Positions 1-64,000 of a stretch of DNA of 64,000 nt are shown piece by piece. How positions within the stretch are numbered: the first letter of the stretch is position 1; the number at the start of each line of letters is the position of its first letter. Source of the DNA: Harmothoe impar (taxonomy: Eukaryota; Annelida; Polychaeta; Phyllodocida; Polynoidae); contig OX381713.1 of NCBI GenBank assembly GCA_947462335.1, positions 20,080,381-20,144,380 of the forward strand. The letters are read 5' to 3'. Below the pieces are notes generated by a model. The model was given only the letters and a program-made list of their open reading frames with translations, ran no database searches and had not been told where the DNA came from. Position numbers and translations under genes: made by a program.

Positions 1-1085
1 GCAGACCTAAGTAAAAGAGATTTCCTGGTGCATGGTATGGTCACCACACTTAGCCTGGAGCGGATTTGAACTTAGGTACTGCCCATCATGAGTCCATTGT
101 CCTAACTACAACCCTATCCTGGACAGGTAATAAAGAGATTACAGGTGTCCTAGCATGCAGGGAATGTAGTTCCACTCTCCAAGCAGAGCTTTAGCTCCCT
201 GATTTGGTCAACATGATTTGCTGAAGCTAGTGACTGGACAGGAGAGGGTGCACACTGGGGCCAGTCAAATATGGCGCTATCCAGTGGACAACCAGCTGGC
301 GCGGAATATACTCTGCATTCAGCCGCAACTAGGCTGTATACCTTCATAGGAACTCCATTCTAGGCTTCATCTTTGAATGTGTATATAATGTAGGATGAAA
401 GTATCATGAGCTCTGTTGTGGGACTTGACTCGGTCATTTTGGACCGCGTCACTTAGTGGGCGTATCCTTGCGGTGTGCACATACATTACAAAATGTAGTC
501 CAACCATTTTACGGCTAGAAATCTAATACCCGGTACACCTCACGAAAATATGGGTACTGTTCGATTGAATTCACACCAACAGGCATTACTCTAAAGCAAT
601 ATGCCATAATGTAGGCTATAAATGGCAAATGGTAAGCTGCATTTGGATTTAATTTTCAGACATGGCAGCTGAGATTTCGAAATGTTTACAAACAAGGCTG
701 GCTGTCAAAGTTGCCAGAGGTTGTTCTACAATTATTATGGCCCATTTTCGGTTATATATTGTCTAATGAAGGTTGTCTAATGTAGACTATGTTTAGATAA
801 GTGGGTGACAAAGTCTCTCAAAATGTTACAAAATCTGACAGATCCGTGCACATGGCAAGTAGTCCCCCCGGTCCGGGGTACCATGTAAGAGATAGATTGC
901 CGCATTTCAATCTGATCTTGTAAGTGTGTTATTTCCATGTCTAATCTCACAGATATGGTGAGTGTTGAATCTGGCAGGGGGCGGGGGGAGGGGGTAAAAA
1001 GAAAAATGATTGAAGAGTGCACCAGAATTCGCCATTTCAAGTCTAGATTTTCAGAATTTGCCCCGAAACTGATAAATCAACAACA
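1..1085. other. No recognised feature
   Basis: Mixed-composition sequence with no convincing reading frame, RNA gene or repeat. The short open frames here are compatible with chance. Confidence 0.5.
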
Positions 1086-1515
1086 GCTATTTAATAGTGA
1101 CACCAGTGACATAGGGTTTTCCTTAGTGACATGTGACATAGGCTTTCTAAAAATCGACATGCGACATGGGGATCTCCCCCCCCCCCCCCCCCCGACCAAG
1201 GGCCCCATAAGTGTCCCCGCTCTCCCGATGCTCTCTGCATATATCCGGGGTTTGCATGTCCATATATTCCTGCACTATGGCGGGGGGGGGGGGGGGTGTC
1301 CCCATGTCACGTGTTGATTCTTTAGAAAGGTCCATGTCATGTCATTTAAAATCCTCATATCCCATGTCGCCTCCAAGAACCTCTCATGTCCCATGTCGAT
1401 TTTAAGAAATAACCTATGCCATAACACTTATTTGTCTCCCCCTATCACTAAGCTCCATGTCGCATGTTGATTTTAGGAAAAGGCCATGTCGCGATGTCGA
1501 ATTTAGGCATCCACC
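1086..1515. repeat. CGACATG-type repeat, inverted pair
   Basis: Degenerate units built on 'AAATCGACATGCGACATGG', separated by 'TTTCTTA/CCTTAGTGACATG' words, run rightwards at about 1086-1175 and in reverse complement at about 1297-1510. Between them lie a C-run (about 1178-1193), a spacer and a G-run (about 1281-1296). The same family recurs near 47.64-47.87 kb and on both sides of the foldback element at 57.9-60.9 kb. It is therefore a dispersed, internally repetitive element and not a local satellite. No coding potential is seen; the class is unknown. Confidence 0.7.
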
Positions 1516-1638
1516 CACATACTACTGTGTAGACATGTACTATCACTACTTTCATTGGAACCCTACATTGGGAACCATATACGTTATACATGCGGGCATA
1601 TTGACTGCCTAGATCATCGTTTCGCCCCCGCCCACAAC

Positions 1639-1683
1639 ACTCAAAACATACACCCACACACACACATACACACACACACACAT
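1639..1683. repeat. (CA)n microsatellite
   Basis: Imperfect CA dinucleotide run with a few interruptions. Confidence 0.9.
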
Positions 1684-1699
1684 GCAGATCTGTCGTGCA

Positions 1700-2035
1700 C
1701 CTGCACAGCGGGCGTTAATGGCTTTTCCCGCCATTTTTGCCTACTTCCGGTTTTGAAATGCTGTCGTGGACGGCGCGGCGGCGCTGTGTTAAAGCGCCCC
1801 ACAGCGATGTAATGGTGCGTAACGCTGCCGAGCGCCGAAACGTTTCACGATCCAGTGCCGGGGCCAAAATGGCCGCCGTCCCTCCCTCACCACCCCGACA
1901 CACAAGTTGGAAAAATGGCCGGGTTAAAAGCTCGGCAGCGGAGAGCGGAAATTGGCTGATTTGACTGCTAGAATATGAGATGCGGCGCACTGAACCATGA
2001 CAGCAGCGGGAGGTGCGGCGCGCATGCGTATGGGG
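1700..2035. promoter_or_regulatory. CpG-rich block 1
   Basis: Conspicuously GC- and CpG-rich against AT-rich surroundings, with GGCGCGGCGGCG and AAAATGGCCGCC words and a CGCGCATGCG near the right end. No open frame looks like an exon. It could be an unmethylated regulatory island or the promoter of an unseen transcript; inference only. Confidence 0.4.
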
Positions 2036-2045
2036 CATTGTAGGG

Positions 2046-2326
2046 GAGGGGAGGGGGCATCTATACTAGGAATCAATTTGTAGAGAATAGAGGGCTGGGG
2101 TAAGGGGGTGCTTTATTTTAAGGGCTGGTCCTTTGGGGGTAGGGGGATATATTTACATGTATATGGCTTGTAGAATACAAACGTGGCCCCCGCCTCCCCC
2201 GTATATTCATGTATTTGGAAGTCGGGGTGGAGTAGTACCAGGAGGGAGGGCTTTGGGGCAGGGTTAGGGGGTTTGAATCATGGGTTTGAATCTATTTGGA
2301 AGGCGCGTCAAAGTGGGTAGAGGTAG
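2046..2326. other. G-rich unassigned stretch
   Basis: Purine-rich sequence with many GGGG runs. No gene or repeat family was recognised. Confidence 0.4.
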
Positions 2327-2329
2327 AGT

Positions 2330-2749
2330 TATGCTGATATTGTCTACATGAATGCCAACCTGGGCTACATTTCTAAATTACAAGTAGATCAGAATAGATG
2401 TCTGAAGATATGTATGAAGTACAATAGACTAACAAACACTGAATATGTTCATTTCAAAGCAAACTTGCCAATGCTGGAGTCTCGAAGATATATTCACCTG
2501 TTAAACTTTATGTTCAAGCGAGCTCAAAATCCGAATTATGTAGACCAAAGAAACATTATCACCAGGGCTCATGCGGGCCCCCTGGTCACTGTGAGAAGAT
2601 CAAATTGCGCCTCCTTTGATAAAAGTGTTGGATACCATGGTGCTCTGTGTTGGAACTCTCTCCCCCCGGCGAGAAGAAATGTGGAAAATTGGGAAACTTT
2701 CAAAGCACAAAGTAAACTTGCCTTAGAGGCACTTGTGCCCCGGGGCTAG
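2330..2749 (+). pseudogene. 5'-truncated LINE ORF2 (RT C-terminus)
   Basis: An open frame from a TAT codon at 2330 to a stop at 2747-2749, about 139 residues, resembles the carboxy end of jockey/CR1-like LINE reverse transcriptase proteins. It opens with YADIVYMNANLG, which matches the 'DYADIVW' step just after the thumb. It continues with a LQ..QNRCLKI block and ends with a YHGALCWNSLPP motif followed by a NWETFK..SKLAL helix, the usual final block of these ORF2 proteins. A TAG lies directly upstream at 2324-2326, so the catalytic RT and the endonuclease are gone. 5' truncation is the normal outcome of target-primed reverse transcription. The protein differs clearly from the LINE at 22.4-28.1 kb, so it is a separate, older family. 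It is a dead fragment, not a host gene. Confidence 0.75.
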
Positions 2750-3140
2750 GGAGTTACCCACACAACAAACCTGGCTACTAAGTTAATGAAAGGACAAGTG
2801 ATCCCCCCCCTTAAACTAGATTTTCTAGTAACTCAAACCTTATATAGGAACAGAAATTAAATCTTGGCCAAATATGGCCCGATTTCCCCCCCCTTTCCCC
2901 CCCCCCCCTAACCAGTGTAGCTCCCTAGCACACTGGACTTATCTCACATCTAGTCATCTGTGACCTTGGGGTCCCTGGCAACGCCATAATAGCAACCCAT
3001 ATACTCATCTACTGAGTAGGGATGAGGTGATGCCTTTCATTTGTTTGTCTCTGTTCATGTTATACCCAAGTATCTGGTTTTCTGACATCTATCTTTAATA
3101 CACAGCGAATAAACTACGCTGCCACTCAATAAACCTGGAA
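2750..3140 (+). mobile_element. Probable 3' UTR of the truncated LINE
   Basis: Sequence directly after the ORF2 stop has C-runs and no open frame. It ends near two AATAAA hexamers (about 3107-3137), consistent with a LINE 3' UTR and polyadenylation region. The right edge is a guess, as no clear A-tail or target duplication was found. Confidence 0.4.
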
Positions 3141-3544
3141 CCTAGCACATTGACATTTTGCTATTTCATTAATATACAAAAGCCAAATTTGTGTGGCACT
3201 AGAAATTACCTCGCTGTACCTTATAGGATGTATTGCCAACGAGACAATAAAATGATTAATAAACTCAAAAAGAGTAAAACAGGGTCTAGGGAGGCAAGCC
3301 TCATAGTGTAAAGGGATTTTAGGAGCGTGTAGAAAAAGAGACTGGAACTTGAAGGGCCATGGTGAGGGCATCCTGTACAGCCCCCCTTGTGTACTGTAGC
3401 CCCCTACATGTCCCCTATACATATATCCCATATACTGTAGCCCACAAGCCCCTCCCCGTCCCCTCACCTCTAACTGCCCCCCTTACTCGTGGCGCCCCCT
3501 CCCACCCCGCCCCTACACCACAGGTAATGACTGTGACGGCAGCC

Positions 3545-3735
3545 TTTTAACCTGCCCACCGCCACGCGGCGCCACCAGTCAGCCGTGTCATGGCCGCCGT
3601 CTAATGTCGCCGCTCGCCGCTAGGTGATGGATCGGCGCTGCCGGCTTCCGGTCGCCGCTCTGTATGCGCGCGCAAATGGGCTGGAATTAAGGCCGGAAGT
3701 CATCACCGCGCCCGCGTCACCGGGCCTGATGGGAT
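3545..3735. promoter_or_regulatory. CpG-rich block 2
   Basis: Dense CpG block (GCCACGCGGCGCC, GCGCGCGCAAATGG, CACCGCGCCCGCG) without a plausible exon. Candidate regulatory island. Confidence 0.4.
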
Positions 3736-3739
3736 CGGC

Positions 3740-4950
3740 CATTGACAATTAGGATTTCCCCCTCCTCCCTCTCTCCCCCAACTCACATTTTACCTCCATG
3801 ATGTATGGGGTTAGGTGCGACTGGGACAAAGACGTGACAAAATTCATCCATCAGGGTGTGGGTAACAAATGAGCGGGGTACAAAACGACAATAGAAGGTC
3901 GCTGATAGGCGCCATTTACAGCCACTACTTTCAATCGTTATTATACACCCCGCCCCTCCCTCCCCACCCCTCAACACCCTTCATATCAGCAACGTTTGGC
4001 GAATTTAATAGCTTAGGATCAGTTTGGTTTGCAGTCTCCACAGTCATGGACACTTTTTTCAGGGAGGGGGCCCAATATATGTGAGCCTTAACGTTGGTAG
4101 AGGTGCCAGAGCTATATTTTGATAATATATATGTTATAGACTATATAAAACTGTGCCACATCCAAAGGGTTCTGTTGATTCAGTCCAAAATGCCCCCTCC
4201 GCCTACCCCTAATAGAAATAATCATGATATAAAACCGCGGCTCATTTCCCAAAGTGGGGCTAATTTCTGGACGTCAGAAAACACTCTGTAATAATGACAT
4301 AGTCCTCATGGCTACAAATGGGATCAATTTAACTTCTCTTACATTACATTTTGATGGATTACATTTCACTGATTTGTTGTCAATGTAAAAGGTACAGGAG
4401 TAATTTTACCACATTTGCCCAATTGCCGAGTTGAGAACAAAATGTCACCTATATCCGTTTCATCATCGTTCAGTGTTTCAAGGCTTCAAATGAGGTTGTT
4501 ATTGAAATGGGACCATTTTGTAACGTTGGGTCTGGGAGATGGATGTAAATTGGGGTAGAGAAATATTATTTCTCTATCAATCGACTGCTGCATAGTGTAC
4601 CTTGAAAGGGCATACATGTATTATGCCACGAACTAGAAAGCACTACTGTCATGACCTGTTAAAGAGAGCAGTTCACCCTAATTCAGGGGAACACATTAGC
4701 ATGCATATTTCGGCAAGTATATGCTGGAACTTTGTGTATCACACCTAAGCTTGACTGTATTTGATGGCTCCTTCAAATTATTTTAGTTTTATAAAGTTTT
4801 GAGAGGTGTGGAATGTGAATGGAACAAAAACGTTCTTTTTTTTTAGCTTCTTTGCCTTTAACTGCATTATGGGACAGAAATCTATATTAATTTTTAGGTT
4901 TCATGACTGGAAACTGATCTTAGCCCCATTTCCTGAAGCCGTTTTTGTCC
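3740..4950. other. No recognised feature
   Basis: AT-rich unique-looking sequence with nothing supportable. Confidence 0.5.
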
Positions 4951-4952
4951 TT

Positions 4953-5118
4953 CTATCAATATTCCAATTATTAAAGTCTACAGAGCTGTTTAGAGTTGCA
5001 TAGTTACCAAAAAACAGTGATTTTCCCCAATTTTCATTGAAAATCTCCGTTTTTTGGTATCTATGCAACTTTGAACAGCTCTGTAGACTTTAACAATTGG
5101 AATATTGATAAAGGAATA
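4953..5118. repeat. Hairpin repeat, arms of about 70 bp
   Basis: The left arm (about 4953-5024) and right arm (about 5044-5118) are near-perfect reverse complements, sharing AATATTCCAATT, AAAGTCTACAGAGCTGTT and TTGCATAG words around a 20-bp loop. It looks like a short palindromic MITE. It abuts the next MITE with only a few bases between. Confidence 0.75.
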
Positions 5119-5124
5119 GCATAA

Positions 5125-5320
5125 GGCCCAACAAAGGGTGTGTTTCAGGTGACATGGCCAGAAAATGTAGGGTCGGTAGGTCGGATTTTCTTTTTTTAAA
5201 CATGAAAGTACTAGCCAGCCTCTCCCAAGACCCGAAAATTGACCAAAAAAACACGGGTGAAAATATGAAAATTTCGATAGGGTCGGTCGGGTGACCTGAA
5301 ACAAACCTTTATATTTGGCC
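5125..5320. mobile_element. PIF/Harbinger-like MITE, copy 1
   Basis: Bounded by inverted GGCC ends with the shared subterminal words GTTTCAGGT(G/A)AC and AGGGTCGGT, and flanked by a TAA repeat at 5122-5124 and 5321-5323. A 3-bp TWA target duplication is typical of PIF/Harbinger elements. A second copy lies at 34460-34754. At 196 bp it is non-coding and non-autonomous. Confidence 0.75.
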
Positions 5321-5399
5321 TAAGCACTGGTCTAGTATCGTCGTGTAGCGGGATGTCCCGGGGGGGGGGGCACTGAGGTATGGTTTGGATAACCACTGC

Positions 5400-5760
5400 T
5401 GCAGCTCCTGTGGGGGCGGTAGCGGTGGGTTGACAGAGGGGATGAAAAGTAGGGGCGGTCAGCCCCTCTTACAATGAAATGGAGAGGTGGTGACCCCCCT
5501 TATATAATCGGAAGTAGGGGCTATAATGCTTCCTAAATAACGATTTCCTGTGTTTATGCAGTAATATTGGAGAAGAAACATGCTTATGAGTGTAAGAAGG
5601 TGCTCATCGGTAAGTTTGCCATGGTTATGTCTGGCATCTAATGCTCAGATGGGATGAAAGTAGGGGGCTATGATTTCATTTAGGGGGGCGGTCACTCCCA
5701 CAATTTTCCTCAGTATGGAAAAGGAGGGGCGGTCAGTGACCCTCTTAGCTCCCCCAGCTT
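5400..5760. other. GGGGCGGTCA-repeat stretch
   Basis: The words GGGGCGGTCA and 'GATGAAAGTAGGGG' recur two or three times. This suggests a diverged local duplication; no gene seen. Confidence 0.35.
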
Positions 5761-5936
5761 GAGAAGGAGGGGCTGTACCGCGGCAGTTGCCACTTACCAA
5801 CATAGAGTCAGTGCCCACCCCGGGCGGGATGTATTATCAAACAGTCAGATAACACTCTGCATTCATTGCAGATTTTTTAGGGGACATTATGTAACATCTG
5901 GTATCCATGTGACCGCTGTTATCAGTCCTTGTCTCG

Positions 5937-6111
5937 CAGGGGCGTGGCAACCGGGGGGGGGGGGGGAGGGACGGGGGGGGGGGACATGTCCCCCCCCACC
6001 TTTGACCAACCCCAAATAAGGTCAAACCAAAAAGGTCAAGTAAAAAGGGGTCAAAAAGGGTAAAAATAATACTCAGTTCCCCCTACTCTGAAACTCGTTG
6101 CCACGCCCCTG
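5937..6111. mobile_element. CAGGGGCGTGG MITE, copy A
   Basis: Ends are the inverted pair CAGGGGCGTGGCAACC and GTTGCCACGCCCCTG. The interior holds long G-runs, a GGGACATGTCCCCCC palindrome and a TTGACCAACCCCAAA word. A second copy in opposite orientation is at 63136-63316. 175 bp, no coding capacity; no clean target duplication found, so the superfamily is open. Confidence 0.8.
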
Positions 6112-6134
6112 GACTCAGTGACTCGCCAGTGCAA

Positions 6135-6236
6135 GCTTCCCACCAACGGGCACACAATTCAGTTCAATCAACATTGTTGAATCAACATTGACAACCATTT
6201 ATCAATGTTGATTCAATATCCAGTGCCCACTGGGTA
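6135..6236. mobile_element. Short MITE with TCAACATTG arms
   Basis: Ends resemble inverted CCCA(C/G)..GGGCAC, and the inside has repeated, mutually inverted TCAACATTG/CAATGTTGA words. Likely a miniature inverted-repeat element; edges approximate. Confidence 0.5.
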
Positions 6237-6439
6237 GGGTGATCATTGGGTGATTACAATTTCCTGACCCAGACATATTTTCAAGAGTATGTAATTTCTA
6301 TTTTAAAAGATATCATTTAATAAAAAGTATTTCATTATACCCCTCCTCCCATCATCACATTACAACCCTCATCAAAGACCCAATGCGGCATGCATATCTG
6401 TGTATAACTTATTTCAATCACAGCCACTTCTCACACTTG

Positions 6440-6850
6440 GAACTATGGCTTTGTAGACAAACGAGGACATTGCGACAAAAGCCATTGCATCAGAGGATTT
6501 AGCAGCAGAGGACATTGCAGTAAAGGACATTGGAGAGAGGACATTACAGCAAAGGATATTGGAGAGAGGGCATTGGAAAGAGAACATTGAAGCAGAGGAT
6601 ATTTCAGCAGAGGACTTGGTAGCACAGGGCATTGCAGCAAAGGACATCGCAACAAAGACAATTGCAGCAGAGGACATTGAAGCTGGTGACATTGCATCAG
6701 TGGGCAGGAGATTGCAGCAGAGCATATTGCAGATGAGGGCATGGTAGCAGCTAGAGCAGATTGCACCAGATCACGTTTCACTCGAGGACATGATACCAGT
6801 TGGCTTTGCAGCAAAGGGGATGTGGGAGAGGACATTGCGGGAGAGATTGG
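6440..6850. repeat. 15-bp minisatellite
   Basis: About twenty degenerate copies of a 15-bp unit like GCAGCAGAGGACATT. Because 15 is divisible by three, frames stay open on both strands and read as pentapeptide repeats such as AAEDI. These frames are by-products of the satellite; there is no start context or flanking domain suggesting a gene. Confidence 0.75.
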
Positions 6851-7294
6851 ATCGAGAGCATTGGGACGAATATCTTAAATGCAATGAAACAAAGGTTCAT
6901 ACAGAGCAGCCGCCTGCAAGAATCCATCCATGGATAGTGGGCATAGTGAGGACCATAGTCGAATTGGAGTGTGTGGACAGAGTGCCATGGACAGAGAGAT
7001 CAGGTATATATGAGCCATGAGCAGCGCACCTTTGCGGAGACAGGGAGACCCAGGGGGCAAAGAGCATTTAGGTAGAAAGCCAGAGGGCTAAGGGTCCTCA
7101 AAGTGCTGTCCTCAATGTGGCCCACAGAGGGAAGGGCCTTAAGGCAGAGATGGAGCATTGGCCAGGTTGGTTTAGAAGTAGACGCAGTATACGGTTGGAG
7201 GCTCGTGTGCATCAGGATCCAGTGAATGGGCAGTTGATGCCCCCCACCCACACCACTACACACACTCACATGACTGCCTCACAGAGGGTGTAAT

Positions 7295-7780
7295 TTATGG
7301 CCCGGTTGTCGGGCGGCCGGCTGCCTTTTACGCCGACAACACTGTCACAAACGGCGCTGTCAGCCCCCTGACGGACGTCCCCTCAACTACCCGCCGCAAG
7401 ACGCCGCCTCCCAGCCTCGCTTTGATCCCAAATGGACATTTTCTGTCGCGCTGTTCGGGCTCGCTGATTGGCCAAAATGGCGCGTGCGTAATGGACGGCC
7501 CGCTGATCCGTAAAAGGGCGCATGCGCGGCCGGAGTGCTGCCACCTGGTGTCGGGAGTCAATTGCGGGCAACGAGCCGGTAAGGGCAAGGAGACAGGAGG
7601 GGGAGGAGGGAGGTGTTCTATTGAGCGGCGAAGAAAGGACAGGGCCAGGAGAGACGCTATACGTCATGACGTCACAATGAACACGTCACGTGACGTACAA
7701 TGAGACCTCATCACGTCCAGCCTCCTTTAGACCACGTGCCCGCCGCCATGATTAATAATCCCGGGGTGAATGGCCGACGT
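7295..7780. promoter_or_regulatory. CpG-rich block 3 with CRE and E-boxes
   Basis: Strongly CpG-rich. It contains a perfect CRE palindrome TGACGTCA (7667-7674), an E-box palindrome TCACGTGA (7686-7693), another CACGTG (7733-7738), CCAAAATGGCGCG (YY1-like core) and CGCATGCGC (NRF1-like core). This combination is typical of unmethylated promoters or enhancers in animals. No convincing exon or open frame is attached, so a non-coding transcript or distal element is possible. Confidence 0.5.
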
Positions 7781-8555
7781 TATAGGCTAAGGGAGGGCTG
7801 GGGGTGGTGAGGGAATGTGTTTGGTGTTGGGTGGAGGAAGGGCTGGAGGGGGTGGTGGTCATCTTCACATATCACCTTCAAGTACTTACCTCCAATCCCT
7901 TACAGCTTAATGATCAGTCCGCCCATTTAACCCTCTCACGATCCCTGCCTAGAATGGCAAGGGCACAGTGAGCCGTACAGTTATAAAGCAATACCGAAGT
8001 ATTCATTACATGGTCCAAGGCCAATTCATTGTTGTTCATAACGTCGAGATTTATTCTGCAACGTTGAATGAAAAATCATGAAGCATGAAGTGAATTAAGA
8101 CATTTCAGAGATCATTCCACACATTCAGTATTGGTTGTAATTCATCCAATGCCATTATACTTCAAGTTCATGTAAATATCTAGTAAGCATTCAATAAGAT
8201 GGACAGTTTTACATTATGAGGATCATCGCAAGGAAGATAAATTGAATTTATAAAAAACATAGATGGACTGCGACTTAACGAACAATTCATTTTTTAAATG
8301 AAGGCTATAGTAAACTGGTGCAAGGAGAAGATCTATATCTTTAAATGTCAGGGTCGATATAGTTTCGATTTCGGTTTTTAGGCATATTATCCGTTTCCAC
8401 ATCTGAGAGATTTAAATTCTATTTAGACCCGAACTTCATTTGTTTTACAAACAAATACGTTCGAACAGCCTTATGTGTGTATTTTGGCCTTGGTGACATA
8501 CGTCATACGATAGTGATAGACGAAAAACGGAAAACGTCTGGTTCCGACACCCTTC
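7781..8555. other. No recognised feature
   Basis: G-rich then AT-rich sequence with nothing recognisable. Confidence 0.4.
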
Positions 8556-8558
8556 CCT

Positions 8559-8658
8559 ACCCTCAGAAACAGTGAGTGTCACTGTCGCCAAAAGCACTCT
8601 CATCTGGCTTTCAGGTGAGCATGCTTTTGGCGACAGTGACGCTCACTTTTCTGAGGGT
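8559..8658. mobile_element. 100-bp palindromic MITE
   Basis: Nearly perfect inverted repeat with ends ACCCTCAG and CTGAGGGT, arms carrying GTGTCACTGTCGCCAAAAGC and its complement. A half copy of the same arm is at 18262-18306. Confidence 0.8.
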
Positions 8659-8659
8659 G

Positions 8660-9412
8660 CCCGTCCAATGACCTTTTTGGGACAGTTTTGCTCCCATTCC
8701 CCAAAATCCATCATGGATGCTCCCGAATAGTAAGATCTGCTACAGACACAACCCATTTCCCAACTATAGACATCAAATATTAACTTGTACATGGGTTCTA
8801 TTGTAATCGCCTCGTGCAATGCGCAGCTGTCATACTGGAACAATAAAAGCCAATAAAACTAGATGATCACAAGGCAGAAGCAGTTGTTGTACCACCACAG
8901 GTATATCAATTTATAATTGGAGTGATGGTATTCCTGGTCTCGCTGTGGTAACACCCAATAAACACATTGTCACATCAATCTCGAATTACATGGAGGTTGA
9001 GTCATACACAAAAGCAATTATTTCCAATTATCTGTATACATTTCCATTTGTTGACAAAGAAGACAACCCCTATATTGTATTGTTTGATGCGCGCCTGGGA
9101 ACGCGCCTATACCATAACGCTGTAACGGGTCACTAGGTGTGGGTCGCCATCTTGTCCCTCGAAGAAGTTGCTAGCTGTTTAATACTATCATCTCGTCTCC
9201 GGGAATGATGGTAGTTACTGAAGTTGGGCAATAATGAGGAGCAACCTAGGCTGGACTACCTGCTGGCCACTCCCACTAGCGTTCCAAGGTACGCGGGACC
9301 AGGCATGCCAGTCTAGGAGCAACCAGTAAAGATACCATGTTACGATTTAGTTCCCTTATCTGCCACCCTGGCGCTGCAGCGGGGTTATATCATATTATAT
9401 TCCCCTATATTC
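8660..9412. other. No recognised feature
   Basis: Nothing supportable beyond short chance frames. Confidence 0.4.
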
Positions 9413-9414
9413 AA

Positions 9415-9653
9415 CCCTTTAATGACTGCATTATGCATTAATGCATCATGCCCTTTGTCATGATGCATCATGATGCATGAATGCAGCACTGGCGAATAAC
9501 TCGTCATTAAAGCATCATGCAAACCTATAGGGCTGAGACATCCCCTACGGGTCAGCATGATGCACCAATCTAACACCAGCCAGATCTACTCCTCGGAGTA
9601 GCATTGGTGCATCATGATGACAAATATTCTAGCGACATGGCGTCCTTAAAGGG
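9415..9653. mobile_element. TTAA-type MITE 'GCATCATG' family, copy 1
   Basis: Ends CCCTTTAA and TTAAAGGG. The right flank is TTAA; the left flank is TCAA, one base off. The interior is crowded with GCATCATGATGC and ATGAATGCAGC palindromic words. Copies occur at 30371, 40700, 44793, 46132 and 51018. Confidence 0.7.
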
Positions 9654-9659
9654 TTAAGT

Positions 9660-11205
9660 AAATGACATGTGTCAATGTGATGTGACAAGTCCCTTTTTGA
9701 CTTTAACACCTCACCTGGATCACACCTGGGAGCAGACACCTTTGTGGCAGATTACATGATAAGGGGCTCCACACCTACACCATCTGTATGTGTGGGCGAC
9801 CCTGGGAGTTTTAAGTGTTTCACTCTGTTTGTTCATCATCAAATATAGAAAATGTCACCACATGGTGTGAGACTATATCCAACCATGCGCTTATGTCTGG
9901 ATCATAGTACAGCTTGTTCATTGTGAAAACAATGTAGAGTGAGTGAAGTTTATTGAATGCTCACAGGCAGTAAAAAGGATGTATGATGTATCACCTCAGC
10001 GATTACCATACATGGCACATTCATGGGTGTGCCCATAATGTCTGAATAGAACTTAAATGGACAAGGGAAAATTACTATAGACATGTCTATGAGAAGATGA
10101 CGGGGGAAATGGACGCAAAGTGCCTATCCTTTATTCAAGGTATTTCTCTCGTTGGGCGTATATTTGTTCTGTTTTTCCCTAATGTACCCACGTATTTCTC
10201 AGCTTCTCATTGCCTGGCAATTTTCTGCCTTATCAAACAAGAATACTGTATGTTAAGGTGTTTGTTAGAAGTTTAATTATATATCTGATAATTTGGTGCT
10301 TATTTATAGCGAAGAAATGACCCATATTCCCATTCATATATAAAAGAACATGGTTTGCTGAAAGTGAATTCAGCTAGAATATCACATTTTATCATGCAAC
10401 CATTTCAAATGAATTACTCACCTGAATACATCAGCCACCATGTGCGACACTATCCCTGCTCTACCCTGCACTGTTTGACACATTGGTCCCTATTATTATC
10501 CCACTTGTAAGTGATGACTAGCCCCCCTCCCCCTGCACCACCCTCTTACTTTGCATACCACACCTCACACTTGTCACGTGCCGGTTGACAGCTTCAGGCC
10601 CGGATATGGCGGGCACTACCTTCTCCAGGTACCTATATGAGTCAACACCACCCCCCCCCCCACCCCATCTCATCACCATGCAGCACCCCCATAACTGTCA
10701 CATAGAAATGTCATCTGACAAAATGTTTCAATGTATAGTTTTCTTCCTGCTCTCTTTTTCCCTTTTCTATTGCATTTTTATAAAGTCGATTTAAAAGTGA
10801 GCCGACATGATTTGCAGATCGGTAATTTCTTTTGTACTACCGTATTTGTAATAGGGACATCAATTCTTCAACCATAAGTGTCTGCCCCTTTGGTGTTAAA
10901 TGTATTATATTCACAATAAGATTTAGTTCAATATAGGGTTGATATACTGGTACTTACAGTGGTACAAAAAAGATAACAAATACATCTCTGGCAATTGCAA
11001 CAGCTACAAATAGGCAACAGCAGAATTGCAGAAATTGCATTATGGCAGCGATGACAATATTTCTGTATGGATATATATCCGCAACAACAAAACGGCACAA
11101 TGGCAACAGCTATATCCTGAACAGCAGCAGCAGTATAAACATTAGGTTTATCTAGCAGCAATAATAGCGCCTCAATACCAAAAGCAATGCGAGCAACAAA
11201 TAGGG
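9660..11205. other. No recognised gene
   Basis: Unique-looking AT-rich sequence with a C-run near 10649-10661 and no feature I can support. Confidence 0.4.
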
Positions 11206-11208
11206 ATA

Positions 11209-12225
11209 GGGTAAAGGCTCCCTGACTCGGACAGATACCTTGAGTCGGACACCATTGGTTATGTATTACATAATAAATATAAGCATTTTACCTGTCATGT
11301 TAACTAAAATTGAAACTTTAGGTGTTATTCCTTCTAAAAGATATAACATACCAGCTATCATCCAACTAATACATGGTCCTATGACATCGTAAACTAGGGG
11401 TGTTTTTGCTATATTTTCAAGAACACAAGTGAAGAGTAAATAGGAAAATTGGTTCCTTTGTTCAATCTATTGTGGTATGCCCTTTATAGTTACAGTATCC
11501 ATAGGGATGCTGATAGCAGAATATGTATGCCTTGTGGTAGTTCAAGTCAACATCTTTTAATAAATTATCCATAATACATTGTGAATGGGCATTCCAGCTC
11601 ACCATTAAATTGCACCTAAAGTCGGACACCAATAACATCCAGAGTTGGACACCAAATAATACATGCATATATAGGTATATATGTTATTTCCATCTACAAT
11701 ACTGTTTATTGAATAGTAACTTGATATTCTGATGGTCGGGGGTGGCACTTAATTGAGTGAAGTTCAGAAGGGTGGACGATTCCAAGGTTTGGAAGGTACA
11801 CGCTGAGGTATTTATGGGGGGGTTCTTATGGAGGCCTGGGAGCATGTTTCCTCATGACTATTTTGAGAATTGTGTGTGTCTTCTTCACCTAGCATATTAT
11901 CCCTAATCATACTGCATATAATAATCAAGTATACATAAGAACCAATGACAGGAAATAGTGTCCGACTCTAGGATCATTTCTGGCATGGAGTGTCCGACTT
12001 TAGGCTCAATTCAATCTTTTATAACCAACATATTAGATGAAGATTTATTTATACTTAAATAATGAAATTTAATACAATGCCTTGATGAATGGAAGCTGCC
12101 ATATATTTTCTCTCCAATGGTGTATCCATATAAAAAATTGGCAGATTATAAATGGGTCAAATTGATCAGCCAATGAGGGTCACCTAATCGTGGTCAAGGA
12201 GCGTCCGAGATGGGTGCCTTTACCC
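11209..12225. mobile_element. Tc1/mariner-type MITE with GTCGGACACC repeats
   Basis: Inverted ends GGGTAAAGGCTCCC and GGGTGCCTTTACCC are flanked by TA at 11207-11208 and 12226-12227. The word GTCGGACACC, or its complement, recurs at least five times within, pointing inward from both ends; such subterminal repeats are often transposase-binding sites. The 1.02-kb interior has no transposase frame. A TA duplication suggests Tc1/mariner-like mobilisation; class is inference. Confidence 0.7.
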
Positions 12226-12513
12226 TAAGGAGAAGCATCAACCGGTCCACGGCTTTAGCCGTAGCCACAGCCACAGCAGCAACCATAGTACATGAACAGC
12301 AGGTATCAACATTTGTGGCCATCAGCGGGAAAACCAGCCTTATGCACCTCTTGCCACTATACTTGCCATTTTGTGCCACCAGTAAGACACAAATGATTAT
12401 ATGCCTTAGATATATAAAAGAGATGTAATTCCCAATTCCACCCAGAAACAGAGCAATTGGAATATCAGGCTCAATGTAAATCCAAACTACAGACAAGAAG
12501 ACTTGCCCCATAC

Positions 12514-12600
12514 AGGGCCCCTATATATATATATATATCATATATATACAGTTGTATAGCCCCTATATATATATTAGCTATATACAGTTGTATATTACTG
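12514..12600. repeat. TA-rich simple repeat
   Basis: Runs of TATATA with two copies of the word ACAGTTGTATA. Confidence 0.8.
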
Positions 12601-12844
12601 TACAACCTGTCATCATTTGTACACCAGTGATGCTTTCGTAACAGTCTTCTAGATCTGATCTCTTTGGCTCCATACCCTTGAAAAGAGAAAGAAAATGAAA
12701 AAAGTAAAGAGGAAGAAAAAGAAGAAAAAGATAACAGTGAACTGGAGTTGATAGTTGGTCCCTAAGTGGTTTGACATTTACACTAAAATCGTCCTGGAGA
12801 AGTTTCTTTGACTCTGTGGGCCCCTGAGGACAGCTGAATCATAT

Positions 12845-13300
12845 CGCATGACGTTGACGCCCCTTGATAACATGTATACGTCATACAGTCCTCCCTACGT
12901 CATCTTTCACTCCGCCACCTCTACCTAGATGGCGTCACGCTCCGTCTCCCAGTCCGGAAATGACGGAAAGTCCCGATCTTACCCGAAGCAAAACTGCTCA
13001 GGGACGGGTGAAAATGGTTGCCTCCAAATGGCATTGCAGCTTAAAATGGCGCCCTTCTAGTTTGGCCTGTGGCGGTTCTTAGGGAGCCGAACGGAAAGGT
13101 TGCCTGGAAAATTGCTCAAAATGGCGCCTTTGCGTGTTCAGCATGTTACTTCGCGAGGCTAGGGCCGCGTTGGCTGTAACAAACAGTAAGCGAATTAGGA
13201 AACGGATAGCAAGAAAGTGGCAAGAAAGGTAACGGCCCGATTTGTCACCCCCTTCCAACAGACGCCATGATTTGCACACCGCACACTATTCGCCCTAGAG
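12845..13300. promoter_or_regulatory. CpG-rich block 4
   Basis: CpG-enriched block with three AAAATGG(C/T) words, two of them AAAATGGCGCC (13042 and 13118 areas; YY1-like cores), and CGTCA half-CRE sites. No exon seen; candidate regulatory element. Confidence 0.4.
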
Positions 13301-14095
13301 CGAGGCTATTAATCTCGAACCACTCCATTAATCTCGATTCAATTACAATCTTGGGGCCCACCACCGCCACCACCACCCCAGCCAGACTGCGAACGTGCAA
13401 CGCATTTGATAACACGCTAAAAGGAGGGTGTTATTCGATTCAAGACCAATTAGGCAGTTCCCCACCAAAAAGTATGCAATCGCACCCCATATTTTCCGAT
13501 GCATTATTTTCTCGTTGACATTACCACTCGATCACTTACGACGCCTGGCCTTTTATTTAGCAACTCCCTCACGAAAGTCAAAGAAAGCGAGAAGAAAGAA
13601 GGTATCGTGTCAAACGCCTGTTTGTCACTTTCATGATCACTTAATCTGGGCAGGTTTAAAGCAGGGCCCCGGCTGTGTGTTGGTCCTTTGTGAATAATTA
13701 TGGTGGCTGAGAGTCGGGGTGCCTTATGAAAAGGTGACAAAACCTATGTTGGGGGTAGGTGGGGAAGGAGGTAGGGGTGCGGGCAACTACATTAGTCTTC
13801 TCATGGACTGCTCAGTCCCAGTCTGTAACTTGGCCATGTAAGGGAGTGGGCATTATTTAGGCCCTAGCAACGAGATGGGGTATTGGGGGTATATCTGATG
13901 GAAGGAATCAGGACTAGCTGGCCGCCTGCATTCTCATATATAATCTAACATTCTGTAACAAGAGGGTAAAAGGGGCAGAGGTATGTATACACTGAGAGAT
14001 GGGACACGTACATTGGAAGTTATTTACGTAGTCTTCAATGTAATCTGTATCATTGTAGAAGTAGAGGTGAAGTAAATGGATAAAATAATCATATT
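13301..14095. other. No recognised feature
   Basis: No gene, RNA or repeat recognised. Confidence 0.4.
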
Positions 14096-14096
14096 T

Positions 14097-14124
14097 GGAG
14101 AGAGACAGAGACAGAGAGAGACAG

Positions 14125-14175
<51 letters not shown>
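14097..14175. repeat. (GA)n microsatellite
   Basis: Almost pure GA run with a few GACA interruptions at its left end. Confidence 0.95.
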
Positions 14176-14178
<3 letters not shown>

Positions 14179-14179
14179 T

Positions 14180-14885
14180 AATTTCCTGAATATCCTGAAC
14201 CAACCACTTTATTATGTTAGCCTTATGCATTATAGAGATATTTAATTTAGACTCCCCCTATCTCTATATTTGTTGGTGGTGTATTAACATCAGCCCATAT
14301 CGTATTATTTCACACTTTATAGCGCAAACTAGCAAAAAACATATCTGACAAAGAAGGGATATCAATAATTCATCTTTTTCATTGTTATTGAATTGGTTAT
14401 AAATGATAACACTTGGAAACATCACCAAAGCATAATAGATTCACTCAAGTCTCAATTGAGTAATACCCCTCTGTCAACCCACCACATGTTGACTTGAAAT
14501 ATGGACCAATTTCCCTTTTATACATTAAAAATGACAATAAAACCCCTTCAAAGGAAAGTGTAAGCAAGCCATGCCTATAGTTCTGAATACAGGCAGGGGT
14601 GGTTGTTTGATGAATGCTATTATTGTAGCTGCATATTTAAACGCCTTAGACTAGTTACCATAACGGACATTGCTCACGCTTTCACACGCGTTCTTTGATA
14701 CAGACAGTACCCCTCCCTATCTGACCGGGTGGATGATCAGTCACCAGAACGGCTCACTTTTCCTCTTTGGTCGCTGACGTTCTGGACCGCTACACTCGTG
14801 ATGGTTTCATTTCTGTGAATGTTTTATTTACATGTTGGTATAATCGCCCCCTGGTCGACAGATGCTCGGGTAAGGTAGTGCTTAG
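14180..14885. other. No recognised feature
   Basis: AT-rich sequence without supportable content. Confidence 0.4.
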
Positions 14886-14886
14886 A

Positions 14887-14888
<2 letters not shown>

Positions 14889-14933
<45 letters not shown>

Positions 14934-14946
14934 GGGGGGGGGGGGT
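14889..14946. repeat. (GT)n microsatellite with G-run
   Basis: Perfect GT run followed directly by a run of about 12 G. Confidence 0.95.
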
Positions 14947-15075
14947 GAGTTTCATGCATGCCGGGTGTAACACAGGACGTTTAGGTGCAGCATCCAGGTA
15001 ACATATGCCGGGTCAGCCACCCAGAACACTGCCTCATTAGTATACATACGGCCGGCATTCTCCATGATGCCTCCC

Positions 15076-15520
15076 TGTACCACATCTCTGTACCACCCAT
15101 AATACTTTCTGTACCACCTAGAACACTTTCTGTACCACCCAGAACACATCCTATACCACCCAGGACACTTTCTGTACCACCCAGAACACTTTCTGTACCA
15201 CCCAGAACACATCCTATACCACCCAGGACACTTTCTGTACCAACCAGAATACCTTCTGTACCACCCAAAACACTTTCTGTACCACCCAGAACACCTTCTG
15301 AATACCACCCAGAATACCTTCTGTACCACCCAAAACACTTTCTGTACCACCCAGAACACCTTCTGAATACCACCCAGAATACCTTCTGTACCACTCAAAA
15401 CACTTTCTGTACCACCCAGAACACCTTCTGAATACCACCCACAATACCTTCTGTACCACCAAAACACCTTCTGTACCAGCCAAAACACCTTCTGAATACC
15501 ACACAGAACACATTCTGCAC
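15076..15520. repeat. TGTACCACCCAGAACAC minisatellite with higher-order units
   Basis: Tandem 21- to 23-bp monomers (core CTGTACCACCCAGAACACTT). Monomer variants alternate in fixed order. The CTATACC variant recurs after 63 bp (15151, 15214) and the CTGAATACC variant after 65 bp (15301, 15366, 15431), so there are two higher-order repeats, each of three monomers. Long frames on both strands (SGWYRKCS-like peptides) are satellite by-products. Confidence 0.9.
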
Positions 15521-15524
15521 CATT

Positions 15525-16240
15525 AATTTAAGAAACCTTTTGTACACCTTTTGGGTTTGCATATAATTATGTTCATCATGATTTTCCATAGCCTTCTACC
15601 CGCTTCCCATTCAGTCTCGATCAATCCAGTTCCCATTTCCCCCAAATCTGGTTCCTAGATATGGCCAGATATGCTCAGCCATGATTACATTGGTATTACA
15701 TTGGTCTTCCGCCTCGCAATATCTGGACCCAAACTTCCAAACTCACACATGAGAAACTGTAAGCTATACGTTCAGAGAACAGAACCAACTTCTCACATGA
15801 AGTGCTTTAATAGGCTGCCAGTGGAAACATGGTGGTCTCAGGGACGAGTTAGGTTATATCCCGTTTTAGCTTTATCCTATCAGATAACGTGCTGCCTACC
15901 TTCATCTATTTCCCATGCCTCTGTCTGTTTCAACTATGCATGAGCTCTACACATGGCGTTTCCTGGGCAGCGCTTTTAGTTTTACAGGATTGGAACTCCT
16001 TCAAGAATTTTTTGGTTGCCGTTTTTGGTTCAAGCGTTTATTCAAGACCGGCGATTAGGTATTCAAAGACTGGGCGCTTATAGATATGTACAGTTCACTT
16101 AACGGTGATCCCCACTCCCTCTATCTTTCCTGCCGGGCTTTTCTGCCATTCCCTCCTCCATTCCGTACACCGCTACCTCACTCCACCACCCCCTCCCCCT
16201 CCCTAATTATCAATCCTCACTTCCACCATATACACATCAG
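15525..16240. other. No recognised feature
   Basis: Pyrimidine-rich towards the right; no gene seen. Confidence 0.4.
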
Positions 16241-16510
16241 TCTGGGGCGGCGGCATGCGATCAGGCTGGAGCCGTGTCTGATCAACCGTAACAAATGATC
16301 ACAAATCGCCGGCCACCAGTTGGTCGGTGCGCCCGATCTAATATGGCGGCGCCCATCAAGTATTCATCCCGCAGCAAGGCGCCAGTGCCGCACTCACGAC
16401 ACGACATCATGCCCATTGGCTGAGAACGGCGCGGGGCGTTTCATCTGCGGCCGACACGGACAGGGAACAATTGGTCTCATTAAGAATTAACAATTAAAAA
16501 GGAGTAATTA
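16240..16510. promoter_or_regulatory. CpG-rich block 5 with homeodomain cores
   Basis: CpG-dense (ATATGGCGGCGCCC, GAACGGCGCGGGGCG) with a CCAATTGG-like and a GATTGGCT-type CCAAT box (CCCATTGGCTG). It grades into AATTAACAATTAA and GTAATTAGA homeodomain cores near 16490-16510. Candidate cis-regulatory element. Confidence 0.45.
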
Positions 16511-17785
16511 GACTGGGCTTGAGGGTGGGGGGTTGGAGGTTGGGGTGGTGATGGAAGCAGTGAGGGGTATATAGGGTGGTTTTATGTCGATGCGTTGCCC
16601 TGACTCCTGATTTAGCGATCAGTCATTATTGATGTGAAGTTATAGAAAAGGCACGCGGCTTCTACCTTATTTCTACACTAACCCCTTCTGTACACCAACA
16701 ACAACCAGCCTGCCTCACCCTACACAATGTGCCTTCTCTGCTTGCATGTTTGTCTTATCTCTACTGATTCTTTCTACCCATTCCAACAATTTCGCTGAGC
16801 ACTATAGTGGTATTACTTGCTTGCATGTAGGCACCCCCCCCCCCCTCCCCCCACCATCGGTTGCCGAGTTTCCACATAAAGTTGGAGAAGTATTATGCGA
16901 TACCTGTGATTGATTTAACTGACTGAGCTTTAATTAGAAAGACGGTCATGTGACGGCGGTTATTCTTGATGAGAGTGCAATATACGCTCATTAGCCACTT
17001 GAAGCAACCTGTGCACATCTCTATAGGACCCAGTAATTTGAGAAAAACGGGGGGTGGGGGGGGGGGTCACTGAGTCTCATCAAATCAGGAGAAAATCTTC
17101 ATTTTTTAAACGGGGGGGGGGGGGGGGGGGGAGGTCATCACCCCCTGCCCCCCCCCCCATTCATGGATCAGCCCCTGGACTGTAGTAAGCCAGTAGCTAG
17201 GTGGCCATATGCAGTCATGGCATCTACAGATTTGGCATGAGGGGTGTTTGGTGCTCTGACCAGGAGTGTGATTATAGGGGTTACAGGAAAGGCTAGAGGT
17301 TAACTAAACAACCCGGATGTATATGACCTCAGGTGGTCAGTGGTCTTGGGTTATTTACCTATAGTTGAAGATTACGCTAGCCCCTACCTGGCCACGTTGT
17401 AAAATTGCCTTGTATATGTCACGCGCGATATCGGAATTTGCGCAAAATCGGAACTCCTACATGGTCATAAAATATATTATAAAATATATCAATGTAGCCC
17501 TCAAGCAGAAAGGTAGGACAAGAAAAATATCTGCAAGGGGGTTATTTGGTATCATCTGGGGCCCAGGCAGCCAAAGCTCCAATGTATTATCACAGCAGAG
17601 ACATTCCTGCCACACCTTATTCACAGCTACATACAGGTGTGACATGCATGTGGGTTCTCCCTGACTGTTTTTACACCTCAAAAATGCAGTACAGCATCCT
17701 CAAACATCATTGAAATATATATTTATATTCTATATCTGTAGGTACCGTAGAAACAGGTAGGAATTCTGAAACTGTGCAATCTAAC
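16511..17785. other. No gene; G/C homopolymer tracts
   Basis: Contains long runs: C near 16832-16845, G near 17050-17066 and 17112-17131. No gene or RNA recognised. Confidence 0.45.
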
Positions 17786-17787
17786 TA

Positions 17788-17860
17788 TGGTGCAATTCCG
17801 GAATTGCCCTGCGCAGTTCCGGAATTGTACAGGGGCAATTCCGGAACTGTACAGATTCTG
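17788..17860. repeat. CAATTCCGGAATTG palindrome cluster
   Basis: Three or four closely spaced copies of the self-complementary word (C)AATTCCGGAA(TTG), about 20-25 bp apart. Confidence 0.7.
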
Positions 17861-17989
17861 ATTCTGCGCCTGACATATACACCAGTAAAGTTGCAGATTG
17901 GAATTCTACAGTCATCCTGAAGGCTGAATTCCTTTTTCTGAGGGTAGCGGTACCCTTTCAGCAGGAATTTATGAAGGAATGGTAGAAGG

Positions 17990-18236
17990 GGTTGGAAGGG
18001 AAGGGAAGGAAGGAAGGAAGGATGGAAGTGAAATAGTTGAGGATGGTCGATATGTATAGGTTACTTTGATATACTTTAGAATAATGGATGGCTTAGCTTA
18101 ACTCCATGTTGGGAGAGGATAACTCCAGAGGAGGGGATGGATCCAATATGGCTGTAGGAGATGTATACTATAGTATGTGTTAAAAGTATTACTATTACTA
18201 TCTAGTATGTAGGAAGGAAGGAAGGAAGGAAGGAAG
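17990..18236. repeat. (GGAA)n tracts
   Basis: Two GGAAGGAA tetranucleotide runs, near 17999-18028 and 18212-18236, on either side of unique sequence. Confidence 0.8.
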
Positions 18237-18419
18237 GGAGTCAGGCACTGCTCGACATTCAGGTAAGAGTGGTTTTAGCGACAATGACACTGACTTTTCT
18301 GAGGGTGTAGTCGGACTGAGCCACTAAGGTGGGGAGTAGAGGTATCGTTACCTGGTATATTTGGGCGAATAAAAAAGGACAATTAAGCTCAGATTAGGAT
18401 TGGAAGTGTGTGCAAGTGC

Positions 18420-18600
18420 AGGGTTACTTAAACCGATCCATTTCGGCTAATTACCTAAGTAGCACTCTTTAAGATGAAAGGTCACCGCGGCCATGGCCAG
18501 GTTAATTGCCTCCTAAGCCGCAATTCATTAAGTTTGTAAGCTTTAAGTGATCAAGTGTGCGGCACCTCCAGCACGCAACGGGTAAGGTGTGCGTTAAGAG
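18420..18600. promoter_or_regulatory. Candidate enhancer with homeodomain/NK2-like cores
   Basis: Within 180 bp there are GCTAATTACC, TTAATTGCC, CAATTCATTAAG, TTTAAGTG and TCAAGTG words: homeodomain and NK2-type cores beside CCGCGGCCATGG. Motif density is seen directly; enhancer function is inference. Confidence 0.35.
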
Positions 18601-21115
18601 AGAAGTAAGGGTGTTTAAACATTGGGCTCTATGTCTGGGCTTCTTTTTCCCAATTAGAGCTGTTCTTAAGTTGTTGTTTCCTACACTGAATTAGGCTCCA
18701 TTATATAAAGTATTGAGTTCTTTTTCTCAATCTGAGCTTCTCTTAGATTGTTGTTTCCTATACTCCCAGGTGAACATGTTGCTGCTCTGAGCAGCTCACA
18801 CTCTGTCCTGTCATGTTTGTATTGACCCTAAGTGCTTAGAAGAGACATACTCGAGATAATACCAAAGTTGGCTGAGAGGATAAAATGACCTGACTGTTTA
18901 CTCGCTTACATATACAGGGCTGTATGTTGATGTGGTCCATTCTGCACCTTCTCATATATATTGTGAGTGTAACTGTAAGTCCTTGGAAGAAGCCTTGGAC
19001 AATGGTAATTGGCTGACGCCTTGACAATTACCCTGTTCTTGGTTATATAACTTATACAGCAACTCACATGTACCATATCTGCCACGTAGACATGTGGGCA
19101 ATAATTAAGAACATAACGTCATCTCACTGGGCGTCTTTTGTCACGTATTCTATATAAGAGGACGTTTCATATACAGTCGACCCTCACTACCTCCAACATT
19201 TACCACCTCTCTCTCACTTCCCCAGACAGTTTCCTGGAAATTGCCCTCGTACGTTCCACCATTTCCTCAGACAATTTGCTTGCTCAGACATTTTTCCTTG
19301 CATCATCCAAATGCGAGGTGAAGGCCGACCGAATGACTTAGTGTAAATTCTCATGGGGATTCAACGCTCTTGTGCGTTTAAATGATTATTTAGCATACAA
19401 ACGCAAGAATACATGGCTTAATTCATTCATGACTACATCACAACCATTCACAAAGAGACCTTCTGATGATGCCAGTCTCCTTCATCATATAACTTCCACT
19501 TTATTGTTTGCCTCTGGCATACCTTCTCCCAGTTTTCCTTACAAGTAACAGCGCAACAAAAGCTCCATTTCAATATGAATATCTGGCTCGTAAAGAAAGG
19601 GCATGGATTTCAACTAAAAGGTGAGTGCTTGCTATTGGGATATACTTACTCATAGTCTTACATACATCCTCAAGGTTGGCTTTGATTTTAAAGAATTTTC
19701 TGAAAAAACGTCTATCAATTCTCTTTAGCCTTGTGCCATTTTTCTTCTTTATCCATTTAACCTTCGTAGACCTACTGGAGCTTTAACTAGGGTCTATGGC
19801 TGAACTTTAGGTTGGTCGCGAAGTGCTTGTTTGTTTGGCGCCTAATCTGCCCAAAGCTGCCGTGCGTGGTGCACACTGTTGATTAAAGTAAACCCAAGTC
19901 AATCTCCAAATGAACTAATCTAATCTGTTCTAGTGAATGCTGAGGTCAACCCCTACTTTCTTCGTTTGTTAAACCCTACAGTGACTAACCTTATTCTCCG
20001 CCTCTTTTCCCCCACCCCCTCTCAGTATCCCACTCTACTTGCATGGTCGTAAACCCTTACTACACTTTCATTGCTTAATTCCCTAAGCTTGGATTCCCTG
20101 TGGTAGAAGGTACAAGGGGGGAATGATCATAAACGACGTTTTCTCGCTAACACCACTCCCCCTAGTTCTTTTACACTCAATTGTTAATCTAAGCTGTCCC
20201 GATTTTTGATCAAATACCAAAACGATGTGCTTCAGGGAAACGAGACACAAAAATGTGCACTGGGTGGAATTTTTTAATTTCTGATGCCAACAAGCAGGTT
20301 GGGGCAGAGATACAAACCTTAGAAAGTGAGCGTGCCGATCTCCAGGCGTGAAGCGCAGAGTGCCCCATGGCCTCTGCCTTCCCTATTCAGAACACGCAGA
20401 CCTCATTAATATCTCACTCTGTGATTTCAAGATATTGAAATCGCTTTTCTTGATCCCCAATTACGTGCTCCTTATCATCTGGTCGTACAAATAATTCATC
20501 AGCCTTTAGAAGGGGCTGGTGAGTTGTTCTTTTGTTACCTGATTTGACATTGTTGCTTTGTGGTCCGTGTATAATGACTAATTTCAATCTGCTGGCTGTG
20601 GTACAACAATCTGTGCTTTCATCGTTCTCATATCTCACCCTAATTAACACTGATTACGTCGTACCAAAACAGCTACAAATACCGGTGAAGTGTATCCAGT
20701 ATATTCTATTGATTATAATCGAGCTTGCAGCGGACTCATTTAATTAATGGATGTCATCAGATTCCATCGAAACAGGTTTGGTCAAATTAAGTTTTTTTAG
20801 TTGTAGAGAGAATGCGCTGTGCATGGGGCATAAAGCATCCTTTCTGCCTGGCTGATAACTTCTGAGAAAAGGAAGTTATTTAGGTTAGAAATGGAACAAT
20901 TAGATTTTTTCTTTGTAAAGGCAAGTAGAAAGGATGATCCATGCGCCTCCACATGGATCACATCGAGTCTGCTTTTCTCAATGCCCCTCAAAAGATTTAA
21001 GTTATTTGACTAAATTTACTTCATCAAAATGATGATAGACAAGTTGTACCCTTTCTTGAATGAGAGACACTATCTTAAAAAGGAAATTGAAACAGTGGAC
21101 AATGTTCTACAACAT
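18601..21115. other. No recognised gene
   Basis: Long unique-looking stretch. A TACAGTCGACCCTC at about 19172 resembles the end of pogo/Tigger elements, but no matching right end was found. Confidence 0.4.
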
Positions 21116-21119
21116 TTTC

Positions 21120-21379
21120 AGAGAGTAGTTCATGTACGTCTAGTATATCGACAGTGAGAGGGAGTACGGGCACGTTGTAAGTAGTATATGAAAGCCGGAT
21201 GGGAAGTAACAATGTGTATGTAAGTACATGGTGTAAGTAGTATATGGACTAGGACATTGTGTGTCGCTATTGTGTAAGTAGTATATTATCCATTGTATCA
21301 GTAGTATATGGAATGTAACATTATGTTTTGGCATGATGTAAGAAGTATATGTACTTTAATTGGACATTGTTCGGTGGGC
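21120..21379 (+). repeat. GTAAGTAGTATATGG array, left part
   Basis: Tandem degenerate units built on TGTAAGTAGTATATGG with variable spacers, including GGACATTGTTCGGTGGGC at the right edge. The same array with the same unit order resumes at 28083, so this is the left flank of the LINE insertion. Confidence 0.85.
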
Positions 21380-21543
21380 TGCATGGCGTTCACTGAAGAG
21401 TAGTCGCTCCCGCGAATCGTCCAGAGATATCCAACCGACAGAGGTGATTAAAAGCTTTGTACCCATACAGTCTTTTATGGAAGCTGCATAAAGGTATAAA
21501 GACACGCTAGGTGAGGATATTTTACAGCCAGGACGACCAAATA

Positions 21544-22396
21544 CCCAGTAAACACCCTACGTAGTTCCAACGTAGCTCAGAGGTTTCTCTAGGTAGATGT
21601 CCAACCAAAAGGTTTGAGATTGGTAATTTTGGAAGGTTTGTAGACGTCAAAACGTTAAGGTTCATTTACGTTCAACAGATGTAGACGTCTGATTTACGTT
21701 GATCTACCTCATTCAGAGGTAAAAATTCTACGTAGATCTATGTTAAAAGACGTAACTTTTCAACTTCAGTTGGGTAGATGACTTTTCCTTGTCACACTAG
21801 GTGGCAGCACTATCAATTATGGAGAGTATATTACAGCTCCTTAACAAATCTACCACATTCAAGCAGTAAATTCCCATTAATTGTGAATTCAATATCATGC
21901 AAATAAACCGCATTCAATAGAATATTTATATATATAGGACAGGTGATTAAAGTATTGTGCATGAATAGGTGCTTTGAGGCACTTTACTGTGAGGACAACA
22001 CATTGGTGGAAATGGAAGAAATACAAAGCCTCTCTGCAGCCAAAACTATTCAACAGATTTATACTGTCAGGCTGTTCAATAGAACTACAAGAATATACTA
22101 TGTAGAATGAGATGAGATTGAAAATTAGAGTAGTTACTTTGTATGAATATTGTTTGTAAATGTAAATTTGTCTGCAATATATTACAAGTCTTTGTCTGAG
22201 TCACACTATGTAGAATTATATGTAATGTGTTAAACATAGATTTACGTCTTCAGGAGCTACGTAAATCAGACCTGCAGGTTTGAGATTGGTAAATAAACCT
22301 TAACGTTTTGACGTTGATAAACCTACTAAAATTACGTAGTTCAGACCAAAATTCAACGTAGATTTACGTCTGACCAACGTCGTTGTGTTTACTGGG
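21544..22396. mobile_element. 853-bp TA-flanked MITE inside LINE 5' UTR
   Basis: Inverted ends CCCAGTAAACAC and GTGTTTACTGGG are flanked by TA at 21542-21543 and 22397-22398. The arms continue as a degenerate inverted repeat of about 180 bp with shared ACGTAGATTTACGT, GGTTTGAGATTGGTAA and CGTCAAAACGTTAAGG words. No transposase frame. Because it splits the LINE 5' UTR it inserted after the LINE did, or travelled with it. Confidence 0.85.
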
Positions 22397-22457
22397 TAGG
22401 AGTATATTTGGACATTCTTGTTTGAACGCCGGTAGGGAGCTGCCACAGTGTTACACA

Positions 22458-24363
22458 ATGGCCGACCTGCTGGACCGCACCTCGGTGGACACGCTGGTGA
22501 CTGACCTCAAGAACACCAAGACACTGCGTCATACCGACAATATTGGAGGCAAGGTGGGGCATGCTCTGAACTACATTCTGAAGGAACATGATGAGGCCAC
22601 TCGTTCACTGGAGGCTGCACATGTGGAGATACGAGACATCCAAAAGAAAAATGGCTAATTACAAGGTGAGGTGACCCAACTGAAGGCTAGAATGGCTCAG
22701 ACTCAGAGGCAGGTACGAGTAAACACGCGATATATTGACGAATTAAGCATATCTATTGCTGTACAAGACCATGCAGCCCGACGGAAAAACCTTATCATTG
22801 AGGGGATACCATTTGTCGCCAAGGAAAAAACAGATGAAGTCGCTTTCAGCCTGTTACAGAAGATTGACAATGAATTAGATATATACGAGTTAGACTATGC
22901 TTATCGCCAAGGTCCCCCCAATATAAACAAGAGACCAATGGTGGTGGTATTCACCAAAACTGCAACCCGTGATCGTATCATGTCAAAGAAGAGCAGTTTA
23001 AATACCACGCAGGACTACAGGAATGTGTACATCAGCGAGGACGCGAACCCACTGATACGTAAACAGAAGGCAGAAATAGCGACTGTGGCCAAACTTGCTC
23101 ATGAGGCTAACCTTGACGCCAAACCCAGAGGGAGGGGTATCCTATACAATGGGAAATATTACCCCCACAGTAACATTTCGGCCCTACCTGACAGTGTACA
23201 ACTCGCCAATGCCCGAACGGTAGTAACGGACACATATGTAGCATACAACTCTCATTTGGCTCCTCTCAGCAACTTTTTCCCATGTCGAGTCCAATGTGAT
23301 GGCTATATATATAGTTCTGTGGAGCAAGGGTTAGCACACAAGAAGGCCATGTTTGCTGGTGATGAACCCAAGGCTAGGCTAGGGATGACTCCTTCACTGC
23401 ACTTAGGGCGATGAATCTGGCTAAAAGTATTGATTGCCCAGACTGGCGTAACCATGATGAGAGGTACCTAAAAGAGCTGAACATCCTCAAATTCAACCAA
23501 GACAAGAACTGCTAGAAATACTGAGGTCGACACAGACTCGTCTGCTGCTGGAGACTACAGGATCCCGACACTGGGGTATAGGCTCTGGAATAGGCAGCAA
23601 AGCACTACAAAAAGGAACGTGGAAGGGCAAAAACAGAGGTGGCTATATATTAATGGAGGTGAGGAAAGAACTATGTGGGTTTGACAACCCCTCAGCACCT
23701 AAGGACACGCCCCCTCCAGTAGCAGTACCACAACAAGCAGCAGCCCCACTGAGGAATGCTGATGATCCAGTTGATCCAGTGGCGACACCGAGACCTGAGG
23801 TACCTACTACAGCAACAGCAACAACAGCAGCAACAGTGTGGCCTGATGAACCCCCGCCTGTGGTAACAGCAACAACAGCAGTCACAACAGCAGCAACAGC
23901 AACAGCAACAACTAATGTCAACACGCAGAGTACTAGCTCCCCTACTACTGACCAAAGTGCCACCCCCCTTCCTCATACGCTGAAGAAGCCAATAGAACCG
24001 CCACCACCCCCGCCAGCAGGTAGCGGAGGCAGACCAATACAAGACGCTAGGTTAATGACCGACTCTATAATGGAAATGCTATCAGCCAGCGCCACCTCAC
24101 AATACACCAACGCCGCGGCAGGGTACAGGACCGGAGGAGGTATTCCATTTGATCTGAACAAAAAGCTATCTCCACACGTCACAACCCCTGTTAACACCAG
24201 AAGGTCCCCAGAACAAGACGCAGGTGAGGGTAGGAGCAGCACCTCCAGGGTGAATATACGTGAAAGCAAGTTGAACCCGCACAAGAAGACAAAGGATAGT
24301 ATACAGCTGTCCAGTCGGATTAAGAACTACCTTGGCGGCAAGAAGACACCACCAAAACTGTAA
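22458..24363 (+). pseudogene. LINE ORF1: coiled coil-RRM-NADAR fusion (broken)
   Basis: The start at 22458 (MADLLDRTS) follows the MITE and a short leader. About 635 codons in order: an N-terminal helix and coiled coil (to about residue 100); an L1-ORF1-type RRM core opening with RRKNLIIEGIP (about 22780-23030) and the basic C-terminal region (YISEDANPLIRKQKAE). Then comes a NADAR/YbiA-like domain (about 23244-23690) with PLSNFFP, SSVEQ, PDW, LKFNQ, the WGIG signature (23572-23583) and LMEVR (23650-23664). A Pro/Thr/Ala-rich tail ends with basic KKTPPKL. Breaks: in-frame TAA at 22656-22658; frame slips near 23385-23399 and 23500-23512, both in the minus-one sense. The NADAR frames join smoothly across the slips, so the domain was once intact. 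L1-type ORF1 proteins bind RNA and act as chaperones; NADAR proteins act on ADP-ribose- or riboflavin-pathway N-glycosidic bonds. The role here is unknown. Confidence 0.82.
23800..23920 (+). repeat. CAG/ACA trinucleotide tract in ORF1 tail
   Basis: Imperfect ACAACAGCAGCAACAGCA repeats encode the Thr/Ala-rich part of the ORF1 tail; a likely site of replication slippage. Confidence 0.8.
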
Positions 24364-24984
24364 TATACATGTATTACGGCCATAATGTAACATACATTAC
24401 CCTGATGTATGTAATAATATGACAGAATGATATCAATGTGTGTAGTCTCCTTACTGGTCATTTCAAAAAATGAACATATTTGACGCGCTAAGGCACATAG
24501 TAACCAATGCTAATGTATGTATACAGAATGTCTAAATAGCCTAGTAGGGAAGTGGGTCAATGTCCCGCTATTATATAGGTGTGTAAGGAGAACTGAAGTG
24601 CATTGTTAACTATGTAAACAGCGGGCAACCCCTAGGTGCTTGTGCCAACACAGTTATTATGTAAGAGATCAGCTGAGTGTAGCCAGACATAGCGCACACG
24701 TTAAAGTGCATAGATCTTACCGGTACTAATAATAATGTATAGATGTAAAACCCAATCTAATTAATTAGATATCATTAACAGCTATTAATCTCTTTTTCAC
24801 GTACATCCATACAATCATGTGTATATATGGTTATTCCTTTCTTTTAAACCAGTTTATATTGATGGACGCATTGCTCTTATTGAAGTCATGGCCTACCTGT
24901 GCGGATATACAGAAATCGTTATCATCAATCATTCATTTCATTTCATCAGAGAATGTAACGCCTTGACCCGCTCATGGATACATA
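24364..24984 (+). other. LINE inter-ORF spacer
   Basis: AT-rich, no open frame. ORF1 and ORF2 do not overlap, so ORF2 translation would need reinitiation, an internal entry or a separate transcript. Confidence 0.7.
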
Positions 24985-27801
24985 ATGGTTTTTCTTGATA
25001 GAATAAGTAAGGAGAAAGGGTTGCTTTTCACCTGTATTAATGCTAGATCAGCATATCCAAAGCGTGTTAATATTAAAAAGTTTATTTCCCATACGGATAT
25101 TACTGGGGTGTGTGAATCTTGGTTAAATCCTACAATTACAGATACCATGATGCATTTACCTGGCTATCAGTTTTTCAGACTAGATAGGTATCCTATTCTT
25201 GATAAAACGGCAGGGGGGCTTATGCTATACCTCAGAGACACCTACACTGCAGTCATTGATCGTGAAGCTAGTTGTATACATGCCAAATATGAAATCCTAT
25301 GTGTTGACGTAGAAATAGGTAAAATTAAGTATAAAATATACACATGTTACAGGCCTCCTAATAAGGACAAGGATAGCATGCAGTCACTATATATTAAAAT
25401 GTCTGAGTTATTGAAAAATGTTACTAAAAATAGAAAAATTGTTATCATGGGCGACATTAATGTTGACCTGCTGTCTAGAAAAGAAATTGAGGATTCTGAC
25501 GTAGAAAATTTCTGTACTACTAATGACATGTGCCAACTTATTAATGAAATTACACGCCCTAAGTCTGGAACCTTATTGGATCATATATATATAAATGATA
25601 GAATTCACAATGTCTGTGAGTTTGGCACCATCGATTTTCATATTGCAGATCACACACCCATATTCATTTTGATTAAATGTGAGCGTACTAAAATAAAGAA
25701 AAAGGTTATAAAAGCCCGTTCTTATAAGAACTATGATACATTGACATTCAAAAACATGTTACTGCAAGTTAAATGACCCAGACTTACTTTGGGATAGTAT
25801 ACATAGTGTGATACGAGCATGTCTGGATGCTTTATGCCCTGTAAAGACGATGGTCTTACCGGTATACACTCCAGAGTGGCTAACGCCTGATATTGTTCAA
25901 TGTATGCAGTATAGAGACGCTCTCTACTCTGACGCAAGGTTAACAGGGGACATTGATGACTGGCGTATAGCAGATTTCCATAGAAATAGAGTTGAATCTT
26001 TAATTTTTAATAGTCGTAAAGAAAAAATAAACTCCCTGTTAATACATAGGAAAGACGACCCTAAGAAATTTTGGCAAGGTATAAGAAAATTACTACCGGT
26101 AAAGACAAATTCCACCTTCCTTAAATTGAGAAATAGTATAACTAAAGACATGATTCCACCCAATGAATGTTCAGGATACATTAATTCTTTCTTTGCCAAT
26201 ATCGGATCAGACCTCGCTAACCTGCTGCCACCTGTCATTGTAAATTATAACTACACTTCTCCAGTCAATGTCCCTCTGTACAAGACGAGTCTGTTACAGC
26301 CGCTTAGCTATTTAGACACTGTCAAGGTTATAAAAGGTATTAAAGAAACCAAGCCATCCAGCATAACACATATTAAGTCACATGTTCTTAAGGATGCCTT
26401 TTTAATTGTTCCTGATATTATTATTATTCTGTTTAATCGTTGTTTAGAACATAGCCATTTCCCGACCCAGTGGAAGGCAGCGACAGTAGTACCTATCCCC
26501 AAGAAGCCTAATTCATTGGATGTTAGTGACTTAAGGCCTATAAGTCTATAACCCCTACCTGGTAAACTATTGGAAAAGGTTATTTGTACTAGATTGCAAG
26601 CATATATGAAAGAACATAGCCTCCTCACCCCATTCCAGCATGGATACAGGGCTGGTCACTCGACCATCTCTGCCATAACTGCCCACCTTAATAATATAAT
26701 ACATAATGTAATTAATAATAAACCCACCATATCTCTCTACCTGGACTACAAGAAGGCCTTTGATACCGTTTCCCACCTAATTATGCTAAAAAAATTAATG
26801 AGTTTTGGACTTGACGAAAATACTTGCAAATGGTTCAATAGCTATCTAACCAACAGGAAACAGTGCACAATAGCTAATGATTGTATCTCACAGTATAAAG
26901 AAGTTGTTTATGGCGTTCCACAGGGCTCAGTCCTAGGTCCTGTATTATTTTCTATTTACATAAATTCACTGCCTGAGATTGATGATTTTACGATATGTCT
27001 TTATGCTGACGATGCCGTTATATCTGTTCATAACCCTGATAAAATGCAAACATCTCTTAACAAGTTAGCAGCCTGGTGCAAACTGAAGAGCTTAACAGTT
27101 AATGAGAAAAAAACCAAATGGATGATTTACAATAATTTGGAAAAAATTGATCCTGTTTTTACCATGAATAATGTACTTTTAGAAAGAGTTAACACTTTTC
27201 AATACCTCGGTCTAACCCTTGACCCCGAGCTAAAATTTATTGAGCATCGTAATAATGTCATGGCTAATGTTAGAAATAAGATAAGTCAATCGCGTCGAAA
27301 AGAGATCATGTGGATGCTGATACGTCTCTAACTGTTTATAAATCCATGGTGCTTCCAACAATAGATTATGCTGATTTTATCTGGGATAGGGATAATAAGG
27401 GTGAGAATGCTGATTTACAAAGGATACAAAATAAGGGCTTACGCGTTGTTTACAAGGTCAAGTTAGAGAAAAATCCTGTGTTAACTATTGATCAAATGCA
27501 TACCAAGGCTGACTGTAACAAACTCAATGAGAGACGTGATAGACATCTATTATATTATGCATTCTCTTTAACTCTTGATCCTGACCTTGTGGATGATAGA
27601 CATTTACCCACCAGAAGACAACAAGGCAAAAGGCTAAAAGTACCACACTCTATGAGGCCCATTGTCTTACGCAGTGCATTATATAGAGGCATTGCCCGCT
27701 GGAATGAACTCAGGCCGGAATATACACTAATAGAAACCCTTTGGAAATTTAAGCTAGCGATAAAAAAGGATTATCCGCGCTGTTTCATGAATGTGACATA
27801 G
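24985..27801 (+). pseudogene. LINE ORF2: APE endonuclease-reverse transcriptase (broken)
   Basis: About 938 codons. The N-terminal apurinic-like endonuclease runs 24985 to about 25690: CINARS, CESWLN, AGGLMLYLR, YRPPN, GDINVDLL (25450 area), LDHIYIN and the catalytic HIADHTPI (25639-25662). The reverse transcriptase follows: DLRPISL, HGYRAGHST, motif A LDYKKAFDTVS (26741-26773), motif B GVPQGSVLGP (26912-26941), catalytic YADD (27002-27013) and the FQYLGLTLD block. The C-terminal region has LYRGIARWNELRPE. There is no RNase H domain. Breaks: frame slip near 25765-25780; in-frame TAA at 26549-26551 between RPISL and PLPGKLLEK; second frame slip near 27285-27310. ORF2 of this type nicks the target and copies the RNA there. 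The catalytic residues all remain. Confidence 0.93.
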
Positions 27802-28081
27802 TGATCTCACCAATCTTATACTGCACATCTCATCTCATCTCATCAACTATATTCATCATTTTCTGATTGTAACAGAATAGGAACAATTTGTTTATTCCTT
27901 AAATCTAATTAAATCAATCGTATAATATTAATGTGAATGACATAGCCTCTGTTTCATGCATTAAGACCGTTAAGCTGTTTCTGTATAGGTAGGGGTGCTG
28001 GCGGCAGAAGGGCAATGCGCCCAAGCTAGTTTTTGCCTGTAAAAAGGTGATTAAATCCAATAAATCTACGTCAAAAAAAAA
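27802..28081 (+). mobile_element. LINE 3' UTR and A-tail
   Basis: Short 3' UTR with a CATCT pentamer run at about 27825-27844, an AATAAA at about 28059 and a terminal A9. The flanking array resumes immediately. Confidence 0.8.
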
Positions 28082-28082
28082 T

Positions 28083-28530
28083 TTGTGTAAGTAGTATATG
28101 GTCCATTGTGTAAGTAGTATATGGAAAGTAGCATTATAACATGTGTGGGCATGGTGTAAGTAGTATCTGGACTTGGACATTGTTCGGTAGGCATTGTGTA
28201 AGTAGTACATTGTATATGGTCCATTGTGTAAGTAGTATATGGAAAGTAACATTATAACATGTGTGGGCATGGTGTAAGTAGTATCTGGACTTGGACATTG
28301 TTCGTTGGGCATTGTGTAAGTAGTATATGACCCACTGTATATGTAGTATGTGTGGGCATGATGTAAGTAGTATATCTGTGGAAAGTTACATTACATGTAG
28401 GCATGATGTAAGTGGTTTATCTATGGACAGGAACATTTCGTGTAGCAATCGTCTAACTAGTATATGGACAGTAACAGTGATATTAAATGGGGGCAAGGTG
28501 TAAGTAGTATTATATGAATATAAACATGAC
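28083..28530 (+). repeat. GTAAGTAGTATATGG array, right part
   Basis: Continuation of the 21.1-kb array in the same orientation. Composite units of roughly 107-118 bp contain three or four TGTAAGTAGTATATGG cores with fixed spacers (GTCCATTG, AAAGTAACATTATAACATG, ACTTGGACATTGTTCG). A related TGTAAGTAGTATAAG word reappears near 63.1 and 63.35 kb. Confidence 0.88.
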
Positions 28531-30368
28531 TATATTATGAGGAAGACAGTGATAGGGCGTCTGCAGATTATAAAAAATGTAGGCCGATATAGTCCAATAT
28601 GATTGTAGTACGTGAGCCTAGCCATGGAGAATGAAGTACTTGTACATTAAAAATACATTTTATTTTGTACATGAACAGTAAAAGCACTATTCTCTATGTT
28701 AACAATTCTTCTGGCATATATTTCAGTAAAATATATTTACCATGCATATCAAAAAGTTCGATATCCAGAACTGTTTGAAGATCATGATTACATAAAGAAA
28801 ACCCTATACTCCAGAGATGATTTCAAGCTGATGAGTGCCAACTTTTAAGTTGTTCATTTCATTAATTAGTTAAGCTAGCCCAGGTAGTGTGTCAGTTTAC
28901 TGGCCTGCTACAGAACATCCATCATGGCCGGTTACAGCTGGTGAATAATGGACGGAATTAGAGATAATTAAGGAGTGGCTGTCGGCTGTGTTGATGTCTG
29001 ATGGTCCCTCAGGTTTACTAACTAAAAAGGTGCTTCCCCACAGTCTATGGCGTTCCATTTTGGAAAAACTGTATAGAATTTACACAAGAGTACTTTTGTA
29101 ATAATCACAAATGCAATAGTACAGTATTTTGATAAAGGTCTGATTAGTATAGCCTCATCACCCTCCTCATAATAATTGCCTATAATCTTGGTACCGGGTA
29201 TGCTTTAAAATGCAAGTAGCCCATGGAAATATTGGGTTATTTAGGAAACATTGGTTGACAATTTACAATGTTGGTCCGACGCCGACGACTATTACAATGT
29301 AAATTACTCCGGCCTTGAAACTCATCACCCCTGCTACCTATCCATACTTCTGCAATATAATGGATCAAGCCTTAAAACGGCATAGAAATACAAGGCTAAA
29401 AGATATGGTACCTGTATGGTACCCCATGATCAACTACGTGTGTTATTAAGTGTTTATACATGTATATAAGTGTGGTCACTGGGGGGTAGGGGGCGTGCCA
29501 GTGTCTAGTGACGTCATAAGGGATCCCAGTGGAGTGAACTGCTCGCGGAGTAACTCGGGCACGACTCAGGGGAGGAGGGAAATGATTAAGTACCTGATCC
29601 TACTCAGCTCTAAGGTAGACTATAGCCCAGTATAATACATTGTTAATATCAGGGATAGGACCATTGGCTACGGATCTTATGTAAGACTTTATGAAAACCT
29701 TTTCGCCATGCAGGACATTCGGTTATTTAGATCTTTTATTTCGCAGGACCGGTTTATTTTTTTGCAGGCCCAAGACAATTTTCACATCTCATAAAAAATT
29801 GTAAGATAAGAATTTACAGTGAATAAATATATCTGTCCTGTATAATACTCCTATTGAGACACTGTAATTTGTACAATTTTGAGTTATGTTATTCAAAATA
29901 TTTATGCAAAATGCTTTTCTCTCGAGAAACTTTGATAATGGTCTGATTTACAAGCCATAAAAACTGATACATAGCCAACGATCCAGCCAGTCATTTGGAC
30001 TGGCAGTAAGACCAGTCCAGGCTATAGCTGGTGTCCGGCACGTTTTCACGGAGACTGCTGTAAGACTAAGTAAGATTATATTATTCTTTATGGTACCAGG
30101 AAGCCATATGTTCAGGGTATCCTGCCGCCAGGGGCTGTAACGGCCAGGTCACAACGGTATAATTATGATGACATCATGCCACAAAGAACCTTATCTAGTT
30201 GTTGAAGAAGTTTATAGAGAAGCTACAGTACTGAAAACATAAACAATGGTGGTACCATGATGACCTTACATTGCCATGATGACCTTACATTGCTATCACA
30301 TGCATTGTGCCTAGTACCCTGCTGTAGGACTGCGGAAGCAGCTGTAGGAGAGCAACTCATTCATGTGT
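28531..30368. other. No recognised feature
   Basis: AT-rich; a short direct repeat of CATGATGACCTTACATTG at about 30255-30293 is the only structure noticed. Confidence 0.4.
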
Positions 30369-30370
30369 AA

Positions 30371-30561
30371 CCCTTTAGGCACAGCGCCATTCTTTGATAT
30401 GTGCTATGTCTTTGGTATTTGTTATATTCATGCGTGCAACCCTGATGAGTCTATTTGCCAGGGCTGTATTCATGCATTATGCCGCCCATTTAGGAGGGTA
30501 TCCACCCAACAGGGTCGGTATGATGCTTGTATGCTTGGTAAGTTATTGAGCCATTAAAGGG
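30371..30561. mobile_element. TTAA-type MITE 'GCATCATG' family, copy 2
   Basis: Ends CCCTTTAG and TTAAAGGG, with interior GGGCTGTATTCATGCATTATGCC shared in pieces with copies at 40.8 and 44.9 kb. Shorter (191 bp) and diverged. Confidence 0.6.
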
Positions 30562-30564
30562 TTA

Positions 30565-31320
30565 TTGCTCATTCTCAGACCTGCTCATATAGCGGGGTCT
30601 CTGTGGGACCCAACACGCGAGCCCGATGGTTATCTCGTAGTGTATACGCCATGGTGGCTATAAAGTCTTCACAATTATAGCATCAGGGGAGCATGATTAC
30701 TTTATCCATGAATAAGCTAAGGTGCATGCCTCTTAGAAGAAGGAAGATTTTATATGTTTCATTCAATAATGTATTACGTGCACTATGAATATAGTTATCC
30801 TCTAAACGACATGGTTAATTAAAAGCTACCGATTGTTTACTAATCATTATCACGTTTCTAATAATCATGTGTCGCAGTTCAAATGCAGCCAGTCTACGAA
30901 TAGCACTATGGGTTCCTTCTTAATGCTCATTTAGCTTGGTTGAGTTAGCAATAGTAACAATAGTATATTTAAAAGATGTTTCAGAAAAGTGTTTGCAGTA
31001 TCGACTGAACTCTATTTTGATTTTATCTCGTGAGAACAAAATAAGTGATGGGGGTATGAAATCAATGTGGAGTACACTTTTTCCTCCATGTAATATAATG
31101 ATATGAACACACACCTAAATCGATCTTTCGCGTCCAAAGTTCACCTGGGTTCACCTTTATCAGAGCAGCTGGTATTGAAGATAAATGCATTATAAATAGT
31201 TATAGAAATAACCGAATTTATCACCGGCGATTTATAAATTATGAACAGGACTAGAACTAACAGAAGTTATCCCCCACTAATCACACCTACTTACAGCAGT
31301 TACAACAATAAAGTATTCAC
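30565..31320. other. No recognised feature
   Basis: AT-rich, nothing supportable. Confidence 0.4.
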
Positions 31321-31394
31321 CCCTCCATGCCCTCCATGCACACACACGTGTCTGCACCTACATAAGGTGTCAAATATTCATACACCCCTGCATG

Positions 31395-31735
31395 TACAGA
31401 GTACCCCCCCCCCTCACCCTCCCCAATGCCCCCCTCCCCCAGCCCATGTGATGCATGGTCTTCCCACCCTGCCTGGCTGCCTACTCCTCTTCCTCTCTCT
31501 ATACCCCCCTTCCTCCATCTCCGATGTCTGCCTCCCTCTCTGTCAAGCTCTCTGTATGCCTGATATTCTCCTCTCTACTCACCTTCGCTACCTTGCTCGC
31601 CTGTCTGCCTCCCTATCTGTCTGCCTTCCTGCCTCCTACCCTCCATGCCTGCCAGGTTTCTGTCTATGCCTGTCTGCCTCTCTGTGTGGCTCGTTATCTG
31701 TCTCCCTGTGTGTCCCATTCCCTCACTGCCTGCCA
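31395..31735. repeat. CCTG/CCTC pyrimidine-rich simple repeat
   Basis: Low-complexity CTGCCT, CTCTCT and CCTCCC tracts. The open frames here are Pro/Cys/Leu-rich by composition only. The element at 31736 inserted into its right part; the tract resumes after 33632. Confidence 0.75.
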
Positions 31736-31960
31736 CACTCTAAGAACAGTGTGTTGTGGGAACATGCTTTAAGAGTAACACACATAAATTTGCAACACAC
31801 TTTGAGATTTTACACACTTATGAATTGTAACACACTTTTTGTCAACTCACTTACCTGCTTACACACTTGAGGTCATAGAGGTGTGTAGCATATACAAAAG
31901 GGGGCAGCAGCAGTAAAGGTCTATCATGTACCTATGCTACATTCTTACAGCCATATAGTA

Positions 31961-32040
31961 GCTGTTGCAGTGGCTCAGTGGACTAGTCTTTGGACTGAGA
32001 ACTTGAAGATCCCCGGCTCGATTCCCTATGGGGCTGACCG
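31961..32040 (+). repeat. tRNA-derived SINE-like module 1
   Basis: A-box TGGCTCAGTGG (31971-31981) and B-box GGCTCGATTCC (32015-32025) are 33 bp apart, the spacing of a tRNA-type Pol III promoter. The cloverleaf is not maintained, so it is a SINE head and not a functional tRNA. Confidence 0.65.
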
Positions 32041-32654
32041 TCAAATGGAAATGATTATTTTCTATAAAGGACCATAATATTTTAGCCCCCACCCTCAAGA
32101 AGTGTCAAATTTCTCTTCCCCTCAGGAGGGGTTGAACTGTTTTACAACCCCCTCCCCAACCAATCCCCTCTACTACAATGAAAGATATGACACCTATTTA
32201 CTTTGCAATGAGATACATACCAAAACTGTATTATTTGAATCTCATTGAATGAGCAAACTCACTCGATCCATATTGGAAATAGATGGGAAGTTTATTCTCT
32301 TCAACTATACACACATGCTCTTTGCATGAACCAAATAACCATCCCATATAAGACCTCATTAGAGGTTCTGCAAGGCTGTATAAGCATGGCTTATTAATAG
32401 CTGATTAGCTATTGTCTTTATAATAGATATAAAGCCCTGCAAATTATTAGTCAGTGCATTGGCATCCCTCAATAAGGGCGGTCTTTGTATTGTCTAAGAA
32501 CCACTTCCTGTCATAACGTATCAATACCCAAGGGTAAGTTATATAGCTTACTGGTAACTGGTAAGAAGTTGTGTGATCTTTGAGAATACTTTGTGTCTCC
32601 TCACTGTTGTGTGTTCTGGTGCCTATTTGAGTGGGGAATACACCATGATTGTAT

Positions 32655-33090
32655 AAGGAGATTTGGTGGCCTACTGAGCAAGTGGCTGGACAAGTGTGTG
32701 AGAGGTCCTGGGTTCGATCCCCAGAGAAGACCTGGCACCAAATCTTCCCAAGTGAAACAAGTTGTCCTGACAGGAGTCGCGTCTGTAAGTGTCCGTAGAC
32801 AAACTGCGGTGAACCTTCGGTGTCCTGGTCTCCCATGAGACTTGCACCGATCCGCTTCAACCCGTAGAAGCATAATACACTTGCGACTGGTAAAGATATA
32901 GCAGATATCAGTGTTGACGAAGGTGGTCCTAGCCGGGAGGGGAAAAGGCTACAATGGACCACTGGAGACTCTGAGAAAAGGTTGTGAGAGCAGCCATCCC
33001 ACGCTATCTGACAGTGGTACGGTCATGGCACATTGCGCCACAGTCACCAGTTGGTAATCAGGTGTGTCAGTTTCGCCAGGGTCATGAGCT
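32655..33090 (+). repeat. tRNA-derived SINE-like module 2 with body
   Basis: A degenerate A-box (TGGCCTACTGAG, about 32667) precedes a B-box GGTTCGATCCC (32711-32721). About 350 bp of non-tRNA body follows, as in SINEs. The tail end is not defined. Confidence 0.6.
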
Positions 33091-33361
33091 AGGATGTGTT
33101 CAAAGTGGTTGACTATGATTTGTTCACTGTCAATACAAAGTCAGTTTTGATATAATACTTCTATTCCCACTTTTCTATATAATTATTATGAGCGGTTCAA
33201 TAAACACTTTTCCTAGATATAAGAAGCATTTAAAAGTGATACACACAGTATATGCACAGTATGAACATGAATAGACCTGACAAGAAATTAAATAAATCTA
33301 TACTAATTTAACTCTTAACCCATATAGAAAGTTATCATACTTGATATTGAAAAAACAATAA

Positions 33362-33432
33362 TTGTCAAGGGATTCGAACCTGCATGGATAGGACTCATGT
33401 GCCAGCCCCTAGACCACTCAGCCACGGTACCT
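33362..33432 (-). repeat. tRNA-derived SINE-like module 3
   Basis: On the minus strand, A-box TGGCTGAGTGG (33414-33424) and B-box GGTTCGAATCC (33370-33380) match the consensus exactly with normal spacing. It resembles a Leu/Ser-class tRNA head, but the acceptor stem is not paired convincingly. Confidence 0.65.
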
Positions 33433-33799
33433 GACACACTCTGTGAGGTGTAGAACAGCTATTTCAACCCCCACCTCCTCAATACCATGGCTTTGTACAC
33501 CAAGACACTTTTTAGATTCAACACACTTTTGCCAAAAGTGTGTAGTGTGTTACCACAAAAAAGTGTGTTAAAAGTGGCTTCAGAAAAGTGTGTTGAAAAG
33601 TGTGTAAACGTAACACACTGTTTTTAGAGTGCAGCTCTCTGCCCATCGCTGTCTGCCTCGGTTACTGCCCCCTGTTCCTCTGTCTCTCCTTGCCTTCCTC
33701 CCAATGTCCAGGGCGGTGTATGTATGTATAGGTCCCCTAATAGGTCACCTATTAGGTGTGAAATATTGATATTACTCCTTGATCACCCCCCCCCCTTCC

Positions 33800-33840
33800 C
33801 ACATGTATACACACAGACACACACACACACACACACACCC
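33800..33840. repeat. (AC)n microsatellite
   Basis: ACAC run preceded by a C-run. Confidence 0.9.
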
Positions 33841-33844
33841 TGAT

Positions 33845-34110
33845 TGGTGGCACGTGGCTTCCTTATGATCATGTGATTGTTTTAGTACGACCGTGTGGCT
33901 AGGGTCACATGACGCGTGCCTCAGACTGAGGCTGTGATGGCCGGCCATGACAGTTGTTGTATAGTGGTTGTCATGGCAATCTGAACATCTCTGATGGCAG
34001 CAGATGGCAGCACTCACAGGTCACGTGGTGTTAAAGCTATAATTAGCACGTGTGTCACGTGACTAAACGGGACCTGCACGTCATGGTGGGTCCTCGTGAG
34101 AACATGGCGA
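33845..34110. promoter_or_regulatory. CACGTG-rich block 6
   Basis: At least four CACGTG E-boxes (GGCACGTGGC, GTCACGTGGT, AGCACGTGTG, GTCACGTGAC) plus GACGCG and CGTCA words in 260 bp. Candidate bHLH-bound regulatory element; no exon seen. Confidence 0.45.
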
Positions 34111-34456
34111 GATTTCAGTCAATATATGGTTACTATGACTCTATTTCATGGTGAATACGGCAGTCCCATTGATCTACCCAAAGGAAAGCAGTATCCGCCT
34201 TCTATTCCTTGCTTGCGCCCTTATATATATCATCTTACGTTGGCCCGGATTTCCATTTGAAAAAAAGTCTTATATGACCCTTATTATTCAGTGAATATAA
34301 CCCTGCGGGGCTAGCCTCTATTCTGTGGTTTGTCTTCTTATATATATCATTTTACTATGGCCCCGGCTGACTTCATTTACTGCCCATTTTTATGTTTTTT
34401 TTCCCATAAAAAGAAGCTAGCCCCATTTCTCCAGGATCCGTGTTTTTAATCTGGGG
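34111..34456. other. No recognised gene
   Basis: Two copies of a TTATATATATCAT word with similar flanks suggest a diverged duplication at 34215-34250 and 34335-34355. Confidence 0.35.
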
Positions 34457-34459
34457 TTA

Positions 34460-34754
34460 GGCCAAATAAAAAAAAAGTTTTGTTTCAGGTAACAGGGGAA
34501 GAAACTCTAGGGTCAGTAGGTCGGATTTTTTTTTTTTTTTAACTTTTTTTTTTTTTACTTCCCCTCTAAAATTGACCCAAAAAAGGGTAAAAATGCAGAG
34601 ATTTTTTTCCAAAATTTTGTAAACCTAAAATTGACCCCAAAAAAGTACAAAAATATAAAAATGTCTTCGAAATTGCATAAAAAAACGTAGGGTCGGCCCT
34701 GTTAAGATAGGGTCGGTCGGGTGACCTGAAACAAACCTTCTTTTTTTTTTGGCC
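34460..34754. mobile_element. PIF/Harbinger-like MITE, copy 2
   Basis: Same ends (GGCCAAATA and GGCC) and same GTTTCAGGTAAC/GGTGACCTGAAACAAACC arms as the copy at 5125, flanked by TTA at 34457-34459 and 34755-34757. The interior is longer (295 bp) with T- and A-runs. It lies about 50 bp left of a larger Harbinger-like element. Confidence 0.8.
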
Positions 34755-34803
34755 TTACAGTGAAATATGGTCAAAAGAGTAGATTTTATTCTCTGTCAGC
34801 TTA

Positions 34804-37800
34804 GGGAGTGTTCATTTTTTAACAACAGGGGGGGGGTGGTGAGTTTTTGTTTTGACGCGTAAGTTATTTTGCGCCCCCCCCTCGGGAAGGGCCAAATTAA
34901 AATCCGCCCCCCCCCCCCTCAGGAGGGGCCGAGTTATTTTGCGCCCCCCCCTTTCAATGTTTCTGCATCAATTTGTGTTGCATTGTGCTGTTTCACATCA
35001 ATCTATGTTTCATATATACAATATAGTTACAATGCCTATCCCTATGTTGCTTCATGGCATGTAGGTCTACCGTAAAACCCCTCCTTATTTTGGGATATGT
35101 TTTCCCGAACTAGGTGGTCATCTTATAGGTGGGGCTTTCTTGAATGGGTTTAAAGAGAAAACCTTTCACAGTTTTTTCTCATACAAGGGGGTTGTCTCAA
35201 AGGTGAGGTTGCCTTAAAAGAGGGGTTTTATGGTAAATATACTCATAGAAATGGCCATTAAATACACAAATTGCAAGTTTTAATTTCGATATATGGATTC
35301 ATAAAATTTAAGTGAATATTAGGGACACAATATCTACCCAGCTGCCAGGAAACCGTACATAACTGTACTCAAAGTGCAGTGCCTCAGAAGGGGGTCAGAG
35401 GGGCATATCCGTCTCCTAGCTGAATCAGAATCTAGAGGTCAAATGGTGTATTCATGTGCATTTTGAAAGCTTTATAGGAAGAGCTGGTTGAAACCTGGCT
35501 GGATTGTACACCCACAAGTTGAGAATTCTGAATAACCATAATGTTACTCAATACAATCTATTACTATTCAGTATCATGTTCCATAAATACCAACATTACA
35601 AGTCAATCATTCCTTATAGGTATTGCTCTCAAGGTCAAATAAAAAAATGAATGGCCTTGATCCAAGCCGGTGGCCTGGTCAACCAACAGGGCAGTTTAGT
35701 CCTAGTTTGAAACAAACAGTGGGTAACAACCAATATCTCGAATGATGAAGCACCCTGAGTAGATTCCATGATCACTATATTGGTTTCTATTATTGGTTTT
35801 TGGACTAGGTTCATGTATTGAACTACAGGAGTGTAATGTAAACCAGGTGTAATGCAAACCACACTAACATTTCATCTAGCGTTTAATAGGCCTACAACAG
35901 TTCTCTTTTTTAAACCAAATAATATGTTCGATTCTAGTTGGAATTACTACGAACATTTTTCAATTTTAGATAAGCAAATTGTTCCTCTACCTGCCAATCA
36001 AAGGGTGCATTAATAAGACAATTTTGTTGATGGGAATTCTGTAAGTTTTGGAATATCAATTTGGGGGATATCAATGGCATCCTTCCTGGGTTGTAAATTC
36101 TTGATTTCCTGAAGAGGCCAATATAGTGAAGTTAAAGTATGTTACCCTAAGTTCTGCCAGAAAAGGGCCGCAGTCAAACCAAGTGGGTTTGGGGCCATAT
36201 CCAATAAAGTAAATTCTGAAGGTCTAGACTTGAAAGGGTGCATTCTGATTGATTTTAGCAATGGTTTAGGGGTCTGTTGTTGCTGGGTTTTAGAGCCCTG
36301 TCGAGCAGGGCCAGACCCATATTGTCATCTATAGGCTGGGACAATTGTAAAAACTAGGGTCTTAAATACCGAATAATTTGCATCAGCCTTCATCTTTGGG
36401 GCTGGGATCAAGGCTGCAGGGACACGAAAGGCGGATAAAGTTGGGGGGCCGAGGTCCCAAAACCTAGTTGGTGGGAGGGAGTAACAAATAGGGACATGGG
36501 GGCCGCAGGCTCGCGAAAAATTTAATAATTTGGCGCATTCAGGGTGGTTTGAATAATCTTTAGAGATTTTTGAGAATTTACACTTAATTCGATATGTTCT
36601 GATGGAGTTTAAGCCTGCCATTTGAGAAAATTTTAGGAATTTTATCCTGAGAGTAGTGTTTTCTAGGGGTTTCTGAGTTTGTTTCCCAAAAAGTTGGGGG
36701 GGACGAAATTATGTTTTGGCCCCCCCAACTCTAAAGTTGGGGGGGGGGCCTGGGCCCGGTCCCTGCACTCTAATACCTAAGCAACACCATCCGTGTTATG
36801 GGTTTTGAAATATACCCCCTTACCACCGACTTTTGCTGTAAAATACCCCCCCTTTTAGGATAAAAATGCAGACTTTTTGGCCTTTGAAAATACCCCTTTT
36901 TTTCAATACGCTGACTTTTTCAGCCTATAAACACCCCCTTTTTCTCACTCCAAATACCAACCACCAGGTAACATCCCCATTTCCTAATAAGCTAATTTAA
37001 AAAGTTTGCCGAAATTGCCATATTATGTTTATAGGCCTTAGACACAAACATAAGGAGTAAGATATTTGCCCTTTTTTGCTTTATTAATTGGGATGATAGT
37101 ATATTAACCCCCCTTTTCTATTTTTTACTGAGATTTGGATGAAAAAGACCCCCTATTTATGAATTCCACGGACGTGCAGAGTGAGTTAAAAAGCACCCCT
37201 TTCTCGGCGTTTTCATAACATGGATGGTGTACATTTTTGTTCCAAGTGCAGGGACCGGGGGCCTGGGCCCCTTGCCCTTCCGGTTCCACCACCACTTGGC
37301 TGGGATACGAGGCAACAGATTTTTTGGGGGGAAATTTTGAATTAAAATGGTGCAATCTACTGTTTGTTTTCACACATGGCTGGTGCCCAGCCTGGGCTGC
37401 CCAACCATGTCCCTTTTTGGTTCGAACTCCACGGACATGATTTTTTTAGTAGTCTGGTTTGTTATGTCAGCAGAAACCATCAACCGGTAGACTGGCCTGT
37501 TGAAAACACACGTATTACTGGCAAATGCAGGACTACAGTGCGCACACTCTTCCCCTCCCCCAAGTGAAAATTTTGAAAATTCACGAAGTAAAATTGTCAG
37601 ATTTAATGGGTGCAACACAAAGTGTCGCAAGAAAATTTTATGATTTTAAAGGTAATTTGCTGCATTTTATGGCATTTCCACAGAAAAAGTGAAGTGTTAA
37701 AGTATTCAGCGTCACGTCGCGACAAATCGCGCCCCCTCCAAAAGTGTTGAGTTATTTTACGCCCCCCCCTCAAGAGGGTCAAGTTATTTTACGCCCCCCC

Positions 37801-37879
37801 CTCGGAAGGGGTCAAGTTATTTTACGCCCCCCCCCCTAAACTCACCACCCCCCCCTGTTGTTAAAAAATGAACACTCCC
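34804..37879. mobile_element. 3.1-kb Harbinger-like non-autonomous element
   Basis: Inverted ends GGGAGTGTTCATTTTTTAAC and its complement extend into a G/C-tract with GGTGAGTTT (about 44 bp in all), with TTA at 34801-34803 and 37880-37882. Subterminal AGTTATTTTGCGCCCCCC-type words are repeated two or three times inside each end. TWA target duplication fits PIF/Harbinger. No transposase or Myb-like frame remains in 3 kb, and other repeats are nested within. Confidence 0.78.
35070..35233. mobile_element. 164-bp TA-flanked MITE nested in Harbinger-like element
   Basis: Ends CCGTAAAACCCCTC and GAGGGGTTTTATGG with TA at 35068-35069 and 35234-35235. Internal GGTGGTCATCTTATAGGTGGGG and TTGTCTCAAAGGTGAGG form a diverged repeat. 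Its ends share CCGTAAA with the MITE at 56918. Confidence 0.75.
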
Positions 37880-38370
37880 TTATAGAGGTTTGCTGGATAG
37901 ATTGTATTGAGTGTAAACCATCTGAGTGAGCCTGGCCTGTTGAAAACACACGTATTACTGGCAAATGCAGGACTACAGTGCGCACACTCTTCCCCTCCCC
38001 CAAGTGAAAATTTTGAAAATTCACGAAGTAAAATTGTCAGATTTAATGGGTGCAACACAAAGTGTCGCAAGAAAATTTTATGATTTTAAAGGTAATTTGC
38101 TGCATTTTATGGCATTTCCACAGAAAAAGTGAAGTGTTAAAGTATTCAGCGTCACGTCGCGACAAATCGCGCCCCCTCCAAAAGTGTTGAGTTATTTTAC
38201 GCCCCCCCCTCAAGAGGGTCAAGTTATTTTACGCCCCCCCCTCGGAAGGGGTCAAGTTATTTTACGCCCCCCCCCCTAAACTCACCACCCCCCCCTGTTG
38301 TTAAAAAATGAACACTCCCTTATAGAGGTTTGCTGGATAGATTGTATTGAGTGTAAACCATCTGAGTGAG
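37491..38370. repeat. 440-bp tandem duplication of the Harbinger right end
   Basis: 37491-37930 and 37931-38370 appear identical apart from the first base. The unit contains the last part of the 3.1-kb element with its TIR and about 50 bp of right flank. Apparent identity means a very recent duplication or an assembly artefact. Confidence 0.9.
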
Positions 38371-40695
38371 AGTGAGATGTGTGTGAGTGAGTGGTGTGTG
38401 CGTGCCCGTGTGTCAGATGTTCCAGGGTGAAAAGGTATTAAACATCAAACATACCCACAACCTCCCGTCACGGTCCTTTTGTTTCAGTCGGTCACGGTTC
38501 CTTTATTAGTCAAATTGTTACTCCACCTAAATAATAATCTCCCCTTTGTTGTGTTTAGAAATAGTAGAGACACGAACTGCGCACGCGCTGCATTGACTAG
38601 TTCCGGTGTGTTTGAAGTTAGTAATACACGGGAAACTTGATTGTCAATTAGTGAAGTATTCACTTTGAAACCTGCCCCTAAAGTCTGCCAATCACGCAAT
38701 CATTAGTTCACAGGTTATTACCAATCATAAAGCTGTTAATAAATAATGACCTCAAGTCAAACCCTTTAGTCTGCTGTGCATGATACTACTTAGATATTAC
38801 AAAGGGTTTGTTGCACGAGGAATCACATCTGTAGATGTCGTGTGTTTCTATCATTCTAAAAAAAGGATGCAAATTGAAAACATATCAATTTCATCATTAT
38901 ACCTAATGTGGGGTAGATGGTAAGTAAGATATACTTTACACTTATTTTATCGCTACTTTAATTTCAATATTATAGTATGAAACCACTGCAGTGGACGCAG
39001 TTTGGAATGTTAACCCCAAAATGCATATTATTTACACACATTGGGCAATGGGTGTCAAAAGCCTATACATTTGGCAGCTTTATACATTGACTTTTGAATT
39101 TTTTTTTTTATCTAAATGAACTCATCCTGGTGTGTCCCGGTGCGGAGCCAAAGTATAAAGTCTGATGTAGTAGGCCTAATTGCCAAACCCCCATTATTTT
39201 TATGGGCACAGATGTTATACTTGCACACAAAGTATGGTAGATATTGCACATGAACTACTTGGCCATTGCTATTATTTGTCACTATTTCACACTACAGAAA
39301 TAAGTTGAAAGAGGGAGATTGAGATGCAGTCTTCATTATTATTCAGCATTTAAATCTTCCACCTCCACATAGTATGTACCTGAATTGTGGAACTGACAAG
39401 CATGCATGTAATACACAATATAAAATGAGATAATTTAACATTGAAATGTTTAAAGAAATATTGAATGAAAGTGAGTGAAAGGGTTTTAAATTTCACGTAT
39501 GCAAATAGTTGGCACCATGTGTATTCCTTTTTGTTCAGTTAACTGTTAAACTACAAATAACGTGAAACTTGCACCCCATAGAATAATACCACCACTAGTT
39601 ACCATGTCGCCATCTGGTGTTTCTATGTCCCACAAGGTGTCGCTTGGAACAGCTGTTTTCGCTGGTTGCCGTTCGTCACGGCCACACCCCACTGACCAGC
39701 GTCTATACCCCTCCGTCACGCAGAAAACAAGCGAAAGTGGGGCCTTTATAGTGTGAATTCATAATCTTGAATTTTGTAAGTGAACAGGCATTTTTCATGA
39801 ATTTTCCACTTCACGGAATATGGTTTGGACTTAAAGGCTTTGTGATGAATTACTATTACGAGTTAATACCCATAATGGTGTGATAGTAGTTCATATCAAA
39901 TTCTATACCCCTTCATGCTGAGTGCCCATATTATCATTTATGGCAAACTCTTAGTGCAAATTCAGGATATTTTTTTCATTTTTGGTCAATTATGCAACTA
40001 CACTTGTAATCAATAGTCTCAGTTTTAGAGCTATACCGCCTTCATATATCTTAAACTATTGCTGTCCCAACATTTTGAGCGGGCCTATCGAATTGTATTG
40101 ATGTCACTGGGAGACCCACTATTGTGCATTGTAAGAGGGTAAAACTGATACAAACCCTTCGTTTTACGGAACGAGAAAAAAAGGGATTTGAGTGATTACC
40201 TCAAGTGAAACCCTTGTTCAAGATGAGAATGATGTAGACCTTTTAGTTTTACCGAACTTCAATACACACCCTGCTAAGTTAAAATATATTGATCTCTAAG
40301 AATGTAACACAAGATATATGGAATCGCTAGGATAATATTCATGGACAAGTGCACCAAAAGACTGAACTTTTAAAGAGACCTCTAGGCGATCCATTGCATA
40401 TATACACACATACAGCGCATAGGGTATACTAACAAAAGACCCCTAAAAGACCCGATACAGACGTTTGTACAGATAGATGTATACGTCCAACTTATTTGTC
40501 ACAACCCTTAGGCTAAATTGCACCCCAATTGAATGGCCATTTAAGTTGGGTGTTGTGTTGAAAGGGTGCAGTTAGCCCTAAAGACCTGTTAAATGGTACC
40601 CTCTATATTCAAACCTTTCAGCCTCACTTTGGGGTTCTGTCACGTGACTGGTTGATCTATGACCTTGTGACTTAGGTCGGCAGGCAGGTGCAGGG
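38371..40695. other. No recognised gene
   Basis: A small CpG-richer patch at 39600-39740 and GT-rich sequence at 38371-38413; otherwise nothing. Confidence 0.4.
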
Positions 40696-40699
40696 TTCT

Positions 40700-40960
40700 T
40701 TACTCCTTTAAGGACCGCATAGTGCTTTAAGTTAAAATACTACATGTATACATATTGTCATGGTCTTGTATATCATAATCATGCATAAATGAGCCCCAGG
40801 GCTGCATTCATGCTTTGTGCCGAGCCTTTGAGAATGCATCAATTTAGCATCGTCATGATGCTTGAATGCAGCCTGGGCAGGTTACTCACCAAGGGTGCAT
40901 TCGTACATCATGAGAGTGCATTGCCCATTAAAGCACTATGCAGACCTGTAATGCCTTATT
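40700..40960. mobile_element. TTAA-type MITE 'GCATCATG' family, copy 3 (decayed)
   Basis: Shares TTTAAGGACCGCATAGTGCTTTA at the left, GCATTCATGC, GCATCGTCATGATGC and AAAGCACTATGCAGACCTGTAA inside, but the terminal CCCTTT/AAAGGG is eroded. Confidence 0.5.
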
Positions 40961-40964
40961 GATA

Positions 40965-43760
40965 GTAGGCACTTTCTACTAGTATTTTTCAAGTTCTCAA
41001 CATGACAATACGATGCAGGGTAAAACTATTTAATTGCGACCCTGGGGAGAGCGTAACATACCACAAAAGAGCCTGCAAACTGTTACACCATTGACCTTTT
41101 GTCCATGATGACAATGATCAGTAAAGCATGTCATACTGAGGTATAGTGTGCTATATGTGCCTGGTAATATACTGTCTTGTATTGACACCTGTGTGTTATG
41201 CACGTTGGTTGCAGTTTAAGTATGAATGGAGTTCAACACAAAGGTCGAAATACCACTTGGCCACAATGACAAATATCTATATACTTCTGAGGTAAAGGCG
41301 GCAAAATGAGCTACACAAAAGTGAAAGTGTGAAACTAGAAGTCTTTTTTCTGCATGATAACTATGTTAATGCTATCATTGTTATCTCAACTCAAATATAT
41401 GCCAATATTACATATCATAAACTTTATAGGTTAACACCTTATACAGTCGTGCATATCAACCACCGATACCCTGGCTATATTGATATCATATACATGTATA
41501 TGAATTCATAATGATGATATTTACATCTCAACCCTACCTCCAGCCATTCATGGCTGTAAAATAGTTCCCCCGTCTTATCCAGCTTCAAGATTGTATCTCT
41601 ATTCCTATATCTTCTTCTCATTATTTGCGCTGATGTCAAATACACCTGCCCATATGTTCAAAGCTTACCTTTTTGAATATCACAATATATAGTGTGTAAT
41701 AAGCGCAGCTTTCAACTGAGATCACCGATAGCGCAACTGAGTATAATTGACCGAGATCCTTAAGCCTAGGCTTAAATTTACTTTGTCCCTCCTCACTTCT
41801 CCTTCCAACTCTCTATATTCACTGGGCTTGAATTCCCTTTGATGACTTATCCACATGTTAATCATATTCCATACCCTGCGTGGAAGGTATGAGAAGTATA
41901 ACCAATGCATGTACCTAGTCTTAATGAAGTAGTACTCAATATTTGATGTGAGTTCTGTTTATTTTTATCTTTAAGAATCGATAGCCATAATACATGTGCG
42001 AGTATAATCTATATATTTCTACTCCTAACAACTCCCCCTCAAAAACACACACACACACAAAAAAAAGAAAATAAAACCAAAAAAAACATACCCTTAATAT
42101 TCACATTGATGAGATGCTCACCTCTTTATATATACATATCCAGCATTAGGAGAATGTCCTCATAAATATTACACCATATCGTGGTTACTGAATGTCACCA
42201 GTTAAACCAACCTGGTCAGGTGGAAAAGGACCAAAAATGTCAGCCCACCCAGCACACCACCAGCGTACCCGGCAGCTAAAGGCTAGACATGAGTTATTCA
42301 CCGGGACGGGCGGGGGACATGCCCTTGTGTGAAACCACCAGAAACCACATGAAATAGATATGAACCTGATAGGTTTTTATATGTGTGAATGCCGTTTTGT
42401 GAGATCAATTCTTTTTTGTGTGTGAGTGAGTGTTTTTATATGGATCTATGACTAATTGTTCCAGTTTAGTACTTATCTTTTCCCCGCATGTTTCCTTATT
42501 TTTATTATTCGCATGTCACAAATTTCAGGTCTATACAATAGGTATTGACATATACAAGTGTCAAAATGTAAATATATGGCTATCAATAACAGTATTCCCA
42601 GCTATTGAATTTCATAATATATGGAAACCACTTTGAGTGCATGAATTTCTCATCAGATGGTTTTAGTTTACCATATTGAATAGATGACCCGCTGTCTATA
42701 TACCGGTTATTCGATCTAAATTGAATGCTTCAAATCAACCATAAATCCTCAATAGTTATGAATATTGAAGTTATGAATACTGGAGTTTCAGGTGAATTGC
42801 CCATCCATGTGCATCACTGACCTACCCGTTTATAAATAAAATATTAACACCTTTTCACCAATGTACAACTATCGGCATATGAGCTCTGTGGATTTGTATT
42901 ACCCATGGCTTTATAGTGTAGAACGTCATTTGTAACCTTCGATTTCACAATTCATTTTTTGACATCACATTCACAAAAAGCTGTAATTAATTTTCGTAGT
43001 ACAAGTTGAACCCCACCTTGAGATATGTAGCCCTAAACTAAAGATCCTTAATGCATATATGAATTTGTGGTTTTAGGACATTACTTTGTGAAAAATCAAG
43101 ATAGGATCTAAAGCAGGTGATGTTTGATGTTTCGCACATCTGGAACAAGTCGCAGATAGAAATCATAGATAAGGAATATCGATAGGTCTCTGAGGCATGT
43201 TATGGGCAATGACAATGGTGTTATGCCAGGGAGGTGGTTATCAGTTGAATATATATAAATACCATTTATTTAGTTGAATATATTACATTACGGCACACCT
43301 TGCCTGGATCCGCCCCTGGATAAATTACACCATGCACCCTAGATACCCCTCCACCCATGTTCAGAACCTGCCACACTCTCCATTGATGCACTTGGACATA
43401 ATGCACCCACATTGTGTCTCTGTCTCACTCTGGCTCCTCACCGTTTCTGTGACAATCTCTTAATGGGCATGTTACCTTTGAATTGGACAGTAACATAGAA
43501 AGTATACTGGCATCTCAGTGTCCAGGCTATAAACGATATTACCGAAATGGCCTATTCAACTTTTTATAAGCTTCAAAGTGGATAAGAATTTCAGCTACAT
43601 CTTGCCCTTGATTATTAGACGACACCGGCATTTACTGGGGGGCCTATACATATAGCCTATACAAGGAGTGACTGCGTTTAATGTGCATAGGCAGGTTGGG
43701 GCAGAGATACACACAATAAACTAAATAACAGAGCACTGTAACAGCCGCTTTTCACACCTG
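40965..43760. other. No recognised gene
   Basis: AT-rich; a short AC run at about 42044-42059 and A-rich tract to 42085. Nothing else supportable. Confidence 0.4.
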
Positions 43761-43764
43761 ACTG

Positions 43765-43905
43765 ACCCAGACGCCGCCCTTTACGCCGCACATGCGCACT
43801 GTGTCCGTGTGTAGTTCAGCAGGACGCCACTGGGAGGCGGGAGCTGCGCTGGTTACCCTGTGTGTGCGTGCTGTGGTGTATTCGCTGGTAACTCATTTTA
43901 TAGAT
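43765..43905. promoter_or_regulatory. CpG-rich block 7
   Basis: GACGCCGCCCTTTACGCCGCACATGCGCAC: CpG-dense with an NRF1-like CATGCGCA core. Candidate regulatory island. Confidence 0.35.
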
Positions 43906-44792
43906 CACTGAACACAGGACAGGGGCGGTCATATGTTAGCTAGTTTATGTCGTTTATTTATTCCCTGTTGTTGTTGTGTTTCTCTTTTTTACAAAGGGAA
44001 TGAACCATGTATGTTAAATGCAGAATGGCATGCACTGCCTATACTAGGGGGTGACCTGATGAGTTGACATGTAGGTACATAACTTTATCTGTTTCAAAAG
44101 TTACGTAATATTATCAAAGAATGAGGCTACATCATAGCCATATAGCATGTAGGTACATGATATAAATTTTGTGTTGTCCATGCATACCTCCGAATAAATA
44201 TACGAGTATGTATGTACCACATGTATACATGTACAGCATCTCATTACCGTACGATACATATATATTTAAGCACAATGTGGGGAAAATAAGGCGACTAGAA
44301 AACTTAGTACATTGTATAATAGAAATAAATGGCCGATAGCGATATAGATATTTTAAAGGGAAAACTGTGAAAGCAATAGAGAGTAAATATGATTTTACGC
44401 ACTCTATAGCGATGGGAATCCATGCTACAATAGAGGGCACCTTTAAACAATCATGGGGCGATAGGTTGATGGGATGGGCGGAGGGGAAGGGTGCATCGAT
44501 TTAGCAGGTGGATTTAGACTCTTCGCAAAATGAGAACCTGCCTCTTGAGAGGGGGTGGATGATGTCGAATAGTTAGCATGGAAAAAAAACACTCACTCGA
44601 ACCCCTAGTTCTAAAATGATTAGCACTGCCTAAGCTCTTTACTAATAGATGTTATAAAACTGGGTTATGTTGCATTTGTGTGACAGCCATGGGTACAGGA
44701 GGAGATGAGACTCGGCCTCCAGGGTGTCATAAAGCTACACCTCGCAACTGTACACCTCAAATATTGATGGACGTAGCGTGAACAGGGTTGGG
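43906..44792. other. No recognised feature
   Basis: Nothing supportable. Confidence 0.4.
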
Positions 44793-45049
44793 CCCTGTAA
44801 GGAGCGTTAAGTACTTGAATGTGCTATGCCCTTTGTCATTGTGATGCAATTATGCAGCCCTTGAGAGTCCTTTCGCTAGTGCTGCATGCATAAATGCAGC
44901 ATGCATACCTTTTGGGAGTACATCAACCCTCATAGGATTGGCACGCATGATGCATGAATGCAGTCCTGACGAGCAGACTGCCCGGGAATTCATCCATGCA
45001 TCATGACGAGAAAGGGCATGCATTAAAGCAGTATGTAGTCCTTAAAGGG
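44793..45049. mobile_element. TTAA-type MITE 'GCATCATG' family, copy 4
   Basis: Right end GTCCTTAAAGGG followed by TTAA (45050-45053). The interior has GCATGATGCATGAATGCAG and CATCCATGCATCATGACG, as in the copies at 9.4 and 51 kb. The left end is eroded. Confidence 0.65.
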
Positions 45050-45783
45050 TTAACAGGCTCCGTTTGTTACCCCTGCGTCTCGTGCTGCCAAATTCTCCTG
45101 TGTTTTAAATGCCAAAGATTAAGTCAAGATCTTGTCTTTAGGCTGTCATTTATCTACTACAGCTAATGGCTCAAGTCTTGCTGAACCAGTTTATTTGTGA
45201 ACTCTCAATGCCACTAACCTTGTATTTCTAGTATATAGGTGGAGAGTGTTTTAAGAAGGGCAAAACATTTACAAGTGTTTATTTTAAACAAACCATACAT
45301 GTTTCTTTTCTGATAACAATGTGAGAATTATCAATACCAATTATGTGAACATTGTATGGTACGTGGGATAGTACGTCTGTCGTTCTAGTGCCATATGACC
45401 ATACAATGAAGCCTTGAAGGCACTCATCAGGCTGCATACCCCTATAGGGCTCCTAGGGGTTAGGCCATGGGCGCAGCCATGTCCAACCCCCGGTTCTTCC
45501 TTTCATTGCCTCTAGATGGGGCCTAAGTCAGAATAGTGATTACTTCAGTCTGTGTTACCCTGAAGACATGTGAATAGCATTGGCCCTCAGTAAAGGGCTA
45601 AGTCCTGGGAACCACTTCAGACAGAAGCAATAGTGGCCTGCCCTGTGATGTCATAACCCCCGGTTAGCTGCTCTACCTAGTGGTCAAGGGCCTGTACTGA
45701 AGGTTCTCAACTTAGCACAGGTGGTGCTGCTATCAACGGCCAGGTGCCCTATACCCAACTAACTTGTGGCAATGATGGATCTA

Positions 45784-46012
45784 CACAGATCTAAAAGAAG
45801 TAGAATCACTGCGAATCCCGACTTGATCACTGAGGTAACTCTCCTCAGGACTCCCTAACATTGCCAAGACTCTATAATAACTCTATAATGACTCCTATTC
45901 TAAGACTCCCTAATGATTGGGAGTCACTTTAGAGTCGTGCAAAGAGTTACCTCAGTGATCGAGTCCAGACTCCCATTTGGGAGTCACCGTGATTCTAATT
46001 CTTTTCTCTGTG
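45784..46012. mobile_element. Palindromic MITE with GGGAGTC words, copy 1
   Basis: Ends CACAGAT and CTCTGTG with TA at 45782-45783 and 46013-46014. Arms pair over about 100 bp (GATCACTGAGGTAACTCT and complement). Related to the element at 55246 by its CACAGA-AAAAGAA ends and GGGAGTC/GACTCCC words. Confidence 0.7.
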
Positions 46013-46131
46013 TACATGTGACTTGGGGTACATATGACTTGATCAGCGTCCCGTCTGGTTCATGTATGACCCTTACAGTGGTAAGCTACTACATGCATCT
46101 AGTATATTGAAGGGTCCCCGTCAAACGTTAA

Positions 46132-46369
46132 CCCTCTACTGACTGGGTGATGCCTCATGAGGGTTCACGTTAACATTACTTATTGTCACGATGCACCAAC
46201 ACAGCTCCAGCAGGTACTTAAGTAGCAGGGGCCTCATCGCCGCATCATGATGACCCCTCAGGAGTGTATGGAACACTAAACAACTCGCGAGTGACACATC
46301 CATGCATCATTACAGGTCATTAGAACAAAAGGGCATCGTGCATTGGATCTCTATGCTGCCCTTAAAGGG
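46132..46369. mobile_element. TTAA-type MITE 'GCATCATG' family, copy 5
   Basis: Best-bounded member: TTAA at 46128-46131 and 46370-46373, inner ends CCCT and AGGG, GCATCATGATG inside. TTAA duplication with CCC ends is the piggyBac pattern. Confidence 0.7.
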
Positions 46370-46373
46370 TTAA

Positions 46374-46645
46374 TCACAGTGGTAGAACCTGCCTAATGGA
46401 AGGGATTTTGCCGCCAAACAACCACTTCACTAATGGTCATTAAGGGTGTAACGTCTACTGTGTGTGCTGAGGTGGGGTGAGAGGGGGAGGGGGGGGGGTA
46501 AAAAAAGAAGGGTAAAATACTATAGTGAGGGGGGGAGGTGTGTGAGACTAATGGTGTATATGCACATCACCTTCAGATTGCCCGCCCCCAAGCCCGCACT
46601 AAGTTGATCTATCATGGTCCACTTTATCAGATTAAATCTCTCTCG
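46374..46645. other. No gene; G-run near 46486
   Basis: Purine-rich with G-runs at 46479-46498. Confidence 0.4.
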
Positions 46646-46649
46646 GCCC

Positions 46650-46770
46650 CACTAATGGACGCTAGTTCGCTACATGCCCGCTGGGGCCGCCACTGGCGTC
46701 TCGTCCCGTCACGTGACTGCTGAATGGACGGTGGCGCCCCCTATAACTATAAATCGGTAGCCGGGGGAGC
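46650..46770. promoter_or_regulatory. CpG-rich block 8
   Basis: GGGGCCGCCACTGGCG, GTCACGTGAC E-box and GGTGGCGCCCC words, grading into GCTAATTAG. Candidate regulatory element. Confidence 0.4.
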
Positions 46771-47640
46771 TAATTAGATTATCACAATGGGAAATAAAAA
46801 CAAACGACGACTTCTCATGTTAACTGGACAGAGTGATATGGGTGAGGGAAAGTGGGAATTATTTGCTTTTAGATTATGATCTTTCACCATCTTTATGGAC
46901 AAGTTAAAGGCATTTGATACTGTTGACGTAACACTTTGATGAACGACGCGAAAAGCATACTTTCCCTGTGAAAAATTACACTTCATTAGACTTCATTAGA
47001 CTTCTTTACAACAAAATTGCGAATCCCCCAGGGGGAACTGCTCCGGCCGAACAAACATATCTGCAAGATGATGACCCCAATGTTTTAGATATCAGATCTT
47101 TTAGATATCAAATGACATCGGGTCAGGAGTAGTAGGCCGTAGACTGAAAGCGGATATGAGACCCAAGATGAAAACGACAGAAAAAGAACTGAAGTTGATA
47201 TACAGCGAGGCAACAATGCAGAGTCATCACATAGTACCAAGTAAAAGCTAATGGATATGAAGCATGTAAAACTTGAAAGAAAATAGAAAAACTACTACAA
47301 TACATCTGGCAAAGCTGCTCTCCAAAGTGTCTGCTACGTCTTCGAATACACTTAGAACCTGAAAATCACGGGTTATTAAGTATGAGTTGTGTGCAAGACC
47401 TTAAGCTGGAGGGGGGGGGGGGGGTAATCCAGGGCCCCTTAAGGAGTTAACCATTGCATGCATTCTGGTTTATTGCCCATTCGTGCGCTACCCCTATTGT
47501 AAGAATGCAGAGGTCCTGACCCCCTGGACCCTGGTTTGATCCGCCCCTGGACATTAAAACAAGGGGTTCCCCTCTTTGATTGGGACCTACCCCCCTCTTA
47601 CCCCTACTACTCACCCCCGCCTGTGCCCCAATGGGGGCTC
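46771..47640. other. No recognised gene
   Basis: AT-rich, then a G-run at about 47410-47423. A GATCCGCCCCTGGA word at about 47539 resembles eroded MITE ends near 17.17 and 43.31 kb. Confidence 0.35.
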
Positions 47641-47642
47641 TG

Positions 47643-47870
47643 GATGGGGGGTCCCCATGTCGAATGTCGATCTTTAAAAATGGCCATGTCACATGTCAAT
47701 GTCGCTTAATAATGCTCATATCCCATGTCGATTTTAAGAATTGCTCATGTCGCCTGTCACTATGTTTTTGAGCCTCATGTCATATGTCACTAGGCCTCAT
47801 GTCGATTGTCGATTATAAGAAATGGTCATGTCGCCATGTCGAATTTGGTGGTCCACACCCATCCAATGGA
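47643..47870 (-). repeat. CGACATG-type repeat, second locus
   Basis: In reverse complement to the copy at 57.9 kb: CCATGTCGAATGTCGAT, CCCATGTCGATTTTAAGAA and GTCATGTCGCCATGTCGAATTT units. It ends with TGGTGGTCCACACCCA beside a G-run on the other side, as at the 1.1-kb locus. Confidence 0.75.
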
Positions 47871-47989
47871 CCTCTGCTGTGTCTAATTGTCCCTGGTTAT
47901 GACATCTAGTGCAGCTAATCACGTTACTACTACTCCCACCTAGCAACACCCTCACTATGGCACTGTAACTGATGACAATCTGCAGGCCG

Positions 47990-48330
47990 CCATCTTGTCT
48001 CCCAGGGAGTTTCCAATCTTTCCTGTCGACTTGCAAATCAATCTGTGAATAGCCGCCATGACATATCAAAGTTTCTGAGAAACAGGTTACAATGTAGTAT
48101 ATTTCTCTGCCGCTTCTTCGATCGTGGCGCTTCAGTCTACCTATTTCACCCTTATTATCGCCCACTTAGCGGCACGTTTCATTATATCACAATTACCCTA
48201 ATTGCCCCAAACTCAAACTAATTAACGGTGACTGCCTCTGATGGGGAGCCCCGGGCTAATTGAAACGGAAAGCCACACTTGCAGATTAATTGGCGCTGCA
48301 AGCTCCCCAATTGTCCAACAGCGAACCTGT
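47990..48330. promoter_or_regulatory. Candidate enhancer, homeodomain-core cluster (block 9)
   Basis: Seven or more TAATT/AATTA cores (CAATTACC, CTAATTGCC, CTAATTAACGG, GCTAATTGAAAC, GATTAATTGG, CAATTGTCC) lie in about 140 bp (48185-48320), interleaved with GCCCCGGGC and GGCGCTGCAAGC. This is the densest homeodomain-type cluster in the window. Function is inference. Confidence 0.45.
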
Positions 48331-48360
48331 AAAAGGGGGAGAGTGGGGTGGAGGATGGCG

Positions 48361-48379
48361 GGAGGGGGGGGGGGGGGGG
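48361..48379. repeat. G homopolymer tract
   Basis: Run of about 18 G within a G-rich stretch. Confidence 0.9.
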
Positions 48380-48576
48380 TGAGAGTGTAGAGAGGCTGTG
48401 TTCAGTGCAGGATTCTATCTGGATAGCGATGTAGAGGATTTGTCAAGGGCAAATTCAAGTGGGATTTCAGAGGATTCAGACTGTTGATATTCTACTTAAA
48501 GAGGCCATATCTAGGCTATTAAAATTGCGACTTCCGACCCATTTCGTTAAAATGGGTGACATTTAGATTGTCTTAA

Positions 48577-49272
48577 CCCTTTCGTGCCCAGAACTCCAAA
48601 AGTGCGCGCTTTTACACCTATATATGTTCAGGAGAGCACCCTGGGTGCCCTAGAGCTAGGAATAAGACCATTTTAGGACGGCATTAAGCACAATTACATA
48701 GGCTTTCTAATGACACCAGGTATCCTATGGTAGCCTGTGTTTGTGTGTTGATGGGGTGCTGGACTAGAAGATATAATGAGTTTAAAATAGGCTTAAAAGC
48801 ACTAAAAGTGCGCGCTCTAGCAATAGTAAGGCAGATTAATTACAGAAATATTGATAAAATAGTGAAAATATTGATTAAAAATGATTAAAAAAATGATTAA
48901 AAACCTTTTTTAATGTTTTTTTCTAAGGAGTCCAATTACAATGTTGATATCCTTCGGTTTCTTATATTTATGCCTTCATTTGGAACCCCAAAAGAACGTT
49001 TTCTAAGCCAATATAGGATATTACCATCTAAAAGAGCAAATTCTGGTCTTTAGATGGCAATATTGCTTGATATCAGTGAAAGGAATGTTTCTGGTTGTCA
49101 TGGCAACCCAAGATAGAATATTGTTTTAAATAGTATTGAAAGGGACATTTCAATAGCTTTCAGAAAATATAATATAAAGCATATGTCAGAACAAAATATT
49201 CATTGGTTACCTGATCTACCAATAGTGATGTAAATAAACTGACTTTCAACAATAGTTCTGGGCACCAAAGGG
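48577..49272. mobile_element. piggyBac-like MITE
   Basis: TTAA at 48573-48576 and 49273-49276 brackets inverted ends CCCTTTCGTGCCCAGAACT and AGTTCTGGGCACCAAAGGG (one mismatch). AAAAGTGCGCGC occurs twice near the left end. 696 bp, no transposase. CCC-start ends plus TTAA are hallmarks of piggyBac. Confidence 0.85.
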
Positions 49273-49276
49273 TTAA

Positions 49277-49883
49277 GAAATGTCGATCCACCATGTCCCC
49301 ACAACACAGTGCCTTTCAGGACTTGAACTCCCTCTGTATTTTTAAATCCCTGGATCCAATTTTTTAAATCTTTTATCATGAAATAATCAGCCATCAAATA
49401 ACACATCTGAAGTGCTCAGTTACCCTAAGGGAAGGAGCATTTGAAGTACCAACATGTTTTGGGAACTTAGGATGTCGTATTTCTCTCATATGTTCGCCCA
49501 TGTGATCTCGGGAGGGGGATTAGAATAGAGTGAGTGCATATTTGCTTCCTATAAAATTCTTCCCCTCATAGTAACTCATGGTAGTGAGAATAAGGATGAA
49601 ATAGGTAGACTAGCTGCAGCACCATGGTGGATGTAGCAACAGAGAAATGAACTATTGTAACCTGTTTCTTTCAACTTCGAATTCCTGTAGACGACATGTC
49701 AAAGTGGCTATTCACCCGGGCTATTCACAGGGATGATTTGCATATCTTTGGAGACTACAGAGGCTCTGCGGAGGACAAGATGGTGGCCTATCGATCGGTT
49801 GGTGCTAACACTTACACAAGTTACAGTGACATAGTGAGGGTGTTGATTACTTGCCTCATTTATAATTCCAACTCTTCACTCTA
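49277..49883. other. No recognised feature
   Basis: Nothing supportable. Confidence 0.4.
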
Positions 49884-49886
49884 TGA

Positions 49887-50262
49887 GGCCACTCAAAAAA
49901 ATAAAATGGTTTCTCATCACCGCGCGCATCATAAACACCGGGTTTTGAGGAAAACTTTTTTTTTTTTTTTTGCTAATTTTAGATGAAAAATATGAATAAA
50001 AATGGACAAATATTGGCATATTTGGTATCAAATTAAAGCTTATACTGCCAGTAATGCAGTGGGATAGAAATAACCTACATTTTCCCCACTTTTAAAGATC
50101 AATCATTTCTTGACTACTGAAATGTGAATTTTGGTCATGAAAAACGTATATTATCCTATACATTTTAGCCCGCGAGTAAAAAAAAAAAAAGGAAAAAAAA
50201 AGCCTCCCTCGTCATATTTTTCAGACCTTGGTGATGAGAAACCACTTTTTTTTTGAGTGGCC
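49887..50262. mobile_element. 376-bp MITE with TGA duplication
   Basis: Ends GGCCACTCAAAAAAA and TTTTTTTGAGTGGCC, arms continuing with GGTTTCTCATCAC and GTGATGAGAAACC, flanked by TGA at 49884-49886 and 50263-50265. A 3-bp duplication suggests a PIF/Harbinger-type element. A- and T-runs inside. Confidence 0.82.
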
Positions 50263-50265
50263 TGA

Positions 50266-51014
50266 ATATGATGGTTTCCATTGTGAGGTATTGATATAGA
50301 ATTACAACCAGCCCTAATTGATTATGATATTACATGCATCAGACTCAATCCCTTTACGCAGCGCTCTGCGCACCATGATAATTACAATTGTTAGATATTG
50401 ATATCCAATTCATTTCAGCCCTAATTAATTGTACCATTATCATACCCATTATCAGTAGGTCTCACTGTGGCTATCTTCAGGGTTCTCCGCACATAGGGAT
50501 TACACAGGCGGGCCGCCTGTGTGCTATTTACTGCCGCCTGTGTGAAATACCCCCAGAATCACCGCCTGTGTGCTATTAGCTATCCATAGGTTTTTGAATT
50601 TTGTAAATCCTCCAATTAGAACAGAAGTTAAGACATTTAAACTGTAATTGCAGGCCTTGCAGAGTTTCTTTCAATTTCAAACCCTGAATTGTTATATAAA
50701 AATGCTTTATAATGCACTGATTGACATCTTGATTTTCAAAATTTTCTTGGGGGGCATGCCCCCAAACCCCCCTAAAGAAATTGCGGTGCTTTGCTTGCGC
50801 GACGGAGTGCTTCGCTTATGCGACGCAGCGCTTCGCTTGTTATCACGCCATCATTTGACAAAAATTTACGGTGTGCTTTTTCATCCTGCGGAGAAGCCTG
50901 ATCTTATCTTACATAACCTAATTGGTCTCCATGCGGCACCTTAATAACCCTCATGCCATGTTACAGGGTGATTACACATACAGCTATGTACCATAAACAC
51001 ACACATTATGACAC
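50266..51014. repeat. CCGCCTGTGTG repeats and CTTCGCTT stretch
   Basis: Three copies of GCCGCCTGTGTG within 50510-50575. Near 50745-50845 a GGGGGGCATGCCCCC palindrome is followed by repeated GCGACG(G/C)AG(T/C)GCTTCGCTT units. Both look like ends of unclassified repeats. Confidence 0.5.
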
Positions 51015-51017
51015 TAA

Positions 51018-51261
51018 CCCTTTAAAGACAGTGTAGTGCTTTAATGCATTATGCCCTGGGTCCTCATGACGCATCCATGCAACCCAGGCGGGTAATTCAT
51101 CATTGCTGCACCCAAGCATCATGCCGGGGTAGAGGTTGATACATTCCCAAAGGGCCATCCCGATACATGAATGCAACCCTGTGAGTCGCCAGTGCTGCAT
51201 TCATGCATCATGACGACATAGGGCATATAGCACACCATAAGAATATGAGGTCCTTAAAGGG
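51018..51261. mobile_element. TTAA-type MITE 'GCATCATG' family, copy 6
   Basis: Ends CCCTTTAAAG and CCTTAAAGGG, right flank TTAA (51262-51265), left flank CTAA. Interior GCATCATG and CATTCATGCATCATGACG words as in copies 1 and 4. Confidence 0.75.
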
Positions 51262-51339
51262 TTAATACATGCCCTCATCAATCAACAACTGCCCACCTAT
51301 GGCGTAACTGAGCTGGGGTTGTCTACCACCAGGGAAGCC

Positions 51340-52510
51340 ACCTGTCCCATAGGGCTATAACTCATAGTTGTATGCAACTTAACAGAGGCTTTAATGCATC
51401 CATAGGGTACAGGAGCAAGGGTGGGGTATAGCATAATGCGGTTCTAATGGGTTTGGGGATTACAATGGGTTCAGGGTATATCATACCTATATGTGTATCT
51501 ATTATGGGCTTGATGCAAACTTTATAGCGCATAACTCATGTCTGATGGCTAATTGACCCATAGGGTATACATCCCAGGGAGCAAGGGTACATCGGGCCAA
51601 TGTCAGCAATGATCGACTCCATCGCAATTGTTATACCAACCATGGCCCAGGGTAGATAATGCATACATTGGTTCAACAAATTACAATGATGGCCCATCCT
51701 TTGCAATTACTCATTTGAAATGAGATGTTGGTCCAACATTGGAATTCTGATAATGGGCCATTGGCAGGTTGACCGGTGACCCAGACATGGTCCATGCTTG
51801 CGGATGCTGATATTGACCCAGCCCATTTCAGGGCCATCATATTATTTCTGATGTTGGACCAACATCAATCTAACTATGTGATCCGATATTGGCTGTGCAA
51901 TCTCCACCTCGCTCCTACTTTGCCATCATATCGCGTTATAAATTTGATCCACGCTGTGCTCTACATGTTTAAAGGTCAGATGAAATTCATTGATGAAATT
52001 CAATATCTTAAAGTGTCATTTACTACATAAAACAACTGAGAATTTCTCAAAATTAACTTGAAGACACCTCATGTGTGGCAAATGAAGTTAGATATGGCCT
52101 TAATGATAATAATAATACATTTTTTTATGATTTCTAACCCTTTTTGGATTGAGATTAAGATGGATTGAAAAGACAGCAATGGCTTTTTCTAAACTGATGA
52201 TACTTGACAGTCATGTCTAAACCACATTTGCAACATTAAATTACATGTATACAAATAAAAATAGTATTGTTCAATATAAATGATTGTTGCAGTGGTCCTA
52301 TATTGCAAATTATATGTTGGGGTGACAGGTTGCCCTGGTGTTTAATTTCTAACCTTAAAACAATATTATAAAAAATTGAAATAGTGGCCCAGCGTTGGGC
52401 CAACATGAAATCAATACCATGTTCTGCAAGCATACATAGGAAATCTTGGCCAGCCGTCAAACCAGTGTTGGGGCAAAATCAAAATGTTATCTGGGTTCGC
52501 TGGGTTGATG
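51340..52510. repeat. Possible diverged element with TTGGGCCAACAT words
   Basis: Words TTGGTCCAACATTGG, GTTGGACCAACATC, GTTGGGCCAACATG and GGGCCAATG recur in both orientations, with TCCCAGGGAGC to the left and a CTGGGTTCGCTGGGTTGATG to the right. Suggests a degenerate inverted-repeat element; edges not certain. Confidence 0.4.
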
Positions 52511-54645
52511 TTGTTTACATATAGCTGAGTGGTGGACCCATGACCGAAAGTGAATTGAATTGGATATTATTGGACCTGTCTTGCCGCCATCACAATGGTA
52601 GGGAGGTCCAGTAAATTTCAAATTACCGAAAAAGGTTAATTGAATTACCGGAAAAAACTCTTTCTGAGAGGGAGATAGACAAGGCTAGACTCCACCCATT
52701 GAACCATTCTGGTGACATATCTGACTCGGCTGTATGCAAATAGCACAACAAAAAGTGTTTCATGCCATAATCCGAAAATTAGGGTAGGTATAAATCGTGT
52801 TAAAATATTAGACATACTTCATCCTGGAAAGCTATACGAGCGGGTTGCCTGAAACACTTTTTTCTCCCCTATAACTCCCCATTAATCCCTTACTTTTCCT
52901 CCAAGGACATCGTGTGTCTAAAGCATGCCTCACAAGTCTTGATTATTCAGATTATAACCCTGGGCTACTCTGAAACTTATCATTCCCAGGGCTCACCTTT
53001 GAGTGTAGGAATCGATGAGCCTGGTGATTATTCACATTAATCTCGTCCTTATTCCGCCTTCTTACCCCATCCATCTGTCTGAAAAAAGTTAATATTTGTC
53101 CAAACATGATGTCTCACAATTAGGCAAGTTATTGTTTATTTATATAATGGCCTTCGGGTAGTCTAAATCCTATAATTCCCCAAACTCTTCTCTTCTGTTT
53201 TTACACAACAATCAATGAGTCCTCACATAAATCGCTCCTTTTACTAATACTACACTGAAAATCCTATGGTGGTCTAAATGGTGTCCGTGATAGCTTTGCT
53301 ATGGTGTGCTGACAAACATTCTGAGCATAATCTTAATCCTGAGTAAATAATTTTAGACAATCTTAAAAGCCTTACTTACCAAATGAAGATGACGCCACTA
53401 GGAGTGGTATTAAAGCATGTGCAGTCCATCGTAGGATAGGCTTCTTAACTACTATGTAATGCCCCCAACCCCCTTTTTTTTCTCCCCCCCCCCCTGATGT
53501 TATGTTGTCTCATCTGGGCATAGGGCGTAATTATACTATAAAGGCAAACCTCAGGTAGCATAGTTTGGGTGTGTGACACTGGGATACAAGGGGAGCTATC
53601 AGATTATAGATTAAGATTCTGATCAGAACATTTGTCTGTGCACCCAGGAGAGCTATCCCATATTTGAGGTCTAAAGGGTTCACGCATGGCAATGGTGACC
53701 TGGGACAGTACCCTGACGCTCACTAGGTGCTTATATATGATCACCCGGGGTGATCATATGTGAACACCGAGCCTAGTCTTTGTGGAAGAGTATTTTTTCT
53801 GTATACTGTATACTGAGGTACCATTTGAACATAATTCATTTATTCCCCTACATACGAACAACTTTTGTTTGTTTCACAAATAAACTATTTAGATAAGTAT
53901 AAATTTAGTATTACAGAACAACTTTGAATTTATTACTCCCCAGCCCAACTTTTTTAAGTATATCAATCTCTGCCTTATTATCTACTCCTCCCACTCCTCC
54001 TTCACATCAATCTATCTTCCAAAAAAGGGACATAATATTTGTTTTTGTAATTATGTAAATCCTTATTTATTTACACCATAACCTTGGGCTAACAAGTAGT
54101 CATTGGCTACATCCATCTCTGCCGCAGTCACCAGGCACTGACAATGTGTTCACCCTGGTTACTAGGTGTAGGGTGACTTAGGGTGAAGATGGAAACACGT
54201 GTAACACGCACCACGCCAAAACCAACACCCCCACCTGGAATCAAGCCCGCCAGGTGAGAAATGCTCACCTCACATGCTAAACATGCACCACGGGGTATGG
54301 GCGGGGGGTAGGGTTGGTGGGATATGGAGGATCAAAACTGCAGATAATTATATACAGTAGCCAGAGAGTCTAAACATATGGGAACTTTTATATGATGATC
54401 AAAGTAGACAGAATTTGATAAAATCGTCAATCAGAGAACCATGATGAGGATAATAGAACAGATGAGCATAGAAAGTTTAGATCTAGACTCTGAAGAAGAG
54501 TTTTAAAAGGTCTGAATTTTTTGAAAATGTTAAATAATAGTTTGGTGAACGATATTTACTCCTGTACTGGTGTAAATAATCACCGACAATATAATGTTAT
54601 GAATTTTCAAAATGCTAATTTACATGCACTCCCCTCTTATCTTGT
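52511..54645. other. No recognised gene
   Basis: Unique-looking, AT-rich; T/C-run at 53470-53491. Nothing else supportable. Confidence 0.4.
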
Positions 54646-54649
54646 AGTT

Positions 54650-55075
54650 GTTTTGCCGAAAAGGCGTTTCACGCTTCGCGACTCCTCTCTACCAGGTTAA
54701 TTCGTGTACACACACAGCAAGTCTCTCCAGTAGGTGGTAATTATTGTAGCATCACGTGATCAGCCTTAATACTCATCACGTGATCCAAATTAACCAACCG
54801 ACACTCCGCACCCGCAACGCTTTCAAATAACAGATGATCCGCTGGCGGTCGTAAAAGCCATAAAAGGGATGAAAAGATTGATCGGGATTTTCAAATCAAT
54901 TCTAAATTAGTAAACAATTTATGATCATTCCCCTGAGACACCCGCTGGCATCTTTCCCCTCGCCCTCCTCTTTTTTACCAGCTTGCAAATTCCCTGACCG
55001 ACAAAAGTAGCCGTGAAAGGGGTATTCAGCGCTAGCCGCAAGGCCCCCCTGATTAAACGCAGCCATGATTTCTTC
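54650..55075. promoter_or_regulatory. CpG-richer block 10
   Basis: Two ATCACGTGATC palindromes about 25 bp apart (54752 and 54776 areas), a GCCATAAAAGGG and CGCTAGCCGC words. Candidate bHLH/Cdx-type regulatory element. Confidence 0.4.
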
Positions 55076-55198
55076 TGGGAGTTGGTAGGAGAATGGAGGG
55101 TGGGGTGGGGAGGGGTGTTAATGTGTGGGTTTTGTTAATAGTCTGGTCGTCAGCCAAGCAGCTCCATGCGCCTCCACCACGACCAGGTCCATCTAGAA

Positions 55199-55691
55199 GG
55201 GAACGTTCACAAATGACGCCCCCGGCTAGGGGTCGGTGCGGGCAGCACAGAGAAAAGAAGCAGTGTCAAAAGGGAGTCCAGGTTGCTTCCAGAATGACTC
55301 CCCTCCCTAGGGTGTCCAGGTCGCCTATAAGGGAACCTAGGTGACTCTCTAGCTGACCTAAGGGAGTCACCCGGGGGAGTCATATGGCACTCTGGGTCAT
55401 ATGACTCCCCCATGTGTCTTCCGTAGATCAGCCAGAGAGTGACCTAAGCTCCCTTAGGCGACCTGGACTCCCCTAAACAGGGGAGTCATTCTGGAGGAAA
55501 CCTGGACTCCCTTTTGACGCAGTTTCTTCTCTCTGTGAAGGGTCTTTGGGTTTAGTGACGACACACTAATTGGGGCATATACAGGACTATCCACATCTAT
55601 AAACTATAATTTGCTAAAAAAAATAGTGACCGGAGTGTGGGTGGGCTTTGAAATAGGTCCCAAATAGGTGACGTCATTTGTGAATGTTCCC
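55199..55691. mobile_element. MITE with GGGAACGTTCACAAATGACG ends, hosting another
   Basis: The left end and its complement at 55672-55691 match at 19 of 20 bases. It contains the palindromic element 55246-55537, so the structure is nested or chimeric. No clear target duplication. Confidence 0.7.
55246..55537. mobile_element. Palindromic MITE with GGGAGTC words, copy 2
   Basis: Ends CACAGAGAAAAGAAG and TTCTTCTCTCTGTG. Arms of over 100 bp pair (AAAAGGGAGTCCAGGTT, CCAGAATGACTCCCCT and complements), predicting a long hairpin. Inserted in the element 55199-55691. Confidence 0.78.
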
Positions 55692-55694
55692 TTA

Positions 55695-56912
55695 AACCAC
55701 GCGCAACAACAGCAGCAGGCAGTCAAATTAAGGCAAACCAAGCAGCAAAACAAGGTATTGGTGTGGTACGGCAGTCTACTGAATTGGCAATAGCAAAGTA
55801 CTTTTGAGGTGAGTTGGGGTAGGGTACAGAAGGGAGGGGGTGTTCTGAGCCCCTTAATGCCCTGGTAATGATTCATAATCTGTGCACAACCCCACGGGGG
55901 AGAAACTGCACGTTTTATGACTTATTGACATCAGGATTTAATTAGAATAATGTGTTGAAGGCTTTTAACATGGTCCATACTTTTAACTATTGTTAAATAA
56001 CATAATTGCCCCTCCCGTGTCAAGTCATCAACTGGTATAAAACTATACCAATGATGTTAATATCATCGCTTGGCATGCTTGATGCATTCAACAACGAAAA
56101 AACAGCATGCATGTATACACTACGATGATAGAAATGTTTGTATTCTCCCCCGGGTATTCACCCTGTCCATTGTCCCCCCAAAAAGAAATAAGACAGCTGT
56201 CAAACCACTATAACAGTCTATATAAAGAGCTATAAATCCAGTATTATATTTGTCCCAAATACAACTATTTTTATAAGAATTAAGTATTATGATTGGTGAG
56301 AAAAAAACTGTATTTGGTAGTCGTATGGTAGTAAGAATTTCACTCCAAAGTCTGACAACTAAACTGGAGGTCATTTCATAATGGCCAACGACCAGTTTCT
56401 ATAAGCTGTACTATCACAAAATGAAACTTCTAGTACAGAGAAAAAGGGCTAAAAGTAGGTTTTACCTGGCATTAGTGAGTAAATTGTACCAACCAATAAT
56501 ACTGAAAATAGTGGATCATGTCACAACAACACTGGGGTCGGATCACACGTAGGCAAACAGTGATTGCAAGTACCATGCATAGTGTTAGGTAGGACAACGT
56601 AATTTTAAAAAATGGTCGGAATCTATCATGAGATAATTATCTCAAAATGACGGGGGGATCAAGTGAAATCCAGATATGTAACTATTATTGATCTGCTGTT
56701 GATAAGATTATTTTCTATGATTTTCTGAAAAAGAAAAGTTGGCATCATGCACCTGTCAGCTTTTACCACTGTGTTACTCCTTGAATTGGTCCCAGGCTCT
56801 TCACCTGCCACATGTCGTCGACACTAATTAATGACGGGGCCCGTTGGGCCCAGGTAGTTTTAGGGTATAGAAATTGCCCTCAAAAGTGATGGATCTCTGT
56901 TACACATGATTT
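55695..56912. other. No recognised feature
   Basis: Nothing supportable. Confidence 0.4.
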
Positions 56913-56917
56913 AAGTA

Positions 56918-57143
56918 CCGTAAATTCCGACGTATAACCCGCACATTGTGTATAACCCGCACCCCAACTTTGGGAGAATCATATAACCTGCATCTGGGCT
57001 CTGAAAATCACCAATTTAATACTGTACTTTTCTTATAAATACCCTTGGTATACCCTTGTACTATTACCCGCACGTAGACTTTGATAATATGGTATAACCA
57101 GCACTGGAGGTTTCGTTCTCGTATAACCCGCGGGAATTTACAG
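56918..57143. mobile_element. 226-bp TA-flanked MITE with GTATAACCCGCAC repeats
   Basis: Ends CCGTAAATTCC and GGAATTTACAG with TA at 56916-56917 and 57144-57145. GTATAACCCGCAC recurs at both ends and, degenerated, several times inside. Confidence 0.8.
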
Positions 57144-57145
57144 TA

Positions 57146-57600
57146 GTTATTACTGTCACACAGTATGAAATATGACATCTACCCATTCCATGCAGTCAGT
57201 AGAGTGCATTTAAACCTCTCTGAGCTTTCTGTATAGCAAACATCAGTAACTTTCCTGGAACGTTTGTTCCAATTCACTTGCTGACACAGCAGTTGCATTA
57301 AATGCACCAATCAAAATCTCATTATCTATAGTTCGGGAAACTACAAACTCAAATGGTGCATAAAGACCCACTCATCGTCCTTCCCCTGGTATGCCATATA
57401 TTATTGTAAGATGTTTTTTGGCTGACAAATGAATGAATCCATATGGGCCGTTTAGCACTGTGACCGATACAGGGCCTTGAATACGGTCCCTGGCTGTCCT
57501 CTCAACTTATAGCCAGCCTATCACCTGTTATCAGTGCGGGCTACCACAACCAGCTCCAGGCCCAATGACAGTGTTGTAGGCCTGTAGGTAAGAAAACGAT
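57146..57600. other. No recognised feature; tRNA upstream region lies to the right
   Basis: Nothing supportable. The tRNA gene to the right points towards this stretch, but I see no clear T4 terminator directly after it. Confidence 0.4.
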
Positions 57601-57603
57601 CGC

Positions 57604-57675
57604 CTCCCCGACGGGGAATTGAACCCCGGTCTCCCGCGTGACAGGCGGGGATACTAACCACTATACTATCGAGGA
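57604..57675 (-). tRNA. tRNA-Asp (anticodon GTC)
   Basis: On the minus strand a 72-nt tRNA folds with acceptor stem TCCTCGA/TCGGGGA (one G-T pair) and discriminator G. It has a D-arm with A-box TAGTATAGTGG, the anticodon arm CCTGTCACG reading GTC for Asp, and a T-arm with B-box GGTTCAATTCC. No intron. Every invariant position I checked is present, and it closely resembles animal tRNA-Asp. It should be transcribed by RNA polymerase III from the internal boxes and serve cytosolic translation at GAC/GAU codons. It stands alone, with no other tRNA nearby. CCA is not encoded, as expected in eukaryotes. Confidence 0.95.
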
Positions 57676-57944
57676 CTGGCTGAGCACTGATCTTCATTCA
57701 AACGTACAGTAAACTAGTGAACTAACAACCAATACAGTGCCTCTATGGTACATGATCTGGCTAATCCTATGGCATGTTTTTTCAAGTCCATGTCCAAAGA
57801 AAACGTGACAAAGGAGCATACACATAATGAATGTGGTAGACAGCTAGTATAAGACATCACCAGAATAGGATTCCAGTTTACGACAGTTTGATGGCTGTCT
57901 ATACGACTGGATCCCGTGACACGTCATTGGCACGTGGTCAGAAG
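57676..57944. other. No recognised feature
   Basis: Flank of the tRNA gene; nothing supportable. Confidence 0.4.
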
Positions 57945-58115
57945 GATGGGTATGTACCTAAAATCGACATGGTGACATGGGTGTTTCTTAAAATCGACAT
58001 GGCGACATGGGCATTTCTTAAAATCGACATGGGACATGGCCAGTTAAGTGACATGTGACATGGACATTTCTTAAAATCGACATGTGACATGGGTCTTAGT
58101 GACATGAAAAAAGAA
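57945..58115 (+). repeat. CGACATG-type repeat, third locus (left part)
   Basis: Regular units TTTCTTAAAATCGACATG(G/T)(C)GACATGGG of about 27-32 bp. The family resumes at 60818 beyond the foldback element, so the foldback split it. Confidence 0.85.
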
Positions 58116-58245
58116 TCTCATATAGAGTAAAGTATGCTACCAAACCCTGTCTTCAAATTTGGTCCCTGTGGGTTTTCAAATTTCTAAATTTTCCTGGGGC
58201 TTGCGGCCCCAAAACCCCCATTTATAACTTGTTATATGCCCCTAA

Positions 58246-60802
58246 TACAGTGGCCCAGGAGGGTCAAAAAGTGAAATCCCATTTCACAAATGAAAATTGA
58301 AATGAAAATTCATTTTTTGAAAATTGAAATGAAAATTCACTTTACAATATGAGAATTCATTTTTCAAAACGAAAATTGAAATGAAAATTCACTTCTCAAA
58401 GTGAAAATTGAAATGGAAATTCACTTTCACATCTTAACTTCAATTTTACTCTCACATTTGCAAGTGAGAAATCACTACTGTCAAGGTGTCAACTGTCAAC
58501 ACACAGTCAATTGTAGAGTTAAAGTGAATTCTCATTTCAGAAACGGGTGCTGTCAATCTGTCAACTGTCAAGAACAGATTGTGACAGGTATCCTTTAGGC
58601 TTTAACATTGATATGAAGCCCTACAAGGAGTGTAGTGTGGGGGCATTGGTGGGAATATAGGGGAATGGTTTAATATTTGTTAAAAAAGAGCTTATCTAGT
58701 AAGAAAGAGTTCAAAAATGCAAGAAAGTGAAAAAAATTAAAATTTTCCCAAAAAGGCCCAATTTGGCGAGAAAAAAGGTCAGAAAAGGAAAAAAGTGAAA
58801 TTTCCCCAAAAAGGCCCAATTTGGCTAGAAAATGGGTCAAAAATGGAAAAACGTGAATTTTCCCCAAAAAGGCCCAATTTGGCGAGAAAAAGGGTCAAAA
58901 ACGGAAAAAAGTGAAATTTGTCCAAAAAGGCCCAATTTGGCGAGAAATCGGGTCAAAAACAGAAAAAAGTGATATTTCCCCAAAAAGGCCCAATTTGGCT
59001 AGAAAATGGGTCAAAAATGGAAAAACGTGAATTTTCCCCAAAAAGGCCCAATTTGGCGAGAAAAAGGGTCAAAAACGGAAAAAAGTGAAATTGGTCCACA
59101 AACACCCAATTTGGCGAGAAAATGGGTCAAAAATGGAAAAAAGTGAAATTGCTCCACAAACACCCAATTTGGCGAGAAAATGGGTCAAAAATGGAAAAAA
59201 GTGAAATTGCTCCACAAACACCCAATTTGGCGAGAAAATGGGTCAAAAATGGAAAAAAGTGAAATTGCTCCACAAACACCCAATTTGGCGAGAAAATGGG
59301 TCAAAAATGGAAAAAAGTGAAATTTCCCCCAAAAGGCCCAATTTTGCGAGAAAATGGGTCAAAAATGGAAAAAGGTGAAATTTCTCCAAAAACGCCCAAT
59401 TTGGCGAGAAAAAAGGTCAAGAACGGAAAAAAATGAACTTTCCCCAAAAAGGCCTGATTTGGCGATAAAATGGGTTTAAAATGGAAAAAAGTGAAATTGC
59501 TCCAAAAAGGCCCAATTTGGCAAGAAAATGGGTCAAAAATGGAAGAAAAGGGAAATTGCTCCAAAAATGCCCAATTTGGCGAGAAAAAAGGTCAAAAACA
59601 GAAAAAAGTGAGATTTCCCCGAAAAGGCCCAATTTGGCGAGTTAATGGGTCAAACATGGAAAAAAGTGAAATTTGTCCAAAAAGGCCCAATTTGGCGAGA
59701 AAATGGGTCAAAAATGGGAAAAGTGAAATTGCTCCAAAAATACCCAATTTGGCGAGTAAATGGGTCAAAAACGGAAAGCAGGGAAATTTCACTTTTTTTC
59801 ATTTTTGACCAATTTTCTCGCCAAATTGGGCATTTTTGGAGCAATTCACTTTTTTCAATATTTGTCCCATTTTCTCACCAAATTGGGGCTTTAAGGGAAA
59901 TCTCACTTTTTTCTGTTTTTGACCTTTTTTCGTGCCATATTGGGCCTTTTTGGGGAAATTTCACTTTTTTCCATTTTTGACCCATTTTCTCGCCAAATTG
60001 GGTGTTTGTGGAGCAATTTTACTTTTTTCCATTTTTGGCCCATTTTCTAGCCAAATTGGGCGTTCGTGGAGCAATTTCACTTTTTTCCATTTTTGACCCA
60101 TTTTCTCCCCAAATTGGGCCTTTTTGAGAAATTTCACTTTTTTCCGTTTTTGACCTTATTTCTCGCCAAATTGGGCCTTTTTGGACAAATTTCACTTTTT
60201 TCCATTTTTGACCCATTTTCTCACCAAATTCGGCCTTTTTGGGGAAATTTCACTTTTTTCCGTTTTTGACCTTTTTTCTCGCCAAATTGGGCCTTTTTGG
60301 GAAAATTTTAATTTTTTTCACTTTCTTGCATTTTTGAACTTTTTCTTACTAAATAAGCTCTTTTTTAACAAATATTAACCCATTCCCCTATATTCCCACC
60401 AATGCCCCCACACTACACTCCTTGTAGGGCTTCATATTAATGTTAAAGCCTAAGGGATACCTGTCACAATCTGTTCTTGACAGTTGACAGATTGACAGCA
60501 CCCATTTCTGAAATGAAAATTCACTTCAACTCTACAATTGACTGTGTGTTGACGGTTGACACCTTGACAGTAGTGATTTCTCACTTGCAAATGTGATAGT
60601 AAAATTGAAGTTAAGATGTGAAAGTGAATTTCCATTTCAATTTTCACTTTGAAAAATGAATTTTCATTTCAATTTTCGTTTTGAAAAATGAATTCTCATA
60701 TTGTAAAGTGAATTTTCATTTCAATTTTCAAAAAATGAATTTTCATTTCAATTTTCATTTGTGAAATGGAATTTCACTTTTTGACCCTCCTGGGCCACTG
60801 TA
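58246..60802. mobile_element. 2.56-kb foldback element
   Basis: Inverted ends TACAGTGGCCCAGGAGGGTC and complement, flanked by CCCTAA at 58240-58245 and 60803-60808. The outer arms (about 495 bp each, 58246-58740 and 60310-60802) look nearly identical in reverse complement. Inside are about 18 tandem 58-bp units (ATGGGTCAAAAATGG..AAAGGCCCAATTTGGCGAGAAA) to about 59793, then about 9 units in inverse orientation. This is the architecture of foldback (FB-like) transposons: long inverted repeats with inner tandem units. No transposase; the frames found are satellite by-products. Confidence 0.88.
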
Positions 60803-60817
60803 CCCTAAATTATTTTC

Positions 60818-60935
60818 CTTAGCGACACTAGTGACATGGCTTTTTCCTTAATGACATGTGACATGACCATTTCTTGAAATCGACATGCGACATGGGGACC
60901 CCCCCCCCCCCCCATCTACCCCCCCCCCCCCCAGA
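60818..60935 (+). repeat. CGACATG-type repeat, third locus (right part) with C-runs
   Basis: CTTAGCGACACTAGTGACATGG, GACATGTGACATGACCATTTCTTGAAATCGACATGCGACATGGGG in pieces, then two C-runs of about 14-16. Same polarity as the left part. Confidence 0.8.
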
Positions 60936-62540
60936 AGGTGTGCCTGGCGGTGGAAGCTTGTGGTGGAAGCTTGTTCCACTCTTGCGCTCCTCTATAGAAA
61001 GGGCTACGTTAATTAGCTTTAATAGAATTCCACCGTTGGGCTTCTAAGTGAGAAAGTTGGAAGATAATTATTTCTAGTCCTAGGATTTGGATTCTTCTTG
61101 AGTTTTTTAGATCTATTGTAGAACAGAGATGTGAGCATATATTTTCTTCGTAGAGGTGGGAGAGGGGTTTGACAGTCATCATGCATTTTAACTATAGGTT
61201 TTCCCCTGACTTGTCTTTTTTGAACAAACTCTTACACACCTGTTTTGAATCCTTCCAATTTTCTTTTACCATTTTTGCCTATAGTTGCAATTATTTACAG
61301 TATGCAATAGAACCTAACTTGGACACCCACGCTACTTGCAGCTCGCTCCGAGTCTATGCCTTAGTACCGTTAGGGTCTACTGAGTTAGATAGAACCAAGC
61401 CAGACTCTCATAAAATTGTTTTTTTTTTACTTTGAAATCATAAAGTTTGGCACCCTCTCTTTGGGAGTACAATACCAAAACGCTATTATTTAAAGTACAC
61501 TTGAAAGTTCACCTGACTCAGTGGTGTTTCGGAAGTGAGTGTATATATGTGACCCAACTAGCTAAAAGACCCATCCGTGGAGGATCTTTAGTACTAGCTT
61601 TGGTCACCAGGGGGCAAGATAATGGATAAAAGAGTGCATAATTCAAGTCAAAGTGCTCTAGGATAATTCTTTGTGTAGAATACAATAGACTTATTAGAAT
61701 TATTCCATCTTTACTTCTAACATTCCGTATTTGGAAAGCAAAAAGAACGTTTTGTACAGAAAATTAGCACATAAGACACTTTCTGGTTGCCAGGGAAACT
61801 ATAATGGGAGATAATTATCACCCATTTCTTAGAAATCCCATCAGCCACTCAGAACTGGAAACAGACTGTGAAAATTCCTTCTAGAACCAACTTTAGTCTT
61901 AGGAATCCCATTTTATTTAGTTATTTATCAATAAAACTGATTTCTCATAATTAACACTAATTATCATGGGATGCAATGTTTTTAGCGCTTATTTACCACT
62001 TCCAGTTATTCATATAAACTACTTTGAAAAGCGATTCCCACAAAACTACCGGGAATTTCTTTGCTCATGATATGTCACTTTAAAGGGTATGACACCGACT
62101 TTAAATGCTATTTCCTGCCCGGATGGGTCTTTTTCCTAGCCTGGTCACATATGTCTACGTGCACGATGTACCTCTGTGTCCTGAGATTTAAAGGTCATCC
62201 CTGCTATAGCGACAATTCGGGTAGCTCCATGTGCGCGGCCATGTTAGTGCTGTCCACGGAATGTCCCGCGAGATTTAGCCTGGTACCACATTCCCACAGA
62301 CCACAGATGCCAGGAACAAGCTACGTTCAAACAGGGAGGTCAACCATGTCTCTGGTTCAAATTAGATTTTTTTAGGAAAATTTGTTTCCAAATTGCATTT
62401 ACTTATCCCGACAGCTTTGTCCTAATTTGATGTCATTTTTCAAAATGGTGCTTATTGCGTTGATTGAATGCCGGGATGGACGAGTACGACCCTACACCCC
62501 TCCCTCCCAGTAACCCCAGTCAGCACCAATCTCCCCATAC
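60936..62540. other. No recognised gene
   Basis: Duplicated GGTGGAAGCTTGT near 60951-60975; otherwise nothing I can support. Confidence 0.35.
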
Positions 62541-62654
62541 CCCTCCCCCCCCCCCGCAAACACCCACCCACCTGCGTTATCCCCACATAAACCATGTTTA
62601 GCGTGTGGGGTGTGAATCAATTTTAGCCTTGCTGTAGGCAGAGGGGAAGCACTT

Positions 62655-62850
62655 CGGACAATGTGATCTCATCTTATGATCCCTCCCCACCCGAGACCCC
62701 CCCCCCCGCTCCAATCACCCCACCCCCCTCCAATCACCAACCCACCCTCACTCACACACCTCTCCCCACACCCATACAACAGACCCTCCTCCTCCCCCAA
62801 GCCCAACCAGTTCCGCCCCACACCCATACAATACCCACCTATTTACTCTA
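62655..62850. repeat. C-rich low-complexity tract
   Basis: CCCACCC/CACACC-rich sequence giving Pro/Thr/His-rich frames of no significance. Confidence 0.7.
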
Positions 62851-62859
62851 TGATTAATG

Positions 62860-62970
62860 CGCGCATGTGCAGTCTACTCCAGGGGATTACCTGGAGACGG
62901 CGCCACCGGCGTCCGCACGAAGCTACCCACGTGACCAGGTTATACCACGTGACTGATCGGTTAAAAGGTG
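62860..62970. promoter_or_regulatory. CpG-rich block 11
   Basis: TGCGCGCATGTGC, GGCGCCACCGGCG, and two CACGTGAC E-boxes 20 bp apart. Followed by a G-run at 62969-62988. Confidence 0.4.
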
Positions 62971-63039
62971 GGGGAGGGGGGGGGGGGGTTAACACAGATT
63001 CTTAGGTACACAAGTTCAAGAAAGTGGGGTGGGGGTGCT

Positions 63040-63390
63040 ACAGTGATAAACATAGTCTTGTTGACGAAAGTAGTGCAAGAAATAGGGAATTGTGGACTGT
63101 AAGTAGTATAAGAAATTGGAGATTGTGGAAGTAGTCAGGGGCGTGGCATGCAGTTTCAAAGCAGGGGGGACTGAGGGTTTTTTAAAACCTTTTTTTTACC
63201 CTTTTTACTTGACCTTTTTGGTTTGACCTCTTTTGGGGTTGGTCAAAAGTGTGGAAGGGGGGGACATGTCCCCCAGCCCCCCCCCCCCCACCCCGCCCCC
63301 GGTTGCCATGCCCCTGACTTGATGAAGGAAATGAACAGGAGGATTGAATACTGTAAGTAGTATAAGAAATGGTGGATCGGGGGATTATTT
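63040..63390 (+). repeat. CTGTAAGTAGTATAAGAAA repeats split by a MITE
   Basis: Units CTGTAAGTAGTATAAGAAAT(T/G)G lie on both sides of the CAGGGGCGTGG MITE at 63136. The core resembles the 21/28-kb array. Confidence 0.65.
63136..63316. mobile_element. CAGGGGCGTGG MITE, copy B
   Basis: Ends CAGGGGCGTGGCATGC and GGTTGCCATGCCCCTG; interior TTGACCTTTTTGGTTTGACC and GGGGACATGTCCCCC match copy A (5937) in opposite orientation. It interrupts a tandem repeat. Confidence 0.85.
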
Positions 63391-63399
63391 GTGGCTATA

Positions 63400-64000
63400 A
63401 TATTAATGGCACGTGCCACATGCATTTGAAGCACACATCACTGACAACTCCGAAGGATATTCTCTTGATTACCTGTACAACAGTTCATGTATTTGTTTGT
63501 CCAGGTGAGCTGGGTGGGAGTTGGAGAGGCCCGGTGAAGGGAGAGGGCACAATGGTGGAAATGATTTATTGACATTGTGGGCGGATCGAGATCAATTTTT
63601 GATTTGGTAGTTAATTCCATGTCAATCTAGACTGATAGCAACCCATGACAAGGAACAATACCTATTGAGATTGGTAGGGAAAATGACAGTGGTGCAACAC
63701 TAGAACCCCTCCCAGAGGTCTGTTGGGTTAAAATGAGTTTGTCTGTTAGTTTAACACTAACAGTTCTAAGAGAAAATGTCTTTGTTAAGCCATGTACAAT
63801 TACTGCACTTGTCGCACTTTTGGCTGTTTTCCTCTGTCGCTCTATGGCTTTTCACACGTGGTATGCACGTCGTTCTCTTTCTCCACAGGGCTATGTCTGG
63901 CTGTACCTTCTTGCATTGTCGCACTACGTAGTCGCACCGTCTTTTGCTGTTTCTTGCCCAGGCGTTGGGTGATAGATATACGGCACTAGCGCATTAGGCT
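63400..64000. other. No recognised feature
   Basis: Unique-looking sequence; the frames at 63733-63989 have hydrophobic composition but no recognisable domain and sit in two overlapping frames. Confidence 0.35.

What the first reader, a model, noticed from the sequence alone, without database searches (positions are those of the whole stretch)
22458..24363. A LINE ORF1 that carries a NADAR (YbiA-like) domain
Seen: after an L1-type coiled coil/RRM/C-terminal region, the protein continues without a terminator of its own into PLSNFFP, SSVEQ, LKFNQ, WGIG and LMEVR motifs in the order found in NADAR proteins, then a Pro/Thr-rich tail. The frames are broken by two slips, but the domain is complete across them. 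Known: NADAR proteins belong to ADP-ribose/NAD-related metabolism. E. coli YbiA and plant relatives act as N-glycosidases on riboflavin-pathway intermediates, and some members are reported to reverse guanine ADP-ribosylation. Inference: the retroelement may use it against a host defence that ADP-ribosylates nucleic acid, or to process a modified base at the target. I do not know of such a LINE being described.
Basis: partly seen in the sequence, partly recalled or inferred. Interest (0 to 1): 0.92.

Follow-up and report, generated by a model that had tools for sequence, protein, structure and literature searches.

The report
Jumping gene with a NADAR enzyme
A decayed copy of a LINE retrotransposon encodes an RNA-binding protein fused to a NADAR enzyme domain, a fusion also found with its key residues in related proteins, which likely strips ADP-ribose from the element's own RNA or DNA and would point to a host defence that adds it.

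The parts
21380..28082 (+). LINE element, 5'-complete, poly-A at 28073-28081
   Evidence: Array units lie on both sides; rejoining the flanks best restores an array unit at 21379-21380 / 28082-28084 (tied scores); poly-A
21174..21379 (+). minisatellite array, 5' flank (pre-insertion target)
28083..28467 (+). minisatellite array, 3' flank
21544..22396 (.). MITE-like DNA element inside the LINE 5'UTR; 12-bp terminal inverted repeat CCCAGTAAACAC, TA on each side
22458..24363 (+). ORF1 (637 residues read through; one in-frame stop at 22656-22658, two frameshifts)
22458..22778 (+). ORF1 N-terminus and coiled coil (boundary approximate)
   Evidence: 29% identity to P0005; helix 25-111 in the P0005 model, partly at low confidence
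22779..23027 (+). ORF1 RRM, L1-type (boundaries approximate)
   Evidence: 46% identity to P0005; A2 profile to 2ykp 1.7e-4
23028..23213 (+). ORF1 C-terminal domain (CTD), L1-type (boundaries approximate)
23229..23673 (+). NADAR domain (YbiA type), split by two frameshifts
   Evidence: PF08719 4.9e-8 on the 3' fragment; 53% identity to P0005 over 156 of 160 residues
23322..23324 (+). codon for E matching P. nicotianae NADAR E43 (SSVEQ)
23343..23345 (+). codon for K matching K50
23551..23553 (+). codon for E matching E125, the YbiA-subfamily mark
23572..23574 (+). codon for W matching W133 (WGIG)
23674..24363 (+). Pro/Thr/Ala/Gln-rich tail, poorly conserved
   Evidence: 144 of 225 residues aligned at 37% to P0005; pLDDT under 50 in nearly all of the P0005 tail
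24985..27801 (+). ORF2, APE endonuclease + reverse transcriptase (two frameshifts, one stop at 26549-26551)
   Evidence: PF14529 6.5e-7 and PF03372 9e-7 on 24967-25773; RVT_1 1.7e-34 on 26552-27328; P0014-P0016 cover 100% of the query at 56-59%
27002..27013 (+). RT catalytic motif YADD

Best explanation
This is a decayed, 5'-complete copy of a LINE retrotransposon whose ORF1 protein joins an L1-type coiled coil/RRM/CTD to a YbiA-type NADAR domain, and which likely uses that domain to remove ADP-ribose from guanines of its own RNA or cDNA. Shown: the anatomy; the same fusion in nine database proteins; conservation of NADAR at the level of the RNA-binding core; the key glutamates; the predicted fold. 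Inferred: the ORF1p (a trimer, if like L1) coats the element's RNA and carries NADAR along; a host or environmental ADP-ribosyltransferase marks guanines in that RNA, in the cDNA or at the nicked target; such a mark would block reverse transcription or translation, and NADAR would erase it in cis. Characterised NADARs do this chemistry on guanine in DNA and RNA (PMC11543638, PMC11833690), so the step from domain to reaction is short; the step to biological role is not tested.
Against: No activity, substrate or host transferase is shown; the host species is unknown. Two ADP-ribose contacts are changed: the R79 position is R in 0 of 10 (K in 4), and R93 is R in 4 of 10, D in the window and P0005; D130 is S in the window; P0064 has lost K50 and W89. 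YbiA acts on riboflavin intermediates, so the substrate may be a metabolite (passages). PMC11125620 found that hydrolysis in vitro did not ensure antitoxin action in cells (passages). No dN/dS. The search query held the NADAR, so related ORF1s without it would rank lower; P0010, whose frame ends inside NADAR, shows that a core alone can be found. No ORF1 was found on contigs of the lengths listed for the sister ORF2s P0014, P0016 and P0017; those contigs (2970-4656 bp) may be too short.
Confidence: 0.45

Rival explanations
1. NADAR acts on a small molecule, such as a free ADP-ribose signal or a riboflavin-pathway intermediate, and so blunts a host alarm or detoxifies the cell rather than cleaning nucleic acid.
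For: Bacterial and plant NADARs remove riboflavin-pathway intermediates (PMC11543638 passages); PMC9503650 argues that phage NADARs mainly meet soluble ADPr derivatives (passages). The R79 and R93 contacts are changed in the window and P0005.
Against: The domain is fused to an L1-type RNA-binding core, which would keep it on nucleic acid; PMC9503650 itself argues that NADARs of eukaryotic RNA viruses mainly target macromolecular ADP-ribosylation (passages).
Confidence: 0.2
2. NADAR no longer catalyses but reads ADP-ribose or a base modification, steering the particle to nicked, ADP-ribosylated chromatin for integration.
For: Changed R79/R93 positions and the loss of K50 in P0064.
Against: Both key glutamates kept in 10 of 10 and K/R at K50 in 9 of 10, more than a mere binder would need.
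Confidence: 0.12
3. NADAR removes ADP-ribose from proteins, for example from ORF1p or ORF2p modified by host PARPs.
For: The antiviral protein ZAP restricts human retrotransposition (PMC4441479, title and start of abstract in a listing); that ZAP is a PARP-family protein is recalled.
Against: The passages seen give NADARs a guanine-base specificity on nucleic acid and none on RNA phosphate ends (PMC11833690); no protein substrate was met in the passages read.
Confidence: 0.1
4. The NADAR is a host gene fragment joined to this one LINE copy by chance.
For: Only one copy lies in the window, and the whole genome could not be searched.
Against: P0005 has the same order (47% identity, 87% of the query covered), and eight further database proteins carry the complete fusion; core and NADAR trees show the same two groups.
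Confidence: 0.02

Closest known systems
Tx1 LINE families of Crassostrea gigas with NADAR in ORF1 (PMC12477816, passages)
   Same: LINE ORF1 carrying a YbiA-family NADAR domain
   Different: Reported as Tx1. ORF2 relatives here are about 940 aa, show no CCHC by two patterns and carry GVPQGSVLGP, where human L1 (1275 aa) has GTRQGCPLSP. No Tx1 sequence was at hand for a direct comparison.
[quoted passage not shown]
   Same: Retrotransposon that took up a YbiA-family NADAR
   Different: LTR element, NADAR in Pol rather than in a LINE ORF1
Type II ORF1 of the CR1 and L2 lineages, Jockey superfamily (PMC4120745, passages)
   Same: Coiled coil, RRM and CTD as in human L1 ORF1p
   Different: The word NADAR does not occur in the main text of that survey of 448 elements; the extra domain described with type II there is PHD
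Esterase-bearing ORF1 (type IV; ZfL2-1; PMC3905857 one passage; PMC4120745 passages)
   Same: A LINE ORF1 that has taken up an enzyme domain
   Different: Esterase instead of NADAR; [quoted passage not shown]
DarT1-associated NADAR antitoxins (PMC11543638 passages)
   Same: NADAR domain with the E43 and K50 positions; guanine de-ADP-ribosylation there
   Different: BC4488 subfamily with Asp at the E125 position and a DarT1 partner; here Glu, and no ART hit in the LINE ORFs

Membership tests
NADAR superfamily, YbiA subfamily | Sequence match to PF08719 over the whole domain | tested here: met
   P0005 1.7e-23, profile 11-162/163; 7 of 7 members of A2 (A2 is 7 of the 9 hits, P0010 and P0013 left out); window fragment 4.9e-8, just below cut-off
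NADAR superfamily, YbiA subfamily | YbiA fold | tested here: met
NADAR superfamily, YbiA subfamily | Glu in the last strand (E125 position) rather than Asp or His | tested here: met
   E in 10 of 10, window included
NADAR superfamily, YbiA subfamily | N-glycosidase or ADP-ribosylhydrolase activity | not testable with these tools
   needs purified protein
LINE ORF1 type II (L1-type) | Coiled coil, single RRM, CTD in this order | tested here: met
APE-type LINE | APE endonuclease followed by reverse transcriptase in ORF2 | tested here: met
   PF14529/PF03372 and RVT_1; P0014-P0016 carry all three
L1 clade | L1-type RT motif, ORF2 of about 1275 aa, C-terminal CCHC (the last recalled) | tested here: not met
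   GVPQGSVLGP and no CCHC by two patterns in P0014-P0016 of 936-940 aa against GTRQGCPLSP in human L1 of 1275 aa. The RT tree is no test of this: L1 was set as its root
Tx1 clade | RT place with Tx1 elements | tested here: inconclusive
   No Tx1 sequence was at hand; that Tx1 shares the L1 marks is recalled
CR1/L2 lineages (Jockey superfamily) | RT place with named CR1 or L2 elements | tested here: inconclusive
   Window ORF2 groups with P0014-P0017 at SH-aLRT 100, but no named CR1/L2 reference was in the tree; the bird hit P0058 was too short and was left out
DarT1-linked antitoxin NADAR | Asp at the catalytic position and a DarT1 gene beside it | tested here: not met
   Glu at that position; no ART reported by Pfam in the LINE ORFs

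The most novel reading that the evidence does not exclude
A LINE lineage outside L1/Tx1 carries in its RNA-coating protein an enzyme that erases guanine ADP-ribosylation, as a counter-defence. Its long-kept presence would reveal an animal innate defence, perhaps of the pierisin/CARP-1 kind, that marks retroelement RNA or cDNA with ADP-ribose on guanine.
Probability: 0.33. Interest if true: 0.92.

Novelty: new variant of a known kind. Interest (0 to 1): 0.64.

Why it matters
NADAR enzymes erase ADP-ribose from guanine, yet their role in animals is unclear (PMC11125620 passages). A retroelement that has kept one beside its RNA-binding core through deep divergence says where to look: in the fight between host and element over the element's nucleic acid. 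It makes a concrete test possible, namely whether retrotransposition depends on NADAR only when a guanine ADP-ribosyltransferase is present. With the oyster Tx1 report it also suggests that NADAR-bearing LINEs are a wider group than one clade.

Tried and rejected
Genome-wide copies, consensus and dN/dS: the genome search on the window's own assembly was asked ten times with the same request and never answered. Viral contigs: four scans, with A3, P0005, P0009 and A4. The first three confirmed no relative; A4 gave five loci with NADAR relatives. One scan of bacterial and archaeal genomes with A4 gave 30 loci with NADAR relatives. A wider ORF1 search with the alignment A2 returned only P0005, P0063 and P0064; other members of A2 did not come back, probably because only 7997 candidates were scored and low-complexity words crowd them, so nine fusions is a lower bound.

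Single origin of the ORF1 NADARs: not settled. In the best tree the 10 rows fall apart: window, P0005, P0064 and P0063 together (95/86), P0012 alone, and P0006-P0009 with P0011 (99/98) inside the part that holds the bacterial and viral rows (92/87). Holding the 10 together costs 3.99 log-likelihood units, p-AU 0.328, so one origin is not rejected either; long branches (P0064, P0012, P0063) are in play. In that tree, of 35 loci fetched I chose 21 (17 of 30 bacterial, 4 of 5 viral) and dropped three for stops (L009, L012, L030). RT tree: of 49 ORF2 hits, P0033, P0039, P0053, P0054 and P0055 had no ADD motif for cutting and P0058 was too short; these six were left out. Human L1 was set as root, so its place outside is by construction. 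Target-site duplication: the word search was made before the 5' boundary was known and looked at other places; the join shows no duplicated bases, but in a tandem array a short one could hide. P0013 (NADAR plus macrodomain) falls among bacterial rows and is not counted as an ORF1. P0010 ends inside NADAR and is not counted as complete.

Full report
What is there. Window 21380-28082 is a LINE inserted in a minisatellite array. Array units lie on both sides, and rejoining 21379 to 28083 restores an array unit with one base missing at the joint, so the 5' end is complete. A poly-A stretch ends the element (28073-28081). A MITE-like element (21544-22396, terminal inverted repeat CCCAGTAAACAC, TA on both sides) interrupts the 5'UTR. 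ORF1 (22458-24363) has one in-frame TAA and two frameshifts; ORF2 (24985-27801) has two frameshifts and one stop. This copy is therefore very unlikely to move by itself.

Is the domain kept by selection? The indirect evidence: window against P0005, NADAR is 53% identical over 156 of 160 residues, RRM 46%, CTD 66%, coiled coil 29%, and the tail 37% over the 144 of 225 residues that align. Over 36 pairs of nine ORF1s, NADAR is more alike than the RRM+CTD core in 29, with means 35.6% and 32.5%. Trees of core and NADAR show the same two groups: window, P0005, P0064, P0063 (with P0010 in the core tree) against P0006-P0009, P0011, P0012; inside the second group the branching differs, and no branch of the ORF1-only NADAR tree is starred. 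In 10 of 10 rows the residues matching E43, E125 and W133 are kept; K50 is K or R in 9 of 10; but R79 is kept in 0 and R93 in 4 of 10. The query held the NADAR, so ORF1s without it may have been ranked out.

One element, not two genes. The closest ORF1 hit (P0005) and the second-ranked ORF2 hit (P0015, 940 aa, 59% over the whole query) are listed on contigs of the same length, 5515 bp. This is the only such match between 11 ORF1-side and 49 ORF2-side hits. It is an inference from length, not a fetched contig. For the other eight fusions no ORF2 is linked, so that they are LINE ORF1s rests on the L1-type core.

Which LINE? The RT tree of 45 rows puts the window with P0014-P0017 at SH-aLRT 100; L1 was its chosen root on a very long branch, so the tree does not by itself exclude L1. 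ORF2 relatives P0014-P0016 (936-940 aa) have no CCHC knuckle by two patterns and carry GVPQGSVLGP and YADD, where human L1 (1275 aa) has GTRQGCPLSP and FADD. That speaks against L1 and, from recalled knowledge of LINE motifs, against Tx1 and for the CR1/L2 lineages, in which type II ORF1s are known (PMC4120745, passages). No named CR1, L2 or Tx1 reference was at hand, so the clade is likely, not shown.

How it may work. L1-type ORF1p trimers bind the element's RNA (established for L1). NADARs cleave ADP-ribose from the N2 of guanine in DNA (PMC11543638) and were the only hydrolase family that removed it from guanosine in RNA, while inactive on phosphate ends (PMC11833690; passages). Joining the two would keep an eraser on the RNA and the cDNA. 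Enzymes that mark guanine exist in animals: pierisins of cabbage butterflies and CARP-1 of a clam (passages). The writer in this host, if any, is unknown. The authors of PMC12477816 suggest a role in processing of RNA intermediates (passage).

What is known. PMC12477816 (2025) already notes NADAR in ORF1 of oyster Tx1 LINEs and in brown-algal Gypsy elements. Four searches of the paper library showed no other paper on NADAR in a LINE, judged from the listed titles and abstracts only (20 of 104 papers listed; 3 of 3; 1 of 1; 7 of 7); the library lacks most subscription papers and preprints. The new points are: a LINE whose ORF2 lacks L1-type marks, conservation of the active-site glutamates, the shared grouping of core and NADAR, and the predicted fold.

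Limits. A single origin of the NADARs is neither shown nor rejected: in the best tree they fall into three places, and p-AU for one clade is 0.328.

Noticed in passing
window 58246-60802: Large inverted repeat, arms 58246-58967 and 60081-60802 (722 nt, 94% complementary), built of 58-bp tandem units in opposite orientations; looks like a foldback element.
   Followed up: partly
window 37492-38370: A 440-bp unit in two copies with 100% matches; a very recent tandem duplication or an assembly artefact.
   Followed up: no
window 21544-22396: MITE-like element with terminal inverted repeat CCCAGTAAACAC, TA on both sides and 59-nt subterminal inverted repeats at 81%.
   Followed up: partly
window 15087-15522: 65-bp tandem repeat, 6.8 copies, 91% matches.
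   Followed up: no
window 57604-57675: tRNA-Asp (GTC) on the minus strand beside the foldback array.
   Followed up: no
P0013 (database protein, not in the window): Protein with NADAR and a second Pfam domain PF01661 (macrodomain) in one chain, groups with Bacillota NADARs: two ADP-ribose erasers likely fused.
   Followed up: no
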